A DNA stretch of 64,000 bases from Acidobacteriota bacterium. GTDB lineage: Bacteria > Acidobacteriota > Vicinamibacteria > Vicinamibacterales > CAVVIG01. This document shows positions 1-64,000 of the stretch, in pieces (the first letter of the stretch is position 1; every line of letters begins with the position of its first letter). The position numbers and the translations under genes are program-made. The DNA is taken from assembly GCA_003222395.1 (NCBI GenBank), contig QHWB01000031.1, positions 64,501 to 128,500 of the forward strand, given 5' to 3'. The notes below the pieces were generated by a model. It had not been told where the DNA came from. It searched no databases and saw only the letters and a list, made by a program, of their open reading frames with translations.

Positions 1-1533
1 TTCGCGCGACAGGAACCCCGCGACGACCAGCTGTTCGATGTAGCCGCGGATGGCCGCCGCCGACTCGTCTCTCAACAACCCGAAGGTGGACAGCGAATCG
101 TGGCCCGCTGCAGCGACTTTCTCGGTGGCACGGCCGAGCAGCACGTCGGTGACGTGGCTCGATCCCCGCGTCTGCTTCACGCGCACGACACACGACACGA
201 TTTTCTGCGCGAGCACGACCGAATCGGGCACGGCGTCGAGCTCCTTCAGGCACCAGTCGCACGCCCCGCAGTCGGCGCGGTCGTACCGTTGACCGAAGTA
301 CTCGACCAGCGCGCGATGGCGGCAGCGCGTCGCGGAGGCGTAGCGCTCCATGTCCCTGAGCAGCGTCCTCGCGCTCTCGTTCCATTCGCCGTTGGCTTCG
401 AGCATCTGGCGCCACCGGCCGAAATCGGCGCCGCTGTAGATAAGGATGCACTCGGCAGGCAGGCCGTCGCGGCCGGCGCGCCCCGATTCCTGCTGATAGT
501 GCTCGGGCGAGCGCGGCGCGCCCGCGTGCAGGACGAACCGCACGTTCGAACGATCGATGCCCATGCCGAACGCGACGGTCGCAACCACGACGTCGATCTG
601 CTCGTCGAGAAATGCCTCCTGATGGCGGCTGCGTACCTCGTCGGGCAGGCCGGCATGGTACGGCGCCGCACGATGCCCTTCAGCCTGCAGCTTGGCGGCG
701 ATGCTTTCGACCTCGCGGCGCGACGAGCAGTAGACGATGCCTGCTTCGTGCTCGTGGCGCGCCAGCACGTCGCCGAGCTGCTTGTGGAAGTCGCCCCGGC
801 GCAGCACGCGGTAGATCAGATTGGGTCGATCGAACGAGCCGACCAGCACGAGCGGATCGCGCAGGCGCAGCTCGGACGCGATGTCGCGCCGCACGCGTTC
901 GGTTGCCGTTGCCGTGAACGCGTGAACCGAGACGCCCGGGAACTCGTCGCGCAGCGCGCCCAGCTGGCGATATTCCGGCCGGAAGTCGTGGCCCCACTGG
1001 CTGATGCAATGCGCTTCGTCGATGGCGATGAACCGTATGCCGGTTTGCTGCAGCAGCCGTCTGAGCGCGCCGTCGGCGACGATTCGCTCGGGCGACACGT
1101 AGAGAAGGCGGCAGCGCTCGTCGCGAATCGAGGCAAGCACCTCGTCGCGCTGGCCAGGCAGCAGCGTGCTGTTCAAGTACGACGCGGCGACGCCGTCGAC
1201 CCGCAGCCCGTCGACTTGATCCTTCATCAGCGAAATGAGCGGCGAGACGACGATCGCGAGCTGATTCGACGCGATTGCCGGAGCCTGGAAACAGAGCGAC
1301 TTGCCACCGCCGGTCGGCAGCACGACGAGGCTGTCGCGCGCGTCGAGGGCCGCGTGCATGGCGTCGCGCTGCAGTGGGCGGAAATCGGAGAAGCCCCAGA
1401 CGCGGTGGAGCACGTCCAGCAGGAGCGCGTCATACGGTCCGGCCGTTGCGCCGGCCCGTGCCGGCGTGTCGGCGCCGGTCCCTCGACTCGGCTCGGGACC
1501 GCCTTGAGCTTGTCGAAGGGCGGGCGGATACAT
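1..1533 (-). CDS. recQ: ATP-dependent DNA helicase RecQ (C-terminus outside window)
   Basis: 3'-5' superfamily 2 DNA helicase for recombination and fork repair; the window holds about 511 codons and the C-terminus runs off at base 1. Counting from ATG 1533: Walker A LPTGGGKSL at about 73-81, DEAH box IDEAHCISQWGHDFRPE at about 171-187, FTATAT motif III, helicase C domain ending in QESGRAGRDG, then the RecQ zinc-binding cysteines (CRHRALVEYF...CGACDWC) and the beginning of the RQC region. The first ~35 residues (MYPPALRQAQGG...) are not RecQ-like: they are encoded by a hairpin repeat and a CTTGTCGAAGG-type repeat, so the true start could lie further in (a GTG just before LHRVWGF). It follows ispG by about 10 bp on the same strand. 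Family assignment is secure; the start is not. Confidence 0.93.
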   Translation of the reverse strand, partial: MYPPALRQAQGGPEPSRGTGADTPARAGATAGPYDALLLDVLHRVWGFSDFRPLQRDAMHAALDARDSLVVLPTGGGKSLCFQAPAIASNQLAIVVSPLISLMKDQVDGLRVDGVAASYLNSTLLPGQRDEVLASIRDERCRLLYVSPERIVADGALRRLLQQTGIRFIAIDEAHCISQWGHDFRPEYRQLGALRDEFPGVSVHAFTATATERVRRDIASELRLRDPLVLVGSFDRPNLIYRVLRRGDFHKQLGDVLARHEHEAGIVYCSSRREVESIAAKLQAEGHRAAPYHAGLPDEVRSRHQEAFLDEQIDVVVATVAFGMGIDRSNVRFVLHAGAPRSPEHYQQESGRAGRDGLPAECILIYSGADFGRWRQMLEANGEWNESARTLLRDMERYASATRCRHRALVEYFGQRYDRADCGACDWCLKELDAVPDSVVLAQKIVSCVVRVKQTRGSSHVTDVLLGRATEKVAAAGHDSLSTFGLLRDESAAAIRGYIEQLVVAGFLSRE

Positions 1534-1546
1534 TGGTCCGCCCCTA
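1481..1546. repeat. Hairpin repeat plus CTTGTCGAAGG-type repeat at the ispG/recQ junction
   Basis: Bases 1522-1528 and 1537-1543 form a 7-bp inverted repeat (GGGCGGA / TCCGCCC), and on the minus strand the hairpin is preceded by GTAG, whose TAG is the ispG stop codon. The best recQ ATG sits in the hairpin loop. The adjacent CTTGTCGAAGG sequence recurs in the hairpin at 56355-56391. Confidence 0.6.
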
Positions 1547-2785
1547 CCCTTTCTTCACGTACGTCCGCTCGACGTACGCGTCGACGAGGCGCTGGAATTC
1601 AACGGCGAGCTCGTCGTACGTGCCGCGCAGGGTGGTGACGTGCTGGCCGTCGATGTAGATCGGGCAGTTCGGGGCCTCGCCGGTTCCCGGCAGGCTGATG
1701 CCGATGTTGGCGGCCTTCGATTCGCCCGGCCCGTTGACGACGCATCCCATGACCGCCAGCGTCATCGTCTCGACGCCCTCGTGCGTCGCTTTCCACTCAG
1801 GCATCTTGCCGCGGATGTATCCCTGGATCCGTTCGGCCAGCTCCTGAAACGTGGTGCTCGTCGTCCGGCCGCACCCCGGACACGCGGTGACGCTCGGCGA
1901 GAACGATCGCAGGCCGAGCGCCTGCAGCATCTCGCACGCCGCGTACACTTCTTCGCGCCGATCGCCGCCCGGCCTCGGCGTGAGCGACACGCGGATCGTG
2001 TCGCCGATCCCTTCGGCCAAGAGGACGCCCATCGCGGCCGACGACCAGACGAGACCCTTCGTGCCCATCCCCGCCTCGGTGAGGCCCAGGTGCAGTGGCT
2101 GATCGGTGCGCCGCGCGAGCTCGCGGTAGACGGCGATGAGATCGCGTGGCCGCGATGTTTTGCAGGAGATGATGATTTGATCCTTCCGCAGACCGCTTTC
2201 GATCGCGAGCGCCGTCGACTCGATGGCCGAGAGCACCATGCATTCGTTGATGATTTCCTCGGACGTCCTGCCGAGATCGCGATCCGTGTTCTCCTGCATC
2301 TTGGCGACGACGAGCTCCTGGTTGAGCGACCCGCCGTTGACCCCGATACGCACCGGTTTCGCGTTGTCGACGGCGACCTTGCAAATGGTCGCGAACTGCT
2401 CGTCGCGTCGCTTTCCCGTCCCGACGTTGCCCGGGTTGATTCGATATTTATCGAGCGCGCGCGCGCAGTCCGGGTATCTCGTCAGCAGCAGGTGACCGTT
2501 GTAATGGAAGTCGCCGATGAGCGGAGCGGAGCAGCCGGCCTCGAGCATCCGCTGTTTGATCTCGGGAACTGCAGCGGCCGCATCAGGCAGGTTGACGGTC
2601 ACGCGTACGAGCTCGGATCCGGCTTCGGCGAGCTCGATGCATTGCTGCGCCGTCGCGCGCGCGTCGGCCGTATCGGTCATCGTCATCGACTGCACGACGA
2701 TCGGCGCACCGCCGCCAACCTGGACGTGACCGACCTTCACGCCCACAGTCCTGTGAAGCTTCACCTGTGGCATCGAAGTTCTCAT
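1544..2785 (-). CDS. ispG: 4-hydroxy-3-methylbut-2-enyl diphosphate synthase
   Basis: Penultimate enzyme of the MEP isoprenoid pathway: a cytosolic [4Fe-4S] enzyme converting MEcPP to HMBPP. The 413-aa product has the N-terminal TIM barrel ([18 protein letters not shown], then RINPGNVG and IGVNGGSL) and the C-terminal cluster domain with [10 protein letters not shown] and [10 protein letters not shown], which supply the three cluster cysteines. I chose ATG 2785 ([13 protein letters not shown]); a longer frame to 2854 runs into the repeat cluster and adds residues with no family similarity. ATG 2773 (MPQVK) is an alternative. recQ follows on the same strand after about 10 bp. Confidence 0.95.
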
Positions 2786-2804
2786 GTTAGCATCGTCGGT
2801 CGAT

Positions 2805-2966
2805 CGCTCGGCTGAAAGCCTCGCGCTACAGCGAGGCGCGTAGCGCTCCAGCATGACCGTGTAGCGCGAGCCTTTCAGGCGAGCGCTGCTGCCAGGCCGC
2901 GTAGCGCGAGCCTTTCAGGCGAGCGCTGCTGGCAGGCCGCGTGGCGCGAGCCTTTCAGGCGAGCGG
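2805..2966. repeat. REP-like element cluster (intergenic)
   Basis: An inverted REP-like copy lies at 2805-2829 (ending in ...CGCGCTAC). Three direct copies with a 40-bp period begin at 2861, 2901 and 2941, each opening GTAGCGCGAG or GTGGCGCGAG, then CCTTTCAGGC and GAGCG. The third copy ends directly before the GGGAGA ribosome-binding site of the next gene. The same 25-bp sequence bounds the in-frame insertions at 29874-30073 and 39572-39758. Confidence 0.85.
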
Positions 2967-2974
2967 GAGAGACT

Positions 2975-3952
2975 ATGCGAGCGATCCGAGTTCATCAATT
3001 CGGCGGTCCCGACGTCCTCAAGCTCGAAGAAATTCCCGATCCGAAACCGGGCGCGGGCGAAATCGTCGTGCGCGTTCGCGCCGCCGGCGTCAATCCGGTC
3101 GACGCGTACATGCATACCGGCACGTATGCGCGCAAGCCGCCACTGCCCTATACGCCGGGATTCGACGGCGCCGGCGAAATCGAAAGCGTCGGCGCGGATG
3201 TGAAGGGCTTCGCCGCCGGCGATCGCGTGTACATCGCGGGGCCGGGCAACACTGTGTCGGGCGCAGGCACGTACGCGGACAAAGCGCTGTGCAGTCCGTC
3301 GCAGCTGCATCCTCTGCCCGCGCGCGCATCGTTCGGGCAGGGCGCGGCGCTCGGCGTGCCGTACTGCACGGCGTATCGCGCGTTGTTTCAGCGCGCGGGC
3401 GCGCGGCCGGGCGAAGTGGTGCTCGTGCACGGCGCCACCGGCGGCGTCGGGCTCGCGTCGGTGGAGTTCGCGCACGCGCGCGGCCTGACCGTCATCGGCA
3501 GCGGCGGAACCGACAAAGGGCTCGCGACAGTCCGCGATCACGGCGGGGACGTGCTCGTCAACCACAAGTCGCCGGCCTACACCGACGAAATCGTGCGCGC
3601 GACGGGCGGCCGCGGCGTCGACGTGATCGTCGAGATGGCGGCGCACGTCAACCTCGATCGCGACCTCGGCCTGCTCGCCAAACACGGACGCGTGGTCGTG
3701 GTGGGCAATCGCGGTCGCGTCGAAATCGACGCACGCCAGGCGATGGGACGCGATGCTGCGATTCTGGGGATGACGCTGTTCAACGTCAACGAACGGGACA
3801 TGGCCGAAATCCACGCCGCGCTGATTGCCGGCCTCGCGGGCGGCGCGCTGAACCCGGTTGTCGGACGCGAATTGCCGCTCGCTGACGCCTCTAAGGCGCA
3901 CGAGCACATCATGGAACCCGGCGCGCTCGGCAAGATCGTTCTTGTTCCGTAG
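2975..3952 (+). CDS. NADPH:quinone reductase (zinc-independent MDR family)
   Basis: Medium-chain dehydrogenase/reductase of the quinone oxidoreductase type, predicted to reduce quinones or enones with NADPH in the cytosol. The 325-aa product has the GroES-like N-domain (GGPDVLKLEEIPDPKPGAGE, VRAAGVNPVDAY), a Rossmann domain with HGATGGVGLASVEFA at about residues 150-165, and a C-terminus ending GKIVLVP. The zinc ligands of alcohol dehydrogenases are absent, as in quinone reductases. ATG 2975 has GGGAGA four bases upstream, abutting the last REP-like copy. Substrate not determined. Confidence 0.9.
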   Translation: MRAIRVHQFGGPDVLKLEEIPDPKPGAGEIVVRVRAAGVNPVDAYMHTGTYARKPPLPYTPGFDGAGEIESVGADVKGFAAGDRVYIAGPGNTVSGAGTYADKALCSPSQLHPLPARASFGQGAALGVPYCTAYRALFQRAGARPGEVVLVHGATGGVGLASVEFAHARGLTVIGSGGTDKGLATVRDHGGDVLVNHKSPAYTDEIVRATGGRGVDVIVEMAAHVNLDRDLGLLAKHGRVVVVGNRGRVEIDARQAMGRDAAILGMTLFNVNERDMAEIHAALIAGLAGGALNPVVGRELPLADASKAHEHIMEPGALGKIVLVP

Positions 3953-4016
3953 ATTCGCTCAGCTGCCGAAACGCCGCGTCTGCGAAATTCAGCTAGGATT
4001 GAAGTTCGACTGGTAA

Positions 4017-6872
4017 ATGCCTGAGACCATCGATTGGCCGCCGCACCGTCGCTCCCGGCGGCGCGGCCTCATCCTTCTCCTGGTCGTCGCGGGCGTCCTG
4101 CTGCTCGGCGGCGGCACGGCGCTCTCCTACTACGTCGACGCGCTGTGGTTCGATTCGCTCGGCTACGGCGCCGTCTTCTGGAAAACACTGAACCTGCAGG
4201 CGACCGTCTTCAGCACGTTCACGCTCGCGACGTTCGTCATCCTGTACGGATCGTTCGTGGCGTTGAAGCCGCCGCGCCTCGGCGAGCTGACCGGCTTTCC
4301 GATTCTGATCAACGGACAGCCGATCAAGCTGCCGGTCGAACCGGTGCTGCGGCTGATCGCGATCGTCGCCTCGCTGCTGATCGCCTTTGCCACAGGCGCC
4401 GGGATGATGGCGCAGTGGTCCACGCTCGCGTTGTGGTGGTACGCGAGGGGCGACGCGCTGCCGGGGGCGGCGGCGGGCGTCGTCGATCCAATCTTCGGCA
4501 GGCCGCTGCCGTTCTATCTGTTCACGCTGCCGGCGTGGCAGCTCCTTTCCGGGTGGGTGATGACGCTGGCGGTGATCGTTGCCGGCGTCGCGCTGTTCTT
4601 CACTGTCGTCACCGGCGGCACGCGGATGCTCGGCGCCCGCCGCGATTATCCGGGCGCCGGGGCGTGGCGCGGACTGTCGGTCGCCTACGCCGTGGTGCTG
4701 CTGGCGCTCGCGGCGCGGACGTATCTCGGTCGCTTCGCGCAGCTGTTCGAAGACCACACCATTTTTTCGGGCGTCACCTACACCGAGGCGCACATCACGC
4801 TCACCGGCGCGCTCGTCGTCTCGGCGGCGTTGGCGCTTGGCGCAGCGATCGCGTTCGTGAACGCTGCTTCGTCGCCGAAGCTGCGATGGCTCGTCGCCGC
4901 GATCGCACCTGCGGCGCTGTGCTACGTCGTCGTCGGCGTGCTCGGCTGGTACGTCACGAGCTTCATCGTCAAGCCGAACGAGCTCGTCCGCGAGCGGCCG
5001 TTCATCACGCACAACATCGAGATGACACGCGTCGCGTACGCGCTCAATCGCATCGCGCAGCGTCCGTTTCCGGCGGAGACGACCGTCGAGGCGGCCGACG
5101 CCCCCAACAACCAGGACACGATTCAAAACATCCGCCTGTGGGACTGGCGCGCGCTGCAGGACACGCTGCGGCAGCTGCAGGAGATCCGCACGTACTACGA
5201 TTTCCCCGACATCGACATCGATCGCTACGAGATTGACGGCTCGACGCGGCAGATGATGCTCGCCGCGCGCGAGCTGAACGTCGACAAGCTGCCGGAGAGC
5301 AGCCGCAACTGGATCAACGAAAAGCTGATCTACACGCACGGCTACGGCGTCACGATGAACCCGGTCAACGGCTTCACGCCCGAAGGATTGCCGACGCTGA
5401 TTCTCAGCAACATGCCGGTGCAAAGCACCATTCCCGCCCTGAAGGTGACGCGGCCCGAAATCTACTTCGGCGAGCTGACGACGACCGACGTGTACGTGAA
5501 CACGCGGCAGAAGGAGTTCAACTACCCGCAGGGCGACACGAACGCCTTCGCATCGTATGAAGGCAAGGGCGGCATCGTGCTCGGCGGCTTCTTCCGGCGG
5601 CTCCTCATCGCGCTCGACCGCGGCGATCTCGCGAAGCTGCCGTTCAGCGACGACATCACGCCGGCGAGCCGGCTGCTGATGCGCCGCTCCATCCGCGATC
5701 GCCTCGAGACGATTGCGGGCTTCCTGACCTTCGACGAAGACCCCTACATCGTCATCGGGAACGACGGCCGGCTATTCTGGATCGCCGATGGATACACGAC
5801 GTCGGATTCCTATCCTTACGCGCGGCACTACGGTCTCGGGCGCGACCGCGTCAACTACGTCCGCAACAGCGTCAAGGTCGTCGTCGACGCCTACGACGGG
5901 TCGACGACGTTCTACGTGTTCGACAGCGACGATCCCGTCGTTGCCGGCTATCGCGCGATCTTCCCGTCGCTCTTCAAGGACGCGCCGGCGATGCCGCAGG
6001 ATCTTCGCAAGCACGTGCGTTACCCCGAGCTGATGCTGCGGGTGCAGGCGGCCGTGTACGGGCTCTACCATATGACGGCGCCCGATGTGTTCTACAACCG
6101 CGAAGATTTGTGGAGCGTCGCGAGCGAGGTCGGCATGAACCAGCAGCGCCAGCAGGCGACGCTGCCGATGGATCCGAATTTCGTCCTCATGAAGCTGCCC
6201 GACGAACGGACGACGGAATTCATCGAGATCCTGCCGTTCACTCCTGCGAACCGGAACAATCTGATCGGATGGATCGCGGGGCGCAGCGACGATCCGCACT
6301 ACGGGACCGCGATCGTCTACGACTTCCCGAAAACGAGGCTCATCGACGGGCCGCTGCAGATCGAGGCGCGGATCGATCAGAACCCGCAGCTGTCGGGGCA
6401 GCTGTCGCTGTGGAATCAGCAGGGATCGCACGTGCGCCGCGGCAGCCTGATCGTCATCCCGATCGGCCGCGCGCTCTTGTACGCCGAGCCGATCTATCTT
6501 CAGGCCGAGCGCAGCCCGATGCCCGAGCTGCGCCTCGTCGTGCTCGCGATGCAGGATCGGCTCGCGTACGGGCCGACGTTCGAGTCGGCGGTGGCCGCGT
6601 TGTTCGGCAACGCGCCGTCAACAATCGCGCCTGCCGCGCCGCCGCCCGGCGCGGCGGCGGCCCAACCCGAGCTGCCGCAAGCGCCCGCTGCGCCGGTCTC
6701 GAGAGCGCCCGGCGCCCCGCCGAACGCCGACGCCGATGCGCTGATCGCCGAAGCCGCGCGCGACCTCGCCGACTACCAGCGCCTGACCGCCGAAGGCAGG
6801 CTGGGCGAGGCGGGCCAGAAGCTGGAGGCGTTGAAGCGGGCGCTCGAACAGCTCGCGTCGCGCCGAAGGTAG
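4017..6872 (+). CDS. UPF0182 family large membrane protein
   Basis: Inner-membrane protein of unknown function matching the UPF0182 (COG1615) family in length and layout (951 aa). About seven transmembrane segments occupy the first ~310 residues: LILLLVVAGVLLLGGG near residue 20 and further hydrophobic blocks up to APAALCYVVVGVLGWYV near 310. A large soluble region follows, with the family sequences NIRLWDWRALQDTLRQLQ, GYGVTMNPVN and YARHYGLGRDRVNYVRNS. The C-terminal ~90 residues are an Ala/Pro-rich linker and a basic helix (LEALKRALEQLASRRR), as in many members. It begins about 65 bp after the quinone reductase and ends convergent with the VOC gene. Confidence 0.9.
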   Translation: MPETIDWPPHRRSRRRGLILLLVVAGVLLLGGGTALSYYVDALWFDSLGYGAVFWKTLNLQATVFSTFTLATFVILYGSFVALKPPRLGELTGFPILINGQPIKLPVEPVLRLIAIVASLLIAFATGAGMMAQWSTLALWWYARGDALPGAAAGVVDPIFGRPLPFYLFTLPAWQLLSGWVMTLAVIVAGVALFFTVVTGGTRMLGARRDYPGAGAWRGLSVAYAVVLLALAARTYLGRFAQLFEDHTIFSGVTYTEAHITLTGALVVSAALALGAAIAFVNAASSPKLRWLVAAIAPAALCYVVVGVLGWYVTSFIVKPNELVRERPFITHNIEMTRVAYALNRIAQRPFPAETTVEAADAPNNQDTIQNIRLWDWRALQDTLRQLQEIRTYYDFPDIDIDRYEIDGSTRQMMLAARELNVDKLPESSRNWINEKLIYTHGYGVTMNPVNGFTPEGLPTLILSNMPVQSTIPALKVTRPEIYFGELTTTDVYVNTRQKEFNYPQGDTNAFASYEGKGGIVLGGFFRRLLIALDRGDLAKLPFSDDITPASRLLMRRSIRDRLETIAGFLTFDEDPYIVIGNDGRLFWIADGYTTSDSYPYARHYGLGRDRVNYVRNSVKVVVDAYDGSTTFYVFDSDDPVVAGYRAIFPSLFKDAPAMPQDLRKHVRYPELMLRVQAAVYGLYHMTAPDVFYNREDLWSVASEVGMNQQRQQATLPMDPNFVLMKLPDERTTEFIEILPFTPANRNNLIGWIAGRSDDPHYGTAIVYDFPKTRLIDGPLQIEARIDQNPQLSGQLSLWNQQGSHVRRGSLIVIPIGRALLYAEPIYLQAERSPMPELRLVVLAMQDRLAYGPTFESAVAALFGNAPSTIAPAAPPPGAAAAQPELPQAPAAPVSRAPGAPPNADADALIAEAARDLADYQRLTAEGRLGEAGQKLEALKRALEQLASRRR

Positions 6873-6883
6873 GACGTGGCGAT

Positions 6884-7321
6884 TTACGGCTGCTCCACGC
6901 GCTGCGCGAACGTAATCACGTACCCATCGGGATCGGCGATCGCGAACTCGCGCATGCCGTACCACTGCGTCACGATCGGCATCACGATCGTCACGTTCGG
7001 CTTTGACTTCAGCCGTTCGTGGAGCGGATCGACCTCCTCCACTTCGATGAACATCATGTTGCCGCCGCCGCCAATCGACAGACGGGCGAACTGAGGGCTC
7101 TCCTTCGAGACTGTCGATTTGTCGTTGAGAAAAATCTCCACCGAGCCGCTCGTCACCGCCGCGAACGCCAGCGGCGATTCCTCGGGCACGGTGATGCCCC
7201 GTGCGAATCCGAGCACTTCCGTGTAAAACGCAAGACTTCGCTCGACGCTCGAGACGATCAGGTTCGGCGTGAGCTTCGTTGCTTGGAGCGGCTTCGCGGC
7301 TTTGAGCGGCTGAAGGGTCAT
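6884..7321 (-). CDS. VOC (glyoxalase/bleomycin-resistance) superfamily protein
   Basis: Small cytosolic vicinal-oxygen-chelate fold protein, 145 aa. The beta-alpha-beta-beta-beta pattern is seen in TPNLIVSSVERSLAFYTEVLGF at residues 18-39 and in REFAIADPDGYVITFAQ near the C-terminus, typical of glyoxalase-like proteins. Metal-ligand positions are incomplete, so a catalytic role cannot be assigned. It is monocistronic, convergent with the UPF0182 gene and divergent from the FKBP gene. Confidence 0.85.
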   Translation of the reverse strand: MTLQPLKAAKPLQATKLTPNLIVSSVERSLAFYTEVLGFARGITVPEESPLAFAAVTSGSVEIFLNDKSTVSKESPQFARLSIGGGGNMMFIEVEEVDPLHERLKSKPNVTIVMPIVTQWYGMREFAIADPDGYVITFAQRVEQP

Positions 7322-7465
7322 GGCACACCTCGCGTGATGTGCTCGCTGATCCTACGTCCGCGATCCCGGCGAGAACGGGAGGCAGGTAGGGGTTCTATTT
7401 ATCAGCTGATAGCTGATGAGACCCCGCTAGGTACGGTGGGCAGAATATCACGTTAAAATTGATTC
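7322..7465. promoter_or_regulatory. Divergent promoter region between VOC and FKBP genes
   Basis: The gap holds a near-palindrome ATCAGCTGATAGCTGAT around 7399-7415 and an A/T-rich TTAAAATTGATTC just upstream of the FKBP ATG, whose TAAAAT could be a -10 box. No clear -35 box was found. Regulation is inferred only. Confidence 0.3.
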
Positions 7466-8236
7466 ATGCTCATTCTTGCTGCCGCTCTCACACTCGCGCT
7501 CGGAACGCCACAAACCCAGCCGGCTCCGCCCGACGTCGCGGCGCCGCCGGCCGATGCGATGAAAACCGCGTCAGGACTCGCCACGAAGGTGATCACGCCC
7601 GGTACCGGGAAGGACCATCCGACGAAAGACGATATCGTGATCGTTCAGTACACCGGATGGACGACGAATGGACGGATGTTCGACAGCTCTGTATCGCGCG
7701 CCACGCCGCAGACGTATCCGGTCGCGCGTTTCGTGCCAGGAATGGCCGAGGGCGTGCAGATGATGGTCACCGGTGAAAAACGCCGGCTCTGGATTCCCGA
7801 GAACCTCGCGTACAAGGGACGGGGGAACCTGCCGAAAGGCATGGTCGTCTTCGACGTCGAGCTGATGTCGATCCCGAGCAGGGCGCCGAGCGACGTCAAG
7901 GCGCCGCCGTCGGACGCGAAGAAAACAGCCAGCGGTCTCGCATACAAAGTGTTGAAAGAGGGGACCGGTGGACGTCACCCGAAGACCAGTGACAAGGTGA
8001 CCGTTCATTACACGGGCTGGACAACCGACGGCAAGATGTTCGACAGCTCCGTCGTGAAGAACCAGCCGGCGACATTTCCGCTCGACGGCGTCATCGCAGG
8101 TTGGACCGAAGGCGTGCAGCTGATGGTGGAGGGCGAGAAGGCGCGCTTCTGGATTCCCGAGAAGCTCGCGTACAAGGGCGAACGGCCGCCGTATGGCCTG
8201 CTCGTGTTCGATATCGAGTTGATGAAGATCAATTAG
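7466..8236 (+). CDS. Periplasmic FKBP-type peptidyl-prolyl isomerase, two FKBP domains
   Basis: Predicted exported cis-trans prolyl isomerase. The 256-aa product starts with a signal sequence (MLILAAALTLALG) and a Pro-rich spacer, then carries two tandem FKBP domains at about residues 36-140 and 150-256. Both repeat the block TGW(T)T(N/D)G(R/K)MFDSSV and FWIPE-LAYKG or LWIPE-LAYKG, and each ends VVFDVELM or LVFDIELM. The linker motifs APPxDAxKTASGLA precede both domains, which points to an internal duplication. It ends convergent with the DUF349 gene, with a repeat hairpin between them. Confidence 0.9.
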   Translation: MLILAAALTLALGTPQTQPAPPDVAAPPADAMKTASGLATKVITPGTGKDHPTKDDIVIVQYTGWTTNGRMFDSSVSRATPQTYPVARFVPGMAEGVQMMVTGEKRRLWIPENLAYKGRGNLPKGMVVFDVELMSIPSRAPSDVKAPPSDAKKTASGLAYKVLKEGTGGRHPKTSDKVTVHYTGWTTDGKMFDSSVVKNQPATFPLDGVIAGWTEGVQLMVEGEKARFWIPEKLAYKGERPPYGLLVFDIELMKIN

Positions 8237-8346
8237 GCAGGAGGGGTGGGAAAGCAGGAGAGGCAGGAGGGTTAAAAACTTACCGTCCTGCCCGTCCCGC
8301 TTGTCCCGCCGCCCATCCAGCGCGTCCCGCCTGTCCTGCCCTGTCC
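8236..8346. repeat. Inverted-arm GGCAGGAG/CTGCC repeat
   Basis: A GGCAGGAGGGG-type purine-rich arm (8236-8271) is followed by a TTAAAAACTTA loop and a complementary CTGCCCGTCCCGC array (8285-8346). The right arm is translated as the C-terminal end of the DUF349 protein. It lies between convergent genes, so it may also terminate transcription. Similar structures occur at 38013-38099 and 47704-47854. Confidence 0.65.
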
Positions 8347-10964
8347 GAGATTCTCCGGATAGCCCGCTGGAATCGATCGGCGAGAGCTCGGCGCGCCTCC
8401 TCGGGCACGGGTCCGATGCGTGACCAGCTCGCCTGCGCCTGACGCACTTCGTCAGCCGCGGCGCGCAGCCGATGATCGTCATCCACTTTGCCGCCGATTG
8501 TGTTCGCCGCCAGCGCTTCCTTCAGCATCGCGGCGAGCCGCGTCGTCGGCGACAGCGACGCTTCGGCGGCGTCCGACGCGGGTCCGGCGACCGATTTGGC
8601 GAGGTCCTCCATCCGCTTCACGAGCGACTCCATCCGTTTGCGGTTCGCGTCCGGATCGAGATCGGTGCCGCTGAACGCGTCGGGATGGCGCGCGATGACG
8701 GCGCTGAACGCTGCGGCGAACCGCGCGTCGAGCGCCGCGGCGCGCTCGCGGTCGACGCCGCGCAGCGCCAGCTCGTGCTGCCACTTGCTGCGAAGCTCGC
8801 GGACGCGGGCGATGATCGGCTCGGCGCCAGGCGCCGGGGCGTCGGGGATCGGCGTCGCCAGCGCCTCGAGGTCGGCGACGATCGCTTCGCGCGCCGCCAC
8901 GCGCTCTTCGCGCGCGATGTCGTGCCTCTGTGCGTAACGTGTGAAGAACGCGTCGCACGCCGTCCGGAACCGCTGCCAGATGGCTTCCGATCGACTCTTC
9001 TTGACCGGTCCGATCGCCTTCCACTCGTTCTGCAGCTTCTTGATCTCGGCGGCGGCCGGCTCCCAGTCGGCCGATTGCGAGAGCGCTTCGGCCTTCACAC
9101 AGAGCGCTTCCTTTTTCGCGAGGTTCTCCGCCCAGATCTTCTTCCGCTCGGCGAGGTCGGCGTGGCGGCGCGTGAAGAACCGATCGCACGCGGCGCGGAA
9201 CCGTTCCCAGATCGCTTTTTCCTGGCCGCGCGTCACCGCGCCGATCGTTTTCCAGTCGGCCTGAAGCTTCTTGATCTCGTCGGCCGTCTGGATCCAGCTC
9301 GTGGAGCCCGACAGCGCCTCGGCGCGCTCGCACAGCGCCAGCTTCCTGGCGAGATTTTCGGCGCGCGCTTCGGCCTGTGCGGCGAAGTGCGCTTCGCACT
9401 TGGACCATGCCTCGTCGTGCGCCGCCTTGAAGCGCTTCCAGAGAATCTCGCCCTGGGCGCGCGGAACGTCGGCCGCCTGCCGCCACTGCTGCTGCAGATC
9501 GCGAACGTGGCGCACGATCTCGTCGGGATCGTCGAGGCCTTTGAGCGCCTCCATCTTCTCGCAGAGCTGCTCCTGGATCCCGACGTTGGCCCATCGCTGC
9601 CAGTCGGCGACGTTGCGCAGTTCCTGGACCTTCGGCGTGAGCGCCGACTGCGCGGCCTTCAGCCGCTTGACGATCTCCTCGTAGTCCTTGCGCGACGGCA
9701 GCGGCGGAATGGCGCCGAGCGCCGACCGCAAATCGCGCAGCGCGCGGTCGCCCGCTTTGAGCGTGAGATCTTCGCGCGCCCCGAGCGCTTCGACGCGCGA
9801 CGCCAGCTGCTGCAGCCGGGCGAGCGCGTCACGCCGCGCGCGCTGATCCTGGTCCTGAACGGTCGATTCCCGGGCGGTGAACTTCGCGTTGGCGTCCGCG
9901 TAGCGCGAGGCGAGATCCGGATCGACGGTGATGCCGCTGCTGATATCGGTCCATTCGCGGCGCACCACGCCGAACTGTCGCCGCGCCGACGCCAGATCGT
10001 CGACGCTCGCCGCGCGCGCCGCTTCGTCGGCGAGCTCCGCGAGCCGCGCCTGACGCCGCTCGGCGTCCTTGCGCGCGGCGTCATCGGCCGCGTCGCGGCG
10101 CGCCCGCGCCTCCGCTTCCTCGGCCTCGCGGCGCGCCGCCGCCGCTTCTGCCTCCGCGCGCGCGCGTTCGGCAGCCGCGAGCCGCTCCGCCGCCTCGCGC
10201 GCCCGCTGCTCGTGCTCGGCGGCGCTCGATTGTGCCGCCAGCCGCGCGGCCCGTTCCGCCGCTTCCGCTTCCGCTGTCGCAGCCGCCGCAGCCGCCGCCG
10301 CCTGAGCCGCGCGCTCGTCGGCCTCGCGCAGGATGCCGCGTGCCCGCTTCGCGGCGCTCTTGTTCTTCGCGCGGCTTGCAATCTGTTCCAGCTCGGCTCG
10401 ATCCGTGAAGCGCTCCACGGCCGACGACGCCGGCTCGCGGAATTCGCTGTTCAGCACCACGCCGAGCACCTCGAGGTGATCGTCGAGCGCCTCGAGCGAC
10501 GTCCGCCGTACGGATTCGTGCTCCGCATGACGCGCGATCGATCCGAGCACGTGCTGATCGCGGTATTCGATCGTGCGCGTAAGCGCGCGATGCGCGGTCG
10601 ATTCGCGCGGCGCGCTCTTGGCCACTATCGCCAGCGTTCGCAGATCGCCGATGGCATCGACCGCCGCCAGGCTTTCCGATTCGCCGATCCCCTCGAACGC
10701 CTCGAGCGCAACGTCGCGCAGCATCGCGGCCGCCTCGGCGCGAACGCTCTCGTCGCCGTCGCTCGTTGCGATGACGGCGAGCGCACGCGGATCGAGGAGC
10801 TTCGCCACCGCGGCGCGCCGCACGCGCGCGTCGGGATCTTCGCGCGCCATCTCGGTGAGCAGCTCGTGGTCGGTCAACGGGATCTCCTGAACGAAGGCGA
10901 GCCGGACCGCCGGGTCCGGATGCTTCTGGCGCGGTTGCGCGCGAAACCGATCTAGAAGTGCCAT
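8280..10964 (-). CDS. DUF349 repeat protein with HEAT-like N-terminus
   Basis: Cytosolic protein of 894 aa and unknown function. The first ~200 residues form short helical HEAT-like repeats (DPDARVRRAAVAKLLDPRAL, DESVRAEAAAMLRD). Residues ~210-330 are a long Ala/Glu/Arg-rich coiled coil. The second half contains several DUF349 units with the signature W..IG.V.....IW.RFR.ACD.FF (DWKTIGAVTRGQEKAIWERF, EWKAIGPVKKSRSEAIWQRF). ATG 10964 (MALLDRFRAQPRQKHPD) was preferred over a start at 11081. The gene overlaps the peroxiredoxin stop by 13 bases, so the two are probably cotranscribed. The last ~20 residues (GQAGRAGW...) come from a microsatellite-like repeat. Confidence 0.85.
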   Translation of the reverse strand: MALLDRFRAQPRQKHPDPAVRLAFVQEIPLTDHELLTEMAREDPDARVRRAAVAKLLDPRALAVIATSDGDESVRAEAAAMLRDVALEAFEGIGESESLAAVDAIGDLRTLAIVAKSAPRESTAHRALTRTIEYRDQHVLGSIARHAEHESVRRTSLEALDDHLEVLGVVLNSEFREPASSAVERFTDRAELEQIASRAKNKSAAKRARGILREADERAAQAAAAAAAATAEAEAAERAARLAAQSSAAEHEQRAREAAERLAAAERARAEAEAAAARREAEEAEARARRDAADDAARKDAERRQARLAELADEAARAASVDDLASARRQFGVVRREWTDISSGITVDPDLASRYADANAKFTARESTVQDQDQRARRDALARLQQLASRVEALGAREDLTLKAGDRALRDLRSALGAIPPLPSRKDYEEIVKRLKAAQSALTPKVQELRNVADWQRWANVGIQEQLCEKMEALKGLDDPDEIVRHVRDLQQQWRQAADVPRAQGEILWKRFKAAHDEAWSKCEAHFAAQAEARAENLARKLALCERAEALSGSTSWIQTADEIKKLQADWKTIGAVTRGQEKAIWERFRAACDRFFTRRHADLAERKKIWAENLAKKEALCVKAEALSQSADWEPAAAEIKKLQNEWKAIGPVKKSRSEAIWQRFRTACDAFFTRYAQRHDIAREERVAAREAIVADLEALATPIPDAPAPGAEPIIARVRELRSKWQHELALRGVDRERAAALDARFAAAFSAVIARHPDAFSGTDLDPDANRKRMESLVKRMEDLAKSVAGPASDAAEASLSPTTRLAAMLKEALAANTIGGKVDDDHRLRAAADEVRQAQASWSRIGPVPEEARRALADRFQRAIRRISDRAGQAGRAGWAAGQAGRAGR

Positions 10965-11443
10965 ACGCCTCGAACCCTCAATCGCTTCAGCGCCGCCGAC
11001 ACATCCTCGCCGTGGCTTCCCGCATTGACGTGCTTGTCGATCTCGAGGATCCGCCCATCGGCGCCGATGTAGAACGTCCACCGCGACGCCAGCCCTACCG
11101 GTCCGAGCACTCCGTACGCCCGCGCCGTCGCCTTGGTCGGGTCGCTCAGAATCGGAAAGTCGAGGCCGAGCGACTGCGCGAACTTCGCGTTCTTCTCCGG
11201 CGCGTCGACGCTGGCGGCGAAATACGCGACGTCGAAGCGCTTCAATTCATCACCGCTCGACCCGAGCGATTTGCACTCGGCCGTTCAGCCGCCCGTAAAC
11301 GCTTTCGGAAACCACGCGATGACAACCAGTCGCGTTCCGACGAAGTCGCGCAGCCGATATGTCCGATGATCCGATCCCTCCAGCTCGAAATCGGGCGCGA
11401 CGTCGCCCGGCTGGAGTTCAACCGGGCGTTTGAACAACCGCAA
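10952..11443 (-). CDS. Selenocysteine-containing peroxiredoxin (AhpC/TSA, BCP-like), TGA-encoded Sec53
   Basis: Predicted thiol/selenol peroxidase of the thioredoxin fold, 163 aa when TGA 11287-11285 is read as selenocysteine. The frame stays open on both sides of the TGA. Upstream it reads PGDVAPDFELEGSDHRTYRL and VVIAWFPKAFTGG; then U53, then TAECKSLGSSGDEL and the Prx C-domain (FAASVDAPEKNAKFAQSLGL, FPILSD). FPKAFTGGU fits the peroxidatic motif P-x3-T-x2-C with U at the Cys site; C57 could resolve. The start is TTG 11443 with GAGGA five bases upstream and an in-frame stop just before it. If Sec is not inserted, only a 97-aa fragment from ATG 11245 without the active site would remain. A SECIS-like hairpin follows the TGA. 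Not seen here: selA, selB, selC or selD. Confidence 0.82.
11254..11268 (-). promoter_or_regulatory. Bacterial SECIS-like hairpin for UGA decoding
   Basis: Sixteen bases after the TGA, the mRNA reads CGCUCG-GGU-CGAGCG, a perfect 6-bp stem with a three-base GGU loop. Flanking AU and GU extend it to 8 pairs with one wobble. The loop begins 22 nt after UGA, within the 16-37 nt range described for bacterial SECIS elements, and begins with G as SelB recognition requires. The hairpin is also translated (KSLGSS region). Confidence 0.75.
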
Positions 11444-11519
11444 AGGATGTCCTCAGTTTCATGCCATTCTAGTAAAGCCGTTGAAGCTGTAACGGCCGCT
11501 GAGACGAACCTTTTTTGTC

Positions 11520-12416
11520 GTGACTTGTCATTCTCCAATTCTGCGGATCTGCCTGGCCGTTGCCTTTCTGTGCACGTCAACGGCCTGTAACAAATTGGGT
11601 ATCGGCGGTACGAGTCCAACCGAGCCGATCGCCCCTCCTACGCCCGGCGCCGCCGTCGTTTACAGCGCCGTCGGCGCGAGCGACGCGGTTGGCGTAGGCT
11701 CAAGCATCCCCTGTTTGCCGTTTACAGATTGCGCCGGCGGCATGGGTTACGTGCCCGTAGCGGTTCGTCAGCTCGGCGCGCAGGGCTTCAAGGTCACGCT
11801 GCGGGATCTCGGGCTGCCGACGGCGGTCATCGGCCGCGATTTTCAGGATCTCGGCCGTCAGTACGGCCGGGCGATCGAGGCGAACTTCATCGAAGCCGAA
11901 ATGCCGTTCGTGCTGCCGGACTCGACGGTCGTGACGATTTTCGCGGGCATTAACGAAGTCAACACGATCACGGCGGCACTCGGGGCCGGCGCCGGCGGAA
12001 ACGATCCCAACGCGTACATCGATAATCAGGTGAGGGCGTTCGGAGCGGACTACACGACGCTCATCAGCGGCATCCGCTCCCGCGCCGGCGCCACGCGCTT
12101 CGTCGTCCTGAACGCGCCGAACGCGGCGGGCATGCCGTTTCTCGCCGGCGCGTCGCTTGCGCAGAGACAGGCGGCGCAGCGCGCGGCGGTGCGCATGACG
12201 ACGACGGTCGTCAACCAGCTCGTGTCGCGCGGCGTGGTCGTCGTCGACGCGATGTGCGACGCGCGCAGCTACCTGCGATCGAACTACTCGCAGGACGGAA
12301 TTCATCCGAACGACGCCGGGTACGCGTTCATCGCCGCCGAAGTCGTCCGCGCGATGACCGCCGCCGCGTATCCCGGACCGCAAGGGAGCTGCGCGCCGAT
12401 GACGCTGGTGCCGTGA
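11520..12416 (+). CDS. SGNH/GDSL-family hydrolase lipoprotein
   Basis: Predicted envelope-anchored esterase or lipase of the SGNH fold, 298 aa. GTG start at 11520; a signal peptide with lipobox CTSTAC puts the lipidated Cys at about residue 23. Block I is AVGASDAVGVG (GDSL-like, Ser in ASDA), block III is FAGINEVN (Asn), and block V is DGIHPNDAGY with the catalytic Asp and His. The stop codon overlaps the GTG of the Nudix gene (GTGA), suggesting coupling. Substrate unknown. Confidence 0.82.
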   Translation: MTCHSPILRICLAVAFLCTSTACNKLGIGGTSPTEPIAPPTPGAAVVYSAVGASDAVGVGSSIPCLPFTDCAGGMGYVPVAVRQLGAQGFKVTLRDLGLPTAVIGRDFQDLGRQYGRAIEANFIEAEMPFVLPDSTVVTIFAGINEVNTITAALGAGAGGNDPNAYIDNQVRAFGADYTTLISGIRSRAGATRFVVLNAPNAAGMPFLAGASLAQRQAAQRAAVRMTTTVVNQLVSRGVVVVDAMCDARSYLRSNYSQDGIHPNDAGYAFIAAEVVRAMTAAAYPGPQGSCAPMTLVP

Positions 12417-13117
12417 TTTTTCGCGACGCGGTCCACCGCCTCCAACGCGCGTTCCGTCACGAGCTTCCCGGTCCGAATGCACAGGCGGGGATGGCGCCCG
12501 TGCCGCGAAGAGCGTGGCCGTCGCACCTCAATCCGGCGCGCATCCGCAATGCGGCGGGGTTGCTCCTGGTGTTCCCCGGCCCGCCGCGCGACCGACGGAA
12601 CGCCGAGCGCGCAGAGCACGCAGCGAAAAACCAATTAGACACAGACACGATGGCTGACGCCGCGCACATCGTGCTGACGGTGCGATCCCACAGGCTCGAA
12701 CGGCACGGCGGACAAGTGTCGCTGCCGGGCGGCGTCGTCGATCCGGGAGAGACGTTCGAGCGGGCCGCGCTGCGGGAGGCGCACGAAGAGGTTGCGCTGA
12801 CGATCGACGAGATCGAAGTACTCGGCGCCCTGACGCCGCTCGACATCCCAGTCAGCGGCTTTCGGCTGCACCCGATCGTCGCCGCCGCGCCGGTCCATCC
12901 GGCGATGGCGCCGGCGGACGGCGAAGTCGATTGCATTCTCGAAATCGATATCGATGAGCTGTTGACGCCGTCATGCGTTATCCGCACGACACGAGAACGC
13001 GACGGCCGGACCGTCATGGCGCCCGCGTTTCGCGCAGGGGGCGTTGAAATCTGGGGGGCGACGGCAATGGTGCTCGCCGAATTTCTCGCGTTGTTTGGAT
13101 GGAATCCTGAACGCTGA
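12413..13117 (+). CDS. Nudix hydrolase, CoA pyrophosphatase (NudL-like)
   Basis: Predicted cleavage of CoA to 4'-phosphopantetheine and 3',5'-ADP. The 234-aa product has the UPF0035 signature of this subfamily, LTVRSHRLERHGGQVSLPGG, merging into the Nudix box G-V-V-D-P-G-E-T-F-E-R-A-A-L-R-E-A-H-E-E. GTG 12413 overlaps the upstream TGA by three bases; a start at 12254 would lie within the SGNH gene. Residues ~62-74 (RNAERAEHAAKN) interrupt the usual strand before HIVLTVRS and look repeat-derived: the same kind of segment is at the linker of the E1 protein (61901-61943). It ends convergent with glnA. Confidence 0.85.
   Translation: MIFRDAVHRLQRAFRHELPGPNAQAGMAPVPRRAWPSHLNPARIRNAAGLLLVFPGPPRDRRNAERAEHAAKNQLDTDTMADAAHIVLTVRSHRLERHGGQVSLPGGVVDPGETFERAALREAHEEVALTIDEIEVLGALTPLDIPVSGFRLHPIVAAAPVHPAMAPADGEVDCILEIDIDELLTPSCVIRTTRERDGRTVMAPAFRAGGVEIWGATAMVLAEFLALFGWNPER
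12599..12634 (+). repeat. In-frame GCAGAGCACGCAG repeat segment in the Nudix gene
   Basis: Encodes RNAERAEHAAKN. It resembles the RNAEHAEHAEHAEHAKK segment of the E1 fusion at DNA and protein level, although the host proteins are unrelated. Confidence 0.5.
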
Positions 13118-13132
13118 CGCTCAAATCCGCAT

Positions 13133-14551
13133 TCAGTTGTCGTAATACAAATAGAACTCGTGCGGATGTGGTCTCAGCCGGATCGGGTCGAGTTCCTTTT
13201 CGCGTTTGTAGGCAATCCACGTCTGAACGAGATCTTCGGTGAACACGTCGCCGCGGAGCAGAAACGCGTGATCCTGCTCCAACGCGTTCAGCGCTTCCTC
13301 GAGGGACCCGGGGGTCGTGCGGACGCCCATATGTTTCATCTCTTCGCGCGTCATCTCATAGATGTCGCGGTCGAGCGGGTCGCCAGGACTCAGCTTGTGT
13401 TCAATGCCATCCAGCATCGCCATCAGCATCGCCGACCAGGCGAGATACCCATTGCAGCTTGGATCAGGGCAGCGGAATTCGAGGCGCTTGGCTTTCGGGC
13501 TCTTCGAGTACATCGGGATCCGAATCGACGCCGAGCGGTTGCGCGCCGAAAGGGCCAGATTCACCGGAGCTTCGAATCCAGGAACCAGACGACGGTAGGA
13601 ATTCGTGGTCGGCGCCGCGAATGCCAGGATGGCCGGCGCGTGCCTGAGCAGGCCGCCGGCGGCCCATAGACCGAGGTCGCTCAATCCGGCGTACCCTTTT
13701 CCGGAGAAAAGGGGTTTTCCATCTTTCCAAAGCGACGTGTGCGTGTGCATGCCGCTGCCGTTGTCCTCGAAGATCGGCTTTGGCATGAACGTCACGGTTT
13801 TTCCATGCCGCTTTGCGACGTTCTTGCAAATGTACTTGTACCACATGAACTGATCCGCCATCTTGAGCAACGGCTGGAACTGCATGTCGATTTCGCTCTG
13901 TCCGGCGGTGGCAACCTCGTGATGGTGCGCTTCGACGACAATGCCGATCTTGCGCATTTCCGCGACCATCTCGCCTCGAAGATCGTGGTACGTGTCGGTA
14001 GGGCTCACTGGGAAATAGCCGCCTTTGAAGCTCGGCTTGTAACCCAGGTTCGGCTCCTCGATGCGCGCCGTGTTCCACGCGCCCTCGACTGAATCGATCT
14101 CGTAATACCCCTTGTGCTGGTTTTGCTCGTAGCGAACCTCGTCGAAGATGAAGAACTCGGGTTCAGGTCCCATGTAGCACGTGTCGGCGATGCCGCGATC
14201 TTTCAAATACGCCTCGGCCTTGCGAGCGACATGCCGCGGGTCGCGCGTGAAATCGTTGCCGGTGACCGGATCGACGATGTTCGCGATCACGCTCACGGTC
14301 GGGCTCGCGAAAAAGGGGTCGACGCATGCGGTCGCCGGATCCGGTACCGCGAGCATGTCCGATTCGTGAATGCCCATCCAGCCGCGAATCGATGATCCGT
14401 CGAAGCCGAGCCCCTCTTTGAAGGTGTCGGCATCCCACAGATCGATCGGAAAGGAACAGTGCTGCCAGCTCCCAAGCATGTCGACGAATTTCAGGTCGAC
14501 CATCTGCGCCTGGTTGTCCTTCGCGATCGCAAAGAAATCGTCAGCGGTCAT
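13133..14551 (-). CDS. glnA: Glutamine synthetase, type I
   Basis: Cytosolic dodecameric enzyme condensing glutamate and ammonia with ATP. The 472-aa length and all GSI signatures are present: [10 protein letters not shown] at about residues 48-57, [11 protein letters not shown] metal ligands, [34 protein letters not shown], the ATP-site block with [14 protein letters not shown], and [27 protein letters not shown] aligns with the adenylylation-site region of GSI-beta enzymes (Tyr in the IYEM sequence), so adenylylation is possible. The ATG is preceded by GGAGAGGAA. It is divergent from the type III glutamine synthetase gene and convergent with the Nudix gene. Confidence 0.96.
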
Positions 14552-14784
14552 ACGGGCGGTTCCTCTCCGTCGAGTAATGCGCGGTGCTGGTCTGTCAAGT
14601 GTTCCGTGTGAATCGGAGCGGAAGCATAACGGATCTCATGGCCGTTTCTCACCGATTGTGCGCGCTACATTTTTGTTGCGCGACGCGCCGATCTCGCTTG
14701 GCGAACGCGGACGGGCCGATGAATAATGCAGCGTTATCCGCTTCGGTTCGCGCTCGGGCGCTGCACGCAAAAAAGGGGGAAGCC
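14552..14784. promoter_or_regulatory. Divergent intergenic region between glnA and the type III GS gene
   Basis: The 233 bp between two divergent glutamine synthetase genes must hold both promoters. I see ribosome-binding sites for both genes, but no convincing sigma-54 -24/-12 element and no clear dyad for an NtrC-like regulator. Shared nitrogen control is inferred from arrangement only. Confidence 0.4.
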
Positions 14785-16962
14785 ATGGGTTCGGCGGTGC
14801 TGATTGAGGCCATTCACGCGATTCGAGACTTCTCGGTTGCCAAAGAGAAAGAAGCTGTCCCGGTCCGCACATCGGACGCTTTCGGCAACCTCGTGTTCAA
14901 CGACGAAGTGCAGCAGGCCCGCCTCCCCAAACCGGTGTATCACGCGCTGCGGCGGACGATGACGCACGGCGAGCCGCTCGATCCGTCCGCGGCAGACGCC
15001 GTCGCCAAGGCTATGAAAGAATGGGCGGTCGAGCACGGCGCCACGCACTACACGCACTGGTTTCAGCCGCTCACCGGCATCACGGCGGAGAAGCACGATT
15101 CGTTTCTGCAGCTCACGAACGAGGGCAAGGCCGTCGCCGAGTTCTCGGGCAAGGAGCTGATCAAGGGCGAGCCCGATGCCTCGAGCTTTCCGTCCGGCGG
15201 CATGCGCAGCACTTTTGAAGCACGGGGTTACACCGCATGGGATCCGACCAGTCCGCCCTGGCTGCTTTACAGCGGCGGCGCGGTGACGCTCGTCATCCCG
15301 ACGGCGTTCGTGAGCTGGACCGGCGAAGCGCTCGACAAGAAGACGCCGCTGCTGCGATCGATGGAGGCGCTCTCGAAGCAGGCGATCCGCGTGCTCCGCC
15401 TCTTCGGCTCCACGGCCGAGCGCGTCGTGACCACGTGCGGGTCCGAGCAGGAGTATTTCCTGATCGACGGCTATTTCTATCTGTCCCGGCCCGATCTCAT
15501 CAACGCCGGACGAACGCTCTTCGGCGCGCGGCCGCCCAAAGGTCAGGAGCTCGAAGATCAGTATTTCGGCGCGATTCCCGAGCGCGTGATGGCGTTCATG
15601 TCGGAGGTGGAGAGCGAATTGTACAAGGTCGGCGTGCCGGTGAAGACGCGTCACAACGAGGTGGCGCCCAGTCAGTACGAAATCGCGCCGATCTTCGAGA
15701 ACGCGAACGTGTCCACCGATCACCAGATGATGACGATGGAGACGATGCGGCGGACGGCGCCGAAGTACGGGCTCGCGTGCCTGCTGCACGAGAAGCCGTT
15801 TGCCGGCGTCAACGGATCGGGCAAGCACGTCAACTGGTCGATCAGCGACGACGAAGGCCACAATCTGCTCAGCCCTGGGGCGAACCCGCACGACAACATG
15901 CAGTTCCTCGTGTTCTGCACGGCGGTCGTGCGCGCGGTCAACAAGTGGCAGGGGCTGCTGCGCGCGTCGATTGCGAGCGCGGGCAATGACCATCGTCTCG
16001 GCGCGAACGAGGCGCCGCCGGCGATTATTTCGGTCTTCCTCGGCGACATGCTCACGGACATCTTCGAGCAGATCGAGAAGGGCCTCGCGAAGTCGACCAA
16101 GCACGGCGGCGAGCTCGACACCGGCGTCATGGTGCTGCCGAAGCTGCCGCGCGACGCCGGCGATCGCAACCGCACGAGCCCGTTTGCCTTCACCGGCAAC
16201 AAGTTCGAATTTCGCGCGGTGTCGGCCAATCAGAGCATCGCGATGCCGAACATCGCCCTCAACGTCGCCGTCACCGAGTCGCTCGATTTCATGGCGACAG
16301 AGCTCGAAAAGGCGACCAAGGCCGGCAAGTCGATCGAGAAGGCGGTCGCCGAGCTGCTGCCGAAGGTGATCAAGGAGAACAAGCGCATCATCTTCAACGG
16401 CAACAACTACTCGATGGAGTGGGAGAAAGAAGCCGCCAGGCGCGGCCTGCTGAACCTGCGCAACACGGTCGACGCGCTCCCGCAGCTCGTCGCGAAGGAC
16501 GTGATCGCCGCGTTCGAGAAGTACAAGATCCTGAATGAGCGCGAAGTCCGGGCGCGTTACGACGTCATGCTGGAGCAGTACATCAAGACGGTCAACGTCG
16601 AAGGGCAGCTGATGGTGCTCATGGCGAACCGCTACATCCTCCCGGCGGCGTTCGCCTATCAGAAGCAGGTGGCCGAGAGCGTCGCCGCGGTCAAATCGGC
16701 CGGCGGGCGTTCGATCGAGGGCAAGAAGGTGCTCGATCGGATCACGAAGCTGACAGACACGCTGAAGCAGCGTTCCGACAAGCTCGCGCGCGCGCTCGAG
16801 CACGAGAGCAACGGATCCGCGGAGAAGCACGCGAAGCATTTCCGCGACGGCGTCATCACAGCGATGGCGGCGCTGCGCGAAACCGGCGACGACCTCGAGC
16901 TGATGATCCCGCACGAGACGTGGCCACTCGCGACGTACCGCGAAATGCTCTTTATCAAATAG
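14785..16962 (+). CDS. glnN: Glutamine synthetase, type III
   Basis: Type III glutamine synthetase, 725 aa, the usual length of this large hexameric or dodecameric class. Family blocks seen: [89 protein letters not shown] and [23 protein letters not shown] 14785 ([16 protein letters not shown]) has GGGGGAAG directly upstream; the frame is open to 14584, but that extension has no similarity. Having both GSI and GSIII divergent and adjacent suggests paired nitrogen control. Confidence 0.95.
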
Positions 16963-16984
16963 GCGAGAGTACAATTGCCACACA

Positions 16985-19414
16985 GTGGCCAAGCGACGGA
17001 AACCGTCCCCTCAATCTCTCTTCGACAATCTCGACTCCGGTGACGGCGGATCGAACGGCCGCGACGCGGCCATTCGATCCTCCCTGCTCAAGGGCGGCGA
17101 CGGCGCCGGCACCACGGACGCCGTGGCGCTCCACGACGCGGCGCAGTCGCGATACCTCAACTACGCTCTGTCGGTCATCACCGCGCGCGCCCTGCCGGAT
17201 GTCCGGGACGGCCTGAAGCCGGTGCAGCGCCGTATCCTCTTCACGATGTGGCAGCAGAACCTGACGGCCGACGCCAAGCACCGCAAGTGCGCGAAGGTCG
17301 TCGGCGACGTGATGGGCAGCTACCATCCGCACGGCGACGCCGCGCTGTACGAAACGCTCGTGCGTATGGCGCAGCCCTTCTCGCTGCGGTATCCGCTGGT
17401 CGACGGCTCCGGCAACTTCGGATCGCTCGACGGCGACAGCGCCGCGGCGATGCGCTACACCGAATGCCGCCTCGCGCGCCTCAGTGACGAACTGCTGACC
17501 GAAATCGATCAGACGACGGTTCATTTCCGCCCGAGCTACGACGGCACGAAAACGGAGCCGGTAGTGCTGCCGGCGCGGATTCCGAATCTGCTCGTCAACG
17601 GCACGACCGGGATCGCCGTCGGCATGGCGACCAACGTGCCGCCGCACAACCTGACCGAGGTGTGCACGGCGCTCGTGAAGCTCCTCGACAACGAGGAGAT
17701 CGGCAACGCGCAGCTGTGCCGCTACATCAAGGGACCCGACTTCCCCACCGGCGGACAGATTCTCAATTCGCAGGACGAGCTGAAGCAGATCTACAAGACC
17801 GGTTCGGGAAGCATCCGCCTGCGCGGTACCTGGGACATCGGGCCGGAGACGCGATCGACCAAGACAATGTACATCGACAGCATTCCTTACACGGTCAACA
17901 AGGCGCAGCTCGTGGAGCGCATCGGCGAAATCGTGCTGCAGCGCAAGCTGCCGCAGCTCGTCGACGTGAAGGATCTGTCGACCGAGGACGTGCGCATCGC
18001 GATCGAGATGAAGAAGGACGCCGACGAAAAGATGATCATGGCGTACCTCTTCAAGCACACGGCGCTGCAGATCAATTTCGCCGTCAACCTGACGTGCCTG
18101 ATCCCGACGGAGAATCCGGAAGTCGGCCGGCCCGAGCGGCTCGATCTGAAGCAGATCCTCTGGCACTTCCTTCACTTCCGGCTGGAGGTCGTGACGCGGC
18201 GGCTGGAGCACGAGCTCGCCGCGCTCAAGAAGCGAATCCACATCCTCGAAGGTTTCGAGACGGTCTTCGACGCGCTGGACGAGATCATCAGGATGATCCG
18301 CAAGTCGGACGGCAAGGCGGACGCGGCCGAGAAGATCATGGCGCGCTTCAGGCTCGACGCCGAACAGACCGATGCGATCCTCGAGCTGAAGATCTACCGG
18401 CTGGCGCGGCTCGAGATTCTGATCATCCGGCAGGAGCTCGAGGAGAAGCGCAAACGCGCGCGCCAGATCAACGCATTGCTCAAGGACGAGGACAGCCGGT
18501 GGAAGCTGGTGCGCACCGAGCTCGAGGAGATCAGCAAGAAGTACGGCGACAAGCGCCGTACGGCGATCGAGAGCGACGAAGGCGAACAGGAATACAGGGC
18601 CGACGACTTCATCGTCGAAGAGGACAACGTCGTCATCGTGTCGCGCGACGGCTGGGTGAAGCGGCAGAAGGAAGTGAAGGATCTGGCGACGACGCGGCTG
18701 CGGGAAGGCGATTCGGTGCTGGCGGCGTTCGCCGGCAGCACGCGCGCGACCTCGGTGTTCTTCTCGAACTTCGGCGTCGCCTATACGTCGCGGTTCATCG
18801 ACGTGCCCGCGTCCACCGGCTACGGCGAGCCGATTCAGAAGCAGTTCAAGCTGAAGGACGGCGAGCGGATCGTCGGCGCGATGAGCCTCGACCCGCGCGC
18901 CGTCGGCAGCGTCAAGCCGAAGAAAGAAGGCGATCCGGCGCCCGTTCACGCCGTCGCGGTGTCGAGCGACGGCTTCGCGCTTCGATTCAATCTCGATCCG
19001 TTCCTCGAGCCGAGCACGCGCACGGGACGGCGCTTCGCGCGTCCGTCCAAGGATGCCGAAATCCTCGGGGTGGCGCGGTACACCGGCACCGAAGTGCTCA
19101 TCGCGGCCACAGCGGAGGCGCGGGGCATCCTGGCGAAGGCCAAGGAAGTCAATTTCCTCGCGGGTCCCGGCAAAGGCGTGATGCTGATCAAGCTTGGAAA
19201 AGACGACCGCGTGCTCGGGTTCATCGCGTCGACGAGCGACCGCGATCTGTTGACGGTCGAGACTTCGCGCGGCGCCGAGCAGACGATCAGCACCGCGAAA
19301 TACGAGGTGACGGGGCGCGGCGGCAAGGGACGCGAGCTGCTGCAGCGCGGGCAATTCGCGCGTATCCTCTCGCCGATGCCGGAGGCGCCGCCGCCATTGA
19401 CAGCGACCTCCTGA
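16985..19414 (+). CDS. parC: Type IIA DNA topoisomerase subunit A (ParC/GyrA-like)
   Basis: DNA-cleaving subunit that pairs with the ParE-like subunit at 30290-32296. The 809-aa product has the breakage-reunion domain: [40 protein letters not shown], and catalytic Tyr158 in [11 protein letters not shown] coiled coil follows ([19 protein letters not shown]), then a beta-pinwheel C-domain with [27 protein letters not shown] sequence near the end resembles, but is not, a canonical GyrA box. GTG 16985 lies about ten bases after TACAAT (16970-16975), a possible -10 that would give a very short leader. Gyrase versus topoisomerase IV cannot be settled from sequence alone; I favour ParC. Confidence 0.87.
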
Positions 19415-19542
19415 AGTAGAATGGGGACCGCGCCTCACCCCGAGGACGCTGAGCTCGACCGCTGCGAAACAATTGGCCGGACTCTCCGGCTGCTGTCGCT
19501 CGAGCCCCATAGAAGGTTGCACATTCAGGTCAGGAAGCTCTT

Positions 19543-20988
19543 TTGGCCCACCAAGATCGTCTGAACATTGCGGTTTTCATCGACTTCGACAACATCGAGA
19601 TCGGCGTCAAGACGACGCTCGGCCATCAGTTCGACGTCGGCACCATTCTCGACGCCATCAAGGAACGCGGCGAAGTCGTCACCAAGATTGCCTACGCCGA
19701 CTGGACGCGCGCCGGCGAGTACAGCCGGTCGCTCACACAACACGCCATCCGTCTCGTGCAGCGGAACCTCACGCCGGGCGGCGACAAGAACGGCGCCGAC
19801 ATCAACCTGGCCCTCGACGCGCTCGAGATGGCGTTCACGCACCCGCACATCAACGCGTACGTGATCGTCGGCGGCGACAGCGACTTCCTGTCGCTCGTCG
19901 AAAAGCTCAAACAGTACGACAAGAAAGTCTTCGTCGTCGGCGGACGCGCGTTCACGAGCATCATCCTGCAGCGCAACTGCCACGAGTTCATCGCCTACGA
20001 GAACCTGACGGGCGCGCGCAGGATGCCTGCGGTGAAGGGCGGGCGTCCCGCACCGGTGCCGTCGAGCGCGCCGATCGCCCAGGCGTTTCCGATCGTTCGG
20101 CGCGCGCTCAAGATTCTCGCGGACCGCGAGGTGTCGCCGCAGACAGGACTGCTCAAGAGCACGCTGCTGCAGCTCGACTCGACGTTCTCCGAGCGCAACT
20201 ACGGCGCCTCGTCGTTCCTCGATTTCGTCGAGAAGCTGTCGCAATCGGGCCTCGTCGCGCTGAAGCACTCCGGCCGCAGCGTGATGGTGGAGCTGAACGA
20301 GGCGTTCCCCGAAGGAGAGCAGGCCGAATCGCGGGAGCCGATCGCCTTCAGGCCGGCGCCCGATGAACCCGCAGCGGCGGCGGAGCCGCCGGTTGCCGCC
20401 ACCGACACGCCTGCGGAAGGCGTCGCGCGTGCCGCTCGGATCCTCGCGTCGGCCACCAACGCCCGCTGGCCGATGTATCTGAGGAATGTGAAACAGATCC
20501 TTCGACAGCACCGCGGGGACGGGGCCCCGGGACAGAGCGATGCCGGCGGGTTCGACGAGCGGCGATACGGGTTCGGCGGGCTGATGGATCTGCTTCGCGC
20601 GTGCCAGAAGGAAGGCTACGTCCGCATCGAGCGCGATCGCCGCGGCGGCCTGCGCATCTTCCAGGGAGCTGCGCTGCAGCGCGCGGGATTGCCGCAGGTC
20701 GACGTGGGCGGTGAGGAGCAGGCGGAAATCGTCGAGGCGATCCCTGTCGAAACGCAGCCGGGCGAAACGATCGAGACGCGCGAGCCGTACGAGACCGAGA
20801 AGCCCGAGGCCGAACCGGTTCCGATCGACACGACCGCCGAGCTGCTCGGCCGCGCGAAACCGAAGAAGCCGCGCGCCGCGCGAACCTCGCGCGCCGCGCA
20901 GCCCAAAGCGGCCAAAAAGACGCCGACGCGCCGCAGCACGCGCCCGAAGAAGACGCCCGCGGCAGCCGCCGATCACGCCGAGAGTTAA
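19543..20988 (+). CDS. NYN-domain (LabA/DUF88) RNase-like protein with OST-HTH/LOTUS domains
   Basis: Predicted PIN-like RNA nuclease with RNA-binding winged helices, 481 aa. The NYN domain occupies residues ~5-150, with acidic residues in VFIDFDNIEIG, KNGADINLALDALEM and VIVGGDSDFLSLVEKL. Two OST-HTH/LOTUS-like units follow: VRRALKILADREVSPQTGLL to VMVEL, and ARWPMYLRNVKQILRQH to GLRIFQG. The last ~60 residues are Lys/Arg/Ala/Pro-rich and likely bind nucleic acid. The start is TTG 19543 with AGGAAG upstream. It lies between the topoisomerase A gene and the S9 peptidase, same strand, ending 5 bp before the latter. Confidence 0.85.
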   Translation: MAHQDRLNIAVFIDFDNIEIGVKTTLGHQFDVGTILDAIKERGEVVTKIAYADWTRAGEYSRSLTQHAIRLVQRNLTPGGDKNGADINLALDALEMAFTHPHINAYVIVGGDSDFLSLVEKLKQYDKKVFVVGGRAFTSIILQRNCHEFIAYENLTGARRMPAVKGGRPAPVPSSAPIAQAFPIVRRALKILADREVSPQTGLLKSTLLQLDSTFSERNYGASSFLDFVEKLSQSGLVALKHSGRSVMVELNEAFPEGEQAESREPIAFRPAPDEPAAAAEPPVAATDTPAEGVARAARILASATNARWPMYLRNVKQILRQHRGDGAPGQSDAGGFDERRYGFGGLMDLLRACQKEGYVRIERDRRGGLRIFQGAALQRAGLPQVDVGGEEQAEIVEAIPVETQPGETIETREPYETEKPEAEPVPIDTTAELLGRAKPKKPRAARTSRAAQPKAAKKTPTRRSTRPKKTPAAAADHAES

Positions 20989-20993
20989 CGATC

Positions 20994-23063
20994 ATGCGCA
21001 AACTGCTCGTCGCGTTCGTCACCATGCTGTCGATCCCGCTCGCGGGGCAATCGAAGCGGCCGCTGCAATCCGACGACATCTTCGAGGTGAAGACCGTCGC
21101 CGATCCGCGCATCAGCGCCGACGGTGCGTGGGTCGCGTACACCGTTTCGCAGATGGATCGGAAGGACGACACCTCCGATACCGACATCTACATGATCCCG
21201 ACCGTGGCCTCCCTCCGACAGGGTCAGGCAGACGGCGCGATCAGGCTGACGAGCAGCAAGAAACCGGAGACGTCGCCGCGGTGGAGTCCGGACGGCCGCT
21301 CCCTCGCGTTTCTCTCGTCGCGCGACGGCAAGAAGGAGCAGGTCTATCTGCTCGATCGGCGCGGCGGCGACGCTCAGGTCCTCACCGACTACAAGACCGG
21401 CGTCGCCTCGTTCGCCTGGGCCCCCGACAGCTCCAGGCTCGCGATCGTCGTTTCCGATCCGGATCCGAACGACTCCGAAGCCGAGAAAGACGACGCTGCA
21501 GGGCAGGCAAAGAAGCCGAAGCCGCACGTCATCACGCGCCTGCAGTTCATGCGCGACGGCGAGGGCTATCTCACCGACGTCAAGCGGCACATCCACGTGT
21601 TCGACACGGCGACGAAGAAGGAGTTCGAGGTCGCGCACGACCGCTGGGACGATGGCGCGCCGGTGTGGTCGCCGGACGGCACGCTGATCGCGTTCAGCGC
21701 GAACCGCACCGACAATCCGGACGCGAACGACAACACCGACGTCTTCGTCGTCGAAGCGCGCGCCGGCGCGAAGCCGCGCGCGCTCACGACATCGCCCGGA
21801 TCCGACGGCTCGCCGGCGTTCAGCCCGGACGGCAAGTCGATCGCGTACGTGCAGGGCGGCGATTCGAAGGACATCTGGTACGCGACGAACAACGTCGCGG
21901 TGATCGCAGTCTCCGGCGGCACGCCGAGGGTTCTGACGCCGAACGTCGACCGCAACATCCGGTCGCCGCAATTCACCCCGGATGGAACGAAGGTGCTGTT
22001 CCTCCTCGAGGAGGGAGGGAACGTGCACCTCGCGAGCGTCCCCGCCGGCGGCGGTCCCATCGATCGTCTGTTGAACGGCGAGCGCGATCTGACGTCCTAC
22101 GACGTGGCGAAGAGCGGCGACATCGTGTATCTCGACAGCCAGTCGCAGCGGCCGGGTGAAGTCTTCTTTGTGGCGCGGGCCTTTCAGGCCCGCGATCGCG
22201 GGGCTGAAAGCCCCGCGCCACAGCCGACGCGCCTCACGCACGTCAACGACGACTTCCTCTCGAAGATCGCGCTGGGAACCGTCGAGCGTTACAAGGCGAA
22301 GAGCGCCGACGGCACGATGATCGACGCGTATCTGACGCGCCCGCCCAACGTTCCCGCCGGAAGGCTTCCGACCATCCTGCGGATTCACGGCGGACCCGTC
22401 AGTCAGTACTCGACAGGCTTCAATCTCGAATGGCAGATACTCGCGGCGAAAGGATTCGCGGTCGTCGCCGCGAATCCGCGCGGATCGTCCGGCTACGGCC
22501 GCGACTTCAGCCGCGCGATCTGGGCCGACTGGGGCAACAAGGACTACGACGACGTGATGGCGGCGGTCGACACGGCCGTCGCGATGGGCGTCGCCGATCC
22601 GGATCGTCTCGGCGTGGGCGGCTGGAGCTACGGCGGCATCCTCACCGATCACGTCATCTCGAAGACGACGCGGTTCAAGGCGGCGATCTCCGGCGCGAGC
22701 GAATTCAATTACCTCGCGAACTATGGCAACGATCACTATCAACGCCAGTGGGAAGCGGAGCTCGGGCTGCCGTGGCAGCAGCCGGAGGCATGGATGCGCA
22801 TCTCGCCGTTCTTCCGCATGGACAAGATCGTCACGCCAACGCTCGTCCTCGGCGGCGATCAGGACATGAACGTCCCGATCCTCGGCGGGCAGCAGCTGTA
22901 TCAGGGGCTGAAGCGTCTCGGCCGCGACGCCGAGCTGATCGTGTACCCGGGCGAGAACCACGGCCTCCGCCGACCGAGCTTTCTGAAGGATCGGTACGAT
23001 CGCTACATCGCGTGGTACGAGAAGTATCTGAAAGCGCCGGCGACGAAAACCTCCTCACAGTGA
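20994..23063 (+). CDS. S9 family prolyl oligopeptidase-like serine peptidase, exported
   Basis: Predicted secreted dipeptidyl- or oligopeptidase, 689 aa. A signal peptide (MRKLLVAFVTMLSIPLAG) is followed by a beta-propeller with WSPDGRSLAFLSSRDG and FSPDGKSIAYVQGG blades. The alpha/beta hydrolase domain starts at about residue 440, with Ser545 in GGWSYGGIL, Asp in LGGDQDMNVP and His in NHGLRRPSF forming the triad. Residues ~392-409 (VARAFQARDRGAESPAP) are encoded by a 52-bp near-palindromic REP-like pair inserted in frame at the propeller/hydrolase junction. The stop overlaps a GTG of the small ORF downstream (GTGA). Confidence 0.92.
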   Translation: MRKLLVAFVTMLSIPLAGQSKRPLQSDDIFEVKTVADPRISADGAWVAYTVSQMDRKDDTSDTDIYMIPTVASLRQGQADGAIRLTSSKKPETSPRWSPDGRSLAFLSSRDGKKEQVYLLDRRGGDAQVLTDYKTGVASFAWAPDSSRLAIVVSDPDPNDSEAEKDDAAGQAKKPKPHVITRLQFMRDGEGYLTDVKRHIHVFDTATKKEFEVAHDRWDDGAPVWSPDGTLIAFSANRTDNPDANDNTDVFVVEARAGAKPRALTTSPGSDGSPAFSPDGKSIAYVQGGDSKDIWYATNNVAVIAVSGGTPRVLTPNVDRNIRSPQFTPDGTKVLFLLEEGGNVHLASVPAGGGPIDRLLNGERDLTSYDVAKSGDIVYLDSQSQRPGEVFFVARAFQARDRGAESPAPQPTRLTHVNDDFLSKIALGTVERYKAKSADGTMIDAYLTRPPNVPAGRLPTILRIHGGPVSQYSTGFNLEWQILAAKGFAVVAANPRGSSGYGRDFSRAIWADWGNKDYDDVMAAVDTAVAMGVADPDRLGVGGWSYGGILTDHVISKTTRFKAAISGASEFNYLANYGNDHYQRQWEAELGLPWQQPEAWMRISPFFRMDKIVTPTLVLGGDQDMNVPILGGQQLYQGLKRLGRDAELIVYPGENHGLRRPSFLKDRYDRYIAWYEKYLKAPATKTSSQ
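22170..22221. repeat. REP-like inverted pair inserted in the S9 peptidase gene
   Basis: GTGGCGCGGGCC-TTTC-AGGCCCGC is followed by CGATCG-centred inversion to GCGGGGCT-GAA-AGCCCCGCGCCAC. Each half is a near-perfect hairpin (8-9 bp) and the halves are inverted to each other. The loop TTTCAG/CTGAAA and the GTGG foot match the 25-bp element family elsewhere in the window. The reading frame passes through. Confidence 0.85.
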
Positions 23064-23281
23064 GAGCGGCGCCGATGCTGTTCCCGGGCGTCCAACGTCA
23101 TCTTCCGAAATCACCGCTGCGCAAACGCGACGACACGGTGCGCGCGGAGCTCACGCATCTTTCCACGCGGCTGCTGAAGCTCGAGCGCGAACAGGAGGTC
23201 CAGTTCAAGCGCATCGCGCAGATCCAGCACGAGCTGGACGAGATCAGGCGGGTGCTGGAGAAGCTCGCCGGCAAGATTTAG
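23060..23281 (+). CDS. Small coiled-coil protein, hypothetical
   Basis: Short ORF of 73 aa from GTG 23060 (overlapping the peptidase stop as GTGA) or 68 aa from ATG 23075. The sequence is highly charged: RAELTHLSTRLLKLEREQ, then IAQIQHELDEIRRVLEKLAG has heptad spacing typical of a coiled coil. No family recognised. Support comes from the overlap, codon use like its neighbours and coiled-coil character. Confidence 0.45.
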   Translation: MRAAPMLFPGVQRHLPKSPLRKRDDTVRAELTHLSTRLLKLEREQEVQFKRIAQIQHELDEIRRVLEKLAGKI

Positions 23282-23400
23282 TTCGCACCCGGATCGCGGG
23301 GCCGCGTCGTTCAGGTTTACTTACTCAACTCATTGCTTGAAAAACTCAACAAACCTTACACGGTTGCGGATCCCGTGTCTTCGCGGTTGAATGAGGCTCG
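23282..23400. other. Gap between convergent genes
   Basis: About 120 bp of lower-GC sequence between the small coiled-coil ORF and the end of the VWA operon. I see no gene and no strong terminator hairpin. Confidence 0.4.
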
Positions 23401-26133
23401 TCAGCGCTTCTCGTTGTCCAGATAATCGATCCACTGCTTGACGAGCGGGATCTGAGGACCGGCGGCCCGTTCGTACGCCGCCGCGTACGAATGCGCGAGC
23501 TTCAGATCGTCGGCGCGGTTGTGGACGTAGGCGCCGGCGGCGTGCACGAGGTAAATCCACTGCACCGCCATGTAGTAGGCGTCGCGGTCGTCGCGCCGCT
23601 CCTCGAGGTAGCGCTCGAGCGTCCGCATCGCCTCCCGGCCGCTGCCGAACGTCGCGTGCAGCATCGCCAGCGGCTTGGTGAACCGCGTGTCGGCCGGCCA
23701 CTTCTCCGCCGCCTCCTCGAGAATCGCGCGCGCTTCGCCGTACGCGTGGTTGCGCATCAGCGCGCCGCCGAGCCATTCATAGATCTGCGGCAGGTCGGTG
23801 CCGTCGACGAGCGCCGTCTGCCACGCGCTCGCCGCCTCGATGTCGTGGCCCGACGCCGCGAACGACGCCGCCAGGTACGCCAGCGGCGCCGTGCTGTCGG
23901 TATCGGGGTTGATCACCTGCTTGAAGCTCGCTTCCGCCTTCGTGAAGTCGCCCGCGGTCAGGAACGAGACGCCCTGCCGGAACGTCGTTCTCGCGCTGTC
24001 GTCGACGCGCGCGATGAACGGCTCGAGCGTCTCGGGATGCGTCGCCGTCTCGCGCTGAAACGCCGGATGGATGGCGCCCTCATCGATCGGAAGGAACAGT
24101 CCGGTGTCGAACGTCGACGAAGACGTCAGGCCGTCGGCAGACGTCATCAGGACTTTCGGCGGGGCAATCTCGAACGCGCGCATCAGCGTCTTCACCGATC
24201 GCCCGCCCTCGGAGAACACGGCGCGCAGCAGGTACCGGCCGGGCGGCAGCTGATGCACCGGCATCACCTTCGAGAAGATCATCCGGCCTTCGCCCGCCGC
24301 GTGCGGCGGCACGTCGACGTCGAGGAGCGCCGGGCTCTCGGCGTCCTTCGCGACCTCGTATTCGACGGTGATCCCGTCGGTCTTCGCGCCGTACGCCTCG
24401 ACGTATCCGTGCACCGCGCCGAACGTGACCTGATAGCCGATCGTCGGCTGCAGCAGCTCGCCGACCTCGATCGGGCCGCCGACCATCAGCTCGCTGAGCG
24501 TCATTCCCGAGGCCTGCCCGAGCGTCGCGTGAATCGTGTGCTCGATCGATCCGACGCGTCCGCCTTCGACGACCGCGAGCTTGAGCGTGTAGTCGCCGGG
24601 CGGCAGGCTCGCGCCGGCAGAATACTGCAGCGCGGAGGGGACGCCCGACATGATGGGCAGGAGCCGCATGTCGAACGCGCGGTTGTCGACCAGCTTGCCG
24701 TTCTGGTCGCCAATCATGTAGGCCACCGACGCGACCTTCGACGAGGAATAGTCGCTGCCGACGTCGGCGTGAATCAGGATCTGCACGCGGCCCCGCTCCG
24801 GCCCCTGCAGCGCGAACGATGCGACGCGCAGCGGCAGCGCCGACATCAGGAGCGGCGACGCGAGCGCAGCGGCGACCGCCTGATGCGGCGTGCGGGCGGC
24901 GCGCAGGTCCGACGGCGTGTTGAGCAGCTGCCGGCGCGACCGCACGATCGCGCCGCGCCGCGGCACCTCCACGCGAATCGAATGCGGTTTGCCGTCGCGA
25001 TCCTTCGGATCGGATTCGACGCCGAGCAGGTAATAGCCCGAGAGCTCCGACTCGATCTGCTGAAACAGCGACGCGCCGGTGCCGGTCACCGTGAACAGCG
25101 TTCCGCGCGCGGCGCCGGCCAGCGTCTCGAGTCCCTGCGCCATCGCCTGTCGATCGCCGATCGGATCCATCGGCATGCGCGCGTCGGTCGCGTCGAACAC
25201 GGGACCATCGAGCTTCAGCGCGTACACGCTGGTGCGCGCCGCCGCCGCGAGGCCGCCGAGCTCGATCACCAGCGCGGGGTCGGTCAGCAGGAAACCTTCC
25301 GAGATCAGAATCAGCGTCTTCGGCCCGTCGATGCTGCGGAGGCCGATGAGCAGCTCGCGCAGGCCGACGATCGTCTGATCGCCCTCATGCGACGCGTCCA
25401 TCGCGAGGCTCCGGGCCTGCGTGAGCACGGCATCGGGACACAGCGGATCCGGGCGCCCGGTCAGCGGCTGACACTCGCGCGTGATGACCTGCTCCATCAT
25501 GACGCGATCGCCGCGATCGATCGCGAGCGCCTCGGTGAGCGCGATGTTGAACCCGAAATCACCGAGCTTGCCCGCCTGCTTCTGACCGGCCATCCGGCCG
25601 ATCGCCTGCTTCACGCGCTGGCGGTCGGCGGTGAACACCGTCGCCGGCGAGCCGGTTCCAAACCCGGCGACCGCCACGCGGTCCGACGGCATCAGCCGAT
25701 CGATGAACGCGTTGGCCGCCCGCGAAATCGCCAGCGCGCCGCCGAACCGGATGTTCGGCTCGTCGACGGCGATGACGATCAGCCGTCCGGCCGTCGATCC
25801 CTCGTTCGTGCTGAAGCCCTCCGGCGCCGTCACGACCGGCGCCGCGTCGCCCTGCTTGATGAGGGAAATCCACTCGGCCGACACGACCCGCCGCAGGTTG
25901 CCGTCGATTCGGATCATGAACTCGCCGGGGACGAGCGTCGTGATCGGCTTGCCGCGATCGTCGACGACCGTCACGTCGATCGAGGTCACGTCCACCGTTG
26001 TCTGGAACCGCGGAGGTTGATCCTGCGCGTCGGCAGTGAGGCAACCGCACAGCATGCAGGCCACGCAGACAAGCGCGACTCTTGCGCTGCGCCCTCCGCC
26101 GACGCCGCGGTTGACCGTGGGTTCGTATCTCAT
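23401..26133 (-). CDS. VWFA-related domain protein with C-terminal TPRs, exported
   Basis: Third gene of the coupled operon, 910 aa. A signal or lipoprotein-like N-terminus (LVCVACMLCGCLTADAQ) precedes the acidobacterial VWFA-related domain (TTVDVTSIDVTVVDDRGKPI, LVPGEFMIRIDG). The MIDAS site is degenerate: VIAVDEPNIRFGG in place of D-x-S-x-S. The ending GYYLLGVESDPKDRDGKPHS is typical of this family. Residues ~640-900 contain TPR-like helices (LTAGDFTKAEASFKQVINPD, AYGEARAILEEAAEKWPADT). Its ATG overlaps the stop of the upstream VWA gene (ATGA). Role unknown; envelope scaffold or surface binding is a guess. Confidence 0.82.
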   Translation of the reverse strand: MRYEPTVNRGVGGGRSARVALVCVACMLCGCLTADAQDQPPRFQTTVDVTSIDVTVVDDRGKPITTLVPGEFMIRIDGNLRRVVSAEWISLIKQGDAAPVVTAPEGFSTNEGSTAGRLIVIAVDEPNIRFGGALAISRAANAFIDRLMPSDRVAVAGFGTGSPATVFTADRQRVKQAIGRMAGQKQAGKLGDFGFNIALTEALAIDRGDRVMMEQVITRECQPLTGRPDPLCPDAVLTQARSLAMDASHEGDQTIVGLRELLIGLRSIDGPKTLILISEGFLLTDPALVIELGGLAAAARTSVYALKLDGPVFDATDARMPMDPIGDRQAMAQGLETLAGAARGTLFTVTGTGASLFQQIESELSGYYLLGVESDPKDRDGKPHSIRVEVPRRGAIVRSRRQLLNTPSDLRAARTPHQAVAAALASPLLMSALPLRVASFALQGPERGRVQILIHADVGSDYSSSKVASVAYMIGDQNGKLVDNRAFDMRLLPIMSGVPSALQYSAGASLPPGDYTLKLAVVEGGRVGSIEHTIHATLGQASGMTLSELMVGGPIEVGELLQPTIGYQVTFGAVHGYVEAYGAKTDGITVEYEVAKDAESPALLDVDVPPHAAGEGRMIFSKVMPVHQLPPGRYLLRAVFSEGGRSVKTLMRAFEIAPPKVLMTSADGLTSSSTFDTGLFLPIDEGAIHPAFQRETATHPETLEPFIARVDDSARTTFRQGVSFLTAGDFTKAEASFKQVINPDTDSTAPLAYLAASFAASGHDIEAASAWQTALVDGTDLPQIYEWLGGALMRNHAYGEARAILEEAAEKWPADTRFTKPLAMLHATFGSGREAMRTLERYLEERRDDRDAYYMAVQWIYLVHAAGAYVHNRADDLKLAHSYAAAYERAAGPQIPLVKQWIDYLDNEKR

Positions 26134-27287
26134 TTGGTTGCCGTCACGCGGTACCCCTGGCGGGCCCGCACCTCATGATGACCGTCGACATCCACCCGAA
26201 TGCGCCGCCACCCGTCGTCGCGCTTGTTGTTGGTCGACGCGTAGCCGAGCAGGTATTGGTTCGACAGCTCGTCGAGCAGTTCGCCGAACGCGCCGTGCAG
26301 CTCGTCGACGCTGTCGGTGAACAGCGCGCGGCCGCCGGTCGGCGCGGCGAGGCGCTCCATGATGCGTTTGAGCGCGTCCATCGTGATGCCGCGTCCCTGG
26401 CCGATCATGTAGAGCGCCACGTCGCTCGCCTGCAGCCGCCGCTCGACGTCGCCGATCGTCGCGTGGCTCCCCTGATCCTCGCCGTCGGTGAAAATCACGA
26501 GCGCCTTCCTGCCAGCCTGCCGTCCGAGCATTTCCACGCCGCGGAGGATCACGTCGTAGAGCGCCGTCGATCCCCACGGCGCGAGCCGATCCACCGCCTT
26601 GACGCGCTCGGTGGGGTTGGTCTGCCTGCGCGACAAGGTGAAGATGTTGTCGTTGAACCCGAGGAGCGTCACCTGATCCTGCGCCGGCACCGAGCCGAGG
26701 AACTCTTTCACCGCGGTCTTCAGCTTCGGCATCGACGGCGTCATGCTGCCGCTGATGTCGATGCCCACGATGAGCTCCAGCGGGATGTCTTCGGACGCGA
26801 AGTGGGAAATCGTCTGCGGCTGTCCGTCTTCGAAGACGTGAAACGACGTCTCCGGAATGCCGCGCACGAAGCGGCCGCGGCCGTCGCTCACTGTCACCGT
26901 CACCTGAACGATATCGACGTTCACCCGCTCGTTGTAGCCGACGCCTTTGGTCCGGACGGTCGTCACGAGCCGTCCGCCACCGCGCAGCGAGAGGACGGCG
27001 CGCACCTGATGCTCTGCGACCGTCGGCCCGGCGTCCCAGTCGCATTCCCACGGCGCGCTCGGCACCGTGCAGACCTGCCGGCCGTCGACGAAGAACGTCA
27101 GGCTCGCGGCCGCTTCGGGCGGTTCGATGCGCGCGCGGAGCAGCGTCGGACCGCTGACGTACGCGTCGGCGCCGGGCGAGAGGATCGCGATCTGAGCGTC
27201 CGGGGAGGGCGCTACTTGTACCGCCGATCCAAATGATCCGGAGGCGACTGAGACGACGACCATCGTGACGACGGCCCCGGCACGCAT
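26130..27287 (-). CDS. VWA domain protein with Ig-like N-terminus, exported
   Basis: Second gene of the operon, 385 aa. A signal peptide (VVTMVVVSVASGSFGSA) is followed by an Ig/Big-like domain (IAILSPGADAYVSGPTLLRA, VDGRQVCTVPSAPWECDWDAG) and a VWA domain with intact MIDAS: GIDISGSMTPS, then GSTALYDVI and VIFTDGEDQGS. The family ending NQYLLGYASTNNKRDDGWRR is present. ATG 27287 overlaps the stop of the 997-aa gene (TGATG), and its stop overlaps the next ATG (ATGA), so translation is coupled on both sides. A longer frame to 28076 is shadow coding over the upstream gene. Confidence 0.85.
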   Translation of the reverse strand: MRAGAVVTMVVVSVASGSFGSAVQVAPSPDAQIAILSPGADAYVSGPTLLRARIEPPEAAASLTFFVDGRQVCTVPSAPWECDWDAGPTVAEHQVRAVLSLRGGGRLVTTVRTKGVGYNERVNVDIVQVTVTVSDGRGRFVRGIPETSFHVFEDGQPQTISHFASEDIPLELIVGIDISGSMTPSMPKLKTAVKEFLGSVPAQDQVTLLGFNDNIFTLSRRQTNPTERVKAVDRLAPWGSTALYDVILRGVEMLGRQAGRKALVIFTDGEDQGSHATIGDVERRLQASDVALYMIGQGRGITMDALKRIMERLAAPTGGRALFTDSVDELHGAFGELLDELSNQYLLGYASTNNKRDDGWRRIRVDVDGHHEVRARQGYRVTATK

Positions 27288-30280
27288 CAGCGCTGCTGCG
27301 ACGTGTTGACGGGCATCAGCGGTCCGGCGGCGGTCGCCACCGCAACGTAGTCTTCGATCCGCTCGCGCGTGGCGGTGCGGGCGGCGCGGGCGAGGGTGAG
27401 CCAGTCTCCGGGATCGGTCGGCTTCACGGTGTCGATGAAGTCCTGCATCGCGCCGGACACGACGACGCGCGCGAGCGCCGCGGGCAGCGCCAGCCGCCTC
27501 AACATCATCGCGACGTGCAGGTTGAGATCCGAAACGACCGACGCCACGAGTCCGAGCTGCGGGCGTCCCATCAACGCCGCCGACCGGCCCGGCGTCATGA
27601 CACGCGTGCAGAAACAGCCGTACGACGCGGCGGCCGCCATGCCCCACGCCGCGAAGTCGTTCGGTCTGCCGCCGCCGAGGACGAGGAGCTCGCCGAGAGA
27701 CAGCATCGAGACGAGACGGTCGCGCTCGTGGACCAGCGTCCAGCGCATGGCGCGCCGGCGCCATCCCTCCATCGAAATGTCGTCGGCGAGCGATTCGAGC
27801 GCCTGATCGGTCAGCGTTTCGACGCGCCGCGTACCGCGCGCAATCGCGTCGACGATCGCGTCGCGGTCGCGATCGAGCAGCGCGAACGGATTCATCAGCG
27901 ACACGCTGAGCGCGAACGATTCGCGCTCGGGCGCCGTCAGCCGCGGCGCCTCGAGGACGCCGTCGACGCTGATGCGCCGCAGCGCGAGCGGCGCCAGCGC
28001 GATATCGAGGCCGAGCAGCGATCCCGTGACGTGCCACGGCACGTTCGGGATGACTTCCTGCCGCGGCGGCGACCATGCCGTTCGCAGCCGGATGTCGCTG
28101 TCTCGTACGCCGAAGCCGAAATCGTGGCGCCGCGACACGTCGTCGGCGAGCAGCACCGCGCCGTCCGGATCGCCGACTTCCGCCGCGTACGCGATCGACA
28201 GCAGCGAGTACGCCAGCATCTCGTCCGCGAGATCGACGAGCGGCTCCGCCGCGCGGACGACGCGCTTCCCGTCCTTGCTCCGGATCGCTTTGGTCAGCTC
28301 GTCGATCCCCTTGCGAAGCACTTCGTGCTGCGCCGCGGGCATTCCGGCGCCCGGCGCGAGGTTGTCGCTTTCATCGTCCCGCGATCGGCGCGGCACGCCG
28401 TCGGCCATGGCGGTCAGCCGTCCGACGACCCCCTGCGCTTCGGCGAGCGGCGTGCCGTCGGACACGAGCTGGCGCGCGGCCGCCGCGATTGTCAGGCCAA
28501 CGTCTATCGGCAGCGTCTCCTGTTTTTCGCGGACGCGCCGCAGCCGCTGGCGTTCGGCGGCGCCGAGGTCGAGCCGGTATTGTCCGCCTTCCCACGAGAC
28601 GCGCGCCGAACTGCCGCGTTCGCCCGACGAAGGACCGGAGATCGCGTTGATGATCGCCGTCTCCATGTCGGCGGCCGGCGCGATGCCGTTGGCGAGATCC
28701 TCGCGAACCCAGCGCGCGACGGCGCCGGCATAGCGACCGTCTTCGCCGAGCGGCGCTGCGATCAACCGTGAGACCACGGCTTCCGCTTTCGACGCGTCGA
28801 GCGAATGCACCGCTGCGGCGCGCGCCACGAGCGCCAGCCCGCCCTGAAGCTGCGCCAGCGCGACGAATCCGCGATGCCCTTCCGGCACGCTGACGCGCGC
28901 CGCCTGACGGACCGCCGCGCCGTACACCGCGGCGTTGGCGACGCCGATCCGCTCGAGCGTCAGCAGCAGCATCCGGAAGCGCGGGAACATGCGGACGGCG
29001 TAGAGCATGTCGGCGCGATCGCGATCGGTCGGCGCCGCGACGATCCGCGCGACCCGCTGGCCGAACGCCAGCTGGTCGAGTCGCTCGCTGCGCTGTCGAA
29101 CGTCGGCCGATCCAATCGATTCGAGCAGCCATGCGGCGTCGATCGGCCGATCCTCGTCCGAGCCGCTTCCGGGGAGGACGCGCGACCAGAAACCGCGCGC
29201 GGCAGGGGCCGCGGGCGCGCCGCTCTCGTCCACTTCGATGCGCGCGAGCGTCATCCCGACGTCGTAGGAAGCGCGCGCGAACGGCATCGTTCGAACGTGC
29301 CATTCGCGAAATGAATTGACGCCGGCGCTGGTCAGCGCCTTGAACCGCTCGACGCGCACCGCCGCGTTCGGCATCCACAGCCCGAGCGCGAACGCGCGGC
29401 GGCCGGGATCGAGCTGACCGATGACGTCGTAGAGATAGGCGAGGCGCCCCTCGTTCGCCTCGAACAGCTGCTGAATGAACCGCTCGGGCCGTGTCACCTT
29501 CTCGGCAACGACGGCCTCCCACAGCGGCGAGACATCGTCTCGCTCGACCTGCGCGACGGCCCGGTCGGCGGGCCGGGGCGCGCCCGGCGCTACGACGCGG
29601 TTCGCGTGAACGCGCAGCGTGGACGAGAAGGCCGCGAACGCCGGCGCGGCCAGCCGCTCGGCGAGGCGCGACAGCAGCGATCCGTGCTCGCTGAAAAACT
29701 GAAGCGTCTCGTCGTCGAGCGAGGCGAGCCCATGGCAGAGCAGAGCCGCCTGGCGATCCGACACGATCGCGGCGACCAACTCGTCGCGCGAGACTTTGCG
29801 ATGGAAGACGTGGTCGCTCCAGAAGTCCACCGTCAGCGGAACGGGAACGAGATCGTCGGCGGTCGCTCGGCTCCGCTCGCCTGAAAGGCTCGCGCTACGC
29901 CCATCGGTCGCGCTCCGGCCATCGGTCGCGCTCCGGCCATCGGTCGCGAACCGGCCATCGGTCGCGAACCGGCCGTTGTTCGCGCGTCGGATGTCGTTCG
30001 CGATCCGATTATCGCTCGCACCTCGCGCATCCTTTGCGAACCCGAACCGTAGCGCGAGCCTTTCAGGCGAGCGTTGGGGATCGTTGTCGAAGAGGAGACG
30101 GGTCACGTCGTACATGAAGGGGCCGCGATCGGGAATCGGATCGATGCCGAGCATGCGCGTGAACGCGGCGCGGCCGCCGGGCACCGGCACATCCTCGGAA
30201 ACTGCTGTGGCCGCAGCAAGATGCAACGGAAATACCGCTACAATCGTGAGGCACGCGAACACGCGTTTCACAAGGCGCAC
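27287..30280 (-). CDS. Exported protein of unknown function (997 aa), first gene of VWA operon
   Basis: No family recognised. The GTG start at 30280 (or GTG 30271) gives a signal peptide (VKRVFACLTIVAVFPLHLAA). The rest is mainly predicted alpha-helical with many short Arg/Ala-rich segments and no obvious catalytic motif. Residues ~70-136 (SPERLAL...SLSGERS) are encoded by a 200-bp REP-bounded tandem array and are unlikely to belong to the ancestral fold. It is tightly coupled to two VWA genes, so it probably works with them at the envelope. The start lies only 9 bp from the divergent ParE-like start; TATAAT on the minus strand at 30286-30281 could be its -10 box. Confidence 0.75.
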   Translation of the reverse strand: MRLVKRVFACLTIVAVFPLHLAAATAVSEDVPVPGGRAAFTRMLGIDPIPDRGPFMYDVTRLLFDNDPQRSPERLALRFGFAKDARGASDNRIANDIRRANNGRFATDGRFATDGRSATDGRSATDGRSASLSGERSRATADDLVPVPLTVDFWSDHVFHRKVSRDELVAAIVSDRQAALLCHGLASLDDETLQFFSEHGSLLSRLAERLAAPAFAAFSSTLRVHANRVVAPGAPRPADRAVAQVERDDVSPLWEAVVAEKVTRPERFIQQLFEANEGRLAYLYDVIGQLDPGRRAFALGLWMPNAAVRVERFKALTSAGVNSFREWHVRTMPFARASYDVGMTLARIEVDESGAPAAPAARGFWSRVLPGSGSDEDRPIDAAWLLESIGSADVRQRSERLDQLAFGQRVARIVAAPTDRDRADMLYAVRMFPRFRMLLLTLERIGVANAAVYGAAVRQAARVSVPEGHRGFVALAQLQGGLALVARAAAVHSLDASKAEAVVSRLIAAPLGEDGRYAGAVARWVREDLANGIAPAADMETAIINAISGPSSGERGSSARVSWEGGQYRLDLGAAERQRLRRVREKQETLPIDVGLTIAAAARQLVSDGTPLAEAQGVVGRLTAMADGVPRRSRDDESDNLAPGAGMPAAQHEVLRKGIDELTKAIRSKDGKRVVRAAEPLVDLADEMLAYSLLSIAYAAEVGDPDGAVLLADDVSRRHDFGFGVRDSDIRLRTAWSPPRQEVIPNVPWHVTGSLLGLDIALAPLALRRISVDGVLEAPRLTAPERESFALSVSLMNPFALLDRDRDAIVDAIARGTRRVETLTDQALESLADDISMEGWRRRAMRWTLVHERDRLVSMLSLGELLVLGGGRPNDFAAWGMAAAASYGCFCTRVMTPGRSAALMGRPQLGLVASVVSDLNLHVAMMLRRLALPAALARVVVSGAMQDFIDTVKPTDPGDWLTLARAARTATRERIEDYVAVATAAGPLMPVNTSQQR
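29874..30073. repeat. Composite REP-bounded tandem array inserted in frame (200 bp)
   Basis: Perfect 25-bp inverted ends at 29874-29898 (CGCTCGCCTG...GCGCTAC) and 30049-30073 (GTAGCGCGAG...GGCGAGCG) enclose eight degenerate 18-bp units (CGGTCGCGCTCCGGCCAT and variants) at about 29904-30047. Each unit adds six residues, read on the minus strand as DGRSAT/DGRFAT/NGRFAT. Units near the left end are almost identical and decay towards the right end. Confidence 0.9.
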
Positions 30281-30289
30281 ATTATAGAC

Positions 30290-32296
30290 ATGGGCTCAGC
30301 GAACTACACCGCGAAAGACATCACCGTTCTTGAAGGGCTGGAGCCGGTACGCAAGCGTCCGGGCATGTATATCGGGGGCGTTGGCTCGGCTGGGCTTCAC
30401 CACCTCGTCTGGGAAATCGTCGACAACGCCGTCGACGAAGCGATGAACGGTCATGCTTCAAACATTTGGGTAACCCTTCACGCGGATGGATCCTCGATCA
30501 CCGTCGAGGACGATGGACGCGGCATTCCGATCGACAAACATCCGACGACGAAGAAAAGCGCGCTGGAAGTCATTTTCACGATGCTGCATGCCGGCGGAAA
30601 GTTCGAGCACGGAAGCTACAAGACCGCCGGCGGTCTCCACGGCGTCGGCGCGAGCGTCGTCAACGCGCTCTCGAAGGAGTTGATCGCGCACGTGAAGCGC
30701 GACGGCGCGCTGTGGGAAATGAAGTTCAAGCAGGGGAAAGCGGTCGGCGCGCTGAAGAAGATCGGCGCGGCGCGTGGAAGCGGCACCAAAGTGTACTTCC
30801 ACCCCGACGCGGCCATCTTTCCGAAGATCGAATTCGATTCGCAAATCATCAAAGACCGCCTCGAGGTCGCCAGCTATCTGCACAAGGGACTGAAGGTCGT
30901 CTTCGAGGACGAAACGGCGAAAGCGAAGTCCGTCTTCGAGCACACCGAAGGGCTGATCGAATACCTGAAAAAGATCGTCGCCGAGCGTGGCGCGAAGCCG
31001 GTACACGAGACACCATTCAGCATCGCCACAGCGGAGCGGGGCGACTGGGCCCCCGCGAAGCGTGACCGGGGGGGAGGGGGACCCGGAGTAAACCTCCGGG
31101 GGGGAGGGGCCCCCGGAGTAAACAATGACCTGCGGCTCGACGTCGTGCTGCAGTGGACGGAAGCAACCGACGAGCACCTGCGCTCGTACGTCAACGGCAT
31201 CCCGACCGGATCGGGCGGCACGCACGAGAGCGGATTCCGCGCCGGCCTCTCGAAAGCGGTGCGCAACTATATCGAGACGCACAACCTCTCGCCGAAAGGC
31301 GTGACGCTCGTCGCGGAAGACATCCGTGAAGGGCTTACCGGAGTTCTCAGCGTCTTCATCCAGGAGCCGCAGTTCCAGGGGCAGACCAAAGATCGGCTGA
31401 ACAACCCGGAGCTCGTGTCGAGCATCGACGCCGTCGTCCGTCCGGCGCTCGAGCACTGGTTGAATCACAACGCGAGCATGGCGAATGCGATCGTCGCGCG
31501 CATCATCCTCGCGGCGCGCGCGCGCGAGGCGAGCCGCGCGGCACAGGCCGAGGTCTCGCGCAAGAGCGCCACCTCGTCGCGCCTGAACCTGCCGGGCAAG
31601 TTGAGCGACTGCACGAACTCGGACGCCGACGGCAGCGAGCTGTTCATCGTGGAGGGAGACTCGGCCGGCGGATCGGCCAAGCAGGGACGCGATCGCGCGC
31701 GCCAGGCGATTCTGCCGCTGCGCGGCAAGGTGTTGAACACGGAGAGTGCATCGCTCGCGAAGGTGCTCGAGAACAAGGAGCTGTCGGATCTCGTCACCGC
31801 GATCGGCTGCGGCCTCGGCAAGAACTTCGACATCACGAAGCTGCGCTACGGGAAGATCATCATCCTCGCCGACGCCGATTCGGATGGCAACCACATCGCC
31901 ACGCTGCTCCTGACCTTCATTTACCGGCATCTGCCGCAGCTGATGGCCAACGGCAACGTGTTCCTCGCGCAGCCGCCGCTCTATCGCATCGACATCGGCA
32001 AGGAGACGTTCTGGGCGCTCGACGACGCGCAGAGGGATGCCATCGTGAAGCAGCAGGCGAAGAACGGTCATCGCGCCGCGCCCGAGATCACGCGCTTCAA
32101 GGGGCTCGGCGAGATGATGCCGAAGGTGCTGTGGGAGACGACGCTCAATCCGCGGACGCGGCGTCTGCTGCGCGTCGAGGTCACCGATCACATCGTGACG
32201 GATCGTGTGATTAACGAATTGATGGGAAGAGATGCGTCGGCGCGCTTCCGCTTCATCATGGAGCGCGCCGACGAAGCCGAGGAGCTGGATGTTTAG
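30290..32296 (+). CDS. parE: Type IIA DNA topoisomerase subunit B (ParE/GyrB-like) with in-frame repeat
   Basis: ATPase and TOPRIM subunit partnering the subunit at 16985-19414. The 669-aa product has the GHKL site (EIVDNAVDEA, VEDDGRGIP, YKTAGGLHGVGASVVNALS), the transducer block LQWTEATDEHLRSYVNGIPT, and TOPRIM FIVEGDSAGGSAKQGRDRA plus LADADSDGNHIATLLL. KTAGGLHGVGAS and AKQGRDR favour ParE over GyrB. Residues ~259-279 come from two 30-bp hairpin repeats inserted just before the transducer strand DLRLDVVLQW, in an otherwise conserved essential enzyme. ATG 30290 (MGSANYTAKDITVLEGLEPV) is the family start; the open frame to 30074 antisense to its neighbour is ignored. Confidence 0.9.
   Translation: MGSANYTAKDITVLEGLEPVRKRPGMYIGGVGSAGLHHLVWEIVDNAVDEAMNGHASNIWVTLHADGSSITVEDDGRGIPIDKHPTTKKSALEVIFTMLHAGGKFEHGSYKTAGGLHGVGASVVNALSKELIAHVKRDGALWEMKFKQGKAVGALKKIGAARGSGTKVYFHPDAAIFPKIEFDSQIIKDRLEVASYLHKGLKVVFEDETAKAKSVFEHTEGLIEYLKKIVAERGAKPVHETPFSIATAERGDWAPAKRDRGGGGPGVNLRGGGAPGVNNDLRLDVVLQWTEATDEHLRSYVNGIPTGSGGTHESGFRAGLSKAVRNYIETHNLSPKGVTLVAEDIREGLTGVLSVFIQEPQFQGQTKDRLNNPELVSSIDAVVRPALEHWLNHNASMANAIVARIILAARAREASRAAQAEVSRKSATSSRLNLPGKLSDCTNSDADGSELFIVEGDSAGGSAKQGRDRARQAILPLRGKVLNTESASLAKVLENKELSDLVTAIGCGLGKNFDITKLRYGKIIILADADSDGNHIATLLLTFIYRHLPQLMANGNVFLAQPPLYRIDIGKETFWALDDAQRDAIVKQQAKNGHRAAPEITRFKGLGEMMPKVLWETTLNPRTRRLLRVEVTDHIVTDRVINELMGRDASARFRFIMERADEAEELDV
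31066..31125 (+). repeat. Two 30-bp hairpin repeats inside parE
   Basis: Units 31066-31095 and 31096-31125 follow the pattern CCGGGGGGG-AGGGG-CCCCCGGAGTAAAC. In the second unit CCGGGGG pairs with CCCCCGG. Each gives ten residues (RGGGAPGVN type). The same unit occurs three times in the M20 peptidase (39088-39177). Confidence 0.85.
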
Positions 32297-32490
32297 AAGT
32301 TTGAAGTACGAAGCTCGAAGTTCGAAGTACAACGTTCGAAGTTCGAAGTACAGAGTACGAAGTTCGATATACGAAGCCCGACGCACGAAATCCGAACCGC
32401 GAAGCAGAAGACGGAAGTGAAGTTGCGACGTTTCCTTCTCATCCCTGTCTTCGTACTTCTGACTTCAGACTTCGTACTTCTTTCTTCCTC
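32297..32490. repeat. GAAGTACGAAG-type array with inverted copy
   Basis: Degenerate 9-12 bp units (TTCGAAGTACGAAG and variants) fill 32297-32410 after the parE stop. The reverse complement (CTTCGTACTTCTGACTTC) recurs at about 32445-32490, inside the signal-peptide region of the diguanylate cyclase. Confidence 0.65.
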
Positions 32491-33667
32491 GGCGTTAGCC
32501 GCCCAGGGCGTTCCCACGCCGCCGAACATTCCGATCAGCCCACGCCGCGCGGCCGCGTTCGGCGCGACGATCGTCACCGGACTGCTCGCGCTTCAGTACG
32601 CGCACCGGCGCAAGCCGTTCATCCTGCTGTGGCTCGCCGGCTGGGGCCTGATCGTGCCGATGATGCTGCTGCTCGCGCGCGGCTACGAGAGCGTCACGGC
32701 GTCGCGCGCGGCCGTCGGCGCCGCGCAGTTTCTCGGCGTATGCAGCGCGACGTTCTACTTCTGGAGCGCCGACGTGTACCGGTACACGCGCTACGTGCAG
32801 CCGCACCGCTTGAAGGCGCTGCCGGCGCTCGGCGTTCTGCTGATCGTCGTCTCGATTGCGCTCGGTCCGGCGAGCGCGCTCGTGCTCGGGTTCCTCATCA
32901 CGGCGGCGCTTCTGGCCGCGACCGGCGCGCTGTACGCCGCGATCGTGATCGAGCGGCACATGATAGGCGCCGGTCTCATCGCGTTCGTGATGTTCGGTCT
33001 CGCGGTCTCGAACGTGACGACGACGGTGCTCGTCTCGCGGATGCTGACGAGCGGCGAATTCGTGTTCGAGATCACGACCGTCAACGCCGTGCTCTACACG
33101 TTCTGCGCGCTCGGCATCCATCAGCTCGTGTTCGAGGACATGACCTACGAGCTGCGGATGACGAACCGACGCCTCGAGTCGGCGCGCGAGGAGCTGCTGC
33201 AGGCGTCGATCACCGATCCGCTGACCGGTTGCCACAACCGCCGGTTCCTCGAGCAGGTGATGTACCGCGAGCTGCAGCGGCACCGGCGGTTCAACCTCGC
33301 GATGTCGCTGCTGTTCATCGACATCGATCGGTTCAAGGCGATCAACGACTCGCTCGGCCACGACGCGGGCGATCGCGTGCTGCAGTACGTGGCGCGCTTC
33401 CTGAAGCGGCACATCCGCGAGGCCGACTACGTGTTTCGCTGGGGCGGCGACGAGTTCCTCGCCCTGATCACCTGCACGGGCGAAGAAGCGCGGCGGAAGG
33501 CGGCGATGCTGAAGTCGAACTTCGACGCGGCGCCCGACGCGGTGGAGCTGCCGCCCGGCATCGGCCTCAGCGTCGGCTGGATCGAGGTTCCGCCCGGAAC
33601 CAACGATCTCATGCCGCTCGTCGCCGAGGCCGATGCGCGGATGTACGTCGACAAGGGCGCACGATGA
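32417..33667 (+). CDS. Membrane-bound diguanylate cyclase (GGDEF)
   Basis: Predicted synthesis of cyclic di-GMP from two GTP. The 416-aa product has a signal-like N-terminus (FLLIPVFVLLTSDFVLLSSS), about six or seven transmembrane segments to residue ~245, a short coiled coil (NRRLESAREELLQAS) and a GGDEF domain from residue ~265: DPLTGCHNRRFLEQ, FIDIDRFKAINDSLGHDAGD, RWGGDEFLAL. The RxxD product-inhibition site is present (READ, five residues before GGDEF). GTG 32417 is used. Part of the signal region is encoded by the inverted copy of the adjacent GAAGTAC repeat. The stop abuts the convergent receptor stop within TGATCA. Confidence 0.88.
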   Translation: MKLRRFLLIPVFVLLTSDFVLLSSSALAAQGVPTPPNIPISPRRAAAFGATIVTGLLALQYAHRRKPFILLWLAGWGLIVPMMLLLARGYESVTASRAAVGAAQFLGVCSATFYFWSADVYRYTRYVQPHRLKALPALGVLLIVVSIALGPASALVLGFLITAALLAATGALYAAIVIERHMIGAGLIAFVMFGLAVSNVTTTVLVSRMLTSGEFVFEITTVNAVLYTFCALGIHQLVFEDMTYELRMTNRRLESAREELLQASITDPLTGCHNRRFLEQVMYRELQRHRRFNLAMSLLFIDIDRFKAINDSLGHDAGDRVLQYVARFLKRHIREADYVFRWGGDEFLALITCTGEEARRKAAMLKSNFDAAPDAVELPPGIGLSVGWIEVPPGTNDLMPLVAEADARMYVDKGAR

Positions 33668-36600
33668 TCACCAGAGGTACTTCATCCCCAACTGCACCTG
33701 TCTTGACGTCGTCACTGTGGACGTGATGCGGCCCCAGGTCGGCGACACGTCGCCGGCGGCGTTGGTGAACGCGACGCGGCCCGACGGCACCGCGAAGTTC
33801 GCGCGATTGAACATGTTGAACGCCTCGAGCCGCAGCTGCACCGACCGGCGCGCCCGCGCCGCGAACGATTTCACGAGCGACACGTCAGCGTTGAGAAGCC
33901 CCGGACCGACGAGCGTGTTGCGACCGAGGTTGCCGCGCGTGTTCGGCGCCGGCAGCGCGAAGGCATTGATGTCCCAGTACCGATCGGGTCCGCCGAGAAT
34001 CGGATTGTCCGAGAAGCCGGGCTTCAGGTCCGGACGCTCGTTCATCGAGAAGCTGGTCGTGTTCAGGTTGCCCGATCGGTTGAACCCGAGGCGGACGGTG
34101 AACGGCTGTCCGCTCTGAATCGTCGTCACGTTGTTCAACTGCCAGCCTTTGAGAACCGCGCCGGCCACGCCGCCGAGCGACGAGCGCGCAGGGATGTCCC
34201 AGCTCCAGTTGAACGTCAGGTTGTGCCGTGCCTGAAACGCCGACGGGCCTCGATCGTACGACGGGTCGTACCAGTCGAGGATGTACTGCACGTTGTTGTC
34301 GAAGTCCTGCGAGTTGATACCGCTCGAATCGTCGATCGATTTCGCCAGCGTGTAGGACACCTGCGCGCGCAGGCCGCGCGAGTAGCGCTTCATCACGCTG
34401 AGCTGCATCGAGTCGTAGAACGACCGCGCGTCGGTGACGCGCTGGAAGACGGGACCGAAGCTCGGATTGCGGCGTCCGAGCTGCGGCAGATAGGTCTTCA
34501 CGCCGTTGACGATCGTCTCGGGCGCGAGATTGGCGTCGCCCAGCCGCAGCAGGTTTCGGCCCCGCGATCCGACGTAGCCGACGAACACGTCCCAGTCGCC
34601 GGGCAGCGCGTGCTGGATCCCCGCGTTGTACTGCGTGATGAACGGCGTCTGCAGGTCGTAATTCACCGTCTGCAGCTGGGCGCGGATCGGCGCCTTCGGA
34701 TCGAAGTTCGCCATCACGTTCGGGAATGGCGGGTTGACGATCGTCGTGCGCGTCGTGAACGGCGGATTGAGACTGCCGGAGAAGAAATAGTACTTGGGCA
34801 GGATCTCGTCGTAGAAGAGGCCGAACCCGGCGCGCACCGACGTCGTGCCCTTGCCGCCGGGGTCCCACGCGATGCCGAGCCGCGGCGCGACGTTCTTCAG
34901 CGAAGGATTCGAATGCCACGGCTCCCCGACCGTCAGCGCGGCGTCGGTGATGCTGCGCAGGTTCGAGATCTTGCCGTTCACCTCGGTCGGCGTCGTGATG
35001 AACTCGTACCGCAGCCCGAGGTTCAGCGACACGTTCGACTGCATGCGGACGTCGTCCTGCGCGAAGAATCCGAACAGCCATTGCTTGTAGTCGCGGATCG
35101 GATCGATCAATCCGGGTACCGCGAAGTCGACGTTGCTCGGCTGCCCCTGGAGGAACGCCGCCAGGTTCGGAAACGTCACGATGCCGCCCTGCTGGCTCGT
35201 CGTGTTCTGATGGAACTGAATCAGCTGGCTCTGGAAGCCGAATTTCGCCGCGTGCGCGCCGCGCGTCCAGAACAGCGTGTCGCCGAGCTGCCAGTTCGTC
35301 AGGTAATCGTTGCGCGGCAGACGGAAGTCGCCGCCCATTTCGGTGACGACACCGGTGATCGTGAAGTACCCGAACTTCTCGCCGGGCAGCCACGCCAGCG
35401 ACGGCGGGATGTCGATGGTCCGTACGTTGTCCGCCAGCGACACCGAACGATTGATGCCGCCTTTGAACGTGTTGAGCACCGCCGGCGAGAACAGGTGCTG
35501 ATGCTCGACGGTCAGATACTGATTCCGCGAATGTTCTTTCGTGATCGAGACGGGCGGCTTGTTCGGCGGCACGCGATCGACTTTCCCGTCGTCGAAGGTG
35601 TACCGCGCGAAGAGCGTGTCGCCGCCGTTGAACCGGTGATCGATGCGCATCTGCGCGAAGTACTCGTTGGTCGGCTGCGTGTTCGAGAAGAGGTACTCGG
35701 CGGCGCCGCCGCCGAGCGATCGGCCGTTCGCGCGCGGAAACAGCGTGTCGAGGTACGACGGCACGGCGGGATGCAGCGTCACCGTCCGGCCCGGCAGGAC
35801 GCCCTGTCGCGCGTTGTCGTCGGGCACCGCCGTCACGCCGGTCACCCCGAGCCGTTCGATCAGCGATTCGAATGCGCCGAAGTAGAACGTGTGGTCTCTG
35901 GCGATCGGTCCGCCGAGCACGCCGCCGAACTGATGGCGATAGAAATCGGGGATCGGTTTGTCCACGGGATCGAAGAAGTTCTTCGCGTCGAGGGCGGAGT
36001 TTCGGTAGAACTCGAACCCCGATCCACGGATCGCGTTCGTGCCCGCCCGCGTCACCGCGTTGATCACGCCGCCGGCCGAGCGCCCGAACTCCGCGGAGTA
36101 CGCGTTGGTCAGCACCTGGAACTCGAGCACCGCCTCGACGCCGAGCAGCACGCCGGCCGACGATCCGGGCGTCTTGTTGTAAACGTTGTTGATGTCGGTG
36201 CCGTCGAGCAGGAAGCTGTTCTGCTCGGGCCGGGCGCCGTTGATCGAGATCTTCGGCGTCCGGCCGCCGACCACGTCGCTGCCGGCTGCGAGCGCGGGCG
36301 TGACGCCGGTCTGCAGGAGCGCGAGCTGCTGGAACGATCGGCCGTTCAGCGGCAGCTCGCGGATCTCCTTGTCGCCGACGAGTCCGCTGAGCGCGCCCGA
36401 CGTCGTGTTGATCGTCGGCGCGGCGCCGGTCACCGTCAGCTCCTCCGCGATCGTCCCGATCTCCATCCGCACGTCGATGACGGCGTCCTGTCCGACGGCG
36501 AGCTGAATGCCGCGGCGCGCGACCGTCTGGAATCCGGTTTGCGTCACGTGGATTTCGTATTCGCCCGGCTGCAGCACCGGCACGCGGTAGCGCCCCGTGG

Positions 36601-36796
36601 CGTCGGTCTTCAGCTCCCACACGGCGCCGGTCGCGACGTTGATGACGACGACGTCCGCGTTGGCGAGCGCGGCGCCGGTGGGGTCGACGACGACGCCCTG
36701 CAGGCTGGCGCCGACGGTTTGCGCGTGACCGATCAGCGCGACGAGGGAGAACGCGAGGGTGGCGACGGCGACGCGAACGACCGCGCGTGAAACCAT
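33668..36796 (-). CDS. TonB-dependent receptor, Oar-like with carboxypeptidase regulatory domain
   Basis: Outer-membrane receptor of the large acidobacterial Oar type, 1042 aa. Signal peptide (VAVATLAFSLVALIGHAQ), N-terminal CarboxypepD_reg beta-sandwich (GVVVDPTGAALANADVVVIN, ATGRYRVPVLQPGEYEIHV), plug domain (IRELPLNGRSFQQLALLQTG, LLDGTDINNVYNKTPGSSAG, SAEFGRSAGGVINAVTRAGT) and a ~750-residue barrel ending in a short aromatic-terminated strand (QLGMKYLW). ATG 36796 has AGGAGA seven bases upstream; a start at 36826 would overlap the aminotransferase stop. It follows that gene by 30 bp. Ligand unknown. Confidence 0.92.
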   Translation of the reverse strand: MVSRAVVRVAVATLAFSLVALIGHAQTVGASLQGVVVDPTGAALANADVVVINVATGAVWELKTDATGRYRVPVLQPGEYEIHVTQTGFQTVARRGIQLAVGQDAVIDVRMEIGTIAEELTVTGAAPTINTTSGALSGLVGDKEIRELPLNGRSFQQLALLQTGVTPALAAGSDVVGGRTPKISINGARPEQNSFLLDGTDINNVYNKTPGSSAGVLLGVEAVLEFQVLTNAYSAEFGRSAGGVINAVTRAGTNAIRGSGFEFYRNSALDAKNFFDPVDKPIPDFYRHQFGGVLGGPIARDHTFYFGAFESLIERLGVTGVTAVPDDNARQGVLPGRTVTLHPAVPSYLDTLFPRANGRSLGGGAAEYLFSNTQPTNEYFAQMRIDHRFNGGDTLFARYTFDDGKVDRVPPNKPPVSITKEHSRNQYLTVEHQHLFSPAVLNTFKGGINRSVSLADNVRTIDIPPSLAWLPGEKFGYFTITGVVTEMGGDFRLPRNDYLTNWQLGDTLFWTRGAHAAKFGFQSQLIQFHQNTTSQQGGIVTFPNLAAFLQGQPSNVDFAVPGLIDPIRDYKQWLFGFFAQDDVRMQSNVSLNLGLRYEFITTPTEVNGKISNLRSITDAALTVGEPWHSNPSLKNVAPRLGIAWDPGGKGTTSVRAGFGLFYDEILPKYYFFSGSLNPPFTTRTTIVNPPFPNVMANFDPKAPIRAQLQTVNYDLQTPFITQYNAGIQHALPGDWDVFVGYVGSRGRNLLRLGDANLAPETIVNGVKTYLPQLGRRNPSFGPVFQRVTDARSFYDSMQLSVMKRYSRGLRAQVSYTLAKSIDDSSGINSQDFDNNVQYILDWYDPSYDRGPSAFQARHNLTFNWSWDIPARSSLGGVAGAVLKGWQLNNVTTIQSGQPFTVRLGFNRSGNLNTTSFSMNERPDLKPGFSDNPILGGPDRYWDINAFALPAPNTRGNLGRNTLVGPGLLNADVSLVKSFAARARRSVQLRLEAFNMFNRANFAVPSGRVAFTNAAGDVSPTWGRITSTVTTSRQVQLGMKYLW

Positions 36797-36826
36797 GTCC
36801 GCTCTCCTTTTCCTCTGACCTCTCAC

Positions 36827-38002
36827 TTACCCGAGAATCGCCCGAAGGCCCTTCACGAGACGTCCGATGCCTTCGGCGACCGTGTCCTTGTGCAGCGCGC
36901 CGTACGCCACGCGGAAGTAGCAGCCGTCGCTCATGCCGAACGCGGGACCCGGCGTGACGGCGACCTTGTGCTCGCGGATCAGCCGCTCCACCATCGCGAG
37001 CGGCGCTCGATCGGTGTTCACCTTCAGCAGCACGTAGAACGCGCCGTCGGCCGCCGGCACCTCGGCCAGCGGCGCCAGCGACGACAGTTCGGTCCGCACG
37101 ATGTCGCGGATTTCGGCGAGCTCGCGCACGTACGGCTGGCAATACGCGCGGCCGACGTCGAGCGCGGCAATCGCGGCCACCTGCGAGATGACGGTCGGGC
37201 ACACCAGAACCGTGTCCTGGCTCTTCATCATCGCGTCGGCGAGATGGTCGGGGTACACCATGTAGCCGATGCGCCAGCCGGCGAAGCCGTACGCCTTCGA
37301 CAGCGAGTACATGGCGATCGTGTGCGTTTCGGCGCCGGGAATGGAGCCGGATGAAAAGTGGCGCGCGTCGCCGTACGTGAAGTACTCGTACACCTCGTCG
37401 GCGATGTGATAGAGACCGCGCTCGCGGCACAGCGCGTTCACTTCCCGCAACGACGATTCGCTGAACACGGCGCCACTCGGATTGTTCGGCGAGACCGTGA
37501 CGATGCCGCGCGTGCGCGGCGTGACGGCGCGGCGAATCGCATCCACCCGCAGCTGATAGCGGTCGTCGGTCGGCACGCGGACGGTCCTGCAGCCGGCCAT
37601 CTCGATCGCCATGTCGTGATTGAAATAGAACGGCACCGGCAGGATGATCTCGTCGCCCGGCTCCGTGATCGCGAACACGACGTGCACGAACGCCATGTTC
37701 GCGCCGGCGGTGACCATGACGAGGCGCCCGCGCGACACGTCGATGCCGTTCTCGCGCCGCAGCTTGACCGCCAGGCGCTCGAGGAGCGCCGGCGATCCCG
37801 CGCCGTCCTGATACTCGTGCGTCACCGGATCGCTGAGCGCTTCTCCCGCCGCTTCGATCGCTTCCTTCGGCGGACCGTAATGCACGACGCCCTGTCCGAG
37901 CGAGATCGTGCCGGGCGTCTGCCGGATCATCTCGCCGATGACCGGAATGATCGGCGCCTGGACGCCGTCCATGCGGCTCTTGAGTCTCAGCATTCGGGAC
38001 AT
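36827..38002 (-). CDS. Class I/II PLP-dependent aminotransferase
   Basis: Fold-type I aminotransferase, 391 aa, cytosolic. Key motifs: SLGQGVVHYGPP, the substrate/cofactor loop TAGANMAFVHVVFA, VSPNNPSGAVFSES, ADEVYEYFTYG (Asp binds PLP nitrogen) and the Schiff-base Lys in YSLSKAYGFAGWRIGY, then the C-terminal Arg region YFRVAYG. Similar to aspartate/aromatic aminotransferase-like enzymes; substrate not assignable. ATG 38002; it precedes the TonB-dependent receptor on the same strand. Confidence 0.9.
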   Translation of the reverse strand: MSRMLRLKSRMDGVQAPIIPVIGEMIRQTPGTISLGQGVVHYGPPKEAIEAAGEALSDPVTHEYQDGAGSPALLERLAVKLRRENGIDVSRGRLVMVTAGANMAFVHVVFAITEPGDEIILPVPFYFNHDMAIEMAGCRTVRVPTDDRYQLRVDAIRRAVTPRTRGIVTVSPNNPSGAVFSESSLREVNALCRERGLYHIADEVYEYFTYGDARHFSSGSIPGAETHTIAMYSLSKAYGFAGWRIGYMVYPDHLADAMMKSQDTVLVCPTVISQVAAIAALDVGRAYCQPYVRELAEIRDIVRTELSSLAPLAEVPAADGAFYVLLKVNTDRAPLAMVERLIREHKVAVTPGPAFGMSDGCYFRVAYGALHKDTVAEGIGRLVKGLRAILG

Positions 38003-38012
38003 ATCAACACGG

Positions 38013-38099
38013 CTGGATGGGCAGGAGGGGCTGGATAGGCCGGAGCAGGAGAACGGCCAACCTCCTGCCCTTCCCGCCTCTCCCGCCTGTCCTGCCCGA
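38013..38099. repeat. Inverted-arm GGCAGGAGG/CCTCCTGCC repeat
   Basis: Arm 38013-38052 (GGATGGGCAGGAGGGG and similar) and arm 38061-38099 (CCTCCTGCCCTTCCC and similar) are imperfectly complementary across a short AACGGCCAA loop. It lies in the divergent gap between the aminotransferase and asparaginase genes. Same family as 8236-8346 and 47704-47854. Confidence 0.6.
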
Positions 38100-38148
38100 C
38101 AGGTCGCAAAAATGCGGCGATTATTATAGTGGCAACGCTGGAGGGTTC

Positions 38149-38244
38149 ATGGTTCGTCGCTCGTTGCTCTCGGCTCTCGTTCCCGCGATCGCATGGGCTG
38201 CGTTGCCGACCGCCGCCGGATCGCTTCGAACGGCCGAGCCGTGA
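38149..38244 (+). CDS. Signal-peptide-like leader ORF, 31 aa
   Basis: ATG 38149 has a good ribosome-binding site (GGAGGG five bases upstream) and encodes MVRRSLLSALVPAIAWAAL, then PTAAGSLRTAEP. Its TGA overlaps the GTG of the asparaginase gene (GTGA). It may be a translational-coupling leader or the remnant of a signal peptide separated from the enzyme by a frameshift. No family recognised. Confidence 0.35.
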   Translation: MVRRSLLSALVPAIAWAALPTAAGSLRTAEP

Positions 38245-38732
38245 TCCGCATCTTCGTCACCGGCGGAACCTTCGACAAGCAGTACAAGGAGCTGACCGGA
38301 GCGCTGGCGTTCGGCAGGACGCACCTGCCCGAGATGCTGCGGCTCGGGCGCAGCCGCGTCGACGTCGCCATCGAGACGCTGATGATGATCGACAGCCTCG
38401 ACATGACCGCCGCCGACCGCGCGCGCATCGTCGATCGCTGCCGCGGCGCCAGAGAGACTCACATCCTCATTACTCACGGCACCGACACGATGGTCGAGAC
38501 CGCACACGCGCTCGCGACCTGCACACCGCTGCTGACCGAGAAAACGATCGTCCTCACCGGCGCGATGGTCCCATACGCGTTCGGGAGCTCCGACGGACTG
38601 TTCAATCTCGGCAGCGCGCTCTCGTTCGTTCAGGTGCTTCCGCCCGGCGTGTACGTCGCGATGAACGGCCGCTACTTCCCGTGGGACCGTGTGAGCAAGA
38701 ATAAGGATACGGGAGTGTTCGAATCGCCATGA
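38241..38732 (+). CDS. Short asparaginase-domain protein
   Basis: 163-aa protein covering only the N-terminal domain of L-asparaginase; full enzymes are about 330 aa. The first catalytic Thr motif (FVTGGTFDKQYKEL) and the second (ITHGTDTMVETA) are present, followed by KTIVLTGAMVPYAFGSSDG. Short, stand-alone asparaginase-domain proteins are known, so truncation is not certain. GTG 38241 was chosen because homology starts there; it overlaps the leader ORF stop. The M20 peptidase ATG overlaps its stop (ATGA). Confidence 0.8.
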   Translation: MIRIFVTGGTFDKQYKELTGALAFGRTHLPEMLRLGRSRVDVAIETLMMIDSLDMTAADRARIVDRCRGARETHILITHGTDTMVETAHALATCTPLLTEKTIVLTGAMVPYAFGSSDGLFNLGSALSFVQVLPPGVYVAMNGRYFPWDRVSKNKDTGVFESP

Positions 38733-40312
38733 AACGCATGATTCCGTTTGTTCTATCGGTGCTGTCCTCCGTCTCCTTCGCGTCCGCTCAGAAGAGCAAT
38801 GAAGCCACCACCCTGCTGCAGCAGTACGTCGCGATCGATACGTCGAATCCTCCCGGCGACACGCGGAAAACGGCCGACTTTCTCACGGCGATCTTTCGAC
38901 GCGAGGGGATTCCGGTCACCAGGTACGAATCGGCTGCGGGCAAGTCGATCGTGTACGCGCGCCTGAAGGCGACCGTGTCGCCGCCGGCGGGAAAGGCGAT
39001 CGTCCTCCTTCACCACATGGACGTCGTGCCGGCGGATCGCGGTCGGTGGAGAACGGATCCGTTCGCGCCGACGATAAAGAAGACGGACCGGGGGGTAGGG
39101 ACCCCCGGAGTGAGCGTCCGGGGGGCAGGGGCCCCCGGAGTGAGCGTCCGGGGGTTAGGGGCCCCCGGAATGAGCGATGACCTGTGGGCGCGCGGCGCTT
39201 TCGACATGAAGGGACAAGGCGTGGCGCACATCCTCGCCTTCCTCGAATTGAAGCGTCAGGGCGTTCCGCTGGCGCGCGACGTCATCCTGCTCGCCGAGCC
39301 GGACGAAGAGGTCGGCGGCGCGATGGGCGCGCGCTGGATGATCGCGAATCATTACGCGGAGCTCGATCCCGAGTACGTGATCGACGAAGGCGGCGTCGGC
39401 AGCCCCGATCTGTTCGCGCCCGGCAAGCTCGTGTACGGAATTTCCGTCGCTGAAAAGAAAATCGTCTGGCTGAAGGTGCGCGCGGAAGGGATCGCCGGCC
39501 ACGGCAGCCAGCCGAACGATCAGAATCCGAACGATCGCCTCGTGAAGGCGCTCGCGAGGTTGCTGGAGGATCGCTCGCCTGAAAGGCTCGCGCTACGACC
39601 GAACCAGACACCTGCGCGACGACCGAACCAGACACCTGCGCGACGACCGAACCAGACACCTGCGCTACGACCGAACCAGATACCTGCGCTACAACCGAAC
39701 CAGATACCTGCGCTACGACCGAACCAGACACCTGTAGCGCGAGGCTTTCAGCCGAGCGGCCCGTCCATCGTCGACGTCATGCGGGCGAACATCGGCACCT
39801 TCGCGCAGAACAAGTTCACCAACGCCATTCAGCGATCGACGATCGCGCTCACCTGGTTCCGATCCGGCGTCGGCGAACCGCCGAAGATCAACGTCATCCC
39901 CTCGGTCGCCGAAGCGGGCCTCGACTGCCGTGTGCTGCCGGGCACGACCAAAGATCAATGGATGGAGGAGGTGCGCCGCCGGCTCGGCGACCCGTCGCTG
40001 AAGCTCGAACTGATCAACGAGTCCGACGACCCGATCGTGACTCCTCACGACACGCCGCTCTACCGCAACCTCGAAGCCGCCATCAAGAGCCGTCACCGCG
40101 ACGCCCTCGTCTCGCCGATCCTCATCCCGTACGGCACCGACTCGAACGCGTTCCGCCCGAAAGGCGTGAAGAGCTATGGCATCTTCCCGGCCATCGTCTC
40201 CGCGGAAGCCGTCGCGTCGATGCACGGCGACGCCGAGCGGGTTCCACTGGACGCGGTCACCGAAGCCGCGCAGGTGTTGTTCGAGGCGTTGAGGGAGACG
40301 TTGAAGAAGTAA
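38729..40312 (+). CDS. M20 family metallopeptidase with two in-frame repeat insertions, exported
   Basis: Predicted zinc carboxypeptidase or aminoacylase, 527 aa with a signal peptide (MIPFVLSVLSSVSFASAQ). Metal and catalytic residues: HHMDVVPADRG (His, Asp), ARGAFDMKG (Asp), LAEPDEEVGG (Glu-Glu), YVIDEGGVG and the late His in ASMHGDAERV. Residues ~120-150 (RGAGAPGVSV repeats) are three 30-bp hairpin repeats placed just before DDLWARGAFDMKG. Residues ~281-344 are six 8-residue RPNQTPAR-type repeats bounded by REP-like ends, in the dimerisation/lid domain. Without the inserts the protein would be about 430 aa, closer to family length. Coupled to the asparaginase gene. Confidence 0.9.
   Translation: MKRMIPFVLSVLSSVSFASAQKSNEATTLLQQYVAIDTSNPPGDTRKTADFLTAIFRREGIPVTRYESAAGKSIVYARLKATVSPPAGKAIVLLHHMDVVPADRGRWRTDPFAPTIKKTDRGVGTPGVSVRGAGAPGVSVRGLGAPGMSDDLWARGAFDMKGQGVAHILAFLELKRQGVPLARDVILLAEPDEEVGGAMGARWMIANHYAELDPEYVIDEGGVGSPDLFAPGKLVYGISVAEKKIVWLKVRAEGIAGHGSQPNDQNPNDRLVKALARLLEDRSPERLALRPNQTPARRPNQTPARRPNQTPALRPNQIPALQPNQIPALRPNQTPVARGFQPSGPSIVDVMRANIGTFAQNKFTNAIQRSTIALTWFRSGVGEPPKINVIPSVAEAGLDCRVLPGTTKDQWMEEVRRRLGDPSLKLELINESDDPIVTPHDTPLYRNLEAAIKSRHRDALVSPILIPYGTDSNAFRPKGVKSYGIFPAIVSAEAVASMHGDAERVPLDAVTEAAQVLFEALRETLKK
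39088..39177 (+). repeat. Three 30-bp hairpin repeats inside the M20 peptidase gene
   Basis: Units at 39088, 39118 and 39148 follow CCGGGGGG-T/C-AGGG-CCCCCGGAGTGAGCGT, each with a CCGGGGG/CCCCCGG stem, and encode RGVGTPGVSV, RGAGAPGVSV and RGLGAPGMSD. They are homologous to the parE pair at 31066-31125. Confidence 0.88.
39572..39758. repeat. Composite REP-bounded tandem array in the M20 peptidase gene
   Basis: The left end 39572-39596 is identical to the left end at 29874. The right end 39734-39758 differs from its inverse at two positions that keep the inner stem paired (GCCT/AGGC to GGCT/AGCC). Between them are six 24-bp units (GACCGAACCAGACACCTGCG and variants), eight residues each, fully in frame. 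Confidence 0.9.
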
Positions 40313-40342
40313 GCTGTCGAATCAAACGTGACAATCGACCGA

Positions 40343-42499
40343 ATGAAAGCCGGTGCGGCTCTGCTGACGATCGCCGCAGCGGTCGCTGCGGCATGCGGCA
40401 GATCCGCTGTCGAGCGCGCGGCGCCGCACCCCAATGTCCTGCTCGTGACGATCGATACGTTCCGCGCCGATCGCCTCGGCGCCGGCGTCACGCCGGCGCT
40501 CGATCGTCTCGCGGGCTCGGGCGTCCGGTTCACGAACGCGCGTACTGCGGTGCCGCTCACGCTGCCGTCGCATACGACGATCCTCACCGGTCTGCTCCCG
40601 ACGGCTCACGGTGTTCGCGAGAACGGTCTCGATGCGCTGAGCGCCGCGCATCCGACGCTCGCGCGACTATTGAAAGCAGCGCGATACCGCACCGCTGCAT
40701 TCGTCGGCGCGTTCGTGCTCGATCGCCGCTACGGCCTCGCCGAGGGCTTCGATACCTACGACGATCGCATCCCGCGCGATCCGCGGGCGACCGAGCGTCT
40801 CGAAGCGGAACGGCCCGCATCCGCCGTGATCGACGCCGCCCTCGCCTGGCTCGAGCAATCCCCGGCAACCAGCAACCAGCAACGAGCTCCGTTCTTCATA
40901 TGGATCCATCTCTACGATCCGCACGCCCCCTACAACCCGCCGGCCGAATTCCGCGCACGTGCGAAGAGCGCGTACGACGGCGAAATCGCGTACGCCGATT
41001 CGCAGATCTCGCGCGTGTTCACCTGGCTGAACGATCGCGGTCTGACAAACGAGACGATGATCGTCGTCGCCGGCGATCACGGCGAAGGACTCGGCGACCA
41101 CGGCGAGCGGACGCACGGCATGCTGCTCTACGACTCGACGCTGCGTGTGCCGCTGGTCATCTCTTTACCGGCCGGATTGACCGGCCGCCCCGGATTGACC
41201 GGCCGCCCCGGATTGACCGGCCGGCCCGGATTGACCGGCCGGCCCGGATTGACCGGCCGCGGTGGTTTCGCCGCCGGAACGCGCGACGAGGTGGTCAGCC
41301 TCGTCGACATCGCGCCGACGATTCTTCGAGCGGCCGCGGTCGACGTGCCGGGCGAGATGAAGGGACGGAATCTTCTCGCGCCGGGAACCAGCGTGGCTGA
41401 CATCTACGCGGAAACGGAGTATCCGCGCGTGGCAGGATGGAGCCCGCTGCGGGGGCTCACTGATGGCCGTTGGATGGCCATCCGCTCTTCAGGGGCAACG
41501 GAGCTGTACGACCTTCGCAACGATCCACACGAAGAGCACGACGCCGCACCGGCGCAAACCGCGACAGCCGCCGCAATGGCGGCGCGCATCGACGCGATTC
41601 ATGCGAGCGGCAAAGCCTCGAAGCCGACCGCTGCGCCTGATACCCAGGAGAGGTTGCGAGCGCTCGGCTACGTTGCGAGCTCCCTGCAGCCTGCGGTCGG
41701 CTCGAATGCGACGAATCCGGCACGCACAATCGAACGGTGGAACCAGTTCGAGGAGGCGCTTTCGCTGTTGGAGGATCGTCCTGCCGCAGCTGTGCCGATC
41801 CTGTCCAGGCTCGCCTCCGAGAACCGCGACGGTCCTGTGTTTCAGACGACCTATGCGCGTGCCTTGAAAGATACCGGGCAGATCAAAGCGGCGCTGGCCG
41901 CCTACCGGGATGCCGCGCGCCGATGGCCGACCGATGCCACGCTGCTCCACGACCTTGCCGTGACGGCGCGCGAAGCTGGCGATCTTGACGAAGCACGCCG
42001 GGCAGACGAGGCGGCCATCGCCATTGCGCCGGCGAGCCCGATCGCGCACAACGGCGCCGGCCTCGTCGCGATCGATCAACACCGGCCCGCCGACGCGGTG
42101 CGCGAGTTCGAACGCGCCACTGCGCTCGATCCAACCAATTCGAGCTACTGGACGAACCTCGGCAACGCGAGACGCGAGGTCCGCGACGTCGCGGCCGCAG
42201 AGCAGGCGTACAGGCGCGCGCTCGACCTGGACGCGCGCGGCAGCGATGCGGCCAATGGTCTCGGCGTCCTGCTCGTCGAGTCGCGGCGGCCCGCCGAAGC
42301 GGTCCCGTGGCTGGAGCGCGCCGTCGCTGCGGCGCCCGATTTCGTCGAGGCTCGGCTCAACCTCGGCATCGCCCTCCAGCAGTCGGGACAAATCGATCGT
42401 GCCGCGTCGGTGTATCGAGACGTGTTGCACGCGCCCGTACGGTTCGCTCGCGAACGTCGGGCCGCCGCGGCGCTGCTCGCGTCGCTCGGAGCACGCTAG
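40343..42499 (+). CDS. Sulfatase-like (alkaline phosphatase superfamily) lipoprotein with TPRs
   Basis: Predicted envelope lipoprotein of 718 aa: signal and lipobox AAVAAACG, then a sulfatase/phosphodiesterase domain (LLVTIDTFRADRLG, AGDHGEGLGDHGERTHG metal sites, LWIHLYDPHAPY-type block). At the position of the formylglycine Cys/Ser it reads PLTLPSHTTILTG, with Thr, so it is not an FGly sulfatase; a phosphodiester or phosphonate substrate fits better. A 30-residue GLTGRP repeat (41174-41263) lies before the SLVDIAPT region. Residues ~480-715 are TPRs (AEQAYRRALDLDARGSDAAN). ATG 40343 is preferred; an in-frame GTG occurs at 40328. Confidence 0.85.
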   Translation: MKAGAALLTIAAAVAAACGRSAVERAAPHPNVLLVTIDTFRADRLGAGVTPALDRLAGSGVRFTNARTAVPLTLPSHTTILTGLLPTAHGVRENGLDALSAAHPTLARLLKAARYRTAAFVGAFVLDRRYGLAEGFDTYDDRIPRDPRATERLEAERPASAVIDAALAWLEQSPATSNQQRAPFFIWIHLYDPHAPYNPPAEFRARAKSAYDGEIAYADSQISRVFTWLNDRGLTNETMIVVAGDHGEGLGDHGERTHGMLLYDSTLRVPLVISLPAGLTGRPGLTGRPGLTGRPGLTGRPGLTGRGGFAAGTRDEVVSLVDIAPTILRAAAVDVPGEMKGRNLLAPGTSVADIYAETEYPRVAGWSPLRGLTDGRWMAIRSSGATELYDLRNDPHEEHDAAPAQTATAAAMAARIDAIHASGKASKPTAAPDTQERLRALGYVASSLQPAVGSNATNPARTIERWNQFEEALSLLEDRPAAAVPILSRLASENRDGPVFQTTYARALKDTGQIKAALAAYRDAARRWPTDATLLHDLAVTAREAGDLDEARRADEAAIAIAPASPIAHNGAGLVAIDQHRPADAVREFERATALDPTNSSYWTNLGNARREVRDVAAAEQAYRRALDLDARGSDAANGLGVLLVESRRPAEAVPWLERAVAAAPDFVEARLNLGIALQQSGQIDRAASVYRDVLHAPVRFARERRAAAALLASLGAR
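41174..41263 (+). repeat. Five 18-bp tandem repeats in the first sulfatase gene
   Basis: Five near-identical copies of GGATTGACCGGCCGCCCC (last bases vary), giving a collagen-like GLTGRP x5. The core TGACCGGCC can form a short hairpin with its neighbour. The paralogous sulfatase has no expansion here. Confidence 0.85.
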
Positions 42500-44499
42500 T
42501 GAACCATGAAAGGGCAAAGGGCAAAGGGCAGAGGGCACACGCGTTCGTTGCCCTTTGCCCTTTGCCCTTTGCCCTTTCGGCTTTGCCCTTTGCCCTTTCG
42601 GCTTTGCCCCTTGCCCTTTCGGCTTTGCCCCTTGCCCTTTCGGCTCTGCTCGTCACGTCGTGCACGCGAGCCGCGCGTCAGCCTCCGACCGCGCGCGCAG
42701 AGAATCTGCTGCTCATCACCATCGACACGCTGCGCGCCGATCACGTCGGCGCGTACGGCTACGCGCGCGCGCGGACGCCGACCGTCGACGCGCTCGCGCG
42801 CGGCGGCGCGCTCTTCGAGCGCGCGTACGCCGCCGCACCGATCACGCTCACCTCGCACGCGACGCTGCTCACGGGCCGCTACCCGCCCGGACACGGAGCG
42901 CGCGACAACGGCCTTCACGTGTCCGGTTCCGTGCCGACGCTCGCGACGACGCTTCACGCCGCCGGGTTCAGGACGGCCGCGTTCGTCGCCGCGTTTCCGC
43001 TCGATCATCAGTTCGGGCTGAACCGCGGCTTCGACGTCTACAGCGACCGGATGCCGCGCGGATCCGACGGCCGTCTGATGAACGAGCGCCCGGGATCGCA
43101 GGTCGTCGACGAAGCCATCGCCTGGCTCGGCGTAGCACCAGCAGCCAGCACCCAGCCCCCAGCACCCAGCCCTCAGCAACCAGCCCCCAGCCCCCAAAGA
43201 TTTTTTCTGTGGATCCACCTCTTCGAGCCGCATGCGCCGTACGGCGATCCGGCGTCGGGACGGTCGACGATGGATCGATACGACGATGAGATCGCGACGG
43301 CAGACCGCGAGGTCGGCCGACTAATCAACGTGCTCGGATCGCTCCGCGACGACACGTTGATCGTCGTCGCCGGCGACCACGGCGAAGCATTCGGCGAACA
43401 TGACGAGTACGCGCACAGCATCTTCGTCTACGACACAACGCTGCGGGTGCCGCTCGTGATGAACGGTCCCGGTGTCAGCGCAGCCGTGCGGTCGGCAGAG
43501 AACGTGACGCTGGCCGACGTCGCGCCGACGGTGGCGCGCCGACTCGGCACGACGATCGCCGACGTCGACGGCATCGACGTCTCGGCAGCGCTGTTGGGCG
43601 GCGCGCTGCCGGCTCGCGAGCTGTACGCCGAGTCGTTCGCGCCGCTCGTCGAGTTCGGCTGGGCGCCGCTGCGGTCGATCCGGTCCGGGAACTGGAAGTT
43701 CATCGCGGCGCCGCGCGCGGAGCTGTACGACATCGTCAAGGACGCCGGGGAGCGCGTCGACCTGTCGACGGCCCAGGCGACGGTCGTCCGTCAGCTCGAC
43801 ACGCGCGTATCGCGCTACTCGCCGCCGAGCCTGCCGCTGTCGCGGACGATCGACGCGAGCGGGCTCGAGCGATTGCGCGCGCTCGGGTACGCGAACGGTC
43901 CACGCCACGATACCGACACGCGCATCGATCCGAAGGATCGCCGTGAGGTGGCCGCGCGGATCGCGCAGGTCACGTCCGGCGAGCTCACGGGCGCGGCGCT
44001 GGTGTCGGCCCTCGAAGAAATCGTGCGAGCCGATCCGAGTAACAGCCAGGCGCACCTGCGCCTCGGATACGCGCGCCTGCAGCAGGGCGACTGCGCGCAC
44101 GCCGAGCAGGAATTCAAATGGGCGATCGACGGCGGGCTGCCGACCGCGGATGCGCACCTCGGTCTGGCCACGTGCCTCGGCCGCGCCAACGATCTCGCCG
44201 GCGCGGAGCGCGTGCTGAACGAAGCGAAGCGCCGCGAGCCGGACAATCCGGTGATCACCGCGAACGTCGGCATCCTGCAGGCGGCGAAGGGTGATATCGG
44301 CGGCGCGATCGAATCGCTGAAGCGCGCGGTATCCGCGGATCCCGGGCTGCTCGAGGCCCGGTTCAATCTCGCGATCGCATTCGCGAAAGCGGGCCGCCGC
44401 GCCGAGGCCGCGTCCACGGCGCGCGAGCTCCTCGCGCGTCTGCCGCCGACCGCCCCGCAGCGTGCCGAAGTCGAGCGGCTGCTGCGCGCTGTTCAGTAG
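42499..44499 (+). CDS. Second sulfatase-like TPR lipoprotein, repeat-derived signal peptide
   Basis: Paralogue of the preceding gene, 666 aa, in the same arrangement: AlkP-superfamily domain (LLITIDTLRADHVGAYG, AGDHGEAFGEHDEYAHS, FLWIHLFEPHAPYG) and C-terminal TPRs (AEQEFKWAIDGG, GAIESLKRAVSADPG). The nucleophile position is again Thr (PITLTSHATLLTG). GTG 42499 overlaps the previous TAG (TAGTG). The N-terminal hydrophobic stretch (PFALSALPFALSALPLALSA) up to the lipobox LLVTSC is encoded by a 21-bp tandem repeat with an inverted arm upstream. A Pro/Gln/Ser-rich stretch (43135-43196) precedes the FLWIHL block, where the paralogue has a shorter version. Confidence 0.85.
   Translation: MNHERAKGKGQRAHAFVALCPLPFALSALPFALSALPLALSALPLALSALLVTSCTRAARQPPTARAENLLLITIDTLRADHVGAYGYARARTPTVDALARGGALFERAYAAAPITLTSHATLLTGRYPPGHGARDNGLHVSGSVPTLATTLHAAGFRTAAFVAAFPLDHQFGLNRGFDVYSDRMPRGSDGRLMNERPGSQVVDEAIAWLGVAPAASTQPPAPSPQQPAPSPQRFFLWIHLFEPHAPYGDPASGRSTMDRYDDEIATADREVGRLINVLGSLRDDTLIVVAGDHGEAFGEHDEYAHSIFVYDTTLRVPLVMNGPGVSAAVRSAENVTLADVAPTVARRLGTTIADVDGIDVSAALLGGALPARELYAESFAPLVEFGWAPLRSIRSGNWKFIAAPRAELYDIVKDAGERVDLSTAQATVVRQLDTRVSRYSPPSLPLSRTIDASGLERLRALGYANGPRHDTDTRIDPKDRREVAARIAQVTSGELTGAALVSALEEIVRADPSNSQAHLRLGYARLQQGDCAHAEQEFKWAIDGGLPTADAHLGLATCLGRANDLAGAERVLNEAKRREPDNPVITANVGILQAAKGDIGGAIESLKRAVSADPGLLEARFNLAIAFAKAGRRAEAASTARELLARLPPTAPQRAEVERLLRAVQ
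42507..42645. repeat. AAGGGCAAAGGGC / GCCCTTTGCCC inverted arms forming a signal peptide
   Basis: A left arm (about 42507-42535, AAGGGCAAAGGGC) and a complementary right array (about 42549-42645, GCCCTTTGCCC becoming the 21-bp unit GCCCTTTCGGCTTTGCCCC). The right array is translated as LALSALP repeats of the second sulfatase. Confidence 0.8.
43135..43196 (+). repeat. CAGCACCCAGCCC low-complexity repeat in the second sulfatase
   Basis: Degenerate 7-bp CAGCCCC/CAGCACC units encode a Pro/Gln/Ser linker (STQPPAPSPQQPAPSPQ). A shorter related stretch, CAACCAGCAACCAGCAACG at 40867-40885, is at the same place in the first sulfatase. Confidence 0.7.
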
Positions 44500-44727
44500 T
44501 GCTCGCATCCGATTTCCTGGATTACAATCCCCGACATTCCGGAGATTGCGCGATGCTTCGCACGACGGCACCGCGGATGTCCGCCGCAAAATACGCCGAA
44601 AAAAGGAGGTTTCAGTCAGGTCAACGAATCAATAAGCTCTGGCGTGGCGATTGCTGACAGCGTCTCGATCAGCACAGCGTTCGATTTCAAACGGCGACTC
44701 GACTCGACAATTTGTTGGAGGGCTTGG
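44500..44727. other. Leader region before the TonB-dependent receptor
   Basis: 228 bp with TACAAT at 44523-44528 (possible -10) and a strong AGGAGG around 44605 that has no start codon at usable distance. This may be a relic of a deleted ORF. I see no other gene here. Confidence 0.4.
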
Positions 44728-47702
44728 ATGACAAGGCATGTATTCGGGGCAGCGCTCGCGGTGCTGCTCGGCGGAATCTCCGCGTACGCACAGCAGACGT
44801 CGGGCAACATCACGGGACGTGTCCTCGATCCGCAGGGCGCGCCGTTCCGGGCGTGACCGTCACCGCGCGGAGCGCGGCGACCGGCTTCACGCGCACGGAA
44901 GTCAGCGACGCCGAAGGCATCTACCGCCTGAACGCGCTGCCCGTCGGAATCTACGACGTCACGGCGGAGCTCCAGGGCTTCGCGTCGGTGTCGAGGAAGG
45001 CCATTGACGTCAACGTCGGTCAGACGCAGACGGTCGACTTCGCGCTGAGGGTCGCGGCGGTCGCTGAGACGGTGAACGTCACCGGTGCGTCGCCGCTGAT
45101 CGAGATCACCGCCTCGTCGGTCGGCGCCATCGTCGATCCGAAGCGCATCGAGACGCTGCCGCTGAACGGCCGCCAGTTCGCGAACCTCGCGGCGACGGTA
45201 CCCGGCGTCGGCCTCGGCTTCCACACCGACCCGACCAAGAGCACCCAGTACTCGCCGCAGATCAATGGCGGCAACGGCCGCAACGTCAACTATCAGATCG
45301 ACGGCGGCGACAACAACGACGACACCGTGGGAGGCCTGCTGCAGCTCTACCCGCTCGAGGCGATTCAGGAGTTCAACTTCCAGACGCAGCGCTTCAAGGC
45401 GGAATACGGCCGTAGCAACGGCGGCGTGATGAACGTCGTTACCAAGAGCGGCACGAACACGCCATCGGGGAGCGTCTTCGAGTTTTTCCGCGACAAGTCG
45501 ATGAACGCTGAGTCGGAGAGCGAGGTCCTGGCGAACTCGGGCAAGCAGGACTACCGCCGCAACCAGTTCGGCGGCAGCTTCGGCGGCCCGATCGCAAAGG
45601 ACAGGGCGCACTTCTTCGGCGCGGTCGAGCGGACGCAGCAGGACACGACGCAGGTCGTCGATACGGCGGGTCTCTTCCCCGACAAGAACGGCGTGTTCGC
45701 CGTTCCGTATCGCGAGAACCTCGTGACCGCGAAGGTGACCGCAAACCTCAACCCGGCGCAGTACTTGTCGGTGCGCTACGGATACAACAACAACTCGCAG
45801 CCGTACGGCGCGGCGCGGTTCAACACCTCCGACAACTGGGGCGACAGCACGAACAAGTTCAACTCGATCAACCTGAATCACAACTGGGTGATGGGCGGGG
45901 CGAAGCTCAACGAGTTCATCTTCCAGTACGCCGACTTCTCGAACTTCATCTCGTCGCGCAGCTCCGCGCCGAACGAGAGCTTCCCGAACAACGTGACGAT
46001 CGGCGCCAACGGCAACACGCCGCAGACGACGCAGCAGCACAAATACCAGTTCCGCGACGATTTCTCGTGGCACGTCACGGGCCGCGGCGGCCTCGGCCAC
46101 GACATCAAGGTCGGCGCGAACTTCATCAACGAGCCCAAGCTGTTCATCACGTTCAATACCGGCAAGGGCGCCGTGTTCTACACACACCTGACCAACGATC
46201 TGGCCGGGCCGATTCGCACGGTGACGATCAGCGACGGCGACTCGTCCGCCAATATCCCGACGAAGCAGTTCGCGGGCTACGTGCAGGACGACTGGCGGGC
46301 ATCAGATCGCCTGACCGTCAATCTCGGCCTCAGGTACGACATCGTCGACGGATTGCAGTTCGATCAGTCGCTGAATCCGAACTATGTGCTCGTCGTCAAC
46401 GCAGCAAAGGCCGGGAAGTTCAATGTGCTGCCGGCGCCCGTCGCTGAAGTGCTGAATGACTTCGCGGAGACGCCACGCAACGACAAGAACAACTTCCAGC
46501 CGCGCATCGGCGCCGTGCTCGATACGAAGGGCGACGGCAAGGACGTCGTCCGCGGCGGGTGGGGCGTCTACACCGACTTCGGGTACACGAATTCCAACGT
46601 GCTCTTCGCGGCAGCCGACGCGAGCGGACACGGATTCGGCAACACCTTCAACGTCGACAACCCCACGGGCATTCGAAATCCCGATGGCACCTTCTTTCGC
46701 GTGGGACAGCCGCTGAACAACATCGCGGCGCAGAACCAGGTGACGAGCGTCACGACGCCGCTCTTCGGCCAGTGGGTCGACCCGCTGCTGCAGATGCCGT
46801 ATCAGATGCAGACCAATGCCGGCTGGTCGCACGAGCTGGCAGCGGACACGGTGATCAGCATCGACTTCGTCGATTCGCTCGGACGCGATCTCAACGTCCG
46901 CCAGCGTCTGAACCAGCGGACGCCGGGCAGCCTGTCGAACCCGCGACGCGTCTCGGCGGCGATCGGCACGCCGCTCAACCCGAACGCTGCGAGCAACCGT
47001 CCCGCGATCAGCAATGGGAAGAGCACCTACGATGCGCTGATTTTCAGCGCGCGCCGCCGGCTGTCGAAAGGCGTCGACTTCACGGCGTCCTACACGCTGG
47101 CGCGGGCGAAGAGCACGATTGGCTCGGCGGTCGATCAATTGAACGCCACAAACATCGTCGATCCCAACAATCCGTTCGACAATCCGGTCCAGAACGGGCC
47201 GACGACGGACACCGATGCACGGCACCGCATCAGCCTGAGCGCCGTGTTCGAGATCAAGGGCGGGTTCCGTGTCGCACCGTTCTATCTGTTCCGGACGGCG
47301 TTGCCGGTCGCGATCATTGACGGCCGCGACCTGAATCTCGACGGCGAGCGCACCGATCTTCCCGCGCGCGCGTTCGCGGTCGATTCGTTCGACGCAGCGA
47401 CCGGCAAGACGACGATCAAGGACATCGGCACGTGCGACACGGTGAACTGCGGCCGCGGCTACATGCAGCAGCAGCTGAACGTCCGGGTGACGAAGGTGTT
47501 CCACCTCGCCGGCCGCGCGAACGTCGAAGCGATCGGCGAAGTCTTCAATCTTTTCAACACAGTGAACCCGGGCACGTTCCTTACGACCGTGACCACATCC
47601 GGAACGCAGGATCCGACTCTGCTTCAGCCAACCACGTTCTCCGGCGACTTCCGTCGGCCGGAGCAGCGCGTGGGACAACTCGGACTGCGATTCACGTTCT
47701 AA
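44728..47702 (+). CDS. TonB-dependent receptor, Oar-like, with a frameshift near codon 38
   Basis: Outer-membrane receptor of about 991 aa after correction. ATG 44728 with GGAGG upstream gives a signal peptide (VFGAALAVLLGGISAYAQQ) and NITGRVLDPQGA, then the frame hits TGA at 44854. The homologous continuation VPGVTVTARSAATGFTRTEV is in another frame, entered at 44839-44841 (GGCGCGCC, one base short of the expected GGCGCGGCC). Downstream, plug (ETLPLNGRQFANLAATVPG, SKSGTNTPSGSVFEFFRDKS-like) and barrel are intact to the terminal GQLGLRFTF. This is a sequencing error, a recent lesion or phase variation. No start with a good ribosome-binding site is seen in the second frame. Confidence 0.82.
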
Positions 47703-47703
47703 G

Positions 47704-47854
47704 GGCTGGATAGGCGGGATAGGCAGGAAGGGCGGGAGCCAAAACTCCCGCCCTTTTTCGTTCGCGCTGTACTGCCCATCCTGCCCATCCTGCCCCTCCT
47801 GCCCTTCCTGCCCTTCCTGCCCTCCTGCCTTTCCTGCCCCTCCTGCCGCTCCGG
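47704..47854. repeat. GGATAGGCGGGATAGGCAGG / CTGCCCATCC inverted-arm repeat
   Basis: A GGCAGGAAGGGCGGGA arm (47704-47738) precedes the terminator loop. A long CTGCCCATCCTGCCCCTCC array (47771-47854) is its imperfect complement. Confidence 0.7.
47728..47758 (+). terminator. Intrinsic terminator after the TonB-dependent receptor
   Basis: A perfect 9-bp stem GGGCGGGAG / CTCCCGCCC (11 bp with flanking AA/TT) with a CCAAAA loop is followed by TTTTT. It sits 26 bp after the receptor stop and is embedded in the repeat array. Confidence 0.8.
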
Positions 47855-47978
47855 TTCTCATGCTTGTCCGCTCTTCCAGCCCGTCCGCGTCATTCTTTTT
47901 TTTCAAGTTCGATCGTTGTCCGCTTCCGGGACCGCGTATCATCCCCGCCGACGTTTGCAACACGTTCAGGAGGACGAC

Positions 47979-50900
47979 ATGCGCGTAGACCGACTGGTGG
48001 TTCTGCTCGGCGTCCTGCTCTGCGCGTCGGCCACAGCGGCGCAGGAGCAACGCGGGAGCATCGACGGCGTCGTGAAGGACGCGAGCGGCGCGGTGCTGCC
48101 CGGTGCGACGGTGGAGGCAAGAAATGCTGCCACCGGCGCGACGCTCTCGACGGTGTGCGATGCCACCGGAAAATTCAGGTTTCCGTCGGTTCAGGCCGGT
48201 GTGTACGACGTCAAGGCGTCGCTCGGCGGGTTCAGACCGGTGACGATCCCCGATGTCCTGGTCGCGCTCGGCCAGGTGAAGACGCTCGACTTCGCGCTGC
48301 CAGTAGGCGGTGTCACGGAGAGCGTGCAGGTGACGGCGACCTCGCCGGTGATCGATGTCAAGCAGAGCACGCGCGCCACCGATATCCGCGCGGAGCAGGT
48401 CGAGTTGCTGCCGCATGGCCGCGACTTCACGACGCTGGTGACGCAGGCGCCCGGCGCGAATTACGAAGCGAAATCCGGCGGGGTGATGATCGACGGCTCC
48501 AGCGCGGCCGAGAACCGCTACATCGTCGACGGCATGGAGACGACCGACCTCGTGAGCGGGAGGTCGGGAAAGAACCTCATTGCGGACTTCGTCGAAGAAG
48601 TTCAGGTGAAATCGAGCGGCTACACCGCCGAGTACGGCGGATCGACCGGCGGTGTGATCAACGTGATCACGAAGAGCGGTACGAATAGGTTCTCGGGGAG
48701 CGTGCTCACTTATTGGCAGGGTAATTCGATTTCCAAGGGCCAGAACGTCGCGTCATCGGTGCCGCTCCCCGGCGCGGACGCCGGCGGGACGCAGGCAACC
48801 GGTATCCCGACGCTGCGCCTGAATCCGGTCAACACCGACCTCGCCGAATACGTCACGTACCCGCAGGACACGTGGAACCGTTTCGAGCCGGCGGCGAACG
48901 TCGGCGGACCGATCGCCAAAGATCGCGCGTGGTTTTGGGTTGGCTATCAGCCGGCAATGACGAACATCGATCGCACCGTGACGCTGGAAGCAAACCACCA
49001 GACGATTACCGTCAATCAGAAGCGTCAGGTCCAGTACCTTACCGCGACGCAGACGGCGCAGATCGGCGACAAGCTCCGGACGCGCATCGCGTACGACAAC
49101 AGCTGGAGCAAGGTCACGGGCGTGCTGCCCTCGCTCGACGGCTCGGACGCGGTAGGCACCAACTACGGCAAGACCCAGGCGTTCCCGAACTGGCTGCTGT
49201 CGGCGACTGCCGACTACACGGTGAGCCCGAAATTTTTCGTCGGCCTGCGCGGCGGCTACTTCCTCAACGATCAGCGCGACTCGAACGTGCCGAACGTGTC
49301 GCGCTACACATGGCCGGCGACAAGCAACGTCAACTTCGTCGGGACCAATGGCGTCGCCGTACCGGCAACCCTGCAGCATCCCAGCGGGTTCTCGAGCGTC
49401 ATTTCTAACAACGCGGTCGATCACGACAAGCTGACGCGATCGTACTTCCAGGCAGACGGCACGTGGTTCGGCCACGCGGCCGGCGATCACCAGCTGAAAT
49501 TCGGCGTGCAGCTCGACCGACGCGCCAACGACGTCCTGAGCGGCGAACTCGGACATCGCGTGACGATCCGGTGGGGCCAGAGCCTCGGCGGCCAGCGCGG
49601 GCCGTTCGGGTACTACTCGGTGCGCAGCAACGCCGTCCTGCCGAACCAGGGCTTCATCACGCAGGGCAACGTCGCCACCAACCTGGTCGGCTTGTTCGCG
49701 CAGGATGCATGGACGGTGTCGAACAAGTTCACGATCAACGCTGGTATTCGCACCGAGCGCGAACGGGTCCCCGCGTACTCGACGGAGGCCGGCGTGCCCG
49801 CCAGCCCCATCCAGTTCGAATTCAGAAACAAGCTCGGGCCGCGCGTCGGCTTCGCGTACGACGTCAACGGCGACGGCCGCTGGAAGGCGTACGGCTCGTG
49901 GGGCCTGTTCTATGACATCTTCAAGATGGAGCTGCCCCGCGGATCATTCGGCGGCGAGAAGTGGCTCGAGTACTACTACACGCTCGACACGCCCGACTGG
50001 GCGACGCTCGATGCCGGATCGGGCTGTCCGCCGGCGTGCTCCGGCCGGCTGTTCCGCGGACCAATTGACTTCCGCCATCCGTCGACCACGCCCGGCGAGG
50101 ACATCGAGCCGGATCTGAAACCGATGCGCTCGCAGGAGGCCGTGTTCGGACTGGAGCACGAGTTGAACCCCACGATGGCGGTCAGCGTGCGCTATGTCCA
50201 CAAGCACCTCGATCGCGGGATCGAGGACACCGGCTCTATCGACGCGCAGCAGAACGAGATCTACATCATCGCCAACCCGGGCGAGGGTTTGACCTCGCTG
50301 GCGTTCTGCTGTCCGGCGGTGAACCTGCCGAAACCGAGGCGGCAGTACAACGGCGTCGAATTCGCGTTCGACAAACGGTACGCCAACAACTGGTTCTTCC
50401 GCGCCAGCTACCTTCTGAGCCGCGATTACGGCAACTATCCGGGGCTCTCCGAGTCGGACGAGAACGGCCGCAGCAGCCCGAACGTCGGCCGACTGTTCGA
50501 CTACCCGCTCATCATGTTCAAGCAGGACGGCACGGCCAGCTACGGTCAGCTGCCCACCGACCGCATGAATCAGGGCAAGGTGCAACTGATTTATCAGCTC
50601 CCCTTCGGGACATCGGTCGGGTTCAACGAGTACATGGCGACCGGCATCCCGATCACGCGCGAGATCAGCGTGATTCCGCCTAACAACTTCCCGGTCCAGT
50701 ATCTGGGTCGAAGCAGCGATGGCCGCACGGACGTGCTGACGCAGACCGACTTTTACGTCCAGCATGAATTCAAGATCGGCGGGAACCGGCGCGTGCAGCT
50801 CAACGCGACGGTGCTCAACCTGTTCAACCAGCGCGCGTCAGTGAACACGTTCGTGACGTACAACAATGGCGCAGGCATCAACTTCAGCGAACCGGACTTC

Positions 50901-51041
50901 TACGCCGGCCGCGTGAACTTCGCCAGCGTCATTGCGGCTTCGCAGGCGAGCGGGGCGCTCGTGGCCGATCCGCGCTTCCTACAGTCCAATGGCTGGCAGG
51001 CGCCGATGCAGGCGCGATTCGGCGTGAAGTTCGTATTCTGA
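47979..51041 (+). CDS. TonB-dependent receptor, Oar-like
   Basis: Outer-membrane receptor of 1020 aa. Signal peptide (LVVLLGVLLCASATAAQ), CarboxypepD_reg domain (GVVKDASGAVLPGATVEARN, ATGKFRFPSVQAGVYDVKAS), plug (VELLPHGRDFTTLVTQAPGA, YIVDGMETTDLVSGRSGKNL, SAGGVIN-like STGGVINVITKSGT) and barrel ending FGVKFVF. ATG 47979 has AGGAGG six bases upstream. It is a clear paralogue of the receptors at 33668 and 44728 but differs in plug detail. Ligand unknown. Confidence 0.93.
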   Translation: MRVDRLVVLLGVLLCASATAAQEQRGSIDGVVKDASGAVLPGATVEARNAATGATLSTVCDATGKFRFPSVQAGVYDVKASLGGFRPVTIPDVLVALGQVKTLDFALPVGGVTESVQVTATSPVIDVKQSTRATDIRAEQVELLPHGRDFTTLVTQAPGANYEAKSGGVMIDGSSAAENRYIVDGMETTDLVSGRSGKNLIADFVEEVQVKSSGYTAEYGGSTGGVINVITKSGTNRFSGSVLTYWQGNSISKGQNVASSVPLPGADAGGTQATGIPTLRLNPVNTDLAEYVTYPQDTWNRFEPAANVGGPIAKDRAWFWVGYQPAMTNIDRTVTLEANHQTITVNQKRQVQYLTATQTAQIGDKLRTRIAYDNSWSKVTGVLPSLDGSDAVGTNYGKTQAFPNWLLSATADYTVSPKFFVGLRGGYFLNDQRDSNVPNVSRYTWPATSNVNFVGTNGVAVPATLQHPSGFSSVISNNAVDHDKLTRSYFQADGTWFGHAAGDHQLKFGVQLDRRANDVLSGELGHRVTIRWGQSLGGQRGPFGYYSVRSNAVLPNQGFITQGNVATNLVGLFAQDAWTVSNKFTINAGIRTERERVPAYSTEAGVPASPIQFEFRNKLGPRVGFAYDVNGDGRWKAYGSWGLFYDIFKMELPRGSFGGEKWLEYYYTLDTPDWATLDAGSGCPPACSGRLFRGPIDFRHPSTTPGEDIEPDLKPMRSQEAVFGLEHELNPTMAVSVRYVHKHLDRGIEDTGSIDAQQNEIYIIANPGEGLTSLAFCCPAVNLPKPRRQYNGVEFAFDKRYANNWFFRASYLLSRDYGNYPGLSESDENGRSSPNVGRLFDYPLIMFKQDGTASYGQLPTDRMNQGKVQLIYQLPFGTSVGFNEYMATGIPITREISVIPPNNFPVQYLGRSSDGRTDVLTQTDFYVQHEFKIGGNRRVQLNATVLNLFNQRASVNTFVTYNNGAGINFSEPDFYAGRVNFASVIAASQASGALVADPRFLQSNGWQAPMQARFGVKFVF

Positions 51042-51046
51042 CGGAT

Positions 51047-51472
51047 CTACGTCCGAGCGATCTGTTCGAGCTGCACCAGATGGTGGATGAGATGACCCGC
51101 CATCTGGTGCACCAGCCAATCGACCGTCAGCGCGCCGAATTCGGGGTGCGAGAACGGCGCCGCGCGATCGGCCGGTGAAAGCGACTTGAAGAACGCGCGG
51201 TTGAAGGCGTTCGCCGCTACGAGCGCCTCGAACGCCTCGCGACCGCCGGTCGACGACTCCTTCGCCATCCACTTGTCCTGATCGAATGGCTGCGCGGTGT
51301 AATTCGGCGTCGCGATCGCCATGCGCGCGCGGTTGCCGAACGCGAGCTCGGTCTGCGCGAGGTGGATGAAGATCTGACGCGCGGACCATTTCCCCGGCGC
51401 GTAGCTGCGCTCGAACTCGGCCGGCGACCACGCCGCCGCGAGCGTCCGCATCCGCTCCGCCGCTTCGCGCAT
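51047..51472 (-). CDS. DinB family protein, N-terminus probably trimmed
   Basis: Four-helix DinB/YfiT-like metal-binding fold, 141 aa, function unknown (thiol transferases and hydrolases occur in the fold). Metal-type histidines are in FIHLAQTELAFGN and in HQMAGHLIHHLVQLEQI. Codons upstream of ATG 51472 in the same frame read DLGDREPLGA, which looks like the usual DinB beginning, but no start codon is present before an in-frame stop at about 51516. The original start appears to have been removed by the deletion that fused this locus to the permease remnant. Confidence 0.78.
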   Translation of the reverse strand: MREAAERMRTLAAAWSPAEFERSYAPGKWSARQIFIHLAQTELAFGNRARMAIATPNYTAQPFDQDKWMAKESSTGGREAFEALVAANAFNRAFFKSLSPADRAAPFSHPEFGALTVDWLVHQMAGHLIHHLVQLEQIART

Positions 51473-51485
51473 CGCGCCGAGCGGC

Positions 51486-52490
51486 TCACGATCGCCGAGG
51501 TCCTGCGAATCGATGCTTCACGTCGCCGACGACCCCGACGATCGCGACGCTAATCTTGAAGTCGGGCACCCTGATTCGTTTGCCGATCGGATCCTCGCCG
51601 GGCCACATCGTCCGCGCGAACGTCTGATTGATGACGGCGACCGGCGGCGACTGCAGATCGTCGCGGTCGGCGAAATCGCGTCCCTGCAGCAGCGGAATCT
51701 TCATCGTGCGGAAGTAGTCCGGCGTCACGATGTCCTGACCCGCCCTCGGCTCCGCGCCGGCGGCAACCGGCCGGCCGTCGATCGTGAACGGCGTGTCGCC
51801 CCAGTTGCCGCCGGCGCGACGCCGCAGACGAGCGCGACCATCACGCCGGCAAACGTCGTGAACAGCAGCACCGTGGCGTCGAGCGGCACGTCGGGCGGGA
51901 TCGGCACCGGACGCGGCTGGAGCCACGCGAGCGTTCCGAGCAGCCAGCGTCCGAGCAGCAAACCGAGCAACGCGGCGGCAATCGACAGCAGCAGCACTTC
52001 GGTGAGCATCTGGCCAATCACCGTGCGCCGCGTGGGCCGAGCGCCGATCGCACGGCGATCTCGCTCTGACGATCGACGGCGCCGGCGAGCAGCAGATTGC
52101 TGACGTTCACGCAGGCGATGAGGAGCACCGCGGCGACGCATGCGAGGAGCAGCAGCAGCGGCTGGCGCGAGTCGCCGACGAGATCGTCGTGCGCGAGCAG
52201 CGCCTCTATCGATCGACCGGCCTCTACCTTCGGGTCGGCCGCCTGAAGCCGGCGCGACACTATGTCGAGGCTCGCGTTCGCGGAGGCAATCGCCACGTCG
52301 GACTTCAGACGCGCGACACCCAGCATCACGGGCCCGCGTTCGGCAACCCTCCCGGCACCGGGAAGAGGCCCACGGGCATGAAGACGCCGATGCCGAGCGC
52401 GAGCGTGAGGATGGCGACGGCGGCGAACGCCGGCCGGCGCGTCCAGAGACGCAGCGCGTACCGAATGTTCTGGCGGATGGTGTCGATCAC
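51486..52490 (-). pseudogene. Decayed ADOP/MacB-type ABC transporter permease
   Basis: Remnants of an acidobacterial duplicated orphan permease in several frames. GTG 52490 gives IDTIRQNIRYALRLWTRRPA and LTLALGIG, then a TGA. A second piece from about 52330 reads ARLKSDVAIASANASLDIVS and LLACVAAVLLIACVNVSNLL. A third frame gives MLTEVLLLSIAAALLGLLLG. A fourth piece gives DIVTPDYFRTMKIPLLQGRD, INQTFARTMWPGEDPIGKRI and VGVVGDVKH, where it breaks. Full ADOP proteins are about 800 aa, so large internal parts are missing. It cannot encode a working permease. Confidence 0.85.
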
Positions 52491-52524
52491 CGCCGGTTAG
52501 ATGCGCGGGCGGCGCGAACGGTTG

Positions 52525-53121
52525 TCAGTCCTTGACTTCGACGACCGTGCGGGCGCTGCGGTGCGTGTGAATGGTCTCGGGCAGCAGCTTCTTGCTCAAA
52601 TAGACCTTCGACTCGGCGTTGTCCGAAGCGTTGCGCTCGTACTTCACCACCTCGAACCGCAGATGATCGAGCGTGCCGCGCATCTCGTAGAACCTGTTCT
52701 TGGTCTTGACGACGATCTCGTCGAAGCCCTGCGCCATCGCCCAGTGCTCCTGCTGCTCGGTCAGGGCTCGAAAAAATCCCTGCCCGCGCCAGTCGCGGCG
52801 GGTGCCGCCGATCCACGTATAGAGGACGCGCCGGCCGTCGAACTGCACGAAGCCCTGCAGCCTGTGCATGAGATCGATCAGCTTCGGCTCGGTTTCGGGG
52901 ATCTTGATCTCGTGCGCCACCTTGAAGGATACGGGCACGATGCTGCCGGGATCGTCGGGCAGCGGCGCCGTCGCGAGCAGGATGAGGTGCGCGCGCCCCT
53001 TGAGGCGGCGGATGATCTCGACCGCGGTCTTCTTCCGCGGGAATTCGCCGAAATATTCCTCGATGTACTGAATCTCGAGCGCACCCTGTTCGAGGTCGTA
53101 CTGTGTGATTCGATATTCCAC
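52525..53121 (-). CDS. GNAT family N-acetyltransferase
   Basis: 198-aa cytosolic protein with a GNAT-like core: the acetyl-CoA loop is in WIGGTRRDWRGQGFFRALTE (R-x-x-W-R-G-Q-G pattern) at about residues 105-125, followed by WAMAQGFDEIVVKTKNRFYE. The N-terminal part (YFGEFPRKKTAVEIIRRL) is less conserved. Substrate unknown. ATG 53121; isolated on the minus strand between the permease remnant and a small lipoprotein. Confidence 0.78.
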   Translation of the reverse strand: MEYRITQYDLEQGALEIQYIEEYFGEFPRKKTAVEIIRRLKGRAHLILLATAPLPDDPGSIVPVSFKVAHEIKIPETEPKLIDLMHRLQGFVQFDGRRVLYTWIGGTRRDWRGQGFFRALTEQQEHWAMAQGFDEIVVKTKNRFYEMRGTLDHLRFEVVKYERNASDNAESKVYLSKKLLPETIHTHRSARTVVEVKD

Positions 53122-53222
53122 GGTTCGGAAACGGGCATTGTATATCAGAGCGCCTCAGCGCCCGGACCGCGAAACTCGCCAAGCCGAAAGGCCAGCACGA
53201 AGAGCCCGAAGAGCGCGACGAA

Positions 53223-53684
53223 CTACGGGTGGGCGACGGTCACGGTGTAGGAGATCGAATCGGTGAGGTTGCCGGGATCGGTGACGCTCACGCAGAACGC
53301 GCTCGCGAGCGCGTGACCTTTGATCTGCGGCGTCGAGCTCGGCGTGGCGGAGACGCTCTGCACCGTGGCGCAGCTGCCAAGCACCGTCTGCGAAGGCAAT
53401 CCGATCGCGAGCGTGAGCGCCGTACCGGCGGCGGGCGGCGCCGACGTGTCGGTCGCCGGCTCGATCCTGGTCAGCGTGACGTCAACCTCGCCGGGGACGG
53501 GTACGTTGAACGGATGCGAATCGGTGCCGAGAATGGAAACCGTGCCGGTAAACGTCTCGACAACTGTCGGTGGAGCGAACGACCCCGGCTGCGTCGGGAC
53601 GGGCGTCGATGCCACGTCGCCGCTGCACGCGGCCGTGAGGACGATGACGCCCAGCACGGGAAACAACCTGTTCATTCTCTTCAT
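53223..53684 (-). CDS. Small lipoprotein, hypothetical
   Basis: 153-aa predicted lipoprotein: MKRMNRLFPVLGVIVLTAAC with the lipidated Cys at about residue 20, then a Thr/Pro/Ser-rich beta-sandwich-like region (ETFTGTVSILGTDSHPFNVP, GEVDVTLTRIEPATD). It resembles small acidobacterial lipoproteins of unknown role; two further Cys (GSCATV and SAFCVS) could form a disulfide. Confidence 0.7.
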   Translation of the reverse strand: MKRMNRLFPVLGVIVLTAACSGDVASTPVPTQPGSFAPPTVVETFTGTVSILGTDSHPFNVPVPGEVDVTLTRIEPATDTSAPPAAGTALTLAIGLPSQTVLGSCATVQSVSATPSSTPQIKGHALASAFCVSVTDPGNLTDSISYTVTVAHP

Positions 53685-53734
53685 GTTACTCGACCACGCC
53701 CCATAATCAAGCTCTCCACCACAGAGTCGTCAGC

Positions 53735-54045
53735 TCGGGTCGGCGCCGCACGCGCGACCCGCGCCCGCCGGCTTCAGAGAGTCGTTCGATCCGGCGACGA
53801 TTTCCTCGCGCATCAAAACGATCGTGCAGCTCGAGCCGCCGTCCATCGTCGGCCGCGACACGGCGCTGGAGCGCCTGCGCGCAAGCGGACAACAGCTGAC
53901 GAAGGCCATCGCGTCGCTGTCGCCCGAGCGGCAGCGGATAAACGGTGACGCTGCTTTACGGCACGATGTCGCTGTTCGAATTCGCCGATTTCGTCGCCCG
54001 CCATGTAGCGCGCCACGACGCGCAGATCGATCGCACGGACGCCAC
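53735..54045 (+). pseudogene. Frameshifted DinB-like remnant
   Basis: One frame reads AGFRESFDPATISSRIKTIV to ALERLRASGQQLTKAIASLS. The homologous continuation TLLYGTMSLFEFADFVARHV and ARHDAQI is in another frame, entered near 53942. The combination resembles a DinB-type helical domain (terminal H-x4-H-x3-I), but no start codon with a ribosome-binding site was found. The 447-bp gap around it holds no intact gene. Confidence 0.45.
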
Positions 54046-54131
54046 ACGGCCGTCTGACGGCGCCGGCGCGAGGAAAAACTTTTCCGTTCGCGTTGGCGAG
54101 CGCCGTGCATTGGGGGCGTCACGTGAACCTG

Positions 54132-55166
54132 ATGCGTGGTGGAAAGCTGCTGGCTGCGCTGGCGGCGGCATGCCTCGCGGCCGCCTGCACCTCCACTCAA
54201 ACGTCGGTCACGTCGCCTTCATCAGACAAATGCCAGATCGGCGTCAGCAATGCGCCCTCGTCATTTGGCGCCGGCGGCGGCAGCGGCACCGTCACCATTG
54301 CCGCGGCACGCGATTGCACCTGGTCGATCGACACGAACGCGAGTTGGATTGCGATCAACGGCAACGCTCAGGGTCAGGGCGGCGCGTCGATCGCGTACAC
54401 CGTCGCGCCGAATCCTGTTCCGTCGGCTCGATCGGGCGTGATCGCGGTCGGTTCAGAAAGCGTGCAGTTGAGTCAAGCCGCGGCGCCGTGCCGGTTCACG
54501 CTCAGCCGTTCGAGGGATGCGATCGGCTCGGGCGGCGGCAAACTTTCCGTGGAGCTTTCGACGCTCAGCGGTTGCAACTGGACCGCGACGAGCGCGAACA
54601 ACTGGATCGTGGTGTCATCGGGACAGAGTGGAAATTCGAGCGGAACCGTCGGGCTGACCGTGGCCGTGAACAACGCCGGATCGCGTGTCGGTCAAGTGAA
54701 CGTCGCGGGACAGAACTACACAGTCGCTCAGGACGGTGCGCCTGCGCCGCCTCCGCCGACACCTGCACCCACGCCGACGCCGGCGCCGGCACCAACGCCA
54801 AATCCAACTCCGACACCGACACCCGCGCCAGGCCCGACACCGACACCCGCGCCAGGCCCGACGCCGACACCCGCGCCAGGCCCGACGCCGACACCAGCTC
54901 CTGCGCCGGCGCCGGCCCCGTCACCGCAGCCCTCCGGTCCGCGTGCCGACTTCTCGGGTTCCGCAACCGGCGTCAGCGGACGATGTCCGAACCTCACGTT
55001 CACGGTCTCGGGACGAACAGTCGTGACCGACAAGTCGACGAAGTTCAAACATCTCTCGTGCGATGACGTCGCGAAAGGCGGCCAGCCCGTGAGCGGAAGC
55101 GGCCCGACCGACAGCAGCGGCGTCATTCACGCAGACGTCGTGGAAAAGGTGAAAGGCGATGATTAG
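54132..55166 (+). CDS. BACON-domain-like lipoprotein with Pro/Thr linker
   Basis: 344-aa predicted surface lipoprotein: MRGGKLLAALAAACLAAAC signal/lipobox, then two tandem BACON-like beta-sandwich domains (CTWSIDTNASWIAI; CNWTATSANNWIVV, with GSGTVTIAAA and SSGTVGLTVA). A ~65-residue Pro/Thr/Ala linker of PTPTPAPG repeats follows (24-bp DNA period), then a small C-terminal domain (RCPNLTFTVSGRTVVTDKST) with paired Cys. BACON domains are thought to bind glycans or mucin-like polymers. Its stop lies inside the next gene's start (overlap of 8 bases). Confidence 0.78.
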   Translation: MRGGKLLAALAAACLAAACTSTQTSVTSPSSDKCQIGVSNAPSSFGAGGGSGTVTIAAARDCTWSIDTNASWIAINGNAQGQGGASIAYTVAPNPVPSARSGVIAVGSESVQLSQAAAPCRFTLSRSRDAIGSGGGKLSVELSTLSGCNWTATSANNWIVVSSGQSGNSSGTVGLTVAVNNAGSRVGQVNVAGQNYTVAQDGAPAPPPPTPAPTPTPAPAPTPNPTPTPTPAPGPTPTPAPGPTPTPAPGPTPTPAPAPAPAPSPQPSGPRADFSGSATGVSGRCPNLTFTVSGRTVVTDKSTKFKHLSCDDVAKGGQPVSGSGPTDSSGVIHADVVEKVKGDD

Positions 55167-56340
55167 TGGAAGGTTCGCGCGGTTCGCTGGCGTCACGCTG
55201 ACGCTCGTCGCGCTGGCATCGAGCGGATCGGCTCAAACGGTGTCCGACGCGCTGACGTTTCTCATGACGAACCAGTCGGTGCAGACCGGCGACTTCGAAC
55301 GCGATCGCACGGCAGCGGAGGCCACGAGCGAAACGATTTCGCGCGCGATCCTCGCCAATCTGGCGACGCTGCCCGTGGCGACCTCGTCTAGCGGATTCCT
55401 GTACCGCCTCAACCCGGAGCTCGGCACGGTGGAGCGCGCGACCCAGAGCTTCGGCCCGTTCTTCGTCGAACGCGCGCTGACGGCGGGACGCCATCAGGCG
55501 TCGATTGGCCTGACGTTCCAGCAGCTGCGCTTCGAGTCGCTCGACGGCCGCACCCTCCGCAACGGATCGCTCGTCACGACGGCGAATCAGTTCGTCGACG
55601 AGGCCGCGCCGTTCGACGTCGATCGCCTCACGCTGAACATCGACGCCCGCATCGCGACGCTCTATGGAAACGTCGGCGTCACCGATCGTCTGGAAGTCGG
55701 ATTCGCCGTGCCGATGGTCGATCTCTCACTCGACGGCACCCGCGCGAATACGTATCGAGGGCGAACGTTCACGCAGGCCTCCGCCACGGCCCGCTCGATT
55801 GGCTTCGCCGACATCGTCGCGCGCACCAAGGTCACGCTCTACAGCGAAGACGGCGCCGGCCTCGCGACGGCCGTCGACGTGCGGCTGCCGACCGGCCGTC
55901 AGGAAGATCTCCTTGGCGCGGGTCAGACGTCGATGAAGCTGTCGGCCATCGGATCGCTCGAGAGCGGCAAGCTGTCGACGCACGTGAACGCGGGCGTCAG
56001 TGTCGGCGGTCTCGCGCGCGAGCTGAGCTACGGCGCGGCGATCGCCGCCGCGACGACTCCGCGCGTGACGGTCATCGGCGAGGTGCTGGGACGATGGATC
56101 GACGGCGCCGGCCACATCGAGACGGTGACGGCTGCGCATCCGACGCTCCGGCAGGTCGAGACGATCCGCCTCGTGCCCGATGCAGCGGGTCTCAACATGA
56201 TCACCGTCGTGCCCGGCTTCAAGTGGAATCTGTCGGATACGTGGGTGCTCGCCGGCAACGTGAGCATGCCGGTGACGAGCGGCGGCCTGACGACGCGGTT
56301 CACTCCGTTCGTCGGTGTCGATTACGCGGTGGGACGATAG
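55159..56340 (+). CDS. Outer-membrane beta-barrel transporter-like protein
   Basis: 393 aa with a signal peptide (VTLTLVALASSGSAQ). The rest is rich in alternating beta-strands (ASIGLTFQQLRFESLDGRTL, GVTDRLEVGFAVPMVDLSL, GFADIVARTKVTLYSEDGAG, DVRLPTGRQEDLLGAG). These blocks, especially DxRLPTG, resemble the MetA-pathway/phenol-degradation outer-membrane family. Substrate unknown. It overlaps the BACON lipoprotein gene, so the pair is probably coexpressed. It ends convergent with the TPR/NTF2-like gene, with a perfect hairpin in between. Confidence 0.72.
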   Translation: MISGRFARFAGVTLTLVALASSGSAQTVSDALTFLMTNQSVQTGDFERDRTAAEATSETISRAILANLATLPVATSSSGFLYRLNPELGTVERATQSFGPFFVERALTAGRHQASIGLTFQQLRFESLDGRTLRNGSLVTTANQFVDEAAPFDVDRLTLNIDARIATLYGNVGVTDRLEVGFAVPMVDLSLDGTRANTYRGRTFTQASATARSIGFADIVARTKVTLYSEDGAGLATAVDVRLPTGRQEDLLGAGQTSMKLSAIGSLESGKLSTHVNAGVSVGGLARELSYGAAIAAATTPRVTVIGEVLGRWIDGAGHIETVTAAHPTLRQVETIRLVPDAAGLNMITVVPGFKWNLSDTWVLAGNVSMPVTSGGLTTRFTPFVGVDYAVGR

Positions 56341-56354
56341 GTTCGTCTCGTCAC

Positions 56355-56391
56355 GACCGCTCATCCTCGGCTTGTCGAAGGATGAGCGGTC
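56355..56391. terminator. 13-bp perfect hairpin between convergent genes
   Basis: GACCGCTCATCCT / AGGATGAGCGGTC with an 11-base loop containing CTTGTCGA. There is no T-tract, so it may be a bidirectional attenuating hairpin or a member of the CTTGTCGAAGG repeat family also seen at 1481-1521. Confidence 0.55.
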
Positions 56392-56400
56392 CAGGGGTCC

Positions 56401-57705
56401 TCAGCGTTCTGCTCTAGCGGATTCGATCTTCCAGTCTGGTCCGGTCTTGCGAAGCGTGAAGCTCCAGGTGCGCGGCTCGACCCGCGGCTCGCGGCTGCCG
56501 ACTTTCGGCACGTATCGCGCGGATCCGTGGCAGGTCGCCAACGCGGCCTCGCCGCGCAGCTGCACGTCGCACGCGTCGAACGTCAGCGTCTGCGACGACA
56601 GGCCGTCGAACGCGCGCGCGAGCGCCACTTCGTTCACGGCCGGCCACACGGCGCGCGCGCGCCGTGCGTCGAGGCCTTCGTACGCGCTGCGATACCGCTG
56701 CAGCGCCTGTTTGACGTCGCCTTCGTCGTTGCCGATCGTGGAGACGGCGCTCGCGGAGACAGCGCTCGCGACCGGCGAGTTGGCGGAAGCGCGCAGCTCG
56801 GATGCCTGCGCCGGCTGACGCTGCGGGATCGACGCGGCGACGACTGGCGGCGGCTGCGGCGCCGCGCTCGATTCGGGCTCGGCCATCGGCGGCGCCGGCC
56901 TCGGCTGCGGAGGCGGTATACGCACCAGGGGCGGCGGTTCGGTTGGCGCGTCAATGACGGGCGGCGTCTGACGTTCCGCGGCGACAGGCGCGACATCGCG
57001 GTCGCCGACGCCGGCGGTCCCGACCGGCGCGGCCGGTTTCGCTTCGATCGTCGCGCTGTCGATGGTCGCGGTGACGATCGGCTCGGGCGCACGGGTTTCG
57101 ACAAGCCCCGCAATCGCATTGAGCGGATGCGACAACAGCAGATGGCTGTCCTGCAGCCACGACGCGCTGAGCACGAGGACGCCGAACACGGCGGCCGCAG
57201 CGAGCCACGGGCCGAAGTGCCGCTGACGACGGTTTCGGCGCGCGGCCTGGAAGGCGGATGTGAGCGCTGTCAGTTCCGGCAGATTCGGATCGAGCTCGGC
57301 GATCTCGCCGATGGCGGCCGCCGCTTCGCGCAGCTTCCCGTGGGCGATGGCGGTGCGCGCCGCTTCGATCTTTCGATCGACGCGCCGCCGCCGCGCGCGC
57401 TGTTCGAATTTCGCGTAGCCATCCACGCTGACCAACGGACGCGCGGAGGTCGGCGCCGACATGTTGGCCGCCAGCGACGCGGCGGGTGGGACCCGGACGC
57501 CGGAGGGCGCGATCGATTCTCCACCAATGATTCGATCGCGCAGCGCGACGGCAGCGAGGAAACTCGGATCGATGTTCAACGCAGCGGTCACTTCCGCCAG
57601 CGCCCGTTCGCGGTCACCGGATTCGAGTGAGGTTCGTGCGGCGGTCAGCCGCGCTTGAAGAGCTTGCCAGCGTTCTCGAGATTCCACGCGGCAGCCGAAG
57701 TGCAA
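56401..57705 (-). CDS. Membrane-anchored TPR-like protein with NTF2-like C-terminus
   Basis: 434 aa. The N-terminal cytosolic part has TPR-like helices (TSLESGDRERALAEVTAALN; IAHGKLREAAAAIGEIAELD), then one transmembrane segment (WLAAAAVFGVLVLSASWL) near residue 170. A ~140-residue Pro/Ala-rich spacer follows, and a C-terminal SnoaL/NTF2-like domain (VKQALQRYRSAYEGLDARRA, WSFTLRKTGPDWKIESAR). Similar architectures occur in acidobacterial and myxobacterial proteins fused to Ser/Thr kinases, but no kinase domain is seen here. TTG 57705 or GTG 57687 could be the start. Confidence 0.65.
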   Translation of the reverse strand: MHFGCRVESRERWQALQARLTAARTSLESGDRERALAEVTAALNIDPSFLAAVALRDRIIGGESIAPSGVRVPPAASLAANMSAPTSARPLVSVDGYAKFEQRARRRRVDRKIEAARTAIAHGKLREAAAAIGEIAELDPNLPELTALTSAFQAARRNRRQRHFGPWLAAAAVFGVLVLSASWLQDSHLLLSHPLNAIAGLVETRAPEPIVTATIDSATIEAKPAAPVGTAGVGDRDVAPVAAERQTPPVIDAPTEPPPLVRIPPPQPRPAPPMAEPESSAAPQPPPVVAASIPQRQPAQASELRASANSPVASAVSASAVSTIGNDEGDVKQALQRYRSAYEGLDARRARAVWPAVNEVALARAFDGLSSQTLTFDACDVQLRGEAALATCHGSARYVPKVGSREPRVEPRTWSFTLRKTGPDWKIESARAER

Positions 57706-57730
57706 GACGAGTTCCAGATGAGAGCGGCGG

Positions 57731-59449
<1,719 letters not shown>

Positions 59450-59458
59450 GGTGTGTCT

Positions 59459-60121
59459 TTATTTTTGCACGAGAGTCGCAAGCCGCGCGAGCGACAGCTC
59501 TCCGGCGTGCGCCACGCGCAGATCGGCGCCGCTCAGATCGTGCAGCTCGGTCAGCCAGTGAGGGATGACGACGGTCTGCATCCCCGCGGCGCGAGCTGAG
59601 GCGATGCCGGGCGCCGAATCTTCTATCGCGATCGTCTTCGACGGATCGACGCCGAGCCGCCGCGCCGCCTCGAGATAGACGTCGGGCGCCGGTTTGCGCC
59701 GCGCCACCTCGTCACCCGTCACGATCGCGCGGAACAGCGCGCGCACGCCGATGCGCTCCGCCGCGGTCACGACCCACCGGGCCGGCGCGGTCGACGCGAT
59801 CGCAAGCGGCACGCCGGCCGAATCGAGCTCCGCCAGCAGCTCGCGGATGCCGCGCATCGGCTCGCGCGGCACGAGCTCCTCGAACAGCCGGCGCCGTTCC
59901 GCTTCGTAGACGGCGCGCTCCGGCGACCGCGTCGTCCGCTCGCACAGCCGGAGGTACCAGCCTTCCTCTTCTCCCTCGACGTACGTGCCGATCTGGCCGC
60001 ACCACTCCTCCACGGTCAGCGCGGCGCCGCATTGTTCGTAAATGCGACGATGCGATTCGAATCCCGGCGACTCGCTGTCGATCAGCACGCCGTCGAAGTC
60101 GAACACGACCGCCGCGAACAT
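59459..60121 (-). CDS. HAD-superfamily phosphatase/phosphomutase (beta-PGM-like)
   Basis: 220-aa cytosolic HAD subfamily IA enzyme. Motif I FDFDGVLIDSES at residues 7-18, motif II IASTAP, motif III Lys in RRKPAPDVYLEAARRLGVDP, and motif IV IEDSAPGIASARAAGM. A helical cap follows motif I (EEWCGQIGTYVEGEEEGWYL). Likely a sugar-phosphate phosphatase or beta-phosphoglucomutase relative. ATG 60121 was chosen; an open frame to 60718 continues antisense over the next gene. Confidence 0.88.
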   Translation of the reverse strand: MFAAVVFDFDGVLIDSESPGFESHRRIYEQCGAALTVEEWCGQIGTYVEGEEEGWYLRLCERTTRSPERAVYEAERRRLFEELVPREPMRGIRELLAELDSAGVPLAIASTAPARWVVTAAERIGVRALFRAIVTGDEVARRKPAPDVYLEAARRLGVDPSKTIAIEDSAPGIASARAAGMQTVVIPHWLTELHDLSGADLRVAHAGELSLARLATLVQK

Positions 60122-60147
60122 TCCCACGCTCACGATCGCACGGACGC

Positions 60148-60684
60148 TCAAAGGCTGGTGACGATGGCGTTCTGCCGGACCGCTCGCGCGATCGCAACCG
60201 TCACGGCAGCGCCGACGGCGAGCTGAATCAGCGAGAGCGTCGTATAGCCGCCGTGCAGGATCCAGAACAGCTGCATCGCCGGCGGCTGCGGATCGCGCGG
60301 CACGAAATCGAGGCCGCGGCCGACGCGGACGATCATCGGTGTGATCAGGTGAAGAACACCCGCGATCGCCAGCATCGCCGCCGCGCCGTACCTCGCGCGG
60401 ACCGGCGCGGTGTTGCGCAGGAGCAGCACGACGGCGACGCCAATCGCGATCTGCGTGTAGTCCCAGATCTGGAAATAGAGGCGGTTCAACTCCGACGACA
60501 GATAGCGCAGCAGCTCGCGCGCTTCTGCGGCACCGAGCCGGTCGACGAGCTGCGCGAACGCCGGATTCGAGCGTGCGGCCAGCAGCCGATCGATCGTGTA
60601 GAAGTTTTCGGCCGCCACGGTCGCCACCGCGATCGTCCCCATCAGCCACGCACCCATGAGCGCGAGCGTCCACCGCTGTTTCAT
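60148..60684 (-). CDS. Small integral membrane protein, hypothetical
   Basis: 178 aa with about four transmembrane segments: LALMGAWLMGTIAVATVAAE, IAIGVAVVLLLRN, YGAAAMLAIAGVLHLITPMI and LSLIQLAVGAAVTVAIARAV. A soluble loop (RLLAARSNPAFAQLVDRLGA) lies between the first two. No family recognised. ATG 60684 (MKQRWTLALMGAW) begins at the first hydrophobic segment and is preferred to 60774. It precedes the HAD gene on the same strand. Confidence 0.65.
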   Translation of the reverse strand: MKQRWTLALMGAWLMGTIAVATVAAENFYTIDRLLAARSNPAFAQLVDRLGAAEARELLRYLSSELNRLYFQIWDYTQIAIGVAVVLLLRNTAPVRARYGAAAMLAIAGVLHLITPMIVRVGRGLDFVPRDPQPPAMQLFWILHGGYTTLSLIQLAVGAAVTVAIARAVRQNAIVTSL

Positions 60685-60755
60685 CGATCTCACCGAACCA
60701 GTACCCTGCACCCGGCACTCAGTGGCATATCCCCGCAACGGGACCAGCCGCGCGC

Positions 60756-60807
60756 CACGAAACTCACGAAACATATCAAAAGTTTTGGTGTGTTTCGTGA
60801 GTTCGTG
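60756..60807. repeat. CACGAAACTCACGAAACA inverted repeat
   Basis: Arms 60756-60773 and 60791-60807 (TGTTTCGTGAGTTCGTG) are complementary except for one deleted base, with an A/T-rich loop (TATCAAAAGTTTTGGTG). It lies between two minus-strand genes, downstream of E1, where it may act as a terminator. Bases 60808-60818 (TGTTTCGTGAC) add a partial extra unit. Confidence 0.65.
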
Positions 60808-60854
60808 TGTTTCGTGACGATCCCGTGGCGGTACTGATTCGCCGAAGAAGTCCT

Positions 60855-63392
60855 CTAGTACGCCACCAACAGCCGCGCGGCACGCTCGATCTGCGCCTCG
60901 CTCGGCAGATAGAACTCCTCGAGCGGCGGTGAATAGGGCACCGGCGTGTCGAGGGCGCCGACAATGCGGACGGGCGCGTCGAGATGCTCGAAGGCTTCTT
61001 CCTGCACCGTGGCCGCGATGCTTTCGCCGATGCCGCCGGTGCGCGAGTCCTCGTGAATGACGAGCACCCGGTGACAGCGGCGCGCCAGCGAGAGCACCGC
61101 GCCGCGGTCGAGCGGCACGAGGGTGCGCAAATCGAGGACGCTCGCCTCGATCCCGTCGGCCGCCAGCCGCTCTGCGACGCGCAGGCCGACGTGGACGAAT
61201 GCGCCATAAGAAATCATGACCAGATCGCCGCCGGCGCGCCGCAGCGCCGAACGGCCGAGAGGAATCGGCGCCGGCGGGTCATCGCCAATGACTTGCCTGA
61301 TCCGCGGATCTCGATAGAGCGCGATGTGCTCGTAATACAACACGGGATCGGGATCCGCGACCGCCGACGCCATGAGCGCGCGCGCGTCGTGCGGCGTCGA
61401 CGGCACGACGATCTTCAGTCCCGCGGTGCGATAGAACCAGGGCTCCGTGTTCTGCGAATGGTACGGGCCGGCATGGCGCAGGCCGCCAAACGGCATCCGA
61501 ACGACCATCGGCACGGCGCCGCCCCAGCGGTACCGGATTTTCGCGGCGTTGTTGACGAGCTGATTGAACCCGGTCGCGACGAAGTCGTTGAACTGGATCT
61601 CGCCGATCGGCCGTTGCCCGGCGAGCGCCGCGCCGACGCAGACGCCGAGCACGGCGCCTTCCGCGAGAGGCGAGTTGATGATGCGGTGGCCGAACTCCTT
61701 CAACAGAGGCCGCAGCAGCAGGAAGGCGTTGCCGTACACGCCGCCGACGTCCTCGCCGTACACGAACACGCGTGGATCAGCGCGTAAGGCATCGCCCACG
61801 CCGAGCATCACGGCTTCGAGAAACGTGCGACCTTTCGGATCGAATGCCGAAGCCTGCTCGACCTGAAACGCAGAGCCCGCTGAGAGATCGATTTTCTTTG
61901 CGTGCTCGGCGTGCTCGGCGTGCTCGGCGTGCTCGGCGTTTCGCAACCTGATCTCCGGATCCAGCACTTCAACGTGGCGTCGCGGCGCTTCGTCCGCGAA
62001 AACGCCGATGCCGGCCTGCGCGCCGTCGGGCCACGGCGCTTCGATGACCGCCCGCGCCTGCTCCTCGACCATCGCGGCGGCTTCGCGCTTGAAGCGATCG
62101 AGATCCCCCGGCTCGACGATGCCCGCCGCTTCGAGCTTCGCCGCGTAGGTGTCGATCGGATCGCGTGCCGCCCAGTATTCGTACAGCTCGCGGTTCGCGT
62201 ATCCGTGCTCGGAAAGCGGCGCGTATTCCCATGACGGCTGCGGATCGCGCCCGAGGTACAACATGTCGTCGTGATGCGCGTGGCCGCACATGCGCATCGA
62301 GACGGTTTCAATCAGCGTCGGCCCTTCGCCCGCGCGCGCGCGCTCGGCCGCCCAGGTGAACGCCGCGGCTATCGCATCGGGATCGGTCCCGTCGATCGTG
62401 ATGCCGGGCACGCCGTAGCCGGCGGCCTTGTCGGCAAAGACCCGCGCGGCGGTCTGCTCGCCGAGCGGCGTCGACAGCGCCGTGTGATTGTTTTCGAGGC
62501 AGAAGATCGCCGGCAGTTTGCGCGCGGCGCACAGGTTGATCGCTTCGTGCCATTCGCCGAGCGACGATCCCCCTTCGCCGATGAACGAGACGGCAACGCG
62601 TCCGGATCCGTCGCGCGCGAACGCCATGGCCATGCCGGCGATCGTCAGCGTCGCCGTCGTCAGCGGCGCCGCCGGCGGCAGGATGCCCCACTCGAAGTCG
62701 CCGATGTGCAGATCCTTTCCGTCGAGCGGCGCGCCGATCTTGCCCATCTGCGCATTGAGGACCATGCGAACGGTATCCGGCGCTGATCGCATGGCGAGCG
62801 TCGCGCCAAGGTCGCGGATGACGGGTCCGATCACGTCGCCGTTCCAGCGCCCGTCGGCCGCGCGGTAAGCCGCCCCGCGGCGCAGACGGATCGCCGCGGC
62901 GTAGATCGCTTCCTGGCCGAGCGATCGGAATCCCTTGCCCTGAAATCCGGCGCCGCCGTACTTGATCTCGCCGGTCATGAAGAAGGTCTTCAGGCGATTG
63001 TCCGTCGCGCGGGTGAGCACCATCCCGCGGAGAATCTCGACGCGCTCTTCGCGCGTCAGCGACGCTTCGATGGCGGCGCGGCGCAGGAAACCGTCGCAGT
63101 CGTCGAGCAGCGCCGCGTACGCCTGACCGATTCGCCGTTCGGCGGTCGTGCGCGGCGTCGTCTCCGCGAGGCCGGGCGGCACGTCGCGCGCCTGGAGGCG
63201 CCGCGCGAGCTCACGACGAAGCAGGGGCCGGACCACGTCGATCTCCGCCTCGGTGCGTGGCTCGCGCCCGCCGCGCGCCGCCTCGAACGCGTCGAGCGCG
63301 TCGGTGAGCGCGAACGGCTGCCGCTCGGCGACGAACGCGCCGAACCGGCTCGCGATTCCCGTCAGCTTCTCGATCTGTGCGCGGCTGGACAT
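60855..63392 (-). CDS. Fused alpha/beta E1 component of a 2-oxoacid (branched-chain-type) dehydrogenase
   Basis: Thiamine-diphosphate-dependent decarboxylase with both E1 chains in one 845-aa protein. The alpha part carries the TPP motif (GEGGSSLGEWHEAINLC near residue 272 to CLENNHTAL) and MCGHAHHDD. The beta part starts at about residue 520 (VFVYGEDVGGVYGNAF, FNQLVNNAAKIRYRWGG, GGLRHAGPYHSQNTE, LVIHEDSRTGGIGESIA). The junction, residues ~483-500, is an AEH repeat (9-bp DNA units at 61901-61943). Substrate could be branched-chain 2-oxoacids; no E2 or E3 gene is in the window. Confidence 0.9.
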   Translation of the reverse strand: MSSRAQIEKLTGIASRFGAFVAERQPFALTDALDAFEAARGGREPRTEAEIDVVRPLLRRELARRLQARDVPPGLAETTPRTTAERRIGQAYAALLDDCDGFLRRAAIEASLTREERVEILRGMVLTRATDNRLKTFFMTGEIKYGGAGFQGKGFRSLGQEAIYAAAIRLRRGAAYRAADGRWNGDVIGPVIRDLGATLAMRSAPDTVRMVLNAQMGKIGAPLDGKDLHIGDFEWGILPPAAPLTTATLTIAGMAMAFARDGSGRVAVSFIGEGGSSLGEWHEAINLCAARKLPAIFCLENNHTALSTPLGEQTAARVFADKAAGYGVPGITIDGTDPDAIAAAFTWAAERARAGEGPTLIETVSMRMCGHAHHDDMLYLGRDPQPSWEYAPLSEHGYANRELYEYWAARDPIDTYAAKLEAAGIVEPGDLDRFKREAAAMVEEQARAVIEAPWPDGAQAGIGVFADEAPRRHVEVLDPEIRLRNAEHAEHAEHAEHAKKIDLSAGSAFQVEQASAFDPKGRTFLEAVMLGVGDALRADPRVFVYGEDVGGVYGNAFLLLRPLLKEFGHRIINSPLAEGAVLGVCVGAALAGQRPIGEIQFNDFVATGFNQLVNNAAKIRYRWGGAVPMVVRMPFGGLRHAGPYHSQNTEPWFYRTAGLKIVVPSTPHDARALMASAVADPDPVLYYEHIALYRDPRIRQVIGDDPPAPIPLGRSALRRAGGDLVMISYGAFVHVGLRVAERLAADGIEASVLDLRTLVPLDRGAVLSLARRCHRVLVIHEDSRTGGIGESIAATVQEEAFEHLDAPVRIVGALDTPVPYSPPLEEFYLPSEAQIERAARLLVAY
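61901..61943 (-). repeat. 9-bp CGTGCTCGG tandem repeat at the E1 alpha/beta linker
   Basis: Four or more perfect 9-bp copies encode AEHAEHAEHAEH within RLRNAEHAEHAEHAEHAKK. A related NAERAEHAAKN segment occurs in the Nudix enzyme (12599-12634). Confidence 0.8.
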
Positions 63393-63414
63393 CTTCTAAA
63401 AATCGTAATCGATC

Positions 63415-63837
63415 TCAGATGAGCCGAATGGCGCCCGACCGATCCACGGCGAGATGCATGCCGGTTTCGAGCGACGCGAAGTCGGCGTCGGCGAGCGCGA
63501 CGACCGGAAACGCCTTGCCATACATCAGCTCGGCGACGATCGACGCCAGCGCGAAGAACGAATCGGTGCCGGTGGTGAGAATGGCCGCCGGCGCGGTGCC
63601 TGCGCGGACCGACTCGAGGAGCACCGCGGTCGTCGTCGACGATCCTTTGCTGAACGGCACGGCGAGGATCCGGCCGGCGGCGCGAACCCCCGCCAGCGGG
63701 TGATGACGATCGATGATCTCTCCAGTCCTGAAATCGTAACCGCCCCAGAAGGACAGCGATTCGTCGGTGACGAGCGCTTCGCCACGGGCGTCGCCCGCCA
63801 CGATCGCGCGGCCGAAGATCACACCGTCGGCTGCCAT
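63415..63837 (-). CDS. Aconitase X small subunit (swivel domain)
   Basis: 140-aa DUF126 swivel domain of the two-subunit aconitase X (AcnX) enzymes. Family features: [40 protein letters not shown], and the conserved [16 protein letters not shown] loop, which carries the catalytic Ser. ATG 63837 overlaps the end of the large-subunit gene by 19 bases. Bacterial two-subunit AcnX enzymes include cis-3-hydroxy-L-proline dehydratases and archaeal members include mevalonate 5-phosphate dehydratase; the substrate here is not known. Confidence 0.88.
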
Positions 63838-64000
63838 ATGGAATCGTCTCGCACCACCCGTCCTTCGATCGCCGACCGGACGCAATCGGCCAGGCTGCCG
63901 AAGGTGATGCGCGAACCCAGCAGGCTCGGCGCGTAGTACGCGTATTTCGCCGAGTTCGTCATCAACGTCTTGATCTCGGCCGGCAGCATCGGCGACGCGA
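63819..64000 (-). CDS. Aconitase X large subunit, C-terminal end (partial)
   Basis: The last 59 codons of the AcnX catalytic subunit; the rest lies beyond the window. The visible end reads [40 protein letters not shown] and [15 protein letters not shown], the family C-terminal pattern. It sits directly upstream of the swivel subunit with a 19-base overlap, so the pair is cotranslated. Confidence 0.82.

Follow-up and report, generated by a model that had tools for sequence, protein, structure and literature searches.

A GTAG-tagged REP heterodimer in frame within an acidobacterial M20 peptidase gene, and possible growth of REP-dimer spacers into minisatellites

The window analyzed here, a 64,000-nucleotide stretch of an acidobacterial genome, holds at positions 39572-39758 an inward-facing pair of GTAG-tagged REP sequences, subtype Y on the left and subtype Z on the right, which surround six 24-bp units in frame. 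Very probably, a REP heterodimer landed in frame in this M20 peptidase gene, its spacer was duplicated locally in tandem, and a reading-frame filter let through only lengths that are multiples of three (3n).

In detail, a GTAG-tagged heterodimer of a RAYT/REP system would have landed at a site where the linker of orthologues is short. Local slippage or recombination would then have produced tandem duplicates of the inter-hairpin DNA plus the left REP's inner arm. Since only duplications of 3n bases would survive within genes, only 3n periods would be visible there. The duplications may have started at direct repeats common to both arms, namely GCGC, which is its own reverse complement, and AGGCT or AGCCT, which is common to inverted Y and Z. 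The transposition of these REPs is a step that we infer from sequence.

The element and its host gene

The reading frame that hosts the element (Table 1) scores above the Pfam cut-offs for both Peptidase_M20 and M20_dimer, in line with a preliminary description of its product as an M20 peptidase. The element forms residues about 282-344, within the stretch (241-422) matched by M20_dimer. By direct reading, the 26 bases from 39572 (CGCTCGCCTGAAAGGCTCGCGCTACG) are exactly those from 29874, the left end of a sister element, so that the identity reported earlier holds at 26/26 bases. The right end differs from the end at 30049 at two positions which, as had been claimed, preserve pairing (C-G to G-C); they represent the difference between subtypes Y and Z.

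Table 1. REP elements and host genes in the window
Feature	Position	Strand	Remarks
Left REP, subtype Y	39572..39596	-	GTAG tag on - strand, facing inward
Tandem array, 24 bp x 6.0	39590..39734	+	TRF, 95% matches; starts within left REP, touches right REP tag
Right REP, subtype Z	39734..39758	+	GTAGCGCGAGGCTTTCAGCCGAGCG
Host gene, M20 family metallopeptidase, 527 aa	38729..40312	+	Pfam
Sister element, Y/Y inward dimer	29874..30073		REPs 29874-29898 (-), 30049-30073 (+)
Host gene of sister element, about 995 aa	27287..30271	-	Gene call
Intergenic REP cluster Z-,Y+,Y+,Y+	2805..2965		Period 40 (not 3n)
Third genic REP pair of the window, outward dimer	22170..22221		2-bp spacer, 4 mismatches each

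The array had been presented as six 24-bp units encoding RPNQTPAR. The number of units stands, but the unit is not constant: translations read ALRPNQTP or ARRPNQTP with close variants, and copies differ at three variant codons, non-synonymously in every case. Moreover, array and left REP overlap, since the first unit opens inside the REP, at its last 7 bases (GCGCTAC). The right junction has just a 1-base match. The whole element folds into a single long hairpin (z -4.4). A structure search with the M20 protein returned 9zem_A (molecule HeliScrew4), which matches residues 283-331, that is, the array only; solved structures related to M20 gave little information on the insertion. The sequence comes from a draft genome in 118 contigs, where repeats might reflect faulty assembly. 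To such an artefact we give next to no credence, given that the units differ among themselves, that the array is short (144 bp) and that the frame stays open across it into conserved sequence on either side.

The sister element holds an 18-bp array (29890-29985) followed by further degenerate units, and corresponds to residues about 67-133 of the 995-aa protein, a variable-length linker after the N-terminal segment. At E 0.001 this protein matches no model of Pfam or NCBIfam. The outward dimer of Table 1 is located within ORF 20994-23063 (+). At up to 3 mismatches, the 25-mer end has 8 matches in the 64-kb window, compared to 0 in each of 100 shuffles.

Repeats of other kinds are also present. 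A REP-independent 30-bp repeat (CCGGGGGGKAGGGGCMCCCGGAGT...) is found in genes, three times in the M20 gene (39088-39176) and twice in the neighboring ORF 30221-32296 (31066-31123). At up to 4 mismatches, 2.79 Mb of the genome contain 15 matches (control, 0), of which 13 lie in genes, and match coordinates indicate that the M20 copy is exactly missing from the related genome G023. Arrays of 7-bp words occur at 32296-32381, 42509-42649 and 43134-43196 (GAAGTAC, AAAGGGC/TTGCCCT and AGCACCC), partly with period 21. ORF 40343-42499 contains an in-frame 18-bp array of 4.9 copies (41172-41260, PGLTGR repeats), and the gene call at 54105-55166 a 24-bp array (54810-54914) whose unit is PTPTPAPG by frame arithmetic.

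Insertion sites in orthologous genes

Linker lengths in orthologues were derived from match coordinates, not from sequence letters. In the M20 orthologues of G023, G021, G006, G005, G009, G011 and G012, 1-9 codons replace 46-62 residues. Two further relatives are less clear-cut: the match in G020 runs to residue 301 and restarts at 344, and the one in G017 continues across the element but is only 34 codons shorter overall. For the 995-aa gene, 13 of the 15 listed relatives with two-sided matches leave 3-87 nt versus at least 45 query residues; the exceptions, G016 and a second copy in G019 (C34), leave 324 and 327 nt. A further REP element forms residues about 334-402 of the allantoinase AllB, where 12 relatives at least 51% identical on both sides leave 6-72 nt versus 45 or more (55-70) query residues. 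REP inserts occupy linkers of variable length, and for the three REP-bearing genes these coordinates show that most orthologues have a far shorter linker there.

The arrays stay in frame in enzymes that score as whole: AllB with its insert still reaches 548.8 bits (cut-off 357.85). One may hypothesize a selected, tunable linker, in which changes of copy number in the inserted peptide alter the host enzyme and are favored. We find this improbable, as codon differences between units of the 7 genic REP arrays are more often non-synonymous (12) than synonymous (7), small numbers which suggest that the peptide is weakly constrained. The corresponding counts for 43 REP-free arrays are 70 non-synonymous versus 117 synonymous.

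A GTAG-tagged REP family

The source genome comprises 7,741,373 bp in 118 contigs, of which 2,794,853 bases were taken for a REP survey. Contigs C1, C14, C34, C25, C54, C106 and C12 were tiled fully or nearly so, and the remaining tiles were mostly picked around known matches, so that REP densities in this 2.79-Mb sample are biased upward and the genic share less so. The REP is a 25-mer, GTAG-CGCGAG(C/G)CTTTCAG(G/C)CGAGCG, in which a GTAG tag adjoins a hairpin with TTC as its loop and a GA/GA mismatch. A 24-mer of it matches the whole genome 214+205 = 419 times with at most 1 mismatch, versus 0 for the reversed control. Allowing up to 5 mismatches, the 2.79 Mb contain 378 copies (3 in reversed sequence), in which the tag bases G, T, A and G are present 353, 324, 317 and 361 times. 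The tag is GTAG and not the CGTC that characterizes a Rickettsia palindromic element. A lone REP folds at -5.7 kcal/mol, which surpasses shuffles only slightly (z -1.4 to -1.8; 11-16 of 200 do as well).

Two subtypes are distinguished at stem pair 11-19: Y has C-G (210 copies), Z has G-C (143), and 25 copies have neither. Inverted neighbors combine Y with Z in 90 of 100 typed cases (48% expected), and tandem neighbors are of like subtype in 82 of 88. Covariation in the ends, proposed in the preliminary description as a check, was indeed found: 124 distinct copies show 66 double-change cells versus a shuffle mean of 33 and maximum of 43. Fifty-one of these stem from the single Y/Z pair; the 15 outside it exceed all 500 shuffles, narrowly (maximum 14). 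Paired cells behave similarly (786/1116, shuffle maximum 742; 677/992, maximum 676, without the Y/Z pair).

A single inverted pair is a frequent arrangement, accounting for 72 of 166 REP clusters (50 inward, 22 outward). In one stretch (G000:C1:153409-154058), 17 REPs form a 36-bp tandem array that ends with an inverted REP, and this array falls in the 3' end of a single gene call. A conserved CT cleavage dinucleotide was looked for within 6 bases of the REPs; 29 of 107 flanks on the tail side and 17 of 59 on the tag side contain CT (background 594/2817), with no clear site; there is an A/T excess at +1 of the REP tail (71/107), and A is scarce at -1 of the tag (2/59).

A gene finder trained on the sampled stretches called 91% of this DNA coding, and yet the REP family is mostly extragenic: of 130 clusters (at least 1 REP, 3 mismatches at most), 22 are genic, 9 uncertain and 55 intergenic, and 44 overlap a gene end. 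Among 2212 genes of at least 80 aa, 36 have their stop codon within a REP, and in 22 of these it is the TAG of the tag. The 22 genic clusters use all four open reading frames of the REP (11, 6, 16 and 5 copies).

RAYT gene and distribution among relatives

A Y1_Tnp profile search of the genome (E 0.001) produced one match, a RAYT protein, encoded at C106:59066, that scores 100.4 bits against NCBIfam REP_Tyr_transpos (cut-off 80). Its gene is flanked by the same REP family, with 17 copies upstream and 4 downstream, and the RAYT presumably mobilizes these REPs. Our family survey covered 27 genomes including the source genome; the REP is found in 9 and a Y1_Tnp match in 18. A motif scan detected a protein of this kind at 19 loci; REPs of this family lie within 1.2 kb at 4 of them and at none of the other 15. 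The four are the locus of the source genome (L051), L266 (G023), L181 (from the MAG SRVP_36) and L265, which has copies with 4-5 mismatches; L181 and L266 are perhaps from one organism, because their spacing is the same. The RAYT proteins of L051 and L266 are 60% identical, and the G023 relative has exact REP copies on both sides. The exact REP pattern was found in at least 67 stretches of named genome contigs, the titles listed being Acidobacteria or Terriglobia MAGs. In G019 the hairpin is the same but GGAG replaces GTAG in most of the copies listed.

The SbcD model TIGR00619 (E 0.001) has no match in 24 of the 27 family genomes, the source genome included; 13 of 14 control genomes have a match, 8 of them above cut-off. 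Palindromes may be better tolerated in this clade. As the cause of the arrays, SbcD loss was rejected, since most relatives are also without a match (3/27 match) and no separation is obtained.

Arrays at the inner ends of REPs

Arrays are held by 23 of 72 inward dimers, the other 49 having none, and by 7 of 30 outward dimers. In 22 of the 23 inward cases the array reaches the inner end of a REP, and 9 reach both; edges in the REP inner arm are as local tandem duplication would give. Thirty-one array ends fall inside REPs, nine at base 7 and eight at bases 12-13, TRF borders being approximate. Base 7 is just before the bulge and bases 12-13 just before the loop, and these positions are also those of the arms' shared direct repeats, GCGC and AGSCT. 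Array ends therefore coincide with both hairpin features and direct repeats, and structure and microhomology are indistinguishable here.

Four loci, C14:40041, C54:18619, C54:99687 and C15:97852, show evident units of the form GCGC-TAC-spacer-GTA, and C1:190079 has a unit bounded by AGGCT. Of the 23 arrays, only four plainly follow the GCGC-to-GCGC rule and one AGSCT-to-AGSCT; most remaining arrays have one end in the REP and the other in the spacer. It is doubtful, although conceivable, that the Y+Z heterodimer is a built-in minisatellite generator, whose inverted subtypes avoid a long perfect palindrome but create direct repeats between the arms. If true, each new Y+Z dimer could seed tandem spacer growth and, inside genes, continually supply new coding sequence that is in frame and adjustable in length.

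The interiors of the two elements of the window had been described as unrelated, which extends to the spacers of 81 dimers (10-200 bp): these share zero non-REP 14-mers. Non-REP 10-mers are common to 15 spacer pairs, versus a mean of 36 for random stretches. In an unmasked comparison, 108 of 3321 pairs have a 10-mer in common, most of the 20 listed being REP-arm words. In a comparison of array units by rotation, a unit of 11 bp is the sole one to recur among the top 12, and no unit common to copies was seen in REP arrays. Since spacers are unshared, the arrays seem to grow in place; they do not seem to travel.

A minisatellite between inverted ends, present in many copies, could also be a MITE with the minisatellite as its traveling part, and BrickBuilt of Porphyromonas offers a precedent (PMC4596501). 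Array-free inward dimers are the majority, however, and the lack of a shared 14-mer and the single recurring unit make this very improbable. REPs in the 81 dimers are nearly identical and follow the Y+Z rule, yet their spacers are alike no more than by chance. Independent REP insertions would not yield the Y+Z rule, and a traveling dimer would have common spacers.

At 95 loci of relatives (576 kb), arrays occur in 8 of 85 distinct clusters versus 57 of 130 in the source genome (p 3e-8), and in 8 of 26 versus 57 of 102 when clusters have at least 2 REPs (p 0.03). Expansion of dimer arrays may be special to the source lineage, the two samples having been drawn differently. Overall array density is not higher in the source genome (61 per Mb, versus 82 in relatives' loci).

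Array period and reading frame

Counted by cluster, periods are 3n in 6/6 genic clusters (one of 12 bp x 1.9), 3/3 uncertain genic, 8/28 intergenic and 11/20 overlapping a gene end, the latter being borderline cases that are weakly informative. For array-level counts, TRF was applied to all sampled stretches with a higher score limit. REP arrays have a 3n period in 7/7 genic, 8/17 edge and 14/34 intergenic cases, and REP-free arrays in 45/50, 17/25 and 15/37, respectively; 35 of 36 REP-free genic arrays of at least 2.5 copies are 3n. Genic and intergenic arrays differ both with REPs (Fisher, p 0.009) and without (p 1e-6), whereas genic REP and genic REP-free arrays do not (p 1). The 3n share of intergenic REP arrays is not different from one third (p 0.36), and their periods include 17, 19, 20, 22, 26, 29, 31, 34 and 40. 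In relatives, where arrays are few, we observed periods of 17 and 24 (genic), 18 and 21 (uncertain), 18 (edge) and 19, 38 and 21 (intergenic); one of the two robust genic arrays has period 17 with 1.9 copies.

The comparison called for in the preliminary description thus found 3n periods enriched in genes but not between them, and likewise for REP-free arrays. Since REP-free genic arrays are equally 3n, a frame filter is at work. Judged against the REP-free control, a 3n period as an element property is rejected, and the earlier statement that the period is always a multiple of three is not supported.

That statement belonged to the idea of a mobile element built of modules, in which constant REP ends enclose an exchangeable array and a multiple of three is fixed as its period. 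Identical left ends around different interiors at two genic loci, and the uniformly 3n genic REP arrays, are what such an element would show. The intergenic periods and the REP-free genic arrays speak against it, as do the 81 dimer interiors, which have no more words in common than random stretches, and we consider it extremely unlikely. Fixed, paired REP ends and unrelated interiors survive from this idea; the array as separate cargo does not, as the unit usually includes part of the REP. In-frame landing of a heterodimer followed by tandem duplication of its spacer remains our preferred reading.

Comparison with known systems

Intragenic GTAG-REP dimers are already published. Di Nocera et al. 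(2013, PMC3733652) described GTAG REPs and REP dimers in ORFs, heterodimers and tandem clusters with flanking DNA, stop codons supplied by the TAG of the tag, and RAYT genes flanked by REPs. The REPs of that study resemble ours in their GTAG tag, imperfect hairpin and complementary stem subtypes, and in forming heterodimers with tags inside (TT) or outside (HH). Unlike them, the present family is acidobacterial; the main text of that paper names Acidobacteria once, for transposases of another type. The consulted sections of that paper describe neither a dimer spacer that grows into a minisatellite nor the period of such an array.

The E. coli REP/BIME system with TnpA_REP (REPtron, PMC8266576) likewise combines y/z mosaics, GTAG and a cognate Y1 HUH transposase. 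Its REPs have a two-mismatch stem bulge, which is GA/GA here, and the biochemistry of E. coli TnpA_REP has shown roles for both GTAG and the stem bulge. The REP sequence differs, and the available parts of that source yielded no description of in-frame genic copies or spacer arrays. REPINs (Bertels and Rainey 2011, PMC3116915) are also REP doublets that fold as a large hairpin, with a RAYT adjoining a REP cluster and with tandem clusters. Unlike in REPINs as presented there, spacers are unshared here, so that the doublet is not seen multiplying with its spacer.

Rickettsia palindromic elements, as presented in PMC3733652, are in-frame palindromic insertions in protein genes as well. They carry a CGTC tag versus GTAG here, and CGTC repeats are described there as having no associated transposase. 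The nearest known case of a minisatellite within inverted ends is BrickBuilt, a MITE of Porphyromonas gingivalis. According to the portions of PMC4596501 at hand, one 23-nt unit is common to its copies, which are always intergenic; neither holds here. A limited literature search, which included the accessible text of PMC6006769 and PMC12306157, turned up no account of REP dimers whose spacers are minisatellites. Possibly new, then, are an acidobacterial REP family and dimer spacers that grow into minisatellites.

Conclusions

This analysis locates, in an acidobacterial family, a RAYT/REP system whose copies number in the hundreds, and it offers an accessible case of transposon-derived sequence in frame within enzymes. 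The comparison with REP-free arrays also serves as a control for similar claims, 3n periods in genes being expected of any array. Finally, the findings suggest a route from REP dimers to variable tandem arrays.
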